The notes below the pieces were generated by a model, which saw only the letters and a list, made by a program, of their open reading frames with translations, did no database searches and was not told the origin of the DNA. A DNA stretch of 42,707 nt. Source: a virus. Where the stretch lies: positions 1 through 42,707 of IMG/VR virus record IMGVR_UViG_3300037827_000112, one strand, 5' to 3'. Below, piece by piece: positions 1-42,707 of this stretch. Each line of letters starts with the position of its first letter. The stretch's first letter is position 1. The position numbers were made by a program, and so were the translations under genes.

Positions 1-127
1 GCGAAGCCGCTGATTACCGAACGGTTGGCCGGGATCCGGCTACCCGACGCCATCAAGTCGAAAATTGTTGAGGCGCTGGCGCCCGCGATCCCGACCGACG
101 CCAACGGCGCTGTTGACCTGAAAAAGC
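1..127. repeat. 127-bp direct repeat, left copy (circle closure)
   Basis: Bases 1-127 are identical to 42581-42707. A 127-bp exact overlap is typical of an assembler k-mer closing a circular or circularly permuted molecule, and the same gene reads in frame across both copies. It most likely marks completeness rather than a biological terminal repeat. Confidence 0.95.
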
Positions 128-396
128 TGGACGAAGCCATCGACCTGAAAGCTAAGGAATGGCTGGACCTTCTGCCGGCGCTGGGGATTCAAAGCCCGGC
201 ATCGTTCGGCAAGCGGTTGACCGAAGCCGAAACCCTCACGGATTTGGCCGCGCTCGACACCGAGCGGGAGAACGTCATGGAAGGTCTGGCGGATCTGTTC
301 GTGGGCAAGAAGTTCGCCAAGGGCTCGACGGACGAAGAGAAGCGCGTCCTTCGAAAGATCGGGCGCAAGAGCTTCGTTGAAGGGAGGGCCGCGTAA
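1..396 (+). CDS. Prohead protease-scaffold fusion, C-terminal part (gene continues from 41273)
   Basis: This is the 3' end of the gene that starts at 41273 and crosses the contig junction; joined, the protein is about 567 residues. The part here follows the coiled segment of the scaffold region and ends in a Lys/Arg-rich tail (RKIGRKSF). An internal TTG at 25 is not a real start, because the reading frame is open back through the left junction. The stop TAA at 394-396 overlaps the next ATG by one base, and a GGGAGGG ribosome site for the next gene lies within the end of this one. Scaffold domains of this kind are normally cleaved off by the protease during head maturation. Confidence 0.85.
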   Translation, partial: AKPLITERLAGIRLPDAIKSKIVEALAPAIPTDANGAVDLKKLDEAIDLKAKEWLDLLPALGIQSPASFGKRLTEAETLTDLAALDTERENVMEGLADLFVGKKFAKGSTDEEKRVLRKIGRKSFVEGRAA

Positions 397-848
397 TGGC
401 CGCAAACAAAGCAGTCGAGCGGTTTTCGACGCTCACTCTGTTGATGCCGGTGAATGTCGCCATCGCGAGCGGCGCTCCGGTGCTTCTGGGCCGCTCCCAG
501 GGCGGGCAGTCCCATCTCATGGCTGGTGTGACGCAAGACGCGCAGCCGAACCCGTTGACGCTCAACCTTCCGTATGACAGTTGCACTGGCTATCTGTCGG
601 TGGACTTCGAAGGCGCTTATAACCTGAGCGTCCAGGCGGAAACGCTGGGTTGCCCTTCGGCGGGAGCGGCGATCAATACCGGAGATTCGCTGTTCTACTC
701 CGGCGGCACTTACGATCCGACCTCGGGAATCACTTACGGCGGGGTGATCTGCAAAGACACCACCGGCGATTTCTACGGAATCGCACTGGCACCGTTGGCG
801 GCCGGAACGACCGGGATCATCCCAGTGATGTTGAAGAACGCGGCATAA
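396..848 (+). CDS. Capsid decoration/cement protein, DUF2190-like
   Basis: 150 residues. The N-terminal third has the pattern of small head decoration proteins of the DUF2190 type: a short beta-rich opening, then an ASGAPVLLGR stretch and a small-residue-rich body without charge clusters. It sits exactly where such genes lie, between the protease/scaffold and the major capsid protein, and is translationally coupled to the former (TAATG) with a GGGAGGG ribosome site. It probably sits on the outside of the capsid lattice and stabilises it. The family assignment is from pattern recognition and position only. Confidence 0.65.
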   Translation: MAANKAVERFSTLTLLMPVNVAIASGAPVLLGRSQGGQSHLMAGVTQDAQPNPLTLNLPYDSCTGYLSVDFEGAYNLSVQAETLGCPSAGAAINTGDSLFYSGGTYDPTSGITYGGVICKDTTGDFYGIALAPLAAGTTGIIPVMLKNAA

Positions 849-861
849 AGGAGCCACGAAC

Positions 862-2319
862 ATGAAATTCGTTGATGTAGCGAAAAATTACGGCGACATT
901 GTTCGCGGCGGCCAAATCCTGCGCGGCGGGATGCGTGAGGGCTTGGATACGTCCATGTCCGTCGATCTCCCGCAGTTTGGAGAATCGACCTACGGGCGTC
1001 CCGACTTCGTGGGCGAATCCGGCGAGATCAGCATCACCGAGCGCAAGCGGCAGATTCAAGGCGCGCGCCGGTTGGTTTACGAACGGCGTCTTCACGAGGC
1101 TTCGAAGATCGTGCTTCGCGGCCTGACCGGCTCGAAGCGCGACCGGCTGAACCTCGAAGAGGCGATGACCATTTCGGACTTCCCGAATCTCTTCGGCGAC
1201 GTCATCGACCGCGCGGTGCTCGCCAACTATTTGGAGACGCCGTACACCTGGGACCAGGTCGCGCACGCCTCCGAAGTGAACGACTTCCGCCCTGTGAAAC
1301 GGTTCCGCGTTGACGGCGGCACAGGGTTGCTGGGCAACACGCTGTTGAATCCCACCGCGAATCTGAGCGGCGCTTCGGCGACCGGCGCGGGCTTCGATGC
1401 CAACGGGAACATGATCCCAATAGCACAGGGCGCGCAATACCCCGAAGATTCTCTAACCGACGCGGTTTACACCTATCGTGTGCAGAAGTACGGCAAGCGC
1501 ATGCCGTTCGCCTGGGAAACGTTCGTCGACGACGATTTGAACGCGCTGAAAGATACTCCGGCGCGGTTCGGCCGCGGCGCACGGCGCTCCGAAGAGTACT
1601 TCGTCACGAAGATGTACGCGAACAACGTTTCGGGCAACGGCCCGAACGGCAACCCGTTCTTTTCGAATGGGAATAAGAACATCGTCAACAACGCGAACGT
1701 GGGCGACTCCGGCGGAAACAACCCGGTGCTCTCGATCACGGCGTTGCAGCGCGCGTTGATTGTGATGATGCAGCAGAAGGACACCACCGGGCAGCCGATC
1801 TCGATTGAGGCTGTCACGCTCGTGGTGCCGCCGTCGCTGTGGACTGTGGCCCAGAACATCCTGAACACCGATTACGTCTGGATGGCTGACCAGGGCGGTA
1901 CGACCAACATCTACGGTTCGAACACTGCGGCGTTCGCTGGTCAGCAGCTCCACGCGCAGAACTGGGCGAAAAACATCGTTCGCCTGGCCAAGAATTACTA
2001 TCTGCCGATCGTTGACGCGACGCACGGTCAGACTGGCTGGTATCTGTTCGCCAACCCGGAGAATGGACGCCCGGCGCTCGAATTCGGACGGCTGCGCGGC
2101 CACACGACTCCGGAGCTGTTCATGAAGCTGCCGAACTCGGTGGCGATCGGCGAAGGCGCTTTCGGGCCGGGCTCTGGGATCATGCCGGGAACTACCAACC
2201 AAAATCCTCTTGAGGGAGATTTTGACACAGACACCGTCGCCTACAAAATCAGGCACATTTTTGGGGGAACGCAATTGGACCCCATAATGGCGGTCTATTC
2301 CAACGGGTCCGGCGCCTAA
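862..2319 (+). CDS. Major capsid protein (HK97 fold, gpT/large type)
   Basis: 485 residues, preceded by a good ribosome site (AAAGGAG) 8 bases before the ATG. The N-terminus is a charged arm (about 1-110), followed by DFPNLFGDVIDRAVLANY and RPVKRFRVDG, the type of sequence seen in large HK97-fold capsid proteins related to Mu gpT. The C-terminal half carries typical core phrases, including a Gly-Trp-Tyr-Leu-Phe segment and a LEFGRLRGHTTPE stretch. Position between cement protein and head-tail connectors supports the call. It should be the most abundant virion protein. Confidence 0.88.
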   Translation: MKFVDVAKNYGDIVRGGQILRGGMREGLDTSMSVDLPQFGESTYGRPDFVGESGEISITERKRQIQGARRLVYERRLHEASKIVLRGLTGSKRDRLNLEEAMTISDFPNLFGDVIDRAVLANYLETPYTWDQVAHASEVNDFRPVKRFRVDGGTGLLGNTLLNPTANLSGASATGAGFDANGNMIPIAQGAQYPEDSLTDAVYTYRVQKYGKRMPFAWETFVDDDLNALKDTPARFGRGARRSEEYFVTKMYANNVSGNGPNGNPFFSNGNKNIVNNANVGDSGGNNPVLSITALQRALIVMMQQKDTTGQPISIEAVTLVVPPSLWTVAQNILNTDYVWMADQGGTTNIYGSNTAAFAGQQLHAQNWAKNIVRLAKNYYLPIVDATHGQTGWYLFANPENGRPALEFGRLRGHTTPELFMKLPNSVAIGEGAFGPGSGIMPGTTNQNPLEGDFDTDTVAYKIRHIFGGTQLDPIMAVYSNGSGA

Positions 2320-2334
2320 GAGGGAAATTGGACA

Positions 2335-2775
2335 GTGTCGTTCAGCTACGATCCGTCAACTCCGATCGGCATCACGCGCTTGCTGGTGTCCGATACGAGC
2401 GATGCCGCGCCTCTGCCGATTTGGCAGGACGAGGAAATCACGGCGGTGCTCAATCTGTTCAACTCGCAAAACATCATCGTCGGGTTGAGCGGCTACAAAC
2501 CATTCAATCCGCCTCCGCAGACGTTCAGCTACCGCAGGGCGGCGGCAACGCTTCTACGGGCGCTCGCGGCGAATCAGGGGCGTATGGCCACCGTGGGGCT
2601 GCTCGACGTGAAGATCAACGGCCCAGCGGCGGCCGCGGCGCTCAGAGCTATAGCCGACGACTATATCACGAGCGAAGAGAACGACGGGTTCTTTGCCGTG
2701 AGCGAAATGGTGCAGGACTCCTTCTCGATGCGCGAGCGGCTTTGGAAAATGCTTTACCGGTTCAACAACGCCTGA
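2335..2775 (+). CDS. Head-tail adaptor protein (gp6-like)
   Basis: 146 residues with a GTG start and AGAGGG upstream. The opening SYDPSTPIGITRLLVSDTS and the following WQDEEITAVL are typical of small helical adaptor proteins that bind the portal ring. First of a run of four connector-sized genes directly after the capsid gene. A longer open frame over the same bases (from 2328 in another frame) lacks such similarity and is treated as a shadow. The stop overlaps the next ATG by one base (TGATG). Confidence 0.7.
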   Translation: MSFSYDPSTPIGITRLLVSDTSDAAPLPIWQDEEITAVLNLFNSQNIIVGLSGYKPFNPPPQTFSYRRAAATLLRALAANQGRMATVGLLDVKINGPAAAAALRAIADDYITSEENDGFFAVSEMVQDSFSMRERLWKMLYRFNNA

Positions 2776-3200
2776 TGCAATTCTCGATTCAAGCCGATTC
2801 CGCGCAGGCGGTCACGACCGCGTTCCAATCCGGATTCTTGTCCGGGCTCTGTACGATTCAAACATTGAACACGACCCAAGGCGCATCCGGCGCGCCCGAT
2901 AACACCTGGACGGCTTACTCCGGGCTGATCGGGATTCCGTGTCAAATCGCCGTACCGTCCGCGAATGCCGTTCAGGCCACCGAAGTCCGCGCGCTCGAAG
3001 AATTGATGGCGAAATCCGTGCGCCACGTTCTACTGGGCGGATTCTTTCCGATCCTCAAGCAGCTCGCGCAGGGCGGCCAGTGTCGCGCGTTAATCACGAT
3101 GGCGAACGATGCGGCTGTGTACGCTTTTCAGCTTCTCGGGGCTGAAGACGACAGCCAAGGGCAAATGACGCGCTTCGAGTGCGAATGGGTGAGCTTGTGA
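2775..3200 (+). CDS. Head-closure/stopper-like connector protein
   Basis: 141 residues from the ATG that overlaps the preceding TGA. It contains several beta-rich segments (QLAQGGQCRALITMAN, AVYAFQLLGAEDD) and ends in FECEWVSL, a style common among small beta-barrel head-completion proteins. Function is inferred mainly from position as the second connector gene after the capsid gene; no diagnostic motif is visible. Start choice: the frame is open further upstream, but that region is occupied by the adaptor gene in another frame. Confidence 0.6.
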   Translation: MQFSIQADSAQAVTTAFQSGFLSGLCTIQTLNTTQGASGAPDNTWTAYSGLIGIPCQIAVPSANAVQATEVRALEELMAKSVRHVLLGGFFPILKQLAQGGQCRALITMANDAAVYAFQLLGAEDDSQGQMTRFECEWVSL

Positions 3201-3382
3201 AAACAGTTTACGCGGTCATCGACGGGATGGTCGTTGGGATTATCGCTTTCGAGAAAGAAGCCGATGCGCAGACGTGGGCGAAAACGAATCAAGAAGGCGG
3301 CGAAGCGCTCGGACTGGACGTCAAGGCTGTGTCGGTTTATCCAGACGTGGCGTCCGCTCCAAAACACCCGGAGTTTTTCTAA
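3197..3382 (+). CDS. Small conserved-type phage protein, unknown function
   Basis: About 61 residues from a GTG that overlaps the upstream TGA (GTGA); an ATG at 3185 would add four residues. Sequence begins with KTVYAVIDGMVVGIIAFE and contains two aromatic/acidic blocks. It is tightly packed between two connector genes and ends in TAATG shared with the next gene. No function can be assigned. Confidence 0.55.
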   Translation: MKTVYAVIDGMVVGIIAFEKEADAQTWAKTNQEGGEALGLDVKAVSVYPDVASAPKHPEFF

Positions 3383-3789
3383 TGGGACTCTCGGCACGCG
3401 CTCAATTCGTTCCGCGAAACTCCGCTGGGCAGTTTGTTCAAGCGGTGGTGACGCCCGCAGTGTTGGCTTCGATGATTGATTCGTGCGCTTTGCTTCAGCA
3501 GGCCGCAAAGGACAAGTGCCCTGTCGACACCGGCGCGTTGCGCGATTCTATCGGCGTCACGATTACGCAAACCGGCAAGACGGTGGTGGGCTCGGTGGCA
3601 CCGACGATGGACTACGCGTCCTACGTCGAGTACGGGACGGGTCGCCGGGGCTCTCCGGCACCCTACCCGCACGTTGAGACGTGGCCCGGGCAGGTGGCAC
3701 AACCATACATGCGGCCGGCGTTTGATGAAAGCCAGGACGCCGTCAAAGAGCTTTTCAGGGGGCAGCTTGCTCAAGCATTCCAGCCATGA
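3382..3789 (+). CDS. HK97 gp10-like head-tail/tail-completion protein
   Basis: 135 residues. Clear hallmarks of the HK97 gp10 family: CPVDTGALRDSI near residues 45-60, YASYVEYGTG in the middle and QPYMRPAF toward the end. These proteins complete the tail top or join head and tail. The start is the ATG overlapping the previous TAA; an in-frame upstream extension falls within the preceding gene and is not needed. The last codons overlap the next start by four bases (ATGA). Confidence 0.88.
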   Translation: MGLSARAQFVPRNSAGQFVQAVVTPAVLASMIDSCALLQQAAKDKCPVDTGALRDSIGVTITQTGKTVVGSVAPTMDYASYVEYGTGRRGSPAPYPHVETWPGQVAQPYMRPAFDESQDAVKELFRGQLAQAFQP

Positions 3790-4223
3790 CCCCATTGACC
3801 GTCAAGCTCCGAACGGCGGCGCTCGCGGACCCGAATCTCACTGGCCAGCTAGTGGGCAGCGGGTTCACCGGAGTGCAAGCGCCGTTCAATGGCTCCTTTC
3901 GCTGGTACGACCGGCAATTATGGGAGGGCTCGCCCTATCCGGCTGTTACGGTCATGCAGGTGTCTGGCGTTCCGTACCAGGCGAGTTATCGAAATCCGGT
4001 TTCGAAGTATCGAACGCAGTTCATGTTGTGGGAGGGGCCGACGCCGGATATAGCCGGTGCGCTTCTCACGGCGATTCAGACATTCATGGATTCGTTTTCC
4101 GCGGCTCAAGCCGGGCAGCGGTCATTGGTCATCGATGTACGCGACGGATTCTACGCGGCTACGCAGCCCGGAATTTATCAGCGCATCGTCGACGCGTACA
4201 TTTTCTCGGACGACACGACTTAA
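3786..4223 (+). CDS. Tail terminator/tail-completion protein (DUF3168-like)
   Basis: 145 residues. Position directly after a gp10-type gene and before the tail tube gene is the normal place of the tail terminator. Sequence shows an alpha/beta pattern with PYPAVTVMQV, a YRTQFMLWEG strand and a C-terminal RIVDAYIF strand, which fits this fold. ATGA coupling to the upstream gene. No catalytic motif expected. Confidence 0.65.
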   Translation: MTPLTVKLRTAALADPNLTGQLVGSGFTGVQAPFNGSFRWYDRQLWEGSPYPAVTVMQVSGVPYQASYRNPVSKYRTQFMLWEGPTPDIAGALLTAIQTFMDSFSAAQAGQRSLVIDVRDGFYAATQPGIYQRIVDAYIFSDDTT

Positions 4224-4235
4224 GGGGGATTTGAA

Positions 4236-4685
4236 ATGCCTGCACCTGGACTTGGAATTGCCGCTGTAGCGGCGCAGCCGACACTGCTGCAAACCGGAAA
4301 CGGTCAGTGTCCCGAATCGTTTCAGACGATTTCGAACGTATCGAACATCAAATGGGCCAAGAAGACGAAAGTGGTCGACGTCTCGTCTCATTCGACCGGT
4401 GATCCGTATCAGCGGCAATTCCCCACGATGCTCTACACCGGGGACGTCACGTTTGACATCTTCTGGGTTCCCGAGGATCCCACGCATTCTTCGGCGCAAG
4501 GTGGCCTGACGAACCTGTGGAAGAATCGCATCGAAGGCGATTTTCAGTTCGTCTATCCAGACGGGCACAATTCGACGGAATCGTTTTCGGGCTACGTCAC
4601 CAATATGGGCATGACTTCGGCTGTCGCGGATGTGCTCAAGCAGAGCATCACCATTTCGGGCACCGGGCCGGGAAGCTGGGTCTAA
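4236..4685 (+). CDS. Major tail tube protein (lambda gpV-like)
   Basis: 149 residues, ribosome site AAGGGGGA. The sequence has the tail tube pattern: a flexible N-terminus, TKVVDVSSHSTGDPYQRQFPT, GDVTFDIFWVPEDPTH, an LKQSITISGTGPGSWV end. Proteins ending in a strand plus TGxG-type tail are usual for gpV-like tubes of long-tailed phages. Directly followed by the chaperone pair and tape measure, as in lambda-like tail modules. Confidence 0.85.
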   Translation: MPAPGLGIAAVAAQPTLLQTGNGQCPESFQTISNVSNIKWAKKTKVVDVSSHSTGDPYQRQFPTMLYTGDVTFDIFWVPEDPTHSSAQGGLTNLWKNRIEGDFQFVYPDGHNSTESFSGYVTNMGMTSAVADVLKQSITISGTGPGSWV

Positions 4686-5098
4686 TGAGCCAGAACAACG
4701 GAAGAGAGCCGCAAGGTCCGCCGATCGTTTACCCGACGCTGAACGTTCGCGGCGTCGATTACCGGCTGAAGTTTTCGCTGGGTGCGGTGATCGCGCTCGA
4801 AGATATGGGCATGACGATGCCGGATCTTCAGAACGAGCTGAACCGGTGGAAGCCGACGACGAACGAAGCCGGGGAGGTGATTCCCGGCCAGGTGAAGCCG
4901 TCCATCCTGATGAAGGTGATCCGGGCTTGTTTGCCGGAAGAGTGCAACATCTCGCTTCGGGCCTTGGCGGATGAATTCGACCCGACCGACTTTCCGATGT
5001 TGATTACGAAAGTCGGCGAGGCGTTTGCAAAAATGCGGCCGGCGGCGGTGAAACTCCAGGAGCCGGCGGCGATCCAGGAGCGGCCGACAGTCCAGTAG
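4685..5098 (+). CDS. Tail assembly chaperone, short product (lambda G analog)
   Basis: 137 residues from the ATG in TAATG shared with the tail tube gene. Mostly helical, with VDYRLKFSLGAVIALEDMGM near the start. It occupies the position of the G gene between tail tube and tape measure. In such phages the short product is made most of the time and a minority of ribosomes shift -1 to make a longer G-T protein that coats the tape measure; the next entry gives the second frame. Confidence 0.75.
   Translation: MSQNNGREPQGPPIVYPTLNVRGVDYRLKFSLGAVIALEDMGMTMPDLQNELNRWKPTTNEAGEVIPGQVKPSILMKVIRACLPEECNISLRALADEFDPTDFPMLITKVGEAFAKMRPAAVKLQEPAAIQERPTVQ
5029..5033 (+). other. Candidate -1 ribosomal slippage site (A5 run)
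   Basis: A run of five A residues reads GCA AAA ATG in the chaperone frame. A Lys tRNA on AAA can re-pair on AAA after a one-base backward slip and continue with AAT in the frame of the T-like ORF. It is not a canonical X XXY YYZ heptamer. It lies within the only stretch (4975-5098) where both frames are open. Confidence 0.4.
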
Positions 5099-5439
5099 AC
5101 CGCGAGGAGCATTGGTTACGTCTATGGGCGTTCGCAACGAGTCCACACGGTTTAGGGCTCAATGCGGACGCCCTTTGGCGTCTCAGCCCGCGCGAGTATC
5201 GAGCCTATCAGGATGTCTGGCAGTCATCGAAAATGCTGGAGGCTCAAGCGATGGCCGATTTCAGGAACGTGCATTTCAGGGCAGAAGGTTCAGAACCGTG
5301 GGAAGCCGCTCACTTCTTCGGCAAACCCTATGGAGAGCGTTCCTTGGTTCCAACAGTGGAAGAGATTTTGAAGTACCGGGCATACAAAGTGAAGCCGCGG
5401 CAGGAATTGCCGGATTGGGCAAAGGGGAGTAAGTCATAG
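5032..5439 (+). CDS. Tail assembly chaperone extension (lambda T analog), reached by -1 frameshift
   Basis: The -1 frame is open from 4975 to 5439 and is clearly coding after the stop of the short product: EEHWLRLWAFATSPHGLGL, then LWRLSPREYRAYQDVW, a pattern typical of T-like chaperone domains. No ATG, GTG or TTG exists in this frame before 5233, which lies past the conserved part, so independent initiation is unlikely. A shift at 5029-5033 would give a fusion of about 251 residues joined by a Gly/Ala-rich linker. The exact shift point is an inference. The stop TAG overlaps the presumed ATA start of the tape measure gene. Confidence 0.65.
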   Translation, partial: NAAGGGETPGAGGDPGAADSPVDREEHWLRLWAFATSPHGLGLNADALWRLSPREYRAYQDVWQSSKMLEAQAMADFRNVHFRAEGSEPWEAAHFFGKPYGERSLVPTVEEILKYRAYKVKPRQELPDWAKGSKS

Positions 5440-8400
5440 CAGATTCACCCATCGGCGAGATACCTATCCTCGTAACTGCGGACTTTGGTGACGTCGAAAC
5501 GGGCATCACCGCCGCGGTATCTGCGGCAAGTGCGGGCGCGGATGCCATCGCATCAGCGTTTGATATTCCGGATCTCACCACCGGGCTTTCGGATCAACTC
5601 AATCTTTTCGCGGATGCGTCAACTAACGCGGGCGCCGCGGCGGCAGCGGCAGCCGATCAGCTGGCGCTATTCGATACCAACGCCATCGAAGCCGCTGACT
5701 CGATGGAGCAAGCCGGCGATGGGCTGGCGGCTATGGCCAGCGGCGCGGAAGCGGCATCGTCATCGCTTGGTGAAACTGGAGATGCCGCCGAAGAAGCCGG
5801 CACAGAAGCCGAAGGCGCTGAGGGTGGATTCGCTGGGCTCGCGGAATCCATGCTCGCGGTCGGCGAAGCCCTGGTCATCACTGAAGGTCTGAAGGAATTC
5901 GGGGAAGAAGCGCTGAATGCGTATGGAACGGTGCAGAGCGTCACCATTGGGTTGACGCAGCTCACCGGATCCGCTGAACAGGCCGAGACGATCATTAACC
6001 AGATCAAGGAACTGGCAGCGACGGAGCCGTTTGCTTTCCCTGATATCGCACCTACCGTGCAGAAGATGGTCGCGCTAGGAGTCGCGGCGGATCAAATCCC
6101 AGGCGTCATGCAAGCCGTTGCGGATGCCGCGGCGGCGACCGGGAACCAGTTCAATCAGGTCGCCAACTCGTTTGATCGCATGACGCTGTCGGGCACCGTC
6201 AACGCGCGCGCGTTAGTCCAGTTGGGCATCAGCACTCAAGGGCTCGGCGATGTGATGGGCGTGGCGTCCGACCAGGTCAAGGCTGCTTTCCTGGCGATGG
6301 ATCAATCCGATCGCATCGAAACCCTAGAAGCTGCGATGGGTAAATTCGCGGGCTCTGCAGAGGCACAGGCTGCGGGCATCAAGGGCGCCTGGCAGATTTT
6401 CGAAAACCAGTTTGAGGAAGTCATGGTTGGCGTGGGGGAAGCGCTTGCGCCAGCGGCTGTCGCAATTCTCAACTTTGGAAAGACGGCGCTCGCGTCGATT
6501 CAGGAAGCCGTCGACGCTTTCAATTCGCTGTCCGAACCGGTAAAGGAATTCGCCGGGTTTGTAGCGATCGCTGTAGCGGCACTGGTCCCATTGACCGGCG
6601 TCGTCGCGGCGCTCGGGTTCGCTATATCTGGACTCCAAACGGCCGGCGTTGCGTTCAGTGGGATACTCACGACAGTTGGGATTGCTGGGGGTGAGGCTGC
6701 GGCGGGCGTCGAGGGCGCCGAAGTCGCGGCCACTGGGCTAGGCGGCGCGTTCGGCTCACTCATCCCGGTCGCGGCTGCGGTTGCTGGCGCCCTCGCTTTT
6801 GCGTGGCTGACCGGAACGGTAGATGCTTTCGAGAACTTTGGCACGGCCGCTAAGAACCTTGCGGCGACATTCGATATCGTTGGGGCTTCCGCCGGTTCAC
6901 TCAGTGGCGCATTTAGCCCGCTCACTCTCGCGCTTCAGCTTGTCGATACATCGATCGGCTCTCTGATCTCAAAGGCGGGCGGCTGGGAGACATTTTGGGT
7001 AGGCTTTAAAATTGCCGTCAATCCGGCGGCGGATGCATTAAACGCCATGGCCGCGGTGATGACGCTGTTCAGCGGCAAGATCAGCACGATGGACCCGTTG
7101 ATGGCGTCCATGCTTCAGAAGTTCCAAGCTGTTCCGCCGGCGACCGACGGAGCGACGGACGGAACGAACAAGTTCTCAGCTGGGCTTCAGAAGGTCGTCG
7201 ACGCGCAACTAAAAGCGAATACCGAAGTTGCGGCGGCGAAGCAGACCCTCGACGACGCTGGAGCGGCGCTGGCAGCCGGGACGATTACTCAAGGGACGTA
7301 CAATGCGGCGCTGCTGGCCTACGATAACGCGCTTCAGAAAGCCAATCCGCACGGTAAGGACTTCGCGTCGACAGTCGCAGGAATCGAAGCGGCGGCGGCT
7401 AAGGCTCAGGCGACCTTTAAAAGTTCGCTCTCCGTTTACGATCAGTTGGTTATCGGGTTCCAAAATGGCAGTGTGTCGGCGGCGGTTCTCGATGAAGCCT
7501 ATACGAAGCTCGAAGCCAGTGCGAAGAAAGCCGGGCAAGCAATCGCGGACGCAACTGGCATCCTGGCGCAATGGCAGCAACAGAACGCGCAAACTCAGGC
7601 AGTTTCTACGGCGACGACAGACGCCCTCGACGAACTCACCAAAAAGTTCAATGACGGCGATATCTCGATTCAGCAGTACACCTCGGATTACGCCAAGTGG
7701 CAGGCGGCGCAGAAGGCGGCCGGGGATGTTGCGGTAACCGTCGAAGGCCAAGTAGCTGCACTGACAAACACTGTCGCACTTCAACAGGGGACGCTCGCGG
7801 TAAACATCGTTGCGTGGGGCCAACTCGCAACAGCCGCACTCACAAATTCAAAGGATCTCCCGGCGGCCGCTGATGCGATGAAACTCGTACAAAGCGAAGC
7901 GTCCGCGCTCGGCATCACAATCACACAGGTAGGGCAGGGCTACACGCTTTCGTCGACTAATATGACGGCGGCGGGACAAGCCTCCGTGAAGGCGCTTGCC
8001 GAGCAGATGACGCAAGCTGGGCTTACCGTGCAAACGATCAGCGGTGGTATCCCGGTCTACACCGATGCCGCCACCGGCGTGACGGTCTACGGAAAAGCGC
8101 TTTCTTCAACGACTGGCAATTTGGAAGACGTAAATACCGGGATTATTCGGTTGAACGTCAACCTTCCGGGCCATGCCGCAGCACTTCAGGCGGCGGCGGT
8201 TGCTGCTGGACAGCACGCGGTGGCTCTTGGCGGCCTAAACACGGCTGCGCTGAACGTCGACCCGTCGCTGTTCAATGTGACGGCGGCGGTTAATAATCTG
8301 ACGACGGCAGGGAAAGGCTCAGTCAACACCTTCGAGAATGCGCTTTCGGTTTTTAATAACCTCGCGTCGCAAACAAACCTGACGGTGCAGCAGCAAGTCG

Positions 8401-10079
8401 CGCTTGAAAACGCATTCAAGCAAGTTCAGAGCGCTGGGACGGCGCTCGGCCTCCAGGTGCAGTTCGTGAACGGCCAATTGGTCGTGACGACACAGAGCGG
8501 GAACGGGGGCAGCCAGGCGCTGCAAGGGTTCCTGCAGCAGATCAACAATCTGACGAATCAGACGCCGGCGTCGACAGCGGCACAGGACGCACTCGCGCGA
8601 GCGATCAATAACGTCGGAGCGGCGGCTCAACAGGCGAACAGCGACATCGGATCATTCGCGCAGGATGAAGCGGCCCTGATGGGCGGATCTGGCGGCGGAA
8701 AGGGCGGCGGATCAACCACCGAAAATGCCGCTGAGATGTTCGGGCTTGAGGCCGATTCCGAAATCGGCGGGGGTGCCATTACTTCTCAGGAAGCTGGCGC
8801 CGCCGGTTACATCCTGACCGGAAATAACCAGCTCGAATCGATCGCAAACTGGAACGCGCAAGTAGCTGTGCAGGTCGCTGATCTCGCTGCTGCCATCGGA
8901 ACCACCGGAAAATACATCGAGCAAGTTGGCTCGTATACGGATCAGTTTGGCAATGTCATCGACTTTGCGCAACAGGTCCTCAATACCAACTACGTGCCCG
9001 CGACCACCGCGGCGGCAACGTCCACTTCTACCCTTGCGACTGCTTCCACCACTGCGGCATCAAGCGTCGGCGATCTCGCTACTGCGGCGACTCTCACTCA
9101 GCAGCAGTTGGATGCGCTGAATCAGACCACCACGGACGGAACGACCACAACCAATTCTTTCACGCAATCGATCGACAACGGAACCCAGCAACTTTCCGCA
9201 TTTGTCGATTCGATGGGCGAGTGGCAAGTCACTAACGGCGAAAACCTGCAATCGATCACCACCGCGACCATTCCCACGGTGCAGCAGCTTGAGAGCCTGG
9301 GGGTGTCTTCGACCGATGCGCTGAACGCTGTGAATGGCTGGACCGAATTGGTCAATCAATCGAGTGCGGCGGCCGGAAGCGCAACGAATGCCACAGCTAA
9401 TCTGGCAAGCGCGGCAAGCACGGCCGCACAGGCGCTTCAGTCACTTCCGAACGCCGTGGCTCAGGTGTCTGGTCCAGGTTCAAGTGCCGGTGCATCGACT
9501 TCCAGTAATTCACCGGACTTTGTTCCGCTGTCGCAAAGCTCGACCGCTCCAGCATCGCCGGCGCCGGGCGAAACATACACCAAGGGGAGTGCCTATGTAA
9601 ATGGCGTCCTTGTCCCAGGCTGGACACTCAGCGAAACCGGCGGCGTAGCGAATGCCGGCGCGGGATCGTTCAACGTCTCGGAGTCGGCAGCCGGCGCGGA
9701 ATTTGGCTCGATCACGAATCCGACCACCGGAATTTCGACCAGCATCGGGAACGATCAGGCAGCCTCGATTATTAATGCGATCAACTCTATCCCGGGGGGC
9801 ACCAATGGGGTGAGCGGTGAGTCGGAGGCGCAGGCCGCACTTCAAGCGCTCGCATCATCCAGTCAAATCGGCGGCTCGCTGTTCCCCGGCACGCCAACCT
9901 TAGGCTCGCCATCGCCTCAGCTCACAATGACGAATTCGGGGAACAACACCAACACCATCACGATCAACCTGAACACTGGAACTGTAGTTGGGCAAAACGG
10001 CGCACAGCAGCTCGCTCAGATGATCCAGACCGCGATAACGCAGACTCTTCGGCAGAACGCAGGATTGAAACTTTCGTAG
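5436..10079 (+). CDS. Tail tape measure protein, apparent ATA start
   Basis: 1,547 residues if started at ATA 5436; the first canonical start in frame is ATG 5703, which would drop 89 residues that look genuine (ADSPIGEIPILVTADFGDVE). An AAGGGGAG ribosome site lies 6 bases before the ATA, and the ATA overlaps the upstream TAG. The N-terminal region contains a tape measure domain (SVTIGLTQLTGSAEQAETII, about residues 165-290), then two Ala/Gly-rich hydrophobic segments and a long helical, Ala/Gln/Thr-rich rod with degenerate repeats around LDDAGAALAAGTI, KKFNDGDISIQQY. Length should set tail length, roughly 230 nm at 0.15 nm per residue. Confidence 0.9.
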   Translation: MADSPIGEIPILVTADFGDVETGITAAVSAASAGADAIASAFDIPDLTTGLSDQLNLFADASTNAGAAAAAAADQLALFDTNAIEAADSMEQAGDGLAAMASGAEAASSSLGETGDAAEEAGTEAEGAEGGFAGLAESMLAVGEALVITEGLKEFGEEALNAYGTVQSVTIGLTQLTGSAEQAETIINQIKELAATEPFAFPDIAPTVQKMVALGVAADQIPGVMQAVADAAAATGNQFNQVANSFDRMTLSGTVNARALVQLGISTQGLGDVMGVASDQVKAAFLAMDQSDRIETLEAAMGKFAGSAEAQAAGIKGAWQIFENQFEEVMVGVGEALAPAAVAILNFGKTALASIQEAVDAFNSLSEPVKEFAGFVAIAVAALVPLTGVVAALGFAISGLQTAGVAFSGILTTVGIAGGEAAAGVEGAEVAATGLGGAFGSLIPVAAAVAGALAFAWLTGTVDAFENFGTAAKNLAATFDIVGASAGSLSGAFSPLTLALQLVDTSIGSLISKAGGWETFWVGFKIAVNPAADALNAMAAVMTLFSGKISTMDPLMASMLQKFQAVPPATDGATDGTNKFSAGLQKVVDAQLKANTEVAAAKQTLDDAGAALAAGTITQGTYNAALLAYDNALQKANPHGKDFASTVAGIEAAAAKAQATFKSSLSVYDQLVIGFQNGSVSAAVLDEAYTKLEASAKKAGQAIADATGILAQWQQQNAQTQAVSTATTDALDELTKKFNDGDISIQQYTSDYAKWQAAQKAAGDVAVTVEGQVAALTNTVALQQGTLAVNIVAWGQLATAALTNSKDLPAAADAMKLVQSEASALGITITQVGQGYTLSSTNMTAAGQASVKALAEQMTQAGLTVQTISGGIPVYTDAATGVTVYGKALSSTTGNLEDVNTGIIRLNVNLPGHAAALQAAAVAAGQHAVALGGLNTAALNVDPSLFNVTAAVNNLTTAGKGSVNTFENALSVFNNLASQTNLTVQQQVALENAFKQVQSAGTALGLQVQFVNGQLVVTTQSGNGGSQALQGFLQQINNLTNQTPASTAAQDALARAINNVGAAAQQANSDIGSFAQDEAALMGGSGGGKGGGSTTENAAEMFGLEADSEIGGGAITSQEAGAAGYILTGNNQLESIANWNAQVAVQVADLAAAIGTTGKYIEQVGSYTDQFGNVIDFAQQVLNTNYVPATTAAATSTSTLATASTTAASSVGDLATAATLTQQQLDALNQTTTDGTTTTNSFTQSIDNGTQQLSAFVDSMGEWQVTNGENLQSITTATIPTVQQLESLGVSSTDALNAVNGWTELVNQSSAAAGSATNATANLASAASTAAQALQSLPNAVAQVSGPGSSAGASTSSNSPDFVPLSQSSTAPASPAPGETYTKGSAYVNGVLVPGWTLSETGGVANAGAGSFNVSESAAGAEFGSITNPTTGISTSIGNDQAASIINAINSIPGGTNGVSGESEAQAALQALASSSQIGGSLFPGTPTLGSPSPQLTMTNSGNNTNTITINLNTGTVVGQNGAQQLAQMIQTAITQTLRQNAGLKLS

Positions 10080-10089
10080 GGGGAAAATT

Positions 10090-10386
10090 ATGCTTGTAGG
10101 ACTTAAGGGAACACCGGCGAAGCGCGATCCGCACGAGATGCTGGAACTCGCCTGCGCTGAACTCGCGGCGCGGCCAATCGTTCCGCTGAAAACGCTGGAC
10201 CTCGAAAACGCCACACTCGAAGAGCTTCACCAGCAGAAGCGGGCGCGCGAAGTCAACAAAATGGTGCTCGCGGCTGAGATGCAAATCATCAACCGCGTAA
10301 CCAATTCGCGCGAAGCGGCGGCAGAGCGCGATAAGGCAGCGGGCGCCGATCCGAAGCTCAATCAAAATCTGATCGGAGGCAAATAA
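10090..10386 (+). CDS. Small helical tail-module protein, unknown function
   Basis: 98 residues with AGGGGGA before the ATG. Highly charged and helical (LEELHQQKRAREVNKMVLAAEM), no membrane segment or metal motif. Placed between tape measure and tail-tip genes and so probably a structural or assembly factor of the tail; nothing in the sequence identifies it. Confidence 0.7.
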   Translation: MLVGLKGTPAKRDPHEMLELACAELAARPIVPLKTLDLENATLEELHQQKRAREVNKMVLAAEMQIINRVTNSREAAAERDKAAGADPKLNQNLIGGK

Positions 10387-10387
10387 A

Positions 10388-10942
10388 GTGAGTAACAGAT
10401 TTTATTCCCTTGGTGTTGAAGCTTTCCTTGCCGGAAGCATCGACGCTCTCACCGACACGCTGAAGGCTGACTTGGTTTCTTCGGCGAGCTACACGCCGAA
10501 CACTTCAACGGATCAGTTTCACTCGACCGTGACCAGCTCCGGCGGCATCATCGCGGCGGGCGTCACACTCACTTCGGTGACTGGATCCGGCGGCACGCTC
10601 TCAGCGGCCAACGTGGTGTGGTCTTCGGTTACCGGATCCGCGGCGGCCCTCATTGTGCTGTGGAAGTCCACCGGCACGGATTCGACGTCTCCGCTCATTT
10701 GCCTGTTCGATACAGCCACTGGGTTACCTGTGACGCCGAACGGCGGAAACATCACGGCGGCGTGGTCGAGCGGCCAGGTGTTCACGCTTCGCGAATCAGT
10801 TCACGATAAGCAGGCGCAAAAGTTCGCGGATCGGATGCGGCGGCGCTGGCGCGATCTCATGGACAAGTGGGAGCGGACGCCGTCCGGATTGCTCGTTCCG
10901 TCGAACGCACGGATTCAGATTCCTTCTCTCGTACTGGGGTAA
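10388..10942 (+). CDS. Minor virion/tail protein with conserved N-terminal beta domain
   Basis: 184 residues, GTG start one base after the previous stop codon. The N-terminus, SNRFYSLGVEAFLAGSID, and the later DTATGLPVTPNGGNITAAW match a widespread phage virion protein pattern (opening Asn-Arg, then a Phe-Leu-x-Gly-x-Ile-Asp turn and beta strands). The last 60 residues form a basic helical region (RMRRRWRDLMDKWER) that seems specific to this phage. Function beyond virion component is unknown. Confidence 0.65.
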   Translation: MSNRFYSLGVEAFLAGSIDALTDTLKADLVSSASYTPNTSTDQFHSTVTSSGGIIAAGVTLTSVTGSGGTLSAANVVWSSVTGSAAALIVLWKSTGTDSTSPLICLFDTATGLPVTPNGGNITAAWSSGQVFTLRESVHDKQAQKFADRMRRRWRDLMDKWERTPSGLLVPSNARIQIPSLVLG

Positions 10943-10945
10943 CGC

Positions 10946-12007
10946 ATGGCGACGGAGAATTACGTTGATTTCAGCGCGGCCACAACTGTGGCCAGCGGCG
11001 GGCGCACGTCCGGAGCCACGACGCTCAATGTTGCTTCGACCGGTTCTCCGTTTCCATCTGCCGGAAATTTCTCCGTCGTCATCACTGACCAGTCGACCGG
11101 CGCGGCGAAGGTCATTCTACGCGTTACGGCGATTAACAGCGGCTCGCAGTGGGCCGTGACTCCTGAAGGCACTGACGCGAGCGCGAACGCTGGAGACAAC
11201 GTTTATGCGGTGCTCTCTGCCGCTGGGCTCGACGGCATTCGTGCCGACTGTAACCAGACGGGCACTCGCGCCAATCTCCCGTCGACCACCGGTCAGAAGG
11301 CTGGCAACCGGTACAAGTGCACGGATTCGCCGTACGAGTTTATTTTCGATGGCACGGCGTGGCGGCCGTTCATTTTCGGCTACCGCGTCGACGAGCCGCT
11401 GTCGGCCAATTTCGCTTGGACGAATCAGGGAAGCTCAACCATTACGACTACTAACGGCGGCATTCTTCTAAAGGTTCCACCGAACTCTGGCGATTCGCTC
11501 AGGCTTCAGCAGCTCTCTACCATCAGCGCACCGTACACGTGCGATATCGCCTTTATGGCGAACTGCTACAACCAAAACTTCACCGACGCGGGGCTTGTTC
11601 TATATGACAGCTCCGGAGGAAAGCTAGTCACTTTCCAAACCCAAAACTCCAATTCCAACGGACCGCCCTTGTCGCTCGGGACGGCCCGATGGAACTCCAC
11701 CACGAGCTTTAATGCCAGCGAAAATTTCCTCAATGGGGCCTCGACAATCGAGTTATTCGGGTCAGTTGGGCCGCTGTTCTGGATGCGGATCTATGACGAC
11801 AACACGAACCGAAATTTCTACTTCTCGATGGATGGAATTGTCTTTAACTTGGTGTTTCAGGAAACGCGAACCAATTTCCTGACTCCAAACAAAATTGGTT
11901 TCTTTATCGACATGAACAACACTGCCACGAGTATGTGGGGCGCGTTGTGGGCGGTTCATTTCAATTTGTATAGCGGCGCACCGCCGACGACGGGATACAG
12001 TGTCTAA
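10946..12007 (+). CDS. Tail fibre/spike-like protein with lectin-type beta sandwich
   Basis: 353 residues. Residues 1-90 are Thr/Ser-rich beta structure, about 90-130 look like a small linker domain (CTDSPYEFIFDGTAWRPF), and 130-353 resemble a concanavalin-like jelly roll: DAGLVLYDSSGGKLVTFQ, WMRIYDDNTNRNFYFSMDG, and a final KIGFFIDMNNT strand, as in DUF1349-like or LamG-type carbohydrate-binding folds. Suits binding of host surface glycan. It sits beside the glycosidase-hub gene, so the two may work together at the tail tip. Confidence 0.6.
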   Translation: MATENYVDFSAATTVASGGRTSGATTLNVASTGSPFPSAGNFSVVITDQSTGAAKVILRVTAINSGSQWAVTPEGTDASANAGDNVYAVLSAAGLDGIRADCNQTGTRANLPSTTGQKAGNRYKCTDSPYEFIFDGTAWRPFIFGYRVDEPLSANFAWTNQGSSTITTTNGGILLKVPPNSGDSLRLQQLSTISAPYTCDIAFMANCYNQNFTDAGLVLYDSSGGKLVTFQTQNSNSNGPPLSLGTARWNSTTSFNASENFLNGASTIELFGSVGPLFWMRIYDDNTNRNFYFSMDGIVFNLVFQETRTNFLTPNKIGFFIDMNNTATSMWGALWAVHFNLYSGAPPTTGYSV

Positions 12008-12010
12008 TCC

Positions 12011-15000
12011 ATGGCTGCTTACCTTGCTTCGTTCTTTAGCAACGATGCGAACGGCCAGGGGATCATCTGGTGTTTCTATTCCACTAATGGAGTAACATTC
12101 ACTCAGTTTGCATGGCCGCTTCCTGCCGACACAGGAGGGAATAGCGGAGGCTCCGCGCGTGATCCGTCGATCGTTTACAATCCGGCAGATGGAAATTTCT
12201 ATCTGGTCTGTTCAAACGGTGGATCGTCGGGCGTTGGGACCACAACATCTTTCGGCCTTTACAAAGCTACTGAACTCGGTGGAGCGTGGACGCAGATCGG
12301 CCCGGTAAACACCACGCTTACCGGTAGTAGCCCACACGTGTGGGCACCAGAGTGGTTCATCGATTCGACAGGCAGCATATACGTTATCTTTGCCTTCAAT
12401 GGATCGAACACCACTGGCACCAGTTTTAGCGTCTACATCACCAATCCGACCAATTCCGCGTTCACCACGTGGGCAACGCCCACGCTGCTCGCGAGCAACG
12501 TGGGCTATGACCCCTTTCTAGTCATCAAAAGCGGGACGTATTTTCTTTTCACGTCCACGGCCAACGCGAGCGGCGGCATCAATTGCCTATCCGCCTCGTC
12601 GCTGACCGGCACATACGCGAGCGCGGCACTATCGGGATTACCATCTGGCGCAGAAGGTCCGTGCATGATCCTTGAAGGATCGACATGGACGCTCTTTTTC
12701 GATAATTCAGCGGCGAGCGCAACCGCTGGCAACATCGAGTACCAGACGGCCACCAGTAGCGCGTGGTCAGCTTGGAATTCCGCAGTCACGGTGACGTTCA
12801 ATCTTCCACCGTCACTTTCCACGCTGAACTTCAAGCAGGGCACGGTTATTAACTTTCCGGGAATTTCTGGACCGTTCGTCCCGTCTCAGCAGGCGTTTTC
12901 TAATCCGCTGGTTAGCCAAAGCGAAAGCCTCAGCGGAACACTGCCCGACACGAACGCGCGCCTCGGCACGTCGCGGATCGGCGCGATGCAACTCGGCCTC
13001 GGGCCGAATCAGCTTGGACCGCCTCCGAGCACGACGATTTCACCAGCGGCGGGGGTCCCGTCGCGGCAGAGCGTCCCGAATCCAGTAGTCGCTGGACCAC
13101 TAAAGGTAACTGGCGTTCCTTCGCAACAGAATGTAATCACCCCCACCGTTACGGCTCCGGATACGCTGAACATTCCGTTACCGATCACCTGGACGCCGCG
13201 CGCATTTCATACGCCGTCCGTGGTCGGTCCTGTCGGTCCGGTGAGCCCAGTTCCATCACAGCAGGCGCTGTACGCGCCCACGATGGATGTATCCCAGACC
13301 ATCGCGCCATCGGCGGCAGTCCCGTCTCAACAGGCTTTCTTCGCGCCCGATGTCTCAAACGTTCAGGTCATTTCACCGGCGAAGGTTCCAAGCCAGCAGA
13401 GCTTCCTATCGCCGCACGTGTCCGGATCTTCGCAGTTCATCACACCGATTGGGAGCCTTCCGTCTCAGCAATTCGTACCGGCTCCGGATATCGAAGGCGG
13501 CGTCTACAGCCAACTGAATCCGGCGATCGACGGCCTGCAAATCTTTCTCGGTGGCGTGGAAGTCACCAAGTACACGCTTCTGCTTGAATCGAACGTGCCG
13601 AGCACTGAGCCAACGTTGGGCTCCGGCGGCGTGGCGCAATCCTGCACGATTCAAAGCCAGGTCATTGGGCGCTGGACCGCGACTTTCAAGCTATTCGACA
13701 ACACCGGCACAATCTCGCCCAGCCTTGCTCAGACGGTGCAGATCCTCGATTACGGTGTAAAGATTTTCGCGGGCTGCATTCAAAGCATCTCGATCAATCG
13801 GGAACTCTCGACGGCGAGCGCGATCACTTTCGAGATCACAGCAACCGACAAGAGCGGCATTTGCGACCACCGCGTGGTAGCCGGAACACCGGACTACCCG
13901 GCAGGCAGCGACGTCGCGCAAACGATTCTGGATATCGTCACCAATTATCTGAACGGGGAAGGAATCACAACGAACAATGTTCCTACCGATGGTAGCCTCG
14001 GACTGCTGGCGACGGATGAACAATTCAACTTCAACACGGTCACGCAGGCGTTCGATCAAATCTGCACGGATAACGGGCTCCTCTGGTTCGTTGACGTTAA
14101 TGGCGACCTCAATGTCTGCACTGAGGACACTTTCCCGGAAGCGCCGTTTGATCTTACGGAAACATCGGGCAACTGGCGCAATTTAGCCGTTTCTTTGAAT
14201 CTGCTGAACTACCGCAATAAACAATACGTCGTCTCGAACCTCAGCACCTTGCCCGGCTCGGCGACGTCGGGCGACAATTCAGGCGGCCAAGGCGGCGGCG
14301 GAAGCTCGGCAATCGTCAGTGAAACCTACGTCTGGAACTTCGCGAACCCGGGCGTGCCGAATCCCGGAATCGTCATGCAGGTTATCAACGGCACACCGAC
14401 TCTTGTCGGCGTTCAGGTCCAGCTCCCAATCCAGACTATTCAGAGCATCGTGGTGTCGGGAGGTTTCACTCCGCAAACCGTGTACGAATTGTCGAATTTC
14501 AACGGTCAGACCTCGCAGGCTTCGAACGATTACCTGTGGTCGTATCTGTCGTCGACCGATCCCGCAGGGCTGAACACGATTGCCGACACGCAGGCGTTCC
14601 CGGAGATCCTGTTGCCCTTGGGTGCTACTGTGACCATCAACTACGTCCCAGGCACGAATAACGCAGCGGCGCAGACCGGTGCGGCCATTGTGGCGGTTAC
14701 CCCTCCCGGCGCTCCCAGCGTCGGGGGATTGGGTTCCTGTGGCTCAGGAATCTACGAAGCGGTCGAACAAGTGCAGAACGTCTCGACGCAGGACGGCCTG
14801 CAAGCGATCGCAAATGCCATTCTTTCGCGCTACGGCGGCGTTCCTACAACGATCGACTTCGAGACGGACTATCCGGGCCTCCGGCCAGGCCAAGTCATCA
14901 CAATCAACATCCCAGGCACCTACGCGCCCACGGCTCAGTTCCTGATTACCCAGGTCCAAGGGACGCACATGTCGGGGAATATCGGCTACGGAATGAGCAA

Positions 15001-15511
15001 GGGGACCGTAAATGGTTCATTCCGTTGGGCGGTTGAGTGCTCCAGCATCCTGGACCCTGGAAATTGGGTTAAGTGGTACGAAAACCTGATTGAGCGGACG
15101 CAAAACGCGCTCCCGGTGTACCAGTACGAGGAAGCGGACTTCGCCATCGGGCTAGGGGGCGGTGGGAATATCGGCAACGGCCTGGTGCAGGCGAATCCCT
15201 ACATCGTCAAGCGCACCGGGCTGCTGTTCGACATGCACGCGGCGGCGGCCATCCCGCCAACCGGTCAGGACCTGGTCATCACCTTCTATCGAAACGGCAT
15301 CCTGATCCCCGGCTCAGTGACGATTCCGGGCGGATCATTCGCCAACACGGACAACGTCTTCACTTTCCCGGCGACCACCAGTTTGTACGTGTTTGCCAAT
15401 CCACCGAACGGCCCGAACGACATTATCACGATCGCGGCGAATTACCGGGTCACTGGGGCAAATCCCACGCCCGCCATCAACGTGACGGCGTTTTTGCGGT
15501 GGAGGATCTAA
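12011..15511 (+). CDS. Tail-tip hub fused to an N-terminal GH43-like glycosidase domain
   Basis: 1,166 residues. Residues about 1-265 look like a five-bladed GH43-type glycosidase: ARDPSIVY (Asp51, base position), WAPEWF (111-116), GYDPFLV (Asp167, pKa-modulator position) and EGPCMI (Glu215, acid position), spaced as in that clan. Residues 290-493 carry seven VPSQQ-type repeats. From about 500 on, the sequence looks like a baseplate hub/tail protein (IFLGGVEVTKY, TATFKLFDNTG, FAGCIQSISIN, NLLNYRNKQYV) of gp27/gpJ type, and the end is a beta-sandwich. The fusion places a predicted glycan-degrading enzyme directly on the tail tip. Substrate is unknown; arabinan, xylan or another furanose polymer would be typical of GH43 relatives. 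Confidence 0.7.
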   Translation: MAAYLASFFSNDANGQGIIWCFYSTNGVTFTQFAWPLPADTGGNSGGSARDPSIVYNPADGNFYLVCSNGGSSGVGTTTSFGLYKATELGGAWTQIGPVNTTLTGSSPHVWAPEWFIDSTGSIYVIFAFNGSNTTGTSFSVYITNPTNSAFTTWATPTLLASNVGYDPFLVIKSGTYFLFTSTANASGGINCLSASSLTGTYASAALSGLPSGAEGPCMILEGSTWTLFFDNSAASATAGNIEYQTATSSAWSAWNSAVTVTFNLPPSLSTLNFKQGTVINFPGISGPFVPSQQAFSNPLVSQSESLSGTLPDTNARLGTSRIGAMQLGLGPNQLGPPPSTTISPAAGVPSRQSVPNPVVAGPLKVTGVPSQQNVITPTVTAPDTLNIPLPITWTPRAFHTPSVVGPVGPVSPVPSQQALYAPTMDVSQTIAPSAAVPSQQAFFAPDVSNVQVISPAKVPSQQSFLSPHVSGSSQFITPIGSLPSQQFVPAPDIEGGVYSQLNPAIDGLQIFLGGVEVTKYTLLLESNVPSTEPTLGSGGVAQSCTIQSQVIGRWTATFKLFDNTGTISPSLAQTVQILDYGVKIFAGCIQSISINRELSTASAITFEITATDKSGICDHRVVAGTPDYPAGSDVAQTILDIVTNYLNGEGITTNNVPTDGSLGLLATDEQFNFNTVTQAFDQICTDNGLLWFVDVNGDLNVCTEDTFPEAPFDLTETSGNWRNLAVSLNLLNYRNKQYVVSNLSTLPGSATSGDNSGGQGGGGSSAIVSETYVWNFANPGVPNPGIVMQVINGTPTLVGVQVQLPIQTIQSIVVSGGFTPQTVYELSNFNGQTSQASNDYLWSYLSSTDPAGLNTIADTQAFPEILLPLGATVTINYVPGTNNAAAQTGAAIVAVTPPGAPSVGGLGSCGSGIYEAVEQVQNVSTQDGLQAIANAILSRYGGVPTTIDFETDYPGLRPGQVITINIPGTYAPTAQFLITQVQGTHMSGNIGYGMSKGTVNGSFRWAVECSSILDPGNWVKWYENLIERTQNALPVYQYEEADFAIGLGGGGNIGNGLVQANPYIVKRTGLLFDMHAAAAIPPTGQDLVITFYRNGILIPGSVTIPGGSFANTDNVFTFPATTSLYVFANPPNGPNDIITIAANYRVTGANPTPAINVTAFLRWRI
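12878..13489 (+). repeat. Seven degenerate VPSQQ repeats inside the hub protein
   Basis: Residues 290-493 of the hub protein contain PSQQAFSNP, PSRQSVPNP, PSQQNVITP, PSQQALYAP, PSQQAFFAP, PSQQSFLSP and PSQQFVPAP, spaced about 20-60 residues apart with Val/Pro-rich linkers. The pattern is VPSQQ-x-Phe-x-x-Pro-x-Val. DNA identity among copies is low, so the repeat is old and kept at protein level. Likely an extended stalk between enzyme and hub. Confidence 0.85.
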
Positions 15512-16771
15512 GTGCTTCGCCACGTCGACGGCTGGGACCCGTACCCTCAAAACGAAAACGATCAGAAGCAGTTGAAGTACCCGCAATCGTACATCACCTT
15601 TCTGCAACAGGGTGGTTTCTCGCCGGCGCCGGGACCGGCCGGCAGCTCTAGCGCGCTGGATCAGGGCTTCTTTCTTTTCAATACGGCTTTCGGTGAAGCG
15701 AACTTTCAACGAACTTTTGACCAGCAGCCGACATGGTTCTACGCGCTCGACTTTCAAATGGCCGGCGTTCCGGCGATGGCTCCGTATCCCGTCATGGAGT
15801 GGTGCAGATTCACCCAAGGCGCGAAACCCAGCGGCGTGAAGCTGTGCAGCCTCACCACCACGGCAACCGGGCAAATGACGGTGACGTTTTACGATGGGAC
15901 GCCAAGCGAAAACCCGTTGGTGAGTTTCACGACGACGGCCACGCTCGCGGCGAATCAGTACACCCATCTCGATTTCACGGCGACGTTCACCGGATCGGGT
16001 TCGTTCATCCTTCGATTCTTCTCGGGCGGCGTACCGTCGATTGTTCTCCAAAATACCGGCGTCGGGTTGGGGCTTCTCTACCCGTTACCCGATACGGTCA
16101 CCGTGGTGCGCTGGCAGGGCTTCGGACCTCCCGGCGTGGCGATCGACAATACGGTGATCTGGGATGCGCAAAACAACGGCGACGGCTTCACTGGGCTGAT
16201 GCCGCAGCAGCGTGTGACCACCGTCGTGATGACGGAGGATCTCAACGCCAACTGGTCACCGTTTCTCGCCGCACCGACGCTCAATCAGGACGCTGTGAGC
16301 CCGCTGCGATTCAACACGCCGATGTCAGATTACGATTACGCGATTCCGAACAACGGAAACGCGGTCCAGCTTTTCAACGCCGGGGCGGTTCCCTGCTACG
16401 GGCTCATCAACGCCGTCGCCTTGAACGTCGACGCGAAAGCCGTTCCGCCGATCGGGTCCCTGCCGCAAATCACGCTGCTGTGCCGCGAAACCGTGGCGCT
16501 GAATCCAATGGGCGTCTTTTCGCTGCTGAACCTTTTCCCCTCGAGCATCAGCAGTCTCGTGCGCGGATACTGGAATTTCCAAGCCATCGCGGCGCGTTCG
16601 CTTCAGACCGGAAACGTGTGGCAGGCGAACAATCTGAGTCAGATTGCATGGGGAATGCAGGCCGATCCGGGGAATTTACCGGAGCGGGTTTCTGCCGTAT
16701 ACTTGGAAGTTTTAACGGACGTGTCGGGATTGTCGTTCACCTGCGGCGGACCGTCGAATTATTCGTACTGA
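15512..16771 (+). CDS. Distal tail protein, beta-rich, possibly host-recognition
   Basis: 419 residues, GTG start immediately after the hub stop codon with GGAGG inside the hub end. Residues 50-215 look like a concanavalin-type beta sandwich (FYALDFQMAG, GQMTVTFYDGT, NQYTHLDFTATF). The C-terminal half contains strands around QITLLCRETVALNPMG and ends in CGGPSNYSY. No enzyme motif visible. Position as last gene of the tail module suggests a tip or fibre component. A 354-residue open frame in another phase over the same bases is a shadow. Confidence 0.6.
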   Translation: MLRHVDGWDPYPQNENDQKQLKYPQSYITFLQQGGFSPAPGPAGSSSALDQGFFLFNTAFGEANFQRTFDQQPTWFYALDFQMAGVPAMAPYPVMEWCRFTQGAKPSGVKLCSLTTTATGQMTVTFYDGTPSENPLVSFTTTATLAANQYTHLDFTATFTGSGSFILRFFSGGVPSIVLQNTGVGLGLLYPLPDTVTVVRWQGFGPPGVAIDNTVIWDAQNNGDGFTGLMPQQRVTTVVMTEDLNANWSPFLAAPTLNQDAVSPLRFNTPMSDYDYAIPNNGNAVQLFNAGAVPCYGLINAVALNVDAKAVPPIGSLPQITLLCRETVALNPMGVFSLLNLFPSSISSLVRGYWNFQAIAARSLQTGNVWQANNLSQIAWGMQADPGNLPERVSAVYLEVLTDVSGLSFTCGGPSNYSY

Positions 16772-16781
16772 AGGGAGCACC

Positions 16782-17000
16782 ATGCACGACATTCTGACGC
16801 CCGCGTGGGTTCCGGTCGTGGTCGCAATCATCACAGCAATCCCTGGGACCGTCGCGGCTATATACGCCATCGTAGGCCACGCTAAGATTGAGCAACTGAC
16901 TTTAAGCGTCAACGGACGCCTCACTGAACTGTTGAAAATCACCGCAAGGTCATCAAAGGCCGAAGGGGCCAAAGAAGAAAAGGACAATCCGACACCCTGA
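16782..17000 (+). CDS. Small single-TM protein, holin-like candidate
   Basis: 72 residues, ribosome site AAGGGAG. One strong membrane segment at about residues 9-30 (VPVVVAIITAIPGTVAAIYAIV), then a helical region and a highly charged C-terminus (KAEGAKEEKD). Follows the tail genes, where lysis genes often begin. Topology and size fit a class III holin or a membrane anchor, but several other small membrane proteins downstream are equally possible holins. Confidence 0.6.
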   Translation: MHDILTPAWVPVVVAIITAIPGTVAAIYAIVGHAKIEQLTLSVNGRLTELLKITARSSKAEGAKEEKDNPTP

Positions 17001-17010
17001 TAGGGTGTTG
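16990..17010 (+). other. Hairpin spanning the stop codon of the holin-like gene
   Basis: ACACCCT at 16992-16998 and AGGGTGT at 17002-17008 form a seven-pair stem with a three-base loop, extended by a G-U and a C-G pair. It is followed by GAAAGAAAAGG, not by a T run, so it is not an intrinsic terminator. It may slow decay or separate translation of the two membrane protein genes. Confidence 0.5.
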
Positions 17011-17034
17011 GAAAGAAAAGGATGAAACGGCGAC

Positions 17035-17304
17035 ATGCCTAATCGAGGAAACGGAAACGAACTGTCGCGTATCTGCGTACTAGAGGAACAAATGGAACGC
17101 CTTCTAGGAAACGGACAGCCCGGTCTGATCGCGGAACTGGAGCATGACATGTCCGAAGTTAAGCAAAACGTCTCAGGCATCGGCAAGCAACTCAGCGACG
17201 CCAAGTGGAAAGCTATCCTGTTTTTCATGATCCTAGTGACTGCGATCGTTTGCGCCGGATCGGGAACAGTCAGCCTCAAAACCCTCATTGAACTGTTCAA
17301 GTAA
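17035..17304 (+). CDS. Coiled-coil protein with C-terminal TM segment, XhlA-like
   Basis: 89 residues, AAAAGGATG ribosome site. Helical, heptad-like N-terminal half (RICVLEEQMERLL, LEHDMSEVKQNVSGIGKQL) followed by one membrane segment at about 60-80 (AILFFMILVTAIVCAG). This layout is that of hemolysin XhlA-type lysis accessory proteins and of some phage holins. Together with the preceding gene it may form a lysis or membrane-associated pair. Confidence 0.6.
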   Translation: MPNRGNGNELSRICVLEEQMERLLGNGQPGLIAELEHDMSEVKQNVSGIGKQLSDAKWKAILFFMILVTAIVCAGSGTVSLKTLIELFK

Positions 17305-17317
17305 GGCTTTCACCCGA

Positions 17318-17347
17318 TTGCGCACGTGCGCCGCGTTGCGTTATTCT
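17318..17347 (+). promoter_or_regulatory. Promoter with GCGCACGTGC operator (site A), leaderless
   Basis: -35 TTGCGC at 17318-17323, 18-base spacer, -10 TATTCT at 17342-17347, and an ATG six bases further on. The -35 merges with the palindrome GCGCACGTGCGC at 17320-17331. Geometry is the same as at 18275 and 18951. Confidence 0.7.
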
Positions 17348-17353
17348 CGTGAC

Positions 17354-17575
17354 ATGGAAGCAAGTCAGGCTTGGGAACTCGAAACACTTCAGCGCGTGAC
17401 GGAGACGTCCGATGCTGAACTGATCCGGCTTGCGCAGGAATGTGCGCAGGATTCCGGCTTAATCCATCTGGGCGAACTGACGCGTGTCGATGCCGACGAT
17501 CTGATCCGCACGCTGCGTCAGTACCGTTACTTTCGCGAGATTCAGGCACTTGACCGCGAAGCGGCGCTCGTGTAG
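17354..17575 (+). CDS. Small acidic helical protein, unknown function
   Basis: 73 residues from ATG 17354, six bases after a -10 box and without a ribosome site, so predicted leaderless. The frame is open upstream to 17288, but that part lies over the promoter. Sequence is helical and acidic (ASQAWELETLQRVTETSDAE, then ADDLIRTLRQYRYFREIQAL). No known motif. It is a single-gene unit with its own operator-type promoter; the next promoter overlaps its 3' end. Confidence 0.6.
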   Translation: MEASQAWELETLQRVTETSDAELIRLAQECAQDSGLIHLGELTRVDADDLIRTLRQYRYFREIQALDREAALV

Positions 17576-17578
17576 CAT
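17550..17578 (+). promoter_or_regulatory. Strong-looking promoter, no palindrome
   Basis: TTGACC at 17550-17555, 17-base spacer, TAGCAT at 17573-17578, ATG at 17585 six bases after it. It lies in the end of the preceding gene and lacks the GCACGTGC operator found in its neighbours. Confidence 0.65.
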
Positions 17579-17584
17579 CTTTCC

Positions 17585-17644
17585 ATGTCCGTGGGAACTG
17601 CGGCTGGTAGGAGCGGCAGATTGCGCGGCAAGTTCGAGTTGTGA
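17585..17644 (+). CDS. 19-residue leader peptide (predicted)
   Basis: A tiny ORF opens six bases after the -10 box and encodes a basic 19-residue peptide rich in Gly and Arg (MSVGTAAGRSGRL then RGKFEL). Its stop overlaps a GTG at 17641 by four bases. A terminator-like hairpin follows at 17664-17703. Promoter, short ORF and terminator in front of a real gene is the arrangement of transcription attenuators; no run of a single amino acid codon is present, so the sensed signal is unclear. It may equally be an inert short RNA. Confidence 0.4.
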   Translation: MSVGTAAGRSGRLRGKFEL

Positions 17645-17663
17645 TCCTTAGTGAGACACCCTG

Positions 17664-17703
17664 GCCCGTTCCGGTCTACACCGCCGGAGCGGGCTTTAAT
17701 TCT
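17664..17703 (+). terminator. Terminator/attenuator hairpin before the lysozyme-like gene
   Basis: GCCCGTTCCGG (17664-17674) pairs with CCGGAGCGGGC (17684-17694): eleven pairs with one G-U, nine-base loop, then TTTAATTCT. The ATG of the next gene follows at 17704. The GC-rich stem with a T-rich tail fits intrinsic termination. Confidence 0.65.
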
Positions 17704-18063
17704 ATGAACGATCTGATTCAGCGAATCGTGAACGCGATTATCCGGCAAGAGGGCGAAGGTCCGATTGCCATGAATCCTGGTAATTTGCGCGGCGCTCCGT
17801 GGGTCACGAATCCGCTAATCATCAACGGTTTTTGGGCTCCGTCGAGTCGAGCAATGGGTGTTGCTGGGCTCGCGCATCTTGTGGCGCTGCACGTCGCCGA
17901 AGGGAACACGCTCCGCGACTTCATCGCAGGGCATCCGGGAGTCTACGCGGGATTCGCGCCCGGTGCGGACGGCAACAAGCCCGACACCTACATCGCCGAC
18001 GTGATGAACTGGGCTGATGTAGACGATCAGGACTCATCGCTGTATTTGTACTTGCTGGACTGA
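17704..18063 (+). CDS. Lysozyme-like/lytic transglycosylase-type protein
   Basis: 119 residues from ATG 17704. An alternative GTG at 17641 would add 21 residues encoded across the hairpin and looks less likely. The sequence IIRQEGEGPIAMNPGNLRGAP (Glu16; NPGNLR at 24-29) matches phage proteins with a lysozyme-like fold in which a Glu is followed by an Asn-Pro-Gly-Asn-Leu-Arg turn. YAGFAPGADGNKPDTYIADV later in the protein is also usual for this group. Probably cleaves peptidoglycan as endolysin or virion-associated lysin. No signal peptide. Expression seems controlled by the upstream leader. Confidence 0.55.
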   Translation: MNDLIQRIVNAIIRQEGEGPIAMNPGNLRGAPWVTNPLIINGFWAPSSRAMGVAGLAHLVALHVAEGNTLRDFIAGHPGVYAGFAPGADGNKPDTYIADVMNWADVDDQDSSLYLYLLD

Positions 18064-18077
18064 GCACGTGCTACACT
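18046..18077 (+). promoter_or_regulatory. Promoter with GCACGTGC operator (site B), leaderless
   Basis: -10 TACACT at 18072-18077 and ATG at 18084 six bases later. GAGCACGTGC at 18062-18071 directly abuts the -10 box. The -35 is poor (TTGTAC at 18046-18051, spacer 20, or TTGCTG at 18052, spacer 14). It overlaps the end of the lysozyme-like gene. Confidence 0.55.
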
Positions 18078-18083
18078 TCTCAA

Positions 18084-18242
18084 ATGGCAAAGTCGAGTAA
18101 GCCCAAACCGAAAGCAACGCCGATCCGCGCGAGCTTCTTCATTCCTGCTGAGGATTACGCGGCTGCGAAGAAGATGGCGGCACGCGAGAAGTCCAGCATT
18201 TCGGCGTTCATCACCAAATGCGTGCGGCTGGCGCTCCGGTAA
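18084..18242 (+). CDS. 52-residue basic protein, ribbon-helix-helix-like
   Basis: 52 residues, too short for usual ORF lists. Lys-rich N-terminus (AKSSKPKPKATP) followed by IRASFFIPAEDYAAAKKMAA and then SSISAFITKCVRLAL. A strand (IRASFFIP) followed by two helices of this length is the arrangement of MetJ/Arc ribbon-helix-helix DNA-binding proteins. It is expressed from its own operator-type promoter with no ribosome site. It is one candidate for the regulator that binds the shared palindrome, by autoregulation; this is an inference. Confidence 0.6.
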   Translation: MAKSSKPKPKATPIRASFFIPAEDYAAAKKMAAREKSSISAFITKCVRLALR

Positions 18243-18274
18243 ACACCTTAGCGAAAAACGGTACTCCAGTACCC

Positions 18275-18304
18275 TTGCGCACATGCTCAGATCAGGAGCA
18301 TAAT
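18275..18304 (+). promoter_or_regulatory. Promoter with operator variant GCGCACATGC (site C), leaderless
   Basis: -35 TTGCGC at 18275-18280, 18-base spacer, -10 CATAAT at 18299-18304, ATG at 18311 six bases later. The palindrome has one change (ACATG for ACGTG). Same geometry as sites A and D. Confidence 0.65.
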
Positions 18305-18310
18305 CGGTTC

Positions 18311-18472
18311 ATGAAAGCCAGCGAATTAATCAAGGTTCTCCAGGACGTGATATCGGAGCATGGCGACGTGGACGTCATAATCGACGCCGCTGGTGAAGAG
18401 CTTACGGTCTTCCCTTGGTGCGGAGACGACGGCATAACCCTGGATATTCGCGACGGAAAGCTGTTTATATGA
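18311..18472 (+). CDS. Small acidic phage protein, SELI/GDxDV type
   Basis: 53 residues from the leaderless ATG. It opens KASELIKVLQDVISEHGDVD and continues with short strands ending in DIRDGKLFI. The same layout (SQLIAELEKIKARDGDLGV) is seen in the gene at 33223, so the two are distant paralogs of a common phage family of unknown function. It shares ATGA with the lipoprotein gene that follows. Confidence 0.65.
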   Translation: MKASELIKVLQDVISEHGDVDVIIDAAGEELTVFPWCGDDGITLDIRDGKLFI

Positions 18473-18687
18473 AAGCCAACAGACGCCAAATCCGAGCGGC
18501 CCGGCTCATTGTTGCGACCCTACTGCTTGCGGCTTGTGCCAGCGATACACCAATCTCGACATTGCCGCGCCTGATCGCGCGAGCGGATTTCGACCAGTGG
18601 CGCGGCATCGCGTTCAACGCTGGAGTGCCGGTGCCAGACGAGGGTGTTAAGTTGGCAACGATTGCTTTACTGGAGGGGATGTTATGA
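18469..18687 (+). CDS. Small lipoprotein, possible outer spanin
   Basis: 72 residues. Basic N-terminus, hydrophobic stretch and lipobox LAAC with Cys23 (LIVATLLLAACASD), giving a mature lipoprotein of about 50 residues. A small lipoprotein close to lysis genes and overlapped by a small membrane protein gene (ATGA at 18684) resembles an outer-spanin/inner-spanin pair, although here the lipoprotein comes first. Its presence implies a host with a lipoprotein sorting pathway, most likely diderm. Confidence 0.6.
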   Translation: MKANRRQIRAARLIVATLLLAACASDTPISTLPRLIARADFDQWRGIAFNAGVPVPDEGVKLATIALLEGML

Positions 18688-18827
18688 AATTCTCACCGCG
18701 CGATTTCGTGATCGGCGTGGCGGCCGGCATGTTCCTGTGCGCGCTGCTGTTCAGCTACGTTTTCAGGATGGCCGCGCAGAAGGAAGAGGCGATGCGGTGG
18801 CTGCGTCAACGGGTGGCTGGGCGGTAA
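18684..18827 (+). CDS. 47-residue inner-membrane protein, possible inner spanin
   Basis: 47 residues, overlapping the lipoprotein gene by four bases, with GGAGGGG upstream. One membrane segment at about 8-26 (VIGVAAGMFLCALLFSYVF), then a basic amphipathic tail (RMAAQKEEAMRWLRQR). Too short to span the periplasm alone as a standard inner spanin, so the role is open; a membrane-anchored partner of the lipoprotein is plausible. Confidence 0.55.
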   Translation: MKFSPRDFVIGVAAGMFLCALLFSYVFRMAAQKEEAMRWLRQRVAGR

Positions 18828-18829
18828 CC

Positions 18830-18934
18830 ATGCACATTTACGCTCTATTCCTGGTGTTTCTTGGCCTGCATCTGTTTCGCGGGTGCATCAAGGCTGCTCG
18901 TGGGCCAAGGTCGTATCGGCCGCGTCCCCGGTAA
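18830..18934 (+). CDS. 34-residue membrane peptide
   Basis: 34 residues, starting two bases after the previous stop codon. An N-terminal hydrophobic segment (HIYALFLVFLGLHLF) is followed by a strongly basic tail (KAARGPRSYRPRPR). Likely a small inner-membrane peptide; it could be a lysis accessory protein. No SD of note, so translation is probably coupled to the upstream gene. Confidence 0.4.
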   Translation: MHIYALFLVFLGLHLFRGCIKAARGPRSYRPRPR

Positions 18935-18950
18935 AAAGTTGCCGGTGATA

Positions 18951-18980
18951 TTGCGCACGTGCGCGTGTTCGTGATACCCT
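18951..18980 (+). promoter_or_regulatory. Promoter with GCGCACGTGC operator (site D)
   Basis: -35 TTGCGC at 18951-18956, 18-base spacer, -10 TACCCT at 18975-18980. The palindrome GCGCACGTGCGC covers 18953-18964. Unlike the others, the next ATG (18994) is 13 bases after the -10 box, so a leader of about seven bases is expected. Confidence 0.65.
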
Positions 18981-18993
18981 CATCTCACCCGCG

Positions 18994-20073
18994 ATGCAAA
19001 ACCCCGCACTTGCTCACCCGGATGTACACCGACCGTGGTCTAACTGGTCTGAATCCGAGACGCTTCACGTCGCAACCTGCTACTCGAATCCTTTCCGCTG
19101 GCGCACCCGTCGCGAGCTGGCGAACGATTTTCGTCGGCACATGGCCACATCTCCAAACGTCAAATTGCATTTCGGCGAGCTGGCGTATGGCGACCGTCCG
19201 CACGAAGTGACCGGTGAAGATCCGCTCGACGTCCAACTTCGCACGCAGGCCGAACTATTCCACAAAGAGAACATCCTGAACGCCGTCATCAAGCGGTTCC
19301 CTGCGGATTGGAAGTACGGCGCGTGGATTGATGCAGATTTTCACATGACCCGGCATGATTGGGCGCTCGAAGCGATTCACCAGCTTCAGCATTACGATTT
19401 CGTGCAGTTGTTTTCGAGTTACGCGGATCTGTCGGGCGAGACGTATGGCAGCGGCCACATACCCACTCGCGTGAATGCCAGCTTCGCCTACAACTACGTC
19501 CAGTCTGGCTACGCGCTTCCGCCGGGTTACTCGAATGGTGGTTGGCGCACACCCGGCGGGAACGCGGATGATGAGTATTACGGCCTGGGGATGGCTGGGC
19601 GCCGCGGCGTTGGGGCGACGGGTGGCGCGTGGGCATTTCGGCGATCGGCGTTTGATACCGTTGGTGGCTTGCTTGACGTCTGCATTCTGGGTCATGGTGA
19701 CTGGTTCATGACGTTCGGGCTCGTCGGCGAAGAAGCGCCGGATATGCGCATCGACGGCTACTCGGATGACTACCGCGGCGCGATTCTGGCCTGGCAGCGA
19801 AACGCGGCACGGCTGAAGAAAAACATCGGCTATGTGGACTGCTTCGCGACGCATGGATTCCACGGCTCGAAGGTTCGCCGCGGATACAGTTCGCGGGACA
19901 AAATCCTGGTGGCGCACAAATTCACCCCGCGGCTCGATCTTCGCTCGGACTGGCAGGGAATTTACCAGTTGAGCGGTGACAAACCGGCACTACGTGATGC
20001 GGTGCGGGCTTACTTCATCTCGCGCAATGAAGATGATCCAAACCTCTATGGATCAGAAAGGAGCCTCGTATGA
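18994..20073 (+). CDS. Glycosyltransferase, GT-A type
   Basis: 359 residues. A nucleotide-sugar transferase fold is suggested by VATCYSNPFRWRTRRELAN near the start and by YGAWIDADFHMTRHDWALEA, where Asp-Ala-Asp is the metal/sugar-nucleotide site of GT-A enzymes. GATGGAWAFRRSAFDTVGGL and GHGDWFMT in the second half match acceptor-side motifs of GT2-like proteins. It is outside the main glycosyltransferase island but has a similar promoter to that island. It starts a four-gene unit by ATGA overlap. Substrate unknown. Confidence 0.75.
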   Translation: MQNPALAHPDVHRPWSNWSESETLHVATCYSNPFRWRTRRELANDFRRHMATSPNVKLHFGELAYGDRPHEVTGEDPLDVQLRTQAELFHKENILNAVIKRFPADWKYGAWIDADFHMTRHDWALEAIHQLQHYDFVQLFSSYADLSGETYGSGHIPTRVNASFAYNYVQSGYALPPGYSNGGWRTPGGNADDEYYGLGMAGRRGVGATGGAWAFRRSAFDTVGGLLDVCILGHGDWFMTFGLVGEEAPDMRIDGYSDDYRGAILAWQRNAARLKKNIGYVDCFATHGFHGSKVRRGYSSRDKILVAHKFTPRLDLRSDWQGIYQLSGDKPALRDAVRAYFISRNEDDPNLYGSERSLV

Positions 20074-20459
20074 GACTCGCGGTGCTATTCATCGCGGCTT
20101 GTTCGCTGCATGCCCAGAACTGGTTTCAGTTCAACAATGGCGACACGACGTGCCGCGCGTCGACTGTGCAGTCGTCGCCCTTCCGCTTCACTTTCCTGTG
20201 CGAGAATGCGCGCGGCGCAACCGGTGGTAGTTACACGGCGGTGGGATCCACCACTGCGGATGTGATCCAGTTCGGCTTGAGCGGAACGACTCCCGAGAAC
20301 ACGGCCAGTTGCCTAATCGCGGTCAATACTACGGCGGTGGCGGTGGTCATCGGAAGTTTCGGGAGCGTGGCGGCGAATAGCGTCGCGTGGCAGTGTGCGC
20401 AAGGGGTGAGCGGTTCAACGCCCACAGGTGGGAGTCTTTCATTGAAAGGGAAAAAATGA
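20070..20459 (+). CDS. Secreted Thr/Ser-rich small protein
   Basis: 129 residues. An N-terminal signal peptide is clear: basic start, hydrophobic core LAVLFIAACS and a probable cleavage after LHAQ (about residue 16). The mature part is Thr/Ser/Gly-rich with four Cys, predicted all-beta and exported. It has the look of a host-derived secreted protein; the signal ending HAQ is frequent in Acidobacteriota, which is a weak host hint. Coupled by ATGA to the glycosyltransferase gene. Confidence 0.65.
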   Translation: MRLAVLFIAACSLHAQNWFQFNNGDTTCRASTVQSSPFRFTFLCENARGATGGSYTAVGSTTADVIQFGLSGTTPENTASCLIAVNTTAVAVVIGSFGSVAANSVAWQCAQGVSGSTPTGGSLSLKGKK

Positions 20460-20731
20460 GAACAATTCAAAGCGTGATTGCGGAAATTATTCCGCTACTT
20501 CCGGCCGATCCAACGTCGGACATCGCGGACAACATGACGGTGCTCAAGGCAGAGTTGGCCGTCATGAACCGGGCGGCGAACTATACGCCTCCCGAGTCGG
20601 AGCTTGTATCAAGCCAGTGGGCGCGCCTCGAAGCCACGCTCTACCGCTACATGCCGCCGGTGACTTACGCACCGTGGTGCGTTCAGATTTCCGCGCTGGT
20701 GATGAATACGGCCGCGGGAGCCAAGAAATGA
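20456..20731 (+). CDS. 91-residue protein, unknown function
   Basis: Starts at the ATG overlapping the preceding TGA, with GAAAGGG upstream. The first 40 residues are helical (QSVIAEIIPLLPADP), and the rest is rich in aromatic residues and Pro (TLYRYMPPVTYAPWC). No motif recognised. It is coupled by ATGA to the peptidase gene that follows, suggesting joint expression. Confidence 0.6.
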   Translation: MRTIQSVIAEIIPLLPADPTSDIADNMTVLKAELAVMNRAANYTPPESELVSSQWARLEATLYRYMPPVTYAPWCVQISALVMNTAAGAKK

Positions 20732-21477
20732 ATTTTCGGCTTGGAAAGAATCCGCCAGTCTACGACGCTCGCACGCTGAAACTGGAGCGTTACATGGGGA
20801 CGCTGCCGGTTCCACCGCCGGAAGCCAACTTCATCACGAAGGTGCCTAGCTTTCCGATGTACGCCAACGACACGCTGGGCGATTGCGTAGCGGCGGCGGC
20901 CGGCCACATGGTCCAGAACTGGACTTGCTACGCCGGCAAGATTGCGACACCGACACTCGCGGACGTAATCAAGTTCTACGAGTTCAGCGGCTACGATCCT
21001 GCCGATCCGTCGACGGACCAGGGCTGGGATCTGCTGGCTATGATGAAGAAATTCCGCACCGATGGGCTGGGTGGCCACAAGATCGAGGCGTTTGCCCAGC
21101 TCACCACCGGCAATTGGGCGCAGCTCAAGCGGGCAATCAGCACTTTCGGAAATGTCTGCATCGGGTTCGCGCTGCCAGATGCGGTCGTACCGGAAGACCC
21201 GAGCGCGGACTGGACTAAAATTCCGTGGGTGTGGACGCCCGACATGGCACCCGATTCCAATAACGGCCACTGCGTGCCGGCGATGGCCTACTCAAACAAC
21301 TGGGTGGATTTCGTTTCATGGGCGGCAAAGATGGGAATGAACCCCGAGTTTTACGAAGAGTGCAGCGACGAAGCGTACGTGGCGATCACCGAGGATTGGA
21401 TCGAAGCGGACGGCAAATCACCTTCCGGGTTTGACCTGGCGCAACTTCAGGCTGATCTAGCGGAAGTAACCGCGTGA
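20728..21477 (+). CDS. Papain-like cysteine peptidase (C39/C1 style)
   Basis: 249 residues. Catalytic-type elements in order: NDTLGDCVAAAAGH (Cys53 at a helix start), NNGHCVPAMAY (His181) and DFVSWAAKMGM (197-203), the order Cys-His-(Asn/Asp) of clan CA peptidases. No signal peptide or cell-wall binding domain is seen. It may be an endolysin-type amidase/peptidase acting on peptidoglycan cross-links, or a processing protease. Followed by two small two-TM proteins, which makes a lysis cassette plausible. Confidence 0.6.
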   Translation: MNFRLGKNPPVYDARTLKLERYMGTLPVPPPEANFITKVPSFPMYANDTLGDCVAAAAGHMVQNWTCYAGKIATPTLADVIKFYEFSGYDPADPSTDQGWDLLAMMKKFRTDGLGGHKIEAFAQLTTGNWAQLKRAISTFGNVCIGFALPDAVVPEDPSADWTKIPWVWTPDMAPDSNNGHCVPAMAYSNNWVDFVSWAAKMGMNPEFYEECSDEAYVAITEDWIEADGKSPSGFDLAQLQADLAEVTA

Positions 21478-21502
21478 GACAATAATAACCGGGGAGGGCA
21501 AC

Positions 21503-21676
21503 ATGAATCAGCCGTACATAATCCTGGTGTGGATCGCGCTCATCGCGTTTATCAGCTCGGCTTTCGTCGCTTTGTGGCGGCGCGATCCGGCGCCGTGGCC
21601 GGCCGCAATCGCGCTCATCGGCGCGGGCCTGTTCTTCTGGTGTTTGTTCACAATGTTCGCCGGCGCGCCACGATGA
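21503..21676 (+). CDS. 57-residue two-TM protein, holin candidate
   Basis: Strong ribosome site GGGGAGGG seven bases before the ATG. Two membrane segments (IILVWIALIAFISSAFVAL and AAIALIGAGLFFWCLFTMF) joined by a short basic, Pro-containing loop WRRDPAPWP, which is the layout of class II holins. Too short for most ORF lists. The gene lies after the peptidase and overlaps the next one by ATGA. Confidence 0.6.
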   Translation: MNQPYIILVWIALIAFISSAFVALWRRDPAPWPAAIALIGAGLFFWCLFTMFAGAPR

Positions 21677-21828
21677 TAATCCTGATCGTAATTCTGCTGT
21701 TGCTGTTCGGCGGCGGCTTCGGATACTACGGGCAAGGGCGATGGGGCAATGGTCCAGCGTGGGGCGGCGGGCTCGGCTTCGTGCTGGTGGTCCTGCTGAT
21801 TCTGTACTTGCTCGGATATTTGCGTTAA
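21673..21828 (+). CDS. 51-residue DUF3309-like membrane protein
   Basis: Two very hydrophobic segments (IILIVILLLLFGG and LGFVLVVLLILYLLGYL) flank a Gly-rich loop GYYGQGRWGNGPAWGGG. This closely resembles DUF3309 small bacterial membrane proteins, of unknown function. Its ATG overlaps the upstream TGA. Possibly acts with the preceding two-TM protein at the membrane; likely acquired from a bacterium. Confidence 0.65.
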   Translation: MIILIVILLLLFGGGFGYYGQGRWGNGPAWGGGLGFVLVVLLILYLLGYLR

Positions 21829-21963
21829 CGAGCTTCAACCGCTGGGCAGATGTCTGGCCGGTGGGACGACAGCGCGGTGGTCCCGATGCGCGAAGGAATT
21901 CGGGATACAAGCTCTAGGGTGTTGCGTGTCGCGTCGGACGCGGGCTACGTAACGTTTTCGAGG

Positions 21964-22000
21964 GAGAGCCGGATGTATAACACGAGTCCCGGCTCTCTTT
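21964..22000 (+). terminator. Intrinsic terminator after the small membrane protein genes
   Basis: GAGAGCCGG (21964-21972) pairs with CCGGCTCTC (21989-21997), 16-base loop, followed by TTTAATT. It closes the 18994-21828 unit. The preceding 135 bases (21829-21963) contain nothing else that I can support. Confidence 0.65.
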
Positions 22001-22038
22001 AATTCCACAAAATCACCTTACTTAGTACCATAGTCCCT

Positions 22039-22066
22039 TGCGCTGCGCACGTGCTCAGGTTATCCT
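22039..22066 (+). promoter_or_regulatory. Promoter with GCGCACGTGC operator (site E), leaderless
   Basis: TTGCGC at 22039-22044, 16-base spacer, TATCCT at 22061-22066, and ATG at 22072 five bases later. The palindrome GCACGTGC occupies 22047-22054, inside the spacer. It drives the early region. Confidence 0.65.
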
Positions 22067-22071
22067 CGCTT

Positions 22072-22506
22072 ATGGCGCAAACCACCTCACCTATCCAGGA
22101 ATTTCGCAAATCCGCGGCATTCGCGGAGTCCAATCTGATCTCTCGCGGCTGGAAGCGCGCCGTCAATCCGCTGGGCGAAATCGAGCTTACTTCACCATCC
22201 GGCGATTGGCAATTCCTGATTTCCACAGACGGCTGGATGTCGTTCGCGAAATTCAATGACGATGATGTTTGCGTTGAGGGTGTCGGCATGGTTGCAACGC
22301 CGCGCTGGTGCTCCATCATGGACAGCGATAATTTCCAGGAGCTCGAAGCCGAGATGCGGACCATTGGGATATTTCCGTGGGAGTGCCCGTATTGCGGCCA
22401 GGAAGGCGGCACACCGAAAGCTCGGTACTGGAGTGACTTTCAGGGCGTCGAAGGACACGGCGGGGTAGTTCACTTCTCAGAGGAAGGCTGCACCGAGTGC
22501 CTGTAG
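22072..22506 (+). CDS. Zn-ribbon-containing protein, unknown function
   Basis: 144 residues from the leaderless ATG; an upstream GTG at 22051 lies in the promoter. The N-terminal 90 residues have a mixed fold (SPSGDWQFLISTDGWMSFAK), followed by CPYCGQEGG and, near the end, CTEC, a probable four-Cys zinc site. First gene of the early region. Its last codons overlap the HNH gene's GTG by ten bases. Confidence 0.65.
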   Translation: MAQTTSPIQEFRKSAAFAESNLISRGWKRAVNPLGEIELTSPSGDWQFLISTDGWMSFAKFNDDDVCVEGVGMVATPRWCSIMDSDNFQELEAEMRTIGIFPWECPYCGQEGGTPKARYWSDFQGVEGHGGVVHFSEEGCTECL

Positions 22507-22874
22507 AGCGCTGCCCGAACTGCAAGCGTGCGATGCCGCGCCCAATCCCCAAGGTGCGAAAGAAGCCGCGCAAGGGTCCGTTGCGCGATCCAAAATATCT
22601 GGCATGGTGTCGTGCGTGGTGGTGCGCGATTTACAGCTCCAATCCTATGGCCTTATTGCATGACTGCCGTCTTCCGCTCGACGCGGCGCACACCCAGAAC
22701 AACGGAATGCGCTCTAAAGGGCCTGACTCCAGTTGCGTTCCATTGTGCCGAAAGCATCATCACGAATACGACGACGGCCGCGCGGCATTCGAGAAGAAGT
22801 ACGGCGTGGACATGAAAGCTCTCGCGGCAGAGCACTACGCGCGATATTTAACTGAGAGCGGCGTGCAATCGTGA
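22497..22874 (+). CDS. HNH-type/DUF968-like nuclease
   Basis: 125 residues, GTG start with AGGAAGG upstream. A zinc-type N-terminus (CPNCKR), a basic helix (KVRKKPRKGP), then LDAAHTQNNGMRSKGPDSSC and CVPLCRKHHHEYDDG, which is the His-Asn-His/zinc arrangement of DUF968 and HNH phage nucleases. Such proteins are found in recombination or packaging regions. Likely DNA-cleaving; the exact role is open. Confidence 0.7.
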   Translation: MPVERCPNCKRAMPRPIPKVRKKPRKGPLRDPKYLAWCRAWWCAIYSSNPMALLHDCRLPLDAAHTQNNGMRSKGPDSSCVPLCRKHHHEYDDGRAAFEKKYGVDMKALAAEHYARYLTESGVQS

Positions 22875-22906
22875 GCGGATTGCCGGCTGCTTTACATGCC
22901 GATCGA

Positions 22907-22950
22907 CGCCGCGAGCGTCTTGTTTGCGCCTGACTGCTCGCGGCGGTTTT
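22907..22950 (+). terminator. Intrinsic terminator before the SSB-like gene
   Basis: CGCCGCGAGC (22907-22916) pairs perfectly with GCTCGCGGCG (22936-22945); 19-base loop; then GTTTTAAATT. It separates the HNH unit from the replication unit that starts at 22973. Confidence 0.75.
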
Positions 22951-22972
22951 AAATTCTAACTAGGAGGATAGC

Positions 22973-23506
22973 ATGGTTGTTCGGGAGCCTGAATCAAATT
23001 TCGTGCAGTGCCCGCCTGGGCTGCACGCAGCGGTGTGTGTGGATGAAGTGGACCTTGGCTTAATCGCGAATCGGTTCGACCCTGAATCCGATCCAATTCC
23101 AACCGTTCGCCTAGTGTGGCAAATCGCCGAGGACATGCCGGATGGTCGCCCGTTTCTGATCAAGAAAGAATACCGGGCGAGTCTGCACGAGAAGGCCGGA
23201 CTCCGGCACGATCTGCAATCGTGGCGCGGCCGCGAATTTAGTTTTGATGAGTTGGTCGGCTTCGACCTTGAGAAAATCGTGGGTGTTCCGTGCATGTTGA
23301 ACATCGTCGAGAAAACCTCGAAGAAGGGCAAGAAGTTCTCGAACATAGTCGCAGTGATGCCGCTGGCAAAGGGCCTCACGAAAATCGAGCCGCGCGACTA
23401 CGTTCGCGTCATTGACCGCAAGCAGGACGATGAGCACAGCCAACAGGAACCGCCCGAAGCCGATTTCCACGGCATCACCATCACCGACGACGACGTGCCG
23501 TTCTGA
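22973..23506 (+). CDS. ssDNA-binding-like protein with SSB-type C-terminal tail
   Basis: 177 residues, AGGAGG ribosome site. The body shows an OB-type pattern: TVRLVWQIAED, KKEYRASLHEKAGLRHDLQS, WRGREFSFDELVGFDLEKI, VPCMLNIVEKTSKKGKKFSN. The last residues, ITDDDVPF, copy the acidic tip by which bacterial SSB recruits partner proteins. The protein probably coats ssDNA and recruits host replication and repair factors. This is the clearest replication gene here; no polymerase or helicase is found. Confidence 0.75.
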   Translation: MVVREPESNFVQCPPGLHAAVCVDEVDLGLIANRFDPESDPIPTVRLVWQIAEDMPDGRPFLIKKEYRASLHEKAGLRHDLQSWRGREFSFDELVGFDLEKIVGVPCMLNIVEKTSKKGKKFSNIVAVMPLAKGLTKIEPRDYVRVIDRKQDDEHSQQEPPEADFHGITITDDDVPF

Positions 23507-23524
23507 TCTGAAAGGAAAAAGTAG

Positions 23525-23713
23525 ATGCCAGAGAACACCGCAGCCCGCGCATTGGGCCAAATCATCGAAGTGCTGGAACCACTCGACGCTGAGAAAAGAA
23601 ACCGTGTGATGGAGCTGGTTCACACGTACTTCGCGTCAGAACCGGCACCGGCGAAGCGTCCGTACAATCGCAAGCCGAAAGAGCCGACATTGCCGCTTAC
23701 GGAGGCGAAATGA
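23525..23713 (+). CDS. Small helical protein with basic tail, unknown
   Basis: 62 residues, AAAGGAAAAAG upstream. Helical first half (ALGQIIEVLEPLDAEKRNRV MELV) and a Lys/Arg/Pro-rich tail (KRPYNRKPKEP). Looks like a small nucleic-acid-associated protein but carries no recognised motif. Coupled to the next gene by ATGA. Confidence 0.6.
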   Translation: MPENTAARALGQIIEVLEPLDAEKRNRVMELVHTYFASEPAPAKRPYNRKPKEPTLPLTEAK

Positions 23714-23874
23714 GAAACAAGCAAAATTTTGACGCCAAGTGCTACGAATTGGCCGAGTACTTTATGTCTGAACCGGCCGGCAGATGGCGCGATGAGGACC
23801 GCACCGAACTTGCGGAACTAATCCAGAGAACCATCGAGGATTTTATGCACGAAGGCGAGGACGACGAAGCATGA
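23710..23874 (+). CDS. 54-residue acidic protein, unknown
   Basis: Starts at the ATG overlapping the preceding TGA (GGAGGCGAAATGA) and ends by ATGA overlap with the Gp157-like gene. Very acidic, helical (CYELAEYFMSE, LAELIQRTIEDF, EGEDDEA). Too short for the usual length cut-off, but tight coupling on both sides supports it. Confidence 0.6.
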   Translation: MRNKQNFDAKCYELAEYFMSEPAGRWRDEDRTELAELIQRTIEDFMHEGEDDEA

Positions 23875-24578
23875 GCACTAGCTTCTATGTGATTGAAGAT
23901 TCACTCCAACAACTCGCAGACCTGCGCGAGCAAGCCGAAGCCGAGGGCGACTCGGAAGCGCTCAAGGTGATCGATGTCCAGATCGGTGAATACTTACTCC
24001 GCGAGAGCGACAAGATTTCAAGCTATGTTGGACTGATCCAGCTACGCGAAGATCAGGAATTGAACTGCGACCGTGAAATCGATCGGTGGACCGGGCTTCG
24101 CAAAAAAGCGCGCGCTGACAAGGAGCGGCTGAAAGCAACGGCGCTGGCGGTCATGCAGCGCTTTGACGTGAAGGCTCTGAAGGATGAGCGCACCGGCCAG
24201 GGATTCAGACGCCAAGGCAATAGTGGATTGCAGCCGCTCGAAATCACAGAGACTCCCTGGATCTTGCCGAATGAGTTCAAACGCTACAAGGTGCGCCTGA
24301 GCGCGGTGCAGATGTCGGAACTGATGAAAGCGCTGGGTGAATCTGGAATGGCGGAAGTCATCCTCACTGATTCGGTAGTTGAGGCCGACACAGAAGCAAT
24401 CCGCAAGGCGCTCGCGATGCGGGTTACCTGCCCAGAATGCAAGGGTAATCCGAACATTCCGGAGCCCACCGCGGGAGAAACGTACTTGTGTCCGCGCTGC
24501 AGCGGCGCCGGTACAATCCCAAATTCGATCCCAGGTGCGCGGCTTCTGGAGCGTGGTGAGCAGGTTAGGATTTTATGA
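23871..24578 (+). CDS. Siphovirus Gp157-like protein with C-terminal Zn ribbon
   Basis: 235 residues. N-terminal helical region with two coiled segments (DSLQQLADLREQAEAEGD, DREIDRWTGLRKKARADKER), then the core FRRQGNSGLQPLEI and PNEFKRYKVRLS, the pattern of Gp157 proteins, which occur next to ssDNA-binding and recombination genes. The end carries CPECKGNPN and CPRCSGAGT, a DnaJ-like zinc ribbon that is an addition to the usual family layout. Role in replication or recombination is inferred from context. Confidence 0.65.
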   Translation: MSTSFYVIEDSLQQLADLREQAEAEGDSEALKVIDVQIGEYLLRESDKISSYVGLIQLREDQELNCDREIDRWTGLRKKARADKERLKATALAVMQRFDVKALKDERTGQGFRRQGNSGLQPLEITETPWILPNEFKRYKVRLSAVQMSELMKALGESGMAEVILTDSVVEADTEAIRKALAMRVTCPECKGNPNIPEPTAGETYLCPRCSGAGTIPNSIPGARLLERGEQVRIL

Positions 24579-24832
24579 ATCTCAAACAGCAAGTACAGGA
24601 AGCGCGGGAGCGGGCACAGAATAGGAACATTGGATATTTTACGCAGGCTTCGTATGCCGTGCGGGACATCCCAGCAATGGCCGATGCGCTGGAGCGGAGG
24701 ATGCGAATAATCGAAGAAGTTTACGAATGGTCAGCCGCTCATCCAAACTGGATGGGAAATGATTTTCCCGTGCAGGACCTTCAGGAAGTGATCGCAGAGT
24801 GGAATGGCATAGCGTCTCAGGAGGGGAAATGA
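24575..24832 (+). CDS. 85-residue helical protein, unknown
   Basis: ATGA overlap with the Gp157-like gene. Charged helical N-terminus (LKQQVQEARERAQNRN) and a second helix with RRMRIIEEVYEWSAAH. No known domain. First of a series of small tightly coupled genes (24575-26462) of the kind that carry host-takeover functions in many phages. Confidence 0.6.
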   Translation: MNLKQQVQEARERAQNRNIGYFTQASYAVRDIPAMADALERRMRIIEEVYEWSAAHPNWMGNDFPVQDLQEVIAEWNGIASQEGK

Positions 24833-25014
24833 GCCTACTCCGCACCGAACATCCTCGTCTTGCGATCTGTTGCGGACAGCCACTTTCAGAGTGGTTTATT
24901 TACAAGTCTTACGCTGGCTGGGGAATGCGGTGTCTGTTTTGCGAACGAGTTTGGCCATTCCTAACGCACGCCGAATTTGCGTCTCAGGGCGCACCAAAGG
25001 AGCAAGGGAAATGA
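24829..25014 (+). CDS. 61-residue probable Zn-binding protein
   Basis: Starts at the ATG overlapping the preceding TGA, with GAGGGG upstream. Contains CCGQPL and MRCLFCERVW, four Cys in two pairs (plus His near both), suggesting a small zinc-bound fold. Function unknown. Confidence 0.6.
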   Translation: MSLLRTEHPRLAICCGQPLSEWFIYKSYAGWGMRCLFCERVWPFLTHAEFASQGAPKEQGK

Positions 25015-25349
25015 GCAAGCACACACCGGGTCCGTGGGATAAGGTGGTTCACGGCGAGCGAGATTCGCGAGTCGGCGCAAGCACTCTTATTGCAATAGTG
25101 TACTCAACCGCGTTTAGAGATCGGGAAAATCAGGAAGCGAATGCGCACCTGATCGCCGCCGCTCCGGATCTACTGGAAGCGCTGAAGTCGATTCGCTGCA
25201 CGGATTGTAGGGACGGTGTATTACTAAGCGACTCGTTTTTATTTGATCTGGATCGCGAGGATGAGCGTCAGCCATGCCCCAATTGTGGCCCGCGTTTCAT
25301 CGCCATTTCAAAAGCCGAGGGCGCGTCTCAGAAAGAAGGTGAGTTTTAA
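25011..25349 (+). CDS. HTPGPW/ANAHLIAAAPDLLEAL family phage protein
   Basis: 112 residues, CAAGGG ribosome site, ATGA overlap with the previous gene. It begins SKHTPGPWDKVVHG and has NQEANAHLIAAAPDLLEALK, the hallmarks of a very common phage family of unknown function. A C-terminal extension adds CTDCRDG and CPNCG, a zinc ribbon. Found in many early regions of siphoviruses. Confidence 0.75.
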   Translation: MSKHTPGPWDKVVHGERDSRVGASTLIAIVYSTAFRDRENQEANAHLIAAAPDLLEALKSIRCTDCRDGVLLSDSFLFDLDREDERQPCPNCGPRFIAISKAEGASQKEGEF

Positions 25350-25356
25350 AGCTGAA

Positions 25357-25473
25357 GTGACGACGCCAGCGCCGCATAGGCCCAGGGAGACGTGCCCCGA
25401 ACGAAGCACTTGTGAATCTGGGCAAAAGTTCGGGCGGCGTTGGCGTGGCTATTTCAATAAAGAAGGTGAGTGA
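25357..25473 (+). CDS. 38-residue Cys-containing peptide, tentative
   Basis: GTG start seven bases after the previous stop; the frame ends in TGATG shared with the next gene. Basic and Cys-containing (CPERSTCESGQKFGRRWRGY). It and the preceding gene both end in Lys-Glu-Gly-Glu, encoded by the repeated string AAGAAGGTGAGT. It fills an otherwise empty 120-base gap; evidence is only context. Confidence 0.35.
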   Translation: MTTPAPHRPRETCPERSTCESGQKFGRRWRGYFNKEGE

Positions 25474-25760
25474 TGCGAAAGATTGACGGTAAGTTTCACA
25501 TCGAGGAATTCAGGGGCTCAATTCAAATCGTAAAGACATCCAACGGCGATCCTGTTCCGCTGGAAGAGCCGCTGTTTCTGATACGTGCGCGTGATTATTT
25601 AGCGTTGCCGCTACTCCATGCCTATCGAAAGATGTGCATCGAGGACGGCTGTACAGACTTCCAAATCGAGGGCAACGACAAGGCTATCCTGGAGTTCGAG
25701 AAATTCGCGCGTGAGCATCACGACCGGATGAAGCAGCCTGGAATTACGCGAGGTGAGTGA
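25473..25760 (+). CDS. 95-residue protein, unknown
   Basis: ATG in TGATG, with GAAGGTGA as ribosome site; a GTG one codon upstream is possible. Mixed alpha/beta sequence with strands near the start (KFHIEEFRGSIQIVKTS) and a long helix (DKAILEFEKFAREHHDRM). Resembles small phage proteins that modify host metabolism only in size; no function assigned. Confidence 0.65.
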   Translation: MRKIDGKFHIEEFRGSIQIVKTSNGDPVPLEEPLFLIRARDYLALPLLHAYRKMCIEDGCTDFQIEGNDKAILEFEKFAREHHDRMKQPGITRGE

Positions 25761-26005
25761 TGCCGGATAAATCACGTTGGAGAGTCGGCGGACCACACAG
25801 TTTCGGCGTGGACACCTACGGCGTATATCGCGATGGTGAATGGATGTTTGAATGTAAAAATTCCACGGCAGCGACTGAAGTAGTAGAGTTGCTGAATCGC
25901 GGGCAGACGGAGCGGGAACGGTGCGCGCAGATCGCAGAGACTTACGAGGGCCACGATTGTATAGCGGGCCACAAGATCGCGGCGCGCATCAGGAGCGAAG
26001 AATGA
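25760..26005 (+). CDS. 81-residue protein, unknown
   Basis: ATG in TGATG with GAGGTGAG upstream. Begins PDKSRWRVGGPHSFGVDT, then YRDGEWMFECKN and an Arg-rich helix with QTERERCAQIAETYEGHDC. The first half resembles small phage proteins that have a short beta-meander. Ends by ATGA overlap with the next gene. Confidence 0.6.
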   Translation: MPDKSRWRVGGPHSFGVDTYGVYRDGEWMFECKNSTAATEVVELLNRGQTERERCAQIAETYEGHDCIAGHKIAARIRSEE

Positions 26006-26232
26006 AACTCCCAAATCCCTACAAGTGCGACGAATGCGGAGTGCTGAAAGGTGAAAGTAATCATTGGTGGCGTGCGCGGTTTTCGAAGGGCTTGTTTACA
26101 ATCCGCGCGTGGGGCTCAGTGACCAATGAAACAAAGGGTGAATTTCATCTTTGCTCAGAATCCTGCGCCTCAAAAGCGATGAGCCGGGCAATTGGAGCGA
26201 ATACACCACGTGGTAAGGAAGGTGTGGAATGA
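26002..26232 (+). CDS. 76-residue Zn-finger-like protein
   Basis: ATGA overlap with the previous gene, AGGAG upstream. CDECG near the start and LCSESCASKAM later form a likely four-Cys zinc site around a short beta hairpin (HWWRARFSKGLFTIRAW). FCSxxC-type second knuckles are usual for phage treble-clef proteins. Function unknown. Confidence 0.65.
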   Translation: MKLPNPYKCDECGVLKGESNHWWRARFSKGLFTIRAWGSVTNETKGEFHLCSESCASKAMSRAIGANTPRGKEGVE

Positions 26233-26462
26233 CGCCGCAGGAAGTTTTTGAGCGAGACGGTTTTTTGGTTGTGGCCTCGATCAAGCCGATTAAAATTGGT
26301 TCCCTGGAGGTGATTCAGCACGGCGAGGGGGCAGGATCGACCGTGGTGGTGATCGGCCCAGCCGCGGTCGATGAAGCCGCGCGCCAAGCCACGAGCGCTG
26401 GATGGAAGTGGCCTCCAGTGTACGGAACACAGCAATATTTTTACAAGACGATCGCCGAATGA
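26229..26462 (+). CDS. 77-residue protein, unknown
   Basis: ATGA overlap with its neighbours on both sides. Beta-rich with a Gly-rich central part (LEVIQHGEGAGSTVVVIG) and a C-terminal WPPVYGTQQYFYKTIAE. No motif recognised. Last small gene before the nuclease. Confidence 0.6.
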   Translation: MTPQEVFERDGFLVVASIKPIKIGSLEVIQHGEGAGSTVVVIGPAAVDEAARQATSAGWKWPPVYGTQQYFYKTIAE

Positions 26463-26866
26463 GGAAACGCGCACGCATCGACCAAAACCGGCCCAAGTTG
26501 AGCGAAGCCCACATTCAGAAGGCCATCGTTGACCTGCTGGTGCTGGATGGCTGGCGGGCGTTCCGCACGGACCCGGTGAGCGACAAATCGCGCGGCAGAG
26601 GCTTCGGTGAAATCGGAATGCCTGATTACCTTTTTCTACGGTACGCTCCGATTTCCAGGATTGAAATGGATGTCGTTAACGATACCCAGCGAGCCGACGA
26701 GACGCTCTGGATCGAGTTCAAAGCGCCCGGCAAGAAGCCAGCCCCGGCGCAGCGGCACTGGCACGCCGCTGAACGCGCCCGCGGAGCCTTGGTGATGGTA
26801 TTCGATAGCATCGAGGGCTTCAGGGCCTGGTATCGCGATTCTGGGCTATCTAGGGCGGTGCGCTGA
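26459..26866 (+). CDS. VRR-NUC domain nuclease
   Basis: 135 residues. PD-(D/E)xK-type VRR-NUC layout: SEAHIQKAIVDLL (Glu16, Gln20), GEIGMPDYLFL (Asp56), LWIEFKAPGKKPAPAQRHWH (Glu86 and Lys88). This fold in phages acts as structure-specific nuclease or Holliday-junction resolvase in replication and packaging. Full domain, no extension. Start is the ATG overlapping the preceding TGA. Confidence 0.85.
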   Translation: MRKRARIDQNRPKLSEAHIQKAIVDLLVLDGWRAFRTDPVSDKSRGRGFGEIGMPDYLFLRYAPISRIEMDVVNDTQRADETLWIEFKAPGKKPAPAQRHWHAAERARGALVMVFDSIEGFRAWYRDSGLSRAVR

Positions 26867-26957
26867 TGCCGCTCACCTGGTCAGTACTATTTGCGGATTT
26901 TGGGGCTTGCGCTGGAGCGTGAGTCTGAGATAGGCTGAACGTAGCTGGGAACGTTTG

Positions 26958-27009
26958 TCTGGGCGCGTGATTACCCTCCAAGGCCACGCGCCCAGATGCC
27001 TTTGGAGGG
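26958..27009 (+). promoter_or_regulatory. SD-sequestering pseudoknot/switch RNA leader
   Basis: Stem 1: 26958-26969 pairs with 26985-26996 (12 perfect pairs, TCTGGGCGCGTG with its complement). Stem 2: CCCTCCAA at 26974-26981 pairs with TTGGAGGG at 27002-27009, plus GGC with GCC around one bulged base. The 5' strand of stem 2 lies in the loop of stem 1, an H-type pseudoknot order; alternatively the stems exclude each other. The 3' strand of stem 2 contains the Shine-Dalgarno GGAGGG for the gene at 27013, so folding would block its translation. 26867-26957 holds nothing else recognised. Confidence 0.65.
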
Positions 27010-27012
27010 CAC

Positions 27013-27417
27013 ATGTCATTGTCACGCGGCGCTCGCGCCTGCCTAAAAACTCTTCAGTCCTACCTCGGCGGCAAGAATTACTGCTGGCCTTCTCAGTACA
27101 CTCTGGCGGAAGATTTGAAGTGCTCCCGCCGCTCGGTAATCCGCTACATCAAAGAGCTTCGAGCGGCAAAACTTGTCACATCGGGCAGAAGCAACCGCAA
27201 CACCAGCAATACCTACACTTTGCAGCCTAGTTTGTCACTTCGGGTGTCACATCGTCCTGTCACATTGAATAAAAACCTTATAGAACCTGAAGTGCGGCGC
27301 CCGCCTCAAACGGAAAAACGCACGGAAGGACGCCGGAGGGTGTGGGAGTTTGACGACTGCGATCCGGCCGAGCTTCAGCGATTCATCGATGAACACGAAA
27401 GACGGAGGCAGGCATGA
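27013..27417 (+). CDS. Winged-helix replication initiator-like protein
   Basis: 134 residues. Residues 8-60 form a helix-turn-helix_36-like domain: LKTLQSYLGGKNYCWPSQYT, LAEDLKCSRRSVIRYIKELR, then a wing (AKLVTSGRSNRNTSNTYTL). The rest is basic and probably unstructured. Such domains are typical of phage replication initiators/DnaD-like loaders and of plasmid regulators. No helicase partner is visible, so it may recruit host DnaB. Translation appears gated by the RNA structure immediately upstream, suggesting tight control of replication. Confidence 0.7.
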   Translation: MSLSRGARACLKTLQSYLGGKNYCWPSQYTLAEDLKCSRRSVIRYIKELRAAKLVTSGRSNRNTSNTYTLQPSLSLRVSHRPVTLNKNLIEPEVRRPPQTEKRTEGRRRVWEFDDCDPAELQRFIDEHERRRQA

Positions 27418-27438
27418 CGAGGGAGCGGACGTTCTGAA

Positions 27439-27801
27439 ATGATGACACGCGGCGAACGGCTTCAGGAGCTGGAGGAAATGATTCTTGCTGGCTGGGGTGA
27501 CATGCGAGCTCGCGACATTCCGCCAGATTGGCGAACGCGCAAGCCATGTCCAATATCCACACCGGTGGAAAAACCTGTGGAAACTGAGGAGCAGGCACTT
27601 GCCAGGCAGTTGTGGGAGCGTGACACAGCGAAGCGCAGCGAGCGAGCTAGGGCGTGGCAGGCCAAGGCGCGAACTATCCGGGCCCAGAAGCGATTATTCA
27701 AGCAAGCCGCGATGCGCGCGCGAAACCTTCAGGCGCAGCAATCCCAGCGACGGAATGAATACGTCAGGGAAACTGGAAAGCGGGAGGTGGCTGGATCGTG
27801 A
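27439..27801 (+). CDS. Arg/Gln-rich helical protein, unknown
   Basis: 120 residues, ATG followed by a second ATG. Long charged helices (ARQLWERDTAKRSERARAWQ, QAAMRARNLQAQQSQRRNEY). No zinc or catalytic motif. It is 21 bases after the winged-helix gene and coupled by GTGA to the methyltransferase gene. A role in DNA handling is possible given its basic helices. Confidence 0.6.
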   Translation: MMTRGERLQELEEMILAGWGDMRARDIPPDWRTRKPCPISTPVEKPVETEEQALARQLWERDTAKRSERARAWQAKARTIRAQKRLFKQAAMRARNLQAQQSQRRNEYVRETGKREVAGS

Positions 27802-28385
27802 AGCGAACTTATCCGGTAGAGGTTTTATGGTGCCCGAATCCGTCAAAGACTGAACTGCGGGCGAGTGGCGGTGCCAGGCGAACAGGCTGGATGTTCCCGA
27901 GGGCCGTTGAGAAGCAGCTCATTGAAGACTGCCGAGATCTCACAGTACTCCAGTTGTTTGGTGGACGGAGCAGCTTCGGGACTCGCCTCGATGTGGATCC
28001 GCTGATTCGTCCGGATGTGATCGGTGATGCGTGGCTTCCGCCGTTCCCCCAGGACAGCTTTGACGTCGTCATCATCGACCCGCCTTACATCACCCTGAGT
28101 GCGCAATTAAAACATGCGCTATTTGCGGCGGCGAACAACATCGCCCGAGTCCGGGTGATTTGGTTCTCAACCATCTGGGTGGCCGCGAGCTCGGGATTAT
28201 CGACCGAAAAGGCATACCTGGTTCGCGTGGGCGATTCGTGCAACGCGCGAGTGCTCCAGTATTTTCGCATTCGGCAAAAGATTCAGCCGGTTGCGAGGTT
28301 CAAGCGCGGCCCGGCCATGAAATACAACCGATGGCTCGCGCAGCCCGGAGCATTGCCGTACTCCCAGGCAAATGTGGGTGATTAA
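27798..28385 (+). CDS. DNA methyltransferase-like protein (DPPY type)
   Basis: 195 residues, GTG start overlapping the previous TGA. Class I SAM-dependent fold: VLQLFGGRSSFGTRLDVDPL (motif I region) and SFDVVIIDPPYITL with DPPY at 94-97 (motif IV). DPPY indicates N6-adenine or N4-cytosine methylation of DNA. The motif I glycines are less typical than FxGxG, so activity is likely but not certain. Likely protects phage DNA from host restriction. Confidence 0.7.
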   Translation: MKRTYPVEVLWCPNPSKTELRASGGARRTGWMFPRAVEKQLIEDCRDLTVLQLFGGRSSFGTRLDVDPLIRPDVIGDAWLPPFPQDSFDVVIIDPPYITLSAQLKHALFAAANNIARVRVIWFSTIWVAASSGLSTEKAYLVRVGDSCNARVLQYFRIRQKIQPVARFKRGPAMKYNRWLAQPGALPYSQANVGD

Positions 28386-28409
28386 TCCAATGGAGCCGTG
28401 AACCTGTGA

Positions 28410-28415
28410 TACACT
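28410..28415 (+). promoter_or_regulatory. -10 box TACACT, leaderless start of the packaging unit
   Basis: TACACT at 28410-28415 and ATG at 28424 eight bases later, no ribosome site. No clear -35 and no GCACGTGC operator. Only the -10 pattern and spacing support it. Confidence 0.5.
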
Positions 28416-28423
28416 TTCCCCAA

Positions 28424-28894
28424 ATGCGCAACCTGAAACGTCTTTTAACGATTTCGATCCTTCTGCTGGCCGGATGCTCCGTACTCTCTAGCTTGGAAGC
28501 CGTAATCAACGCCACAGCTTCAGCAGTGCCTATTCTGGAAGCAGCCGGCGTCAATGTTCCACCGCAAGCGGTGACGTACATCGATGCGGTAGCAAACTGC
28601 GCCGGATCTCAGAACGGTTCAACGGCACCGACAGACCAGCAAATCCTTGCGATTGCAGCTTGCATGGCCTCTCAGATCGCGCCAACGCTACCACCCGGAA
28701 CCGCAAGTGCAATTGTTTCAATTGTTGGTGCTGTGGCGAAAGACGTTGCCAATTTCCTTGCGCAGCATCCGCCGGCGGCGCCGAACCCGCAAACCAAGCT
28801 GGCATCGATGAGCGCGGGGGACCAGGCCAAAGTAGCGGCGATCGAAGCGAAAGCGGCCGGCGTTCATGCGAAGCTGAAGGCGTTAAAGCATTAA
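28424..28894 (+). CDS. Lipoprotein, 156 residues, Ala-rich
   Basis: Basic start RNLKRLL, hydrophobic core and lipobox LLAGC (Cys18), so a lipoprotein. The mature part is Ala-rich and helical with a Cys pair (VANCAGSQ, AIAACMASQ) and a Lys/Ala-rich helical end (AIEAKAAGVHAKLKALK). A GTG at 28406 would extend it by six residues but lies in the promoter. Located just ahead of the terminase genes, an unusual place; a superinfection-exclusion or host-surface role is possible. Confidence 0.7.
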   Translation: MRNLKRLLTISILLLAGCSVLSSLEAVINATASAVPILEAAGVNVPPQAVTYIDAVANCAGSQNGSTAPTDQQILAIAACMASQIAPTLPPGTASAIVSIVGAVAKDVANFLAQHPPAAPNPQTKLASMSAGDQAKVAAIEAKAAGVHAKLKALKH

Positions 28895-28898
28895 TTCC

Positions 28899-29300
28899 AT
28901 GGGTGCGGTCAGGCATACCCGACAGACACGCGAGCGCGTGATCGCTGAGTTTCGCCGCTGCGGGCGCGTTGACATGGCGTGCGCCTCTGAAGGCGTCGAC
29001 CGCTCAATGCACTACGACTGGCTGAAGAAAGTCCCGGAATACAAAGCCGCGTTTGAAGAAGCGCGCGAGCAAGTCGCCGGACTCCTTGAAGACGAAGCAG
29101 TTAGGCGCGCTTATCATGGGACTATTAAGCCGGTTTCGATCGGTGGAAAGCTGTACATGGTCACCGAGATGAGCGACCGGCTGCTAGAATTCCTCTTGAA
29201 GTGCAGGAATCGTGAAGTGTTCGGTGACCGGCAGGATCTCCAGCACTCCGGCGAGTTGACCGTTAAACGGCTGATCGGCGTTCCCATCGATGAAATCTGA
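28899..29300 (+). CDS. Terminase small subunit
   Basis: 133 residues. Helix-turn-helix DNA-binding N-terminus (RERVIAEFRRCGRVDMACAS, EGVDRSMHYDWLKKVPEYKA), then EAREQVAGLLEDEAVRRAYHG and the conserved MVTEMSDRLLEFLLKCRNRE. This matches phage terminase small subunits, which recognise packaging sites and oligomerise. Directly upstream of the large subunit, overlapping its ATG by one base. Confidence 0.85.
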   Translation: MGAVRHTRQTRERVIAEFRRCGRVDMACASEGVDRSMHYDWLKKVPEYKAAFEEAREQVAGLLEDEAVRRAYHGTIKPVSIGGKLYMVTEMSDRLLEFLLKCRNREVFGDRQDLQHSGELTVKRLIGVPIDEI

Positions 29301-30604
29301 TGCCGTTCGCGGATTACCGGCCGTATGGAGCAGCTCGTGAAGTTTTCCGGGCGCGCGGTCCTGAGGTAATCCTCTCTGGGCCGGCCGGCACCGGCAAGTC
29401 GCGCGGGATGCTTGAAAAGGTCCACGCGATCGCATCGAAGTACGACGGCTCTCGGCAACTCCTGGTCCGCAAAACCCGCACTAGCCTGACCAACACCACG
29501 CTCGTGACCTACGAGCAGCTTGTCTTGCCGGACGGCCACGCCGAAATGAGCTACCAGGGCGCACGCTACCCGAACGGCTCGATTATTGACTTCGGCGGCA
29601 TGGACAAAGCCTCTAAAATCATGTCGAGCGAGTACGACGTGATTGCGGTTCCAGAAGCAACGGAGCTGACAGAGAACGATTGGGAATCTCTCACCACGCG
29701 GCTTCGCTGGGGAATCGTTCCGTACCAGCAGATGTTGGCCGATTGCAACCCGTCGTATCCGAAACACTGGCTCAAGCAGCGCGGAAACTCCGGTAAGGCG
29801 CTGATGCTCGAATCGCGCCACCAAGACAACCCGGCGCTCTGGAACGGAAAAGACTGGACCGTAAAGGGCGCGGCATACATAGCAAAGCTCGACGCACTGA
29901 CCGGCGCGCGTTACCTGCGTCTCCGGAAGGGAATCTGGGCGGCGGCCGAGGGGATGGTGTACTCGGACTACGACGCCGCAGTGCATCTCATCGACCGTTT
30001 CGAGATTCCACGCACTTGGTCAAGAACGTGGGTGGTCGATTTCGGCTACACAAATCCGTTCGTTTGGCAGGCGTGGGCGCGTGATCCGGATGGCCGGCTG
30101 TTTCGATACAAGGAAATCTACCGCACTCAGACGCTTGTCGAGGATCACGCCAAGCAGATCATGAAAGCCGTCGCTGGCGAACCGAGGCCGATCGCGATCA
30201 TCTGCGATCACGACGCTGAGGACAGGGCAACGCTGGAGCGGCATCTCGGAATGTTGACCGGTGGCGCGTTCAAAGCGATTGCGCCAGGCATTCAGGCTGT
30301 TCAGCGGCGAATGAAACCCGCCGGCGACAAGAGGCCGCGGATATTCTTGCTTCGAGATTCGCTGATCGAGCGCGACGCCAACTTGCTCGACGCTCATCTG
30401 CCGACCTGCACCGAGGAAGAAATTGAGGCATACTCGTGGCCGGTGACGCCTGGGCGCGGAAAAGAAGCGCCGATCGACAAAGATAATCACGGCATGGACG
30501 CGATGCGGTATTGTGTGGCGTTTCACGATTCGCTGGCGAGTGAGCCGATGCGCGACCAGTCGACGGATACGATTTACGAGCGCGTGCAGATCTCGCGGTA
30601 TTAG
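29300..30604 (+). CDS. terL: Terminase large subunit (TerL)
   Basis: 434 residues. ATPase: Walker A GPAGTGKS (27-34), Walker B VIAVPEATEL with Glu119, coupling region ADCNPSYPKHW (147-157). Nuclease: VVDFGYTNPF (Asp247), ICDHDAEDRATLERH (Asp303, Asp305) and NHGMDAMRY (Asp400), the RNaseH-like metal site. Complete length for a Terminase_6C-type enzyme. It translocates DNA into the prohead and cuts it. Starts at TGATG shared with the small subunit. Followed by a 46-base gap with the next promoter. Confidence 0.95.
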   Translation: MPFADYRPYGAAREVFRARGPEVILSGPAGTGKSRGMLEKVHAIASKYDGSRQLLVRKTRTSLTNTTLVTYEQLVLPDGHAEMSYQGARYPNGSIIDFGGMDKASKIMSSEYDVIAVPEATELTENDWESLTTRLRWGIVPYQQMLADCNPSYPKHWLKQRGNSGKALMLESRHQDNPALWNGKDWTVKGAAYIAKLDALTGARYLRLRKGIWAAAEGMVYSDYDAAVHLIDRFEIPRTWSRTWVVDFGYTNPFVWQAWARDPDGRLFRYKEIYRTQTLVEDHAKQIMKAVAGEPRPIAIICDHDAEDRATLERHLGMLTGGAFKAIAPGIQAVQRRMKPAGDKRPRIFLLRDSLIERDANLLDAHLPTCTEEEIEAYSWPVTPGRGKEAPIDKDNHGMDAMRYCVAFHDSLASEPMRDQSTDTIYERVQISRY

Positions 30605-30616
30605 TACCAGTGGGAC

Positions 30617-30644
30617 TTGCGCACGTGCTCTTAACGTGTAGAAT
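30617..30644 (+). promoter_or_regulatory. Promoter with GCGCACGTGC operator (site F), leaderless
   Basis: TTGCGC at 30617-30622, 16-base spacer, -10 TAGAAT at 30639-30644, ATG at 30651 six bases later. The palindrome GCACGTGC is at 30621-30628. It opens the glycosyltransferase island. A GGAG lies just before the ATG but would be upstream of or at the predicted start of transcription. Confidence 0.65.
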
Positions 30645-30650
30645 GGAGCG

Positions 30651-31427
30651 ATGCCGAACGGGCCGACAGTCTGCGCAATCATGCTCACGAAGGACAGGCC
30701 GGAGCTGGCCGCCAAAGCGGTCGAGTGCTTCAGAAAGCAGACTTACCCAGTAAAGGCGCTTTATCTTCAGGATTTCGGAGTTCAGCGTTTCGATCCGGGA
30801 AACGTTCGTGATCTTCGGATGTGTCTGGCGTGGGACGCGCCGAATGGAACCATCGGAAGCAACCGAAACGCCGCGAACAAAGGCGCGAGCGGTTACCAGT
30901 TCCGGAACCAAACCTCCGCGCCATGGCTATCGCCCGACATCTTCATCCACTGGGACGATGACGACTGGAGCCATCCGAACCGCATCGCGGAGCAAGTCGC
31001 ATTCCTTCAGGCGAGCGGCGCGGACGCAGTGGGTTTCAACGAAATGCTGTTCTGGCGCACATTCACCCACATCGAGGACCATTACTGCGAGGGCGGCGAA
31101 TGCTGCGCGCCGCAAGCGTGGCTCTACTCTCATCCTCGACCCGATAGACCTCTTGGCACATCGCTGTGTTACTGGAGAAAGACATGGGAGCGTAAGCCAT
31201 TTGCCGATGGGCCTAAGCCGGGAATGCCGAGCGAATTTTTCCACTGGTTCAGGGAATTGAAGGTGGTCGCGGTGTCGTCTTTGGAGCGCGGCGAACCGCG
31301 GATGGTCGCGCGGATTCATGGAGCCAACTTCGGAACATACGATTTAGAAGGGCTGATCGCCGGCGGTTCGCGTGAGTGGAAACGGGTGCCGGATTGGGAC
31401 GAAAGGATTCGCAGCATACTCGCATGA
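30651..31427 (+). CDS. Family 2-like glycosyltransferase (GT-A)
   Basis: 258 residues. Opens like a GT2 enzyme: TVCAIMLTKDRPELAAKAVE, and has FIHWDDDDWSHPNRIAEQVA, the DxD metal site, about residue 100. The second half (GTSLCYWRKTWERKPFADG) fits acceptor-side elements. First gene of the island; predicted leaderless transcript. Its stop overlaps the start of a transposase fragment, so its original 3' neighbour has probably been replaced. Sugar donor and acceptor unknown. Confidence 0.8.
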   Translation: MPNGPTVCAIMLTKDRPELAAKAVECFRKQTYPVKALYLQDFGVQRFDPGNVRDLRMCLAWDAPNGTIGSNRNAANKGASGYQFRNQTSAPWLSPDIFIHWDDDDWSHPNRIAEQVAFLQASGADAVGFNEMLFWRTFTHIEDHYCEGGECCAPQAWLYSHPRPDRPLGTSLCYWRKTWERKPFADGPKPGMPSEFFHWFRELKVVAVSSLERGEPRMVARIHGANFGTYDLEGLIAGGSREWKRVPDWDERIRSILA

Positions 31428-31600
31428 AGAAACATCACGCTTCCCCGAAGCATCTGGCGCGGTACGTCGATGAGTTCGCATTTCGATTGAACGAAGGCAA
31501 CGTCAAGCGCCACACATTCGAGCGCCTTGATTCGTTCGTGGACGCCATCGTAGGGAAACGCCTGACGTATGCTCGGTTGATTGCCAAGGTGCCAGCATGA
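31424..31600 (+). pseudogene. IS1595-family transposase, C-terminal fragment
   Basis: 58 residues: KKHHASPKHLARYVDEFAFR then LNEGNVKRHTFERLDSFVDA and GKRLTYARLIA. The phrase SPKHLxRYxDEFxFR and the ending RLTYxxLIA are the C-terminus of ISXO2/IS1595 DDE transposases, whose full length is near 300 residues. The catalytic core is absent, so the fragment cannot transpose. It still has an ATGA coupled to the upstream glycosyltransferase and may be translated as a small protein. Confidence 0.75.
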
Positions 31601-31764
31601 GCGACATCCGAATCAGAACGAACGCCGGTTGCATTGAGAATTACTGTAATGAGCGCCTGTTCAATAAAGACGACTCGAAAGAGATTCGTGATGTATTTCG
31701 CCAGATCCTTGCTCACGTTAAGGCCATCCTTGAAGCCGATGCCGACGAGAGAAAGAAAGGCTAA
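31597..31764 (+). CDS. 55-residue protein downstream of transposase fragment
   Basis: ATGA overlap with the transposase fragment; stop TAA lies inside the 8-bp duplicated target CTAACTAT. Helical, charged sequence (IENYCNERLFNKDDSKEIRD, VKAILEADADERKKG). Probably the second ORF of the old insertion sequence, carried along rather than native to the phage. Function unknown. Confidence 0.55.
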   Translation: MSDIRIRTNAGCIENYCNERLFNKDDSKEIRDVFRQILAHVKAILEADADERKKG

Positions 31765-31768
31765 CTAT
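31761..31768 (+). repeat. Target site duplication, left copy (CTAACTAT)
   Basis: CTAACTAT directly precedes the left terminal inverted repeat and recurs at 32223-32230 directly after the right one. Eight bases is the duplication length known for IS1595-family elements. Confidence 0.85.
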
Positions 31769-31795
31769 GGGAATTATATACATGACTACCTCAGC
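31769..31795 (+). repeat. Left 27-bp terminal inverted repeat of the cassette
   Basis: Begins GGGAATTATATACATGAC and ends CTCAGC; the exact reverse complement is at 32196-32222. Confidence 0.95.
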
Positions 31796-31807
31796 GAGGA
31801 GGTTGAG

Positions 31808-32200
31808 ATGCCAACATTGAGGGAACTTGAAGCGCAATTCATCGCCTATCGAGAAGAGACTAAGGAGGAGATGTTCGCTCGCGGCCACATCAAACCAGCA
31901 GCCTTGTTTCAGCGCGTTGGTATGCTGCAAGAAGCTCACGGTGTGCGTTTTATTTGCCCGAAGTCGTTCGCCACGCACGGCGGAAAGGTTGGAGCGCATT
32001 CTGTGCAGGTGTATTTTGCGGGCAGCCCAGTTCCTAGCGATATGGGGACGAACAAGGACGGCCAAACCGTTCGTTGGAACGCCTCTGGAACGTCTCTTGA
32101 CGATTTATCTCTCTCGCCGTCGATTCAGGAGCAGGACAGCATTTGTGGATGGCACGGATTTGTAGGAAACAGCGGCGTCCCTGCTGGAAGTGCAAGCTGA
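31808..32200 (+). CDS. Cassette gene: DUF6527-like phage protein
   Basis: 130 residues. A GAGGAGG ribosome site lies just inside the left repeat (31796-31802). Longer open frame upstream runs through the repeat and is not needed. N-terminal helices (LRELEAQFIAYREETKEEMF), then ICPKSFATHGGKVGAHSVQV, TVRWNASGTSLDDLSLSPSI and ICGWHGFVGNSG. The CGWHGF motif and the RW-SG-L-L-L-PS pattern match DUF6527-like small phage proteins. The last codons and stop use bases of the right repeat. Function unknown; it is the cargo of the cassette. Confidence 0.6.
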   Translation: MPTLRELEAQFIAYREETKEEMFARGHIKPAALFQRVGMLQEAHGVRFICPKSFATHGGKVGAHSVQVYFAGSPVPSDMGTNKDGQTVRWNASGTSLDDLSLSPSIQEQDSICGWHGFVGNSGVPAGSAS

Positions 32201-32222
32201 GGTAGTCATGTATATAATTCCC
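32196..32222 (-). repeat. Right 27-bp terminal inverted repeat of the cassette
   Basis: Reverse complement of 31769-31795 without mismatch. Contains the TGA stop of the cassette gene at 32198-32200. Confidence 0.95.
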
Positions 32223-32230
32223 CTAACTAT
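32223..32230 (+). repeat. Target site duplication, right copy (CTAACTAT)
   Basis: Second copy of the 8-bp duplication, directly after the right terminal repeat. Confidence 0.85.
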
Positions 32231-32232
32231 AC

Positions 32233-32249
32233 TCATGTATATAATTCCC
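32233..32249 (-). repeat. Third IS-end copy (right end of the IS1595 relic)
   Basis: TCATGTATATAATTCCC matches the outer 17 bases of the cassette's right repeat in the same orientation, then diverges. Taken as the surviving right end of the relic into which the cassette jumped. Confidence 0.75.
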
Positions 32250-32387
32250 AAACCAATACCACCTGAAAAGCTCTCGCGCATCAAGAAACGCGCCGCGCTC
32301 GCGGCCCGACACCGGCGCGACCCAGGCAATACTGAAATGGTCTACGGAAGCGGAAAGCGCGGCTCATTTGAAACGAGGAAGCGATAA
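32235..32387 (+). CDS. 50-residue basic protein, start inside an IS end
   Basis: ATG 32235 lies in the relic's right end; the stop overlaps the next ATG (TAATG). Lys/Arg-rich (EKLSRIKKRAALAARHRRDP, ETRKR). It may be the rest of a gene whose 5' end was destroyed by the IS, now starting from an ATG supplied by the IS end. No function recognised. Confidence 0.4.
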   Translation: MYIIPKPIPPEKLSRIKKRAALAARHRRDPGNTEMVYGSGKRGSFETRKR

Positions 32388-33226
32388 TGTCAGTTTGGCT
32401 CTGTATCCCATCGAAGCGACCACCTCAAGAAGCCGAGAAGGTTCTGAAGTTGTGGCGCAAGCGCGGTTATAGGATTGCCCTGTTCTTGGACGATTGGAGG
32501 TTTGAGAACCGAACATATGATCGCATTCTGAGTGGTTTTACGACGGGTGGCTACCCAGGTTACGCGAATGCCGTGAACGCCCTCGTAAAAGACGTGGCGT
32601 ACATGGACTCAACCGCCGAATGGTTCATCGCGGCAGGTGACGATGTCGAACCGGATCTGAATCACTCAGCCGAAGAAATCGCGATTGAATGCTCGTCGTA
32701 TTTCGGTCGGATAAACGGCGTGTATAAGGTGGAATGTTTGAACTTCTACCAAGACCCGGACTTATCCGCAAGGGGGATACTTGGGCGTCCTGACTCCACC
32801 TTTGGCGTCATGCAACCGACAGGCGACCGCTGGGGAGACTCAACAGTCTCACGCCAGCGCTACGGACAGAACCGCGGCGCCTACATCGATCGCGTCTGTG
32901 GATCAGCATGGATCGGTCGCGAATTCGCGAAACGCGTGAATCAAGGCAACGGCCCGCTGTGGCCGGAATACAAGCACCAGTTCGTTGACGAGGAGCTTCA
33001 GGAAGTCGCAACGAAGCTGGGCGTCTTCTGGCAGCGACCGGACCTGATCCAGCTTCATCGACATTGGGGGCGCGGACCCGAAGCAGCGCCGAACATGCCG
33101 GGCCAACTGGAGAGAATGCCGGAGTTTCTGAAAGAGGCGAACTCGCCGGAGCATTGGGAAAAGTACAAGACGTTGCTCGAGAAGCGTAAGGCTGCGGGAT
33201 TCCCTGGATCGGAGTTGCTTCCGTGA
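32387..33226 (+). CDS. Glycosyltransferase-like protein
   Basis: 279 residues. Opening SVWLCIPSKRPPQEAEKVLK, then EWFIAAGDDVEPDLNHSAEE with a GDD-type acidic cluster where GT-A enzymes bind the metal and sugar nucleotide, and DSTFGVMQPTGDRWGD and VCGSAWIGREFAKRVNQGNG in the second half. The arrangement fits phage GT-A enzymes more than cellular GT2 proteins. ATG overlaps the previous stop. Next gene starts at GTGA. Confidence 0.65.
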   Translation: MSVWLCIPSKRPPQEAEKVLKLWRKRGYRIALFLDDWRFENRTYDRILSGFTTGGYPGYANAVNALVKDVAYMDSTAEWFIAAGDDVEPDLNHSAEEIAIECSSYFGRINGVYKVECLNFYQDPDLSARGILGRPDSTFGVMQPTGDRWGDSTVSRQRYGQNRGAYIDRVCGSAWIGREFAKRVNQGNGPLWPEYKHQFVDEELQEVATKLGVFWQRPDLIQLHRHWGRGPEAAPNMPGQLERMPEFLKEANSPEHWEKYKTLLEKRKAAGFPGSELLP

Positions 33227-33444
33227 GCGAAAATGGCGAGCGCGTTACGATCAGCCAATTGATCGCGGAGCTTGAGAAGATCAAGGCTCGCGATGGTGAC
33301 CTTGGCGTCTCATGCCGATGTTTACAGCACGGAGTGTTTGAGCGTTGGAAGTTAAACATTATCAGGAACTTTGATAACGTCCCGACCGTTCTGTCGTTCT
33401 GGGAAACCGATACATACGAGAACCTGCGGCCCGTTGCTCTTTAA
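33223..33444 (+). CDS. Small SELI/GDxDV-type phage protein
   Basis: 73 residues, GTG start overlapping the preceding TGA. Contains ISQLIAELEKIKARDGDLGV, like the gene at 18311 (ASELIKVLQDVISEHGDVDV), then short strands (WKLNIIRNFDNVPTVLSFWE). Two copies of one family in one genome. Function unknown. Confidence 0.6.
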   Translation: MSENGERVTISQLIAELEKIKARDGDLGVSCRCLQHGVFERWKLNIIRNFDNVPTVLSFWETDTYENLRPVAL

Positions 33445-33472
33445 ATGCGAAAAAGACGGAGAACCTGCACCC

Positions 33473-34297
33473 ATGGTCGAAGACCAACCTGACTGGGTTC
33501 ATCCAATCAACGAATCGAGCAACCGCGCTATCGTCTCGGCCGGGCTCGGTTCGCAGCATTACCGAAAGCTGCTTCGCTCGACGGAAAATCACTGCGCCGT
33601 TCACTGTCCAGACACTTGGCGGCTGTTCTTTGACGTTCTGCCGGCTGGCTGCGTACCGCATGAGCGGCGTCCGTACAAATTCAAACTCGCGGCGCTAGAG
33701 CGGCCCATCAGTGCGGGATTCCGATATGTGGTCTGGATGGACTCGACATTCCAACCGGTCGATTCGATTGAACCGCTGTGGGAGCATATTGCGGAGCACG
33801 GCTGGTATTGCGCGCGCCAGGGCGATGCAAAGCTGGGCGAGTGGACCACGGACGCAGCGCTTGACCGGTTTTGCCTGAACCGCGACGCGGCGATGAACAT
33901 TCCGTTGGTCTATAGCGGATTGGTGGGGTTCGACATGATGAGCGACCCGGGCAAGCAAATCTGGCAATCGTGGCGCGGATTGGAGACGCTCGGAGTTTTC
34001 GCCGGCGCCCACGAGAATATCCCGCACGCGCCGTTCGGCAATCACGGCCTGAAGTGGGTCGGGCACTGTTCGGCAGATCCGCGGTGTAAGGGTCACCGGC
34101 ACGACGAGAGCGCGTTATCGTTCATCCTCAGCCTATTGAAATTGACTCCGGTTGATGAGGACTTCGCGGGGCTGGGAATCGGCCGGCACGTGCCGGATTA
34201 CGATGTGGTCAAGATGCGTCAGACGCTGCTGTCGGAAGTCAACGACGCTTGCGATTTCCCTGCCTGGCAGGAAGAGGTTATCAAATTGTGCCGGTAA
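33473..34297 (+). CDS. Glycosyltransferase-like protein, paralog of 35430 gene
   Basis: 274 residues from ATG 33473 (ACGGAGA upstream); an earlier in-frame start at 33371 lies in the previous gene. YKFKLAALERPISAGFRYVV, WMDSTFQPVDSIEPLWEHIA and GHRHDESALSFILSLL line up with KAYALKNVADAGDETLLWCD and GHRHDQSAASVIAW of the protein at 35430. The Met-Asp-Ser and Cys-Asp-Ala acidic positions may be the metal site. A HRHD(E/Q)SA motif in both suggests a conserved active-site element. The 28-base gap before it is empty. Confidence 0.6.
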   Translation: MVEDQPDWVHPINESSNRAIVSAGLGSQHYRKLLRSTENHCAVHCPDTWRLFFDVLPAGCVPHERRPYKFKLAALERPISAGFRYVVWMDSTFQPVDSIEPLWEHIAEHGWYCARQGDAKLGEWTTDAALDRFCLNRDAAMNIPLVYSGLVGFDMMSDPGKQIWQSWRGLETLGVFAGAHENIPHAPFGNHGLKWVGHCSADPRCKGHRHDESALSFILSLLKLTPVDEDFAGLGIGRHVPDYDVVKMRQTLLSEVNDACDFPAWQEEVIKLCR

Positions 34298-34836
34298 GCG
34301 CGTGGCAGGGCGTGAGCGCCATCATGGACGAGATTGATCGTCTCGCGCCGAAATCCGTCCTCGATTTGGGTGTGGGCTTCGGCAAGTATGGCGTGCTCTG
34401 CCGTGAGCTGCTGGACGCACGGCACGGTCGCTGCCGGCCGGAACAGTGGCAGACGCGCATCGTGGGCTACGAAGCGCACCGAGCCTACGTCAATCCGTGC
34501 TGGCACGTCTACACGTGCGTCATCGAAAACGATTTCACGAAATACGCGGCCAGGGGCTTCGATTTGGTGCTGATGATAGACTCGCTTGAGCATCTTGAGC
34601 CGAACGTCGGAAAACGGTATTTGTGGGAGTTGGTTCACCAAAACAAACAGGTGATCGTGAGCGTCCCGAATGGGTTGATGGAGCAGGGCGAAGTTTACGG
34701 GAATGCGTTTGAGGCGCACAAGTGGACGTTCAACGGGACCGAAGAATTTGAGCAGTACGAATTCAAGCTTATCCACCAAAGCGTCTGCACGGTGGTGAGC
34801 ATCAAGGGGATTGAGAATGAAGAATCGAGACGGTGA
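34288..34836 (+). CDS. SAM-dependent methyltransferase, class I
   Basis: 182 residues from GTG 34288, overlapping the previous gene by ten bases, with GAAGAGG upstream. Motif I VLDLGVGFGKYGVLCRELL (about 21-39) and FDLVLMIDSLEHLEPNVG (motif IV/post-I acidic loop) are typical of Methyltransf_11/23 small-molecule or glycan methyltransferases. Position between two glycosyltransferase-like genes suggests that it O-methylates a sugar made or added by the island. Confidence 0.8.
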   Translation: MPVSAWQGVSAIMDEIDRLAPKSVLDLGVGFGKYGVLCRELLDARHGRCRPEQWQTRIVGYEAHRAYVNPCWHVYTCVIENDFTKYAARGFDLVLMIDSLEHLEPNVGKRYLWELVHQNKQVIVSVPNGLMEQGEVYGNAFEAHKWTFNGTEEFEQYEFKLIHQSVCTVVSIKGIENEESRR

Positions 34837-34839
34837 TTA

Positions 34840-35433
34840 ATGTACTCGCAGGATCAGGAAGAGCAACACATCCTCGCGGCGCTGCGTGATGTGCCCGGCT
34901 TCGGTCACCAGGCGCGATTCCTGGACATTGGCGCATGGCACCCGAAAACCTTCAGCAACACCCGCGCACTGTTTGAACTCGGATGGTCTGGTGTCATGAT
35001 TGAGCCTTCGCCAGGTCCAATGCTCAACCTGCTCGCCGACTACGGCAATGAGCCGCGCATCGCACTGGTCTCGGCCGCTGTTGGTCTTGAGACTGGCTTC
35101 GCGTCCATGCACATCACGGACGACGCGGTATCGACACTGGACGCCAAGAGCTTCGAGATGTGGAAAGACCACGCGAAGTTTCACGGCTCGATGTCCGTGC
35201 CGATTATCACACTCGAAGATATCGCGATGCGATTCGGTGGGTTCGACTTCTGGAACATAGATGCCGAGGGGATCAGCGTGGATTTATTCAAACGGATGAT
35301 GGTGTTGGGACATGAGCCGCGTTGTGTGTGTGTCGAGCACGACGGGCGCGAAGGCGAACTGATTTCGTCGGCCAGCTTGAAGTACAACGTGGTCTATGGA
35401 AATGGAACGAACCTCGTGATGGTGCGGAAATGA
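34840..35433 (+). CDS. FkbM-family methyltransferase
   Basis: 197 residues. FLDIGAWHPKTFSNTRALFE (SAM-binding motif I variant of FkbM), SGVMIEPSPGPMLNLLADYG, LVSAAVGLETG, and a C-terminal IPIITLEDIAMRFG-type and FDFWNIDAEG, in the exact order of the FkbM family, which O-methylates sugars and small molecules. Second methyltransferase of the island, starting three bases after the first ends. Confidence 0.85.
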   Translation: MYSQDQEEQHILAALRDVPGFGHQARFLDIGAWHPKTFSNTRALFELGWSGVMIEPSPGPMLNLLADYGNEPRIALVSAAVGLETGFASMHITDDAVSTLDAKSFEMWKDHAKFHGSMSVPIITLEDIAMRFGGFDFWNIDAEGISVDLFKRMMVLGHEPRCVCVEHDGREGELISSASLKYNVVYGNGTNLVMVRK

Positions 35434-36230
35434 GGCGCTGCATCGTAAATGTCGCGACGGGACGGTATGTCAAAGGGCAAGAGCGAATGCGCGAAGCATT
35501 CCGAATTCCCGGCTGCGGCGAGATGACAGTAGCGACGTGGCCCGATGAGCTTCCAGATGGATGCCCACCGCACGCCGAGGTTCCGTACGCGATGAAGGCG
35601 TACGCTCTCAAAAACGTGGCCGATGCTGGCGATGAAACTCTACTTTGGTGCGATGCCTGCATACTCCCCGGCGCCCGACCGCTTACTGACTTATGGGAAA
35701 AGATCGAACGTGATGGCGTGTGGCTCGCGAACAACGGATTCTCGAATTACGAATGGACGGCGGATTTCGCGTATCCGGAGTTGTTTCGAGAAGAACTCGC
35801 AAAGTGGGGCATTGATCCTGATCGACACTCGCCGCTCCCAGCGTACCTGCTGGAGGAATTACGAAAGCTCAATAAAAAGATCCCGCACGTGGTGGCGACG
35901 GCGTTCGGAATCTCGTTAAAGCATCCCAAGGGCAGAGCATTTCTGGATGAGTATTACCGTCTTGCAAGCGAAACGAAAGCGTTCTGTGGGCCGTGGACGA
36001 ATCTGGGGCGTACAGCGATGTATGCGCCAGATTTCACAGAGCAGTGGATGCCCGGTGAGCGTCAATGCGTGTGCGGACCTCCCGACGTGCGCGGCCATCG
36101 GCACGATCAGAGTGCCGCGAGCGTAATCGCGTGGCGGCTGGGAGTAGAATTGACGGACTGTCCCGAGTGGTTCAGCTATCGAGGAGGCGAGACGGATAAA
36201 ACCTGTCTCATTGCAGATGGAAGCTACTGA
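35430..36230 (+). CDS. Glycosyltransferase-like protein, paralog of 33473 gene
   Basis: 266 residues from the ATG overlapping the FkbM gene (ATGA). CIVNVATGRYVKGQERMREA at the N-terminus, ETLLWCDACILPGARPLTDL in the middle, GHRHDQSAASVIAWRLGVEL near the end. Shares the LW-x-D and GHRHD(E/Q)SA elements with the protein at 33473. No TM segment. Likely a sugar transferase acting on the same glycan, though catalysis is not proven by sequence. Confidence 0.6.
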   Translation: MRRCIVNVATGRYVKGQERMREAFRIPGCGEMTVATWPDELPDGCPPHAEVPYAMKAYALKNVADAGDETLLWCDACILPGARPLTDLWEKIERDGVWLANNGFSNYEWTADFAYPELFREELAKWGIDPDRHSPLPAYLLEELRKLNKKIPHVVATAFGISLKHPKGRAFLDEYYRLASETKAFCGPWTNLGRTAMYAPDFTEQWMPGERQCVCGPPDVRGHRHDQSAASVIAWRLGVELTDCPEWFSYRGGETDKTCLIADGSY

Positions 36231-36375
36231 CGATTTCACGCTGATTGAACAAGAGCTTGTAGCGCAAGCGCGGCTCATCACAGATGCGAAGTACGAAATG
36301 CGCGAGCAGGATTTCTACGAGTCGATACGCCACATAGTGCCGATCTGGTCCGAGCGTTGGGGATCACACGCATGA
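36217..36375 (+). CDS. 52-residue acidic helical protein
   Basis: Starts 14 bases before the preceding stop and ends by ATGA overlap with the next glycosyltransferase. Acidic, helical (DDFTLIEQELVAQARLITD, YEMREQDFYESIRHIVPIW). Short, but coupled on both sides. Function unknown. Confidence 0.5.
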   Translation: MEATDDFTLIEQELVAQARLITDAKYEMREQDFYESIRHIVPIWSERWGSHA

Positions 36376-37262
36376 AACTCACCGCGCTGATGCCGTGCCG
36401 GAATGAGGATTGGTGCCTCGGGCTCTCCGCGCGCGTGGCGCTCACCTGGGCCGATGCGTTGTGCATTCTGAACCACGCATCGACAGACGAAACCGTGGAC
36501 ATCATCGCCGAAGTCTCGCGCGAGCATCCTGGACGTGTTCATTTGATCTCGGCGCCGGAACTCCAGTGGTCAGAGATGCAACATCGGCAGATGCTGCTCG
36601 AAGCTGCGCGCGATCGCGGCGCAACCCACATCGCCATTGTCGACGCCGATGAAATCCTCACTGGCAACCTGATCGAATTCGCCCGCACCGGCATTGGAAC
36701 GGCGGCGGCGCGCGGACTGGTGGAGTTGCCTGGCTACAATCTCCGCGCCTCATTGAATCGCTATCACCTGAACGGAACATGGGGACGGCGGCATTTCGCT
36801 TTTGCGTTCGAAGACAATCCTCGATTGCACTGGTTCGAGAAAGGCCGAACGACGGAGCAATTTCACAAGCGTGTTCCGGATGGACCGCTGGAGAGGCGCA
36901 ATCCATCGCCGATTCCACAAGGCCACGGTGGGATCATGCACCTGTGGGGCGTGAGTGACCGGCGGCTACGCGCCAAGCACCGGGCGTACCGCATCACAGA
37001 AGCGTTGCGTTGGCCGGAGAAACCGCACGCTGAAATCGAGCGCATGTATTCGTGGTGGCGCACCGGGATAAAGCCCGAGGAGCCGAATAACTGGCAGTTC
37101 GCGGACGTGCCGGAGTCCTGGTGGTCGCCGTACGAGAAGTGGATGAAGTATCTCAACGTGAGCGCAATTCCATGGCAGGAAGCATGGTGCGATGAGATGA
37201 TAGAGAGACATGGCATTCAAAGATTTGAAGGGCTCTCGGTTCAATCGTCTTCTCGCGGTTGA
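36372..37262 (+). CDS. Family 2 glycosyltransferase
   Basis: 296 residues from ATG 36372. KLTALMPCRNEDWCLGLSAR and CILNHASTDETVDIIAEVSR are the nucleotide-sugar-binding start of GT2 enzymes; HIAIVDADEIL (about 95) holds the DxD. HFAFAFEDNPRLHWFEKGRT and HGGIMHLWGVSDRRLRAKHR follow. The last 18 residues (RHGIQRFEGLSVQSSSRG) are read out of phase through the start of the HNH-type gene, so the original C-terminus was probably altered. Confidence 0.8.
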   Translation: MKLTALMPCRNEDWCLGLSARVALTWADALCILNHASTDETVDIIAEVSREHPGRVHLISAPELQWSEMQHRQMLLEAARDRGATHIAIVDADEILTGNLIEFARTGIGTAAARGLVELPGYNLRASLNRYHLNGTWGRRHFAFAFEDNPRLHWFEKGRTTEQFHKRVPDGPLERRNPSPIPQGHGGIMHLWGVSDRRLRAKHRAYRITEALRWPEKPHAEIERMYSWWRTGIKPEEPNNWQFADVPESWWSPYEKWMKYLNVSAIPWQEAWCDEMIERHGIQRFEGLSVQSSSRG

Positions 37263-37836
37263 ACACCTAGGCGGTTCGTTCTGGCGCTGCCTCTGCGACT
37301 GCGGAAACTACACCCGGGCAAACGCGAGCAATCTTCGGAATGACCACACCAAAAGCTGTGGGTGCCTAAAGGTAGAGTCTTCTACGAAGCACGGGCTGGT
37401 GGACAGCCCGGAATACAATGCGTGGGCGAATATGACCGCGCGGTGCGAGAACCCAACCCATCCTAACTTCAAGCACTATGGCGCACGCGGAATCCGCGTG
37501 TTCAGCGAATGGCTTGGGCGTGGAGGCTTCGCTAGATGGCTGGCGCACGTTGGGCGTCGCCCTTCCGCTTTACATTCAATTGAACGAATTGACAACGAAA
37601 ATGGATACGTTCCTGGTAATCTTCGGTGGGCAACGCGCGGCGAGCAGATGCGCAACACGAGGGCGAACCATTGGATCGAGATAGATGGCGAGCGCCACAC
37701 CGTTTCCGATTGGGCAACGCTCAAGGGGCTGCACTTCACCACGATTCACCACCGGCTAGCACGCGGCATGAGCGAACGTGATGCTGTTTGTATTCCTCCG
37801 CGCGAAGGCGGACGCCGGATGAGCAAAAAGAAATGA
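37210..37836 (+). CDS. HNH/AP2-type phage protein with zinc fingers
   Basis: 208 residues. CLCDCGNYTRANASNL and SCGCLK form a zinc site, then NAWANMTARCENPTHPNFKH, YGARGIRVFSEWLGRGGFAR, SIERIDNENGYVPGNLRWAT and EQMRNTRAN, the order seen in HNH/AP2-type homing-endonuclease-like phage proteins. It overlaps the 3' end of a glycosyltransferase gene by 53 bases. Many such proteins are selfish or lost nuclease activity; the HNH histidines are only partly visible. Confidence 0.75.
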   Translation: MAFKDLKGSRFNRLLAVEHLGGSFWRCLCDCGNYTRANASNLRNDHTKSCGCLKVESSTKHGLVDSPEYNAWANMTARCENPTHPNFKHYGARGIRVFSEWLGRGGFARWLAHVGRRPSALHSIERIDNENGYVPGNLRWATRGEQMRNTRANHWIEIDGERHTVSDWATLKGLHFTTIHHRLARGMSERDAVCIPPREGGRRMSKKK

Positions 37837-38036
37837 GCAACGTCAAGAAAGTACCCGAGACGGATCCGACCTGGCCGCAGTGCATGTGCTGCGCTGACCA
37901 GGGGCTCGTGGGTGGACCGAAGCACGGCCACGAGTACCGCTTCTGCCTGTGTCCAGCGGGCGAACGAAAGCGCGTAGCCGAACCGAACGCAGCCAACGAA
38001 GCTAATGCGGTTACCGCGAAGCTCTCCGCTCTGTGA
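37833..38036 (+). CDS. 67-residue zinc-binding protein
   Basis: ATGA overlap with the HNH-type gene. CMCCADQG and RFCLCPAGERKR provide four or more Cys for a small zinc site. Last gene before the portal; the promoter of the portal unit overlaps its end. Function unknown. Confidence 0.6.
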   Translation: MSNVKKVPETDPTWPQCMCCADQGLVGGPKHGHEYRFCLCPAGERKRVAEPNAANEANAVTAKLSAL

Positions 38037-38042
38037 GATAAT
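38037..38042 (+). promoter_or_regulatory. -10 box GATAAT, leaderless start of portal gene
   Basis: GATAAT at 38037-38042 with ATG at 38050 seven bases later and no ribosome site. A -35-like TTACCG is 20 bases upstream. No operator palindrome. Confidence 0.5.
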
Positions 38043-38049
38043 CGCGCCC

Positions 38050-40095
38050 ATGAGGCTGGGCCAACTGCTCGATCGCTTCGCCGGCTACTTGGCCAAGCGC
38101 TCTCCGAAACTTCAAAAGATCGCCGGCAAGCTGTCGGATCAGCTCGAAGACGCCCGCGAAACCCGCAAAGCCTTCGCCGAACTCGCTCAAGAGCTCGCGC
38201 TGCGCAAAGAAGCGGCCGAGGAGCGACTTCACCAGATTAAAGAGATCCGCGCAGCCGAGCGGATGTGTCTCACGCCCGACCGTCAAATCCTGGACGCGGC
38301 GTATTCGCTGCTCCCGGAAAGCGAACGCACGCCGGCAAAAGCGGAGCACGTTTTCAAGGAACGGCTGTGGGAGTTGGAACTCGCGCTTGAAGATCGCGGC
38401 TGGGTCAGGGAAACGACGCTCGCGGCTCTGGAATTCTCGCGCTACGGCGTTCAGCAGCTCATCCGAATCTGCCGCATCTACGGAATCAAAAACCCAATCA
38501 TTAAGCGAATCGCGGAAATCTGTGAGCTGTACGTGTTCGGGCGCGGCATCGAGATCCGCGCGGACGACGACACGGCAAACGACGTCATTCAGGATTTCTT
38601 GCAGGCCAACGATGCGGAGATGGGGCACACCGGGCTGGCGAAAAAAGAGAACGACATTCAGACCGATGGCGCGTTGTATTTCGGGCTGCCGACAGACGGC
38701 AAGGGCAACGTTCGCGTGTTGATGATTGACGCGCTGGAAATCATGGACGTCGCGACCGACCCGGACGACACCGCGCACCCGCAATTCTTCAAGCGCCGAT
38801 GGTCTCGGAGCGAGCTTGACATGAACAGCGGCCGTGAGGTGATGACCACGCTGACTTCCTGGTATCCATCGCTCGAATACGTTCAGAGCGAACCAAAACA
38901 GAAGCCACAGAAGATTGGCGATGATCCGGTGAATTGGGACATGCCAATTCTTCGGGATCGTTCGTCGGGTTCTGGACCGTCCAAGTGGCGCTGGCCAGTG
39001 CCGCCGATCTTCGCCGCAGTGGACTGGGGACGCGCATACAAAGACATCCTCGAAGACTACGCCACTGTGCGGCGAACGTTCGCCCGGTTCGCGCTGATGG
39101 TCGAGACGAAAGGTGGGCCCGGTGCGATCGCGGCGTACAATTCCCTGTTCAGCACGTCGTTTGCGGATGCCGATGGAACCCAGATCGAGCGCAACCCGCC
39201 TCCGGTGGCCGGCTCGACTCACATCGCAGGACCGGGCAACAGCATTCAGGCTTTCAAATCCGCTGGAGCGCAATCGAATCCGGATGAAGCGAGACGCATT
39301 CTGTTGATGGCGTGCGCCTCGGCCGGAATGCCTGAGACGTTTTTCGGTGATGCGTCCACCGGATCACTCGCAACGGCACTATCGCTGGATCGTCCCACGG
39401 AACTAAAGTTCACGGCGATTCAGCGGCGATGGTCGCACATTCTGAAAATGATCCTGCATTACGTGCTGGACATGTCGGCAAAGTCGCCTGGCGGGCGATT
39501 GAAAGAAGCCCGCGCGAATAATTCCGCTCCGCAACCGATCAAGATCATTGTGAAGTTCCCGACCGTTATCGAGCATGAAATCCAGCCAATGATTCAGGCC
39601 ATTACGGAAATTGCATCGCTCGGTGGACGAAACGGCATCGCGGCGGGAATCGTCGACCGGCGCACCATCGCGGCTTTGCTGCTCGAAGAAATCGGATACG
39701 AAGGCGTTGACGATTTACTCGACAAGATTTACGGCAAGAGCTACAAACCGGCGGCGGATGTGACAGACCAGCGTTCGCAGGTTCCGGCGCAATCACTCAC
39801 GCAGCCCACCGGGAAGCCGATGACGGATCTATCAACGCCTCCACCATTGCCGCCTCCACCTGCACCGCCACCGCCGGTATTGCCTCCACCGCCCGCGCCT
39901 GGCACTGGCGTTCCGGCTGTGCCTGCGGTGCCAGCGAAACCAGGCGCGCCGGCGCCCGCTAAACCTGGTGCGAAGCCAGCGGCCAAGGCTGCACCCGGAG
40001 CCAAGCCCGCGCCGACGAAGAAAGAAGCGCTGCTCGAAGCCGTTGGCGCGTTGCGTCTTGCGGTTGCGGAGTACGAGGATAAAGACGATGCGTGA
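38050..40095 (+). CDS. Portal protein with Pro/Ala-rich C-terminal tail
   Basis: 681 residues from ATG 38050; an in-frame ATG at 38005 is inside the previous gene. Residues 10-100 are helical, followed by a portal core: YGIKNPIIKRIAEICELYVF, TDGALYFGLPTDGKGNVRVL, MIDALEIMDVATDPDD, then a wing/crown region with GMPETFFGDASTGSLATALS, a typical portal phrase. The last 90 residues (from about 592) are Pro/Ala/Lys-rich low complexity (PPPLPPPPAPPPPVLPPPP), not usual for portals. It is the dodecameric vertex through which DNA enters. Confidence 0.9.
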   Translation: MRLGQLLDRFAGYLAKRSPKLQKIAGKLSDQLEDARETRKAFAELAQELALRKEAAEERLHQIKEIRAAERMCLTPDRQILDAAYSLLPESERTPAKAEHVFKERLWELELALEDRGWVRETTLAALEFSRYGVQQLIRICRIYGIKNPIIKRIAEICELYVFGRGIEIRADDDTANDVIQDFLQANDAEMGHTGLAKKENDIQTDGALYFGLPTDGKGNVRVLMIDALEIMDVATDPDDTAHPQFFKRRWSRSELDMNSGREVMTTLTSWYPSLEYVQSEPKQKPQKIGDDPVNWDMPILRDRSSGSGPSKWRWPVPPIFAAVDWGRAYKDILEDYATVRRTFARFALMVETKGGPGAIAAYNSLFSTSFADADGTQIERNPPPVAGSTHIAGPGNSIQAFKSAGAQSNPDEARRILLMACASAGMPETFFGDASTGSLATALSLDRPTELKFTAIQRRWSHILKMILHYVLDMSAKSPGGRLKEARANNSAPQPIKIIVKFPTVIEHEIQPMIQAITEIASLGGRNGIAAGIVDRRTIAALLLEEIGYEGVDDLLDKIYGKSYKPAADVTDQRSQVPAQSLTQPTGKPMTDLSTPPPLPPPPAPPPPVLPPPPAPGTGVPAVPAVPAKPGAPAPAKPGAKPAAKAAPGAKPAPTKKEALLEAVGALRLAVAEYEDKDDA

Positions 40096-40303
40096 GCACG
40101 CGACGGTCAAGGGCCAAGATGCGCGGCGCACCAGCACGAAAACTCACGCGCGTTATCACACGTTGCCGGAAGAGAGAAACATGATCCGCACGGCCTACAA
40201 TCGCGCGCTCGACGATCCACGCTTCGCGCCGATGAAAGAAGCGATTCTCGTGAAAGACGGAAGGCTGACAGAGGAAGGTATCCGGCGCGGCATCAAGCTA
40301 TGA
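40088..40303 (+). CDS. 71-residue protein, unknown
   Basis: ATG 40088 overlaps the portal stop by eight bases; stop overlaps the phosphatase start (CTATGA). Basic N-terminus (KGQDARRTSTKTHARY) and a helical C-terminal half (LVKDGRLTEEGIRRGI). No domain recognised. Coupling suggests co-expression with portal and phosphatase. Confidence 0.55.
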   Translation: MREHATVKGQDARRTSTKTHARYHTLPEERNMIRTAYNRALDDPRFAPMKEAILVKDGRLTEEGIRRGIKL

Positions 40304-40881
40304 AATTGTTCATCATGCGCCATGCAGAAGCCGAAAGCGGAATGCAGATGGACCCAACCCGCAAGCTCACCGACACCGGCAAGAGACAGGCAAAAATGAT
40401 GTCAAAATGGCTCGCGCGTCAGGACATCGAAAAGCCGGATATCGTGGTCCATTCGAGCTTCCAGCGAGCAATCTCAACAGCGAAACGCGTTGCGAAGCAT
40501 CTCGACGTTCCGATGGTGCAAGCCTACAACGGAACACTGGACCCGGACGGACACCCGGAAAAGACGTGGACCGATCTAAAGAAAATCGCGCGTGACAACC
40601 AAGCCAAATCGCTCATCGCGGTAACGCACGGCCCGCTGGTGGAGAAACTTCTCGCGTATCTGACCGGCGCACCGTTACCTCAGCAATTCCATTACGCTCA
40701 TGCGGCGATCGCGCACCTTGAAACTACAAATGGAGCGCGAGGGATTCTACATTGGCTGGTGACGCCGAACGTGGTCGCGCGTGACGAAGATGAACTCCAA
40801 AACGTGACGCACGATGCGCACGCTACGATTGAGGCGGCTCTTTCGATTGCGGAACTGGCGGTTGCGTCGATGTCGGATTAG
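40300..40881 (+). CDS. SixA-like histidine phosphatase
   Basis: 193 residues. MKLFIMRHAEAES (Arg7-His8, phosphate pocket), LTDTGKRQAKMMSKWL, HSSFQRAISTAKRV (Arg55) and IAVTHGPLVEKLL (His110) give the full branch-1 histidine phosphatase set in SixA-like layout. Known SixA removes phosphate from phosphohistidine of signalling proteins. Placement between portal and prohead protease is exceptional. It could reset host two-component or phosphotransfer systems or act on virion assembly; its target is unknown. C-terminus overlaps the opposite-strand gene. Confidence 0.85.
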   Translation: MKLFIMRHAEAESGMQMDPTRKLTDTGKRQAKMMSKWLARQDIEKPDIVVHSSFQRAISTAKRVAKHLDVPMVQAYNGTLDPDGHPEKTWTDLKKIARDNQAKSLIAVTHGPLVEKLLAYLTGAPLPQQFHYAHAAIAHLETTNGARGILHWLVTPNVVARDEDELQNVTHDAHATIEAALSIAELAVASMSD

Positions 40882-41200
40882 GCTCTTTGTCTTCCTCGCG
40901 CTTCGGCATCGGCGCGGCCAGAACCACCCGTGCAATTTCAACGCCTGAAAACAGCAGCGTGCCTTTTTCGGCGAAGGTGTTCGCGGTCATCTCGCGAAAC
41001 GCTTTGACGCCGGCGGCGAAGCCTTGGGCCGCGGCGCGGATCTCATCTGCCGATCGATACTGCCGCTGGTAATCTGCCATATATTTTTTACACTCTCCGC
41101 ACCAGTTTCCACCTGGTTCAGCGTCTCGTTTTCCGCATCGCGTACATGACGGCATCCTGCCGAGCGCGGGCTCGGTGAACACCGACTTCTGTTTTGCCAT
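40823..41200 (-). CDS. Zn-finger protein, only gene on the minus strand
   Basis: 125 residues. CTRCGKRDAEPGGNWCGECK is a four-Cys zinc knuckle at residues 19-38; then QRQYRSADEIRAAAQGFAAG, and an acidic, Pro/Gln-rich tail (KEPNPTSTQPPVPQ). Its 3' end overlaps the SixA-like gene by 59 bases head-on. Upstream it faces the promoter of the capsid operon. The lone opposite orientation and position suggest a regulator acting on the head/tail promoter, but this is inference. Confidence 0.75.
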   Translation of the reverse strand: MAKQKSVFTEPALGRMPSCTRCGKRDAEPGGNWCGECKKYMADYQRQYRSADEIRAAAQGFAAGVKAFREMTANTFAEKGTLLFSGVEIARVVLAAPMPKREEDKEPNPTSTQPPVPQSKEPPQS

Positions 41201-41212
41201 TTCGTCAAGCTT

Positions 41213-41240
41213 ACTAAACTTGGTGGCCGTTTTGTTGGAA
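41213..41240 (-). promoter_or_regulatory. Divergent promoter for the minus-strand gene (weak)
   Basis: On the minus strand TTCCAA (41240-41235), 16-base spacer, TTTAGT (41218-41213), 12 bases before the ATG at 41200. The -35 is the same hexamer, reversed, as the plus promoter. Confidence 0.35.
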
Positions 41241-41264
41241 CCGCAAGATGTTGTACCTTATCCT
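41235..41264 (+). promoter_or_regulatory. Head/tail operon promoter, leaderless
   Basis: TTGGAA at 41235-41240, 18-base spacer, TATCCT at 41259-41264, ATG at 41273 eight bases later, no ribosome site. The -10 is identical to that of the early unit at 22061. Confidence 0.6.
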
Positions 41265-41272
41265 GCTTCTCG

Positions 41273-42707
41273 ATGGCCGCCGCCAAAGTTCCCGCAAAAG
41301 AAGCCGCGATTCAGCACTCTGACGTTAAATCGCGCCTCCGCGACATCATCAACGATCATTCGAGCGCGAAGGTCAAAGCGGGGAAATATGCGCACTCCGG
41401 TGATTCGTACGTCGATCACGACGGCGACGGCACCGAGGGCAACTGCACGTACTACTGCAAGGGCGACTTGCGCCAGGCACCTTACGAGCTGGGCTCAACG
41501 AAGGCCGGAAGCGTCGGCGGTTCAATCGATTTCAACAATTCGAAGAACGTAGTCCCGGTCACGAACTACGCGCCGGAAGCCGAGGACCACGAGAATTACA
41601 CGGCCATGGAGTCGATTCGACCCTACCGTGAGGCAATTGAACGCTGGGCGCTCCTGAAAGCCGAGATCTATACGGAGCTTCCGGAGTACCACGAGCGCTT
41701 CATCTCGAAGAAAACGCGGGACTCGATGGACAGTAGCGACTTCGCCGGCAAGGGAACATCGTTTCCGATCAAAACGTCAGAGGACGTCCCGGCGGCGCTC
41801 CACAGCATCGGCCGAGCCGGGCCGGGGAACTATTCGGGCGACACCATTCGGGCGAACATCAAGAAGATCGCGAAACGGAAGGGTCTGGCTTTACCGGACA
41901 GCCTGAAAGACGCCTCCGACAAAGAAGCGTGGAGCACATGGAAGCCCGAGGGCTCGCTCTTGCTAGAATCTGCGGCAACGTTCATCGAGCAGCCGCGTCT
42001 GCAGGAAGCGGCGACCACCGATTACCCCATCAAGCTGATTTCGCCAGGGCGTGGTTCATCCGGCTACTATCCAGCCGAAACCCTGCGTAAAGCCGCTGAA
42101 GGCAAAGTCTTTAAAGCCGGAACGCAGATGTTCTGGAACCATGACACAGACGCGGAAGAGAGCGCACGGCCCGAAGGTGATCTCAACCGGCTGGCCGCAG
42201 TGACCACCACGGATGCGCAGTGGCACGAAAACGGGCATGACGGGCCAGGATTGTACGCCAGGGCCAAGGTTTTTAGCGATTACGCGGACAAGGTCAAGGA
42301 AATGGGGCCGCACATCGGCCTGAGCATCCGCGCCGGCGGCGATCGCGACGAATCAGCGAAAGCGCCTGACGGGAAACCCCGGGTCATCACGGCACTTCGA
42401 AACGCCGCGTCGGTGGATTTCGTTACCAAGGCCGGGCGGGATGGAAAGATTTTCACGGAGAGCGACAGCTCTGAAGGAGAGGACATGGACAAAAACGAGG
42501 TTCTGGCGCTCATCAAAGAGTCGCAAGCTCCACTGATTGCGGAAAATAAACAGCTTCGCGAGATGCTGGCCACCGTCAAGGCGAAGCCGCTGATTACCGA
42601 ACGGTTGGCCGGGATCCGGCTACCCGACGCCATCAAGTCGAAAATTGTTGAGGCGCTGGCGCCCGCGATCCCGACCGACGCCAACGGCGCTGTTGACCTG
42701 AAAAAGC
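41273..42707 (+). CDS. Prohead protease-scaffold fusion, N-terminal part (gene continues at base 1)
   Basis: Open from ATG 41273 through the right end of the window; unique part to 42580, then 1-396, total about 567 residues. Order: an N-terminal region; a DUF6582-like module (FAGKGTSFPIKTSEDVPAAL, TIRANIKKIAKRKGL); a prohead protease (KLISPGRGSSGYYPAETLRK, QMFWNHDTD with the His, HIGLSIRAGGD with the Ser, AASVDFVTKAG); and a scaffold from about MDKNEVLALIKESQ on (coiled, LIAENKQLREML). Such proteases self-process and remove the scaffold during head maturation. Predicted leaderless start of the structural operon. Confidence 0.85.
   Translation, partial: MAAAKVPAKEAAIQHSDVKSRLRDIINDHSSAKVKAGKYAHSGDSYVDHDGDGTEGNCTYYCKGDLRQAPYELGSTKAGSVGGSIDFNNSKNVVPVTNYAPEAEDHENYTAMESIRPYREAIERWALLKAEIYTELPEYHERFISKKTRDSMDSSDFAGKGTSFPIKTSEDVPAALHSIGRAGPGNYSGDTIRANIKKIAKRKGLALPDSLKDASDKEAWSTWKPEGSLLLESAATFIEQPRLQEAATTDYPIKLISPGRGSSGYYPAETLRKAAEGKVFKAGTQMFWNHDTDAEESARPEGDLNRLAAVTTTDAQWHENGHDGPGLYARAKVFSDYADKVKEMGPHIGLSIRAGGDRDESAKAPDGKPRVITALRNAASVDFVTKAGRDGKIFTESDSSEGEDMDKNEVLALIKESQAPLIAENKQLREMLATVKAKPLITERLAGIRLPDAIKSKIVEALAPAIPTDANGAVDLKK
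42581..42707. repeat. 127-bp direct repeat, right copy (circle closure)
   Basis: Identical to 1-127; overlap of the two contig ends. See the left copy. Confidence 0.95.

Follow-up and report, generated by a model that had tools for sequence, protein, structure and literature searches.

A single-gene cassette in the genome of a tailed phage

How does a single gene come to lie between perfect inverted repeats, with no transposase, in the genome of a tailed phage? We address this question for a 454-bp element at positions 31769-32222 of the IMG/VR viral record IMGVR_UViG_3300037827_000112, a metagenome-derived sequence of an uncultivated phage whose tailed-phage identity follows from its terminase, portal, capsid/protease and tape-measure genes; the whole stretch of 42,707 bases is referred to here as the window. 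We assign a probability of about 0.88 to the reading that this element is a non-autonomous transposon (mobile insertion cassette, MIC) of a phage-resident IS1595-type lineage, placed there by a transposase acting in trans. All of the material behind this estimate is metagenome assembly, and transposition itself is inferred.

The element is bounded by 27-bp terminal inverted repeats, the left at 31769-31795 on the plus strand (GGGAATTATATACATGACTACCTCAGC) and the right, its exact reverse complement, at 32196-32222 on the minus strand. Outside them lie the two copies of an 8-bp target-site duplication, CTAACTAT, at 31761-31768 and 32223-32230. The core 17-mer of the end occurs three times in the window and not once in 100 shuffles. 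A single gene of 130 codons (31808-32200, plus strand) runs from an ATG at 31808 to a TGA at 32198-32200 that falls within the right repeat, and its ribosome-binding site, GAGGAGG (31796-31802), sits just inside the left one. An earlier note, made from the letters alone, had described these ends, the duplication, the placement of ribosome site and stop codon, and a single non-transposase gene resembling DUF6527; each point is borne out, with the caveat that the match to Pfam DUF6527 (E=5e-5, 23.4 bits) lies marginally below the gathering cut-off of 23.6. A predicted fold of the product reached a mean pLDDT of only 40 and was discarded. TATAAT is present in the ends, yet no promoter passes the promoter scan, so we do not claim an outward promoter; neither a terminator nor a promoter was called at the cassette ends.

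By structure the element is a MIC, non-autonomous and with IS1595 family ends, while its mobilization in trans is inferred. It has the inverted repeats of an IS family on both sides, a passenger gene in place of a transposase (no similarity to IS1595 transposases and no transposase relic inside the 454 bp), and a target-site duplication. The terminal GG and 8-bp duplication that define the IS1595 family (PMC8101967) are found on the cassette itself, and the DDE_Tnp_IS1595 and zinc-ribbon transposase on sister elements with the same ends, not inside the cassette.

The gene has a full-length homolog, 75% identical, in contig L217, where it is an ordinary phage gene without such ends. Since DNA similarity between the two is restricted to the open reading frame, we regard the cargo as a gene that elsewhere belongs to ordinary phage content; the earlier note had called it phage-type. 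The same cargo was not found in another element among the delimited elements listed.

An older element at the insertion site

A third copy of the end, missed by the earlier note, lies at 32223-32249 on the minus strand (GGGAATTATATACATGAGTATAGTTAG; extra copy 32233-32249). Upstream of the cassette, similarity to intact transposases reveals the C-terminal remnant of an IS1595 transposase at 31433-31600 on the plus strand. This remnant comprises the last ~50 residues, is 78-80% identical to residues 254-304 of intact transposases (80-82% at the DNA level to L080, L012 and L078), and is the only IS1595 transposase sequence in the window. A translated 55-aa passenger gene (31597-31764, plus strand) overlaps the transposase stop codon (ATGA), and its TAA stop is included in the left copy of the target duplication.

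When the flanks are joined without the cassette (...AAAGAAAGG abutting CTAACTAT and ACTCATGTATATAATTCCC), they align without a break over 39 bp, at 97% identity, with the intact end of L120, and near-identical intact ends occur in L012, L106, L062 and L045. We interpret the joined flanks as the pre-insertion target, seen by homology and not in a sister phage, and the surrounding sequence as a left-truncated IS1595-type transposon into whose right end the cassette appears to have jumped. Because the third end is accompanied by the upstream transposase remnant and the 55-aa gene, the order we propose is an autonomous element, loss of its left part, and insertion of the cassette into its right end; the cassette is placed later because it is nested in that end. 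The left end of the older element was looked for and not found, and is taken as deleted for that reason. Both the deletion of the left part and its timing remain inferences.

A direct DNA search of 50,697 phage records with the cassette and its flanks returned no match. Sister phages, sought through the terminase (the nearest at 73%), lack the ends in the vicinity of the locus, and none of them provided a true empty site for the cassette; in contigs L137 and L075 both neighboring genes are kept (32-45% identity), with different sequence in between. Contig L075, which also encodes homologs of both genes flanking the insertion, carries at 6672-7524 an internally deleted IS1595 transposase remnant beside an intact end, much like the older element in the window. 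The cassette lies in a run of genes between terminase and portal (30651-37262), several of which look glycosyltransferase- or methyltransferase-like by eye and may decorate the virion; the two genes of this run that were searched gave no Pfam or PHROG match.

A family of elements with the same ends

The earlier note had proposed a search for further copies of the ends, and these proved abundant in viral contigs: the exact 17-mer GGGAATTATATACATGA occurs in at least 119 stretches, compared to 3 for a reversed 17-mer control, and the variant end GGGAATTATATACTTGASTMC in at least 120. Terminase, portal and head genes are found on the contigs that host elements. Among 84,980 cellular genomes (257 Gb), the 21-bp form of the end is confined to 13 stretches, all in metagenome-assembled genomes (MAGs). 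Stretches L126 and L133 are identical to IMG/VR contigs (L126 to L028, L133 to L019/L034), and some of the remaining stretches have phage-type genes nearby. The earlier statement that such cassettes are not typical of phages stands for isolated phages, judging from searches of phage records, and fails for uncultivated ones.

Pairing the nearest convergent ends among the matches listed gave an exact 8-bp duplication in 57 of 70 pairs of a first set. The enlarged set, again among the matches listed, comprises 104 distinct elements, 101 of which have perfect 8-bp duplications that differ from one another; pairs were admitted with up to one duplication mismatch, a rule under which chance favors one-mismatch cases by about 24 to 1. 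A full IS1595 transposase is present in 46 of these 104 elements, a partial one in 10, and none in 48. The consensus of the family end is GGGAATTATATACATGACTCCC. Targets are 21% G+C compared to 58% in the flanks; A or T fills positions 2 and 7, G is all but absent from position 1, and CTAACTAT conforms to this AT-rich pattern.

Several members have unusual forms. L046:1669-1714 is a 46-bp element of two ends back to back, without cargo and with the 8-bp duplication AAGCGCTT, possibly the smallest mobile form. At L254:7107-8602, two end pairs with duplications, of 476 and 1477 bp, overlap each other and may represent a nested insertion; a long open reading frame there looks DHH-type-like by eye. 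In L122:1406-2056, L301, L319 and others, the longest open reading frame starts at an ATG inside an end (TATACATGACTACC) or stops inside one, an arrangement in which the ends could also serve to start or stop translation.

A phage-resident transposase clade

Autonomous IS1595 elements with the same ends, a further check proposed at the outset, do exist, and they reside on phage contigs. Their transposases match Pfam DDE_Tnp_IS1595 and Zn_ribbon_IS1595 and NCBIfam IS1595. A single clade with 100/99 support unites 30 viral copies, four copies on MAG contigs with the same ends and one MAG copy with such an end, at 62-100% identity to the L028 query. Bacterial copies from MAG chromosomes, 407 plasmids and 297 genomes of one order share at most 48% full-length identity with L028, and the ends of these relatives are similar but different. 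Two IS1595-like proteins on viral contigs (L083 and L085, about 30%) fall outside the clade, and a search of the 50,697 phage records with the transposase yielded only three distant matches (34-37% identical). No autonomous element with the cassette's exact 24-bp end was found among the elements listed; the four cassettes in which GGGAATTATATACATGACTACCTC is shared by one end or both are without a transposase, though the right end of L070 carries ACTACCTC.

Named subgroups of the IS1595 family are IS1016, ISPna2, ISH4, ISSod11, ISNwi1 and ISNha5. The zinc ribbon speaks against the IS1016 subgroup (PMC8101967). On two bacterial plasmids (L229:1510-3814 and L231:757-3114), a hypothetical gene and then a PIN/VapC toxin gene come after an IS1595 transposase gene; both are possibly passengers, of a type unlike those of the phage lineage.

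Passengers and the origin of the cassettes

The 48 transposase-less elements, defined as showing no transposase similarity beyond a short tail among the matches listed, are mostly single-gene cassettes. Their longest open reading frame takes up a median 87.5% of the element length, and in 37 of the 48 its start is no more than 60 bp from an end. DNA methyltransferases or Mom, as assigned by Pfam, are present in 16 (about one third). The methylases are of the N6/N4 type in L105, L022, L029, L264, L280, L281, L312, L331 and L252, D12 in L299 (counted together with its 91% relative L300), C5 in L113, L132 and L305, and Dam in L089; L022 also encodes Mom. Further Pfam assignments include PTPS (L007), ASCH, DUF3307, RyR and DUF6527. 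Autonomous elements carry PAPS-reductase-like genes as passengers and also methylases. The transposase-less L112 (1046 bp) is colinear with L114 (2005 bp) except for ~950 bp that hold the transposase gene, and L104 and L029 retain transposase tails. These observations indicate that deletion of the transposase gene is at least one way in which cassettes form.

Evidence for movement and alternative explanations

Similarity between copies of two elements stops at the element borders. Copies of an autonomous element of 1561 bp, 99.7-99.9% identical to one another, occupy three different sites whose flanks are unrelated, a distribution that, judged from the sequences, is the mark of recent movement. 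A transposase-less methyltransferase cassette of 1069 bp is 91% identical at two sites (AATCTGAA and AAATTAAA), also with unrelated flanks, and would have moved in trans unless the same transposase deletion occurred twice; for mobilization of the 454-bp cassette in trans it provides indirect support. For the L084 element, a homologous site that is not interrupted exists in L152 (82% over 61 bp). No second copy of the 454-bp cassette was found. In the absence of such a copy and of an empty site in a sister phage, the case that this cassette moved rests by inference on its ends, its duplication and the restored target. The autonomous elements with the same ends, and the many cargo-only elements that share them in phage contigs, strongly support the earlier note's identification of a mobile insertion cassette.

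In the mechanism that we propose, one phage gene would have come to lie between two IS1595-type ends and been put into the phage by a transposase acting in trans. Autonomous members of the lineage carry the transposase together with passenger genes, and about half of the elements are cassettes in which the transposase has been lost and the passenger, with an end on either side, remains. The mobilizing transposase is inferred to come from a phage-borne element, either an intact copy once present in this genome or one in a co-infecting phage or prophage, and the cassette may have spread because its gene helps the phage.

The earlier note had instead looked to IS1595 elements of the bacterial host for the transposase. 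Host relatives are indeed common, with a match in 103 of the 297 genomes of one order, and one MAG contains an element with ends of similar sequence (GGGAATTATATCCATTAGTAAC) that is flanked by an 8-bp duplication. Transposases with exactly matching ends, however, sit on phage contigs in a clade of their own to which host enzymes are at most 48% identical, and among the cellular genomes the exact 21-bp end is restricted to the 13 MAG stretches described above, at least two of them on contigs identical to IMG/VR ones. A phage-borne helper is therefore likely; the IS1595-type ends stand, action in trans is inferred, and a host source, although not excluded, is improbable.

We give very little weight to either of two further explanations. 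That only one copy of the cassette is known would fit an old regulatory or terminator-like repeat around a resident, immobile phage gene, but in its simple form this idea is refuted by the target duplications and the restored target. It also fails to account for perfect and mutually different duplications in 101 of 104 elements (among the matches listed), for a closest native cargo homolog that lacks the ends, and for the absence of any called terminator or promoter there. An assembly artefact or chimeric contig must be considered for a metagenome-derived sequence judged from its assembly alone; against this, the same architecture recurs in more than 100 distinct elements on many contigs, and the same elements reappear in a second collection, as the identical MAG and IMG/VR contigs attest.

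Relation to known mobile elements

Entry of single extra genes into unrelated phages is largely attributed to recombination. The family described here provides a concrete route with readable ends, from which one can catalogue the genes that move, the phages they move between and the frequency of movement. That about one in three transposase-less cassettes carries a DNA methyltransferase or Mom gene suggests that host restriction acts as a selective force. We lean, with some reserve, towards a broader picture in which environmental phages have their own phage-restricted IS1595 branch whose single-gene cassettes are moved in trans between unrelated phages, which would thereby draw on a common pool of small genes with many DNA-modification (anti-restriction) functions, a DDE-transposase counterpart of integron cassettes.

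Insertion sequences are considered uncommon in phages (PMC8136500, citing Leclercq and Cordaux 2011). MICs (PMC3913671) and IS1595 passengers (PMC11891212) are already known, while the phage-resident lineage is apparently undescribed: a literature search for such a lineage with many single-gene cassettes found no report among papers that included few subscription titles.

MIC231 of Bacillus cereus (Chen et al. 1999, as described in PMC3913671) likewise has IS-family inverted ends around a non-transposase gene and a target duplication, and is mobilized in trans. It has IS231 (IS4-type) ends and resides in a bacterium, whereas the present cassette has IS1595-type ends, resides in a phage and has dozens of relatives with different genes. 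The IS1595 family and its "transporter IS" with passenger genes (Siguier et al. 2009, cited in PMC11891212 and PMC8101967) share with the phage lineage the GG ends, the 8-bp target duplication, the DDE_Tnp_IS1595 and zinc-ribbon transposase and the presence of passengers. Unlike the known members, the phage lineage forms a separate clade found almost only on viral contigs, its phage-type passengers are highly variable, and about half of its elements lack a transposase. The cassettes resemble MITEs in being short, non-autonomous and bounded by IS-family ends, but differ in holding a complete gene. Integron gene cassettes, which also occur in phages (PMC9892861), are likewise small mobile units of one gene each, served in trans by a common recombinase; they depend on an integrase and attC sites, whereas the phage-lineage cassettes use a DDE transposase and inverted ends.
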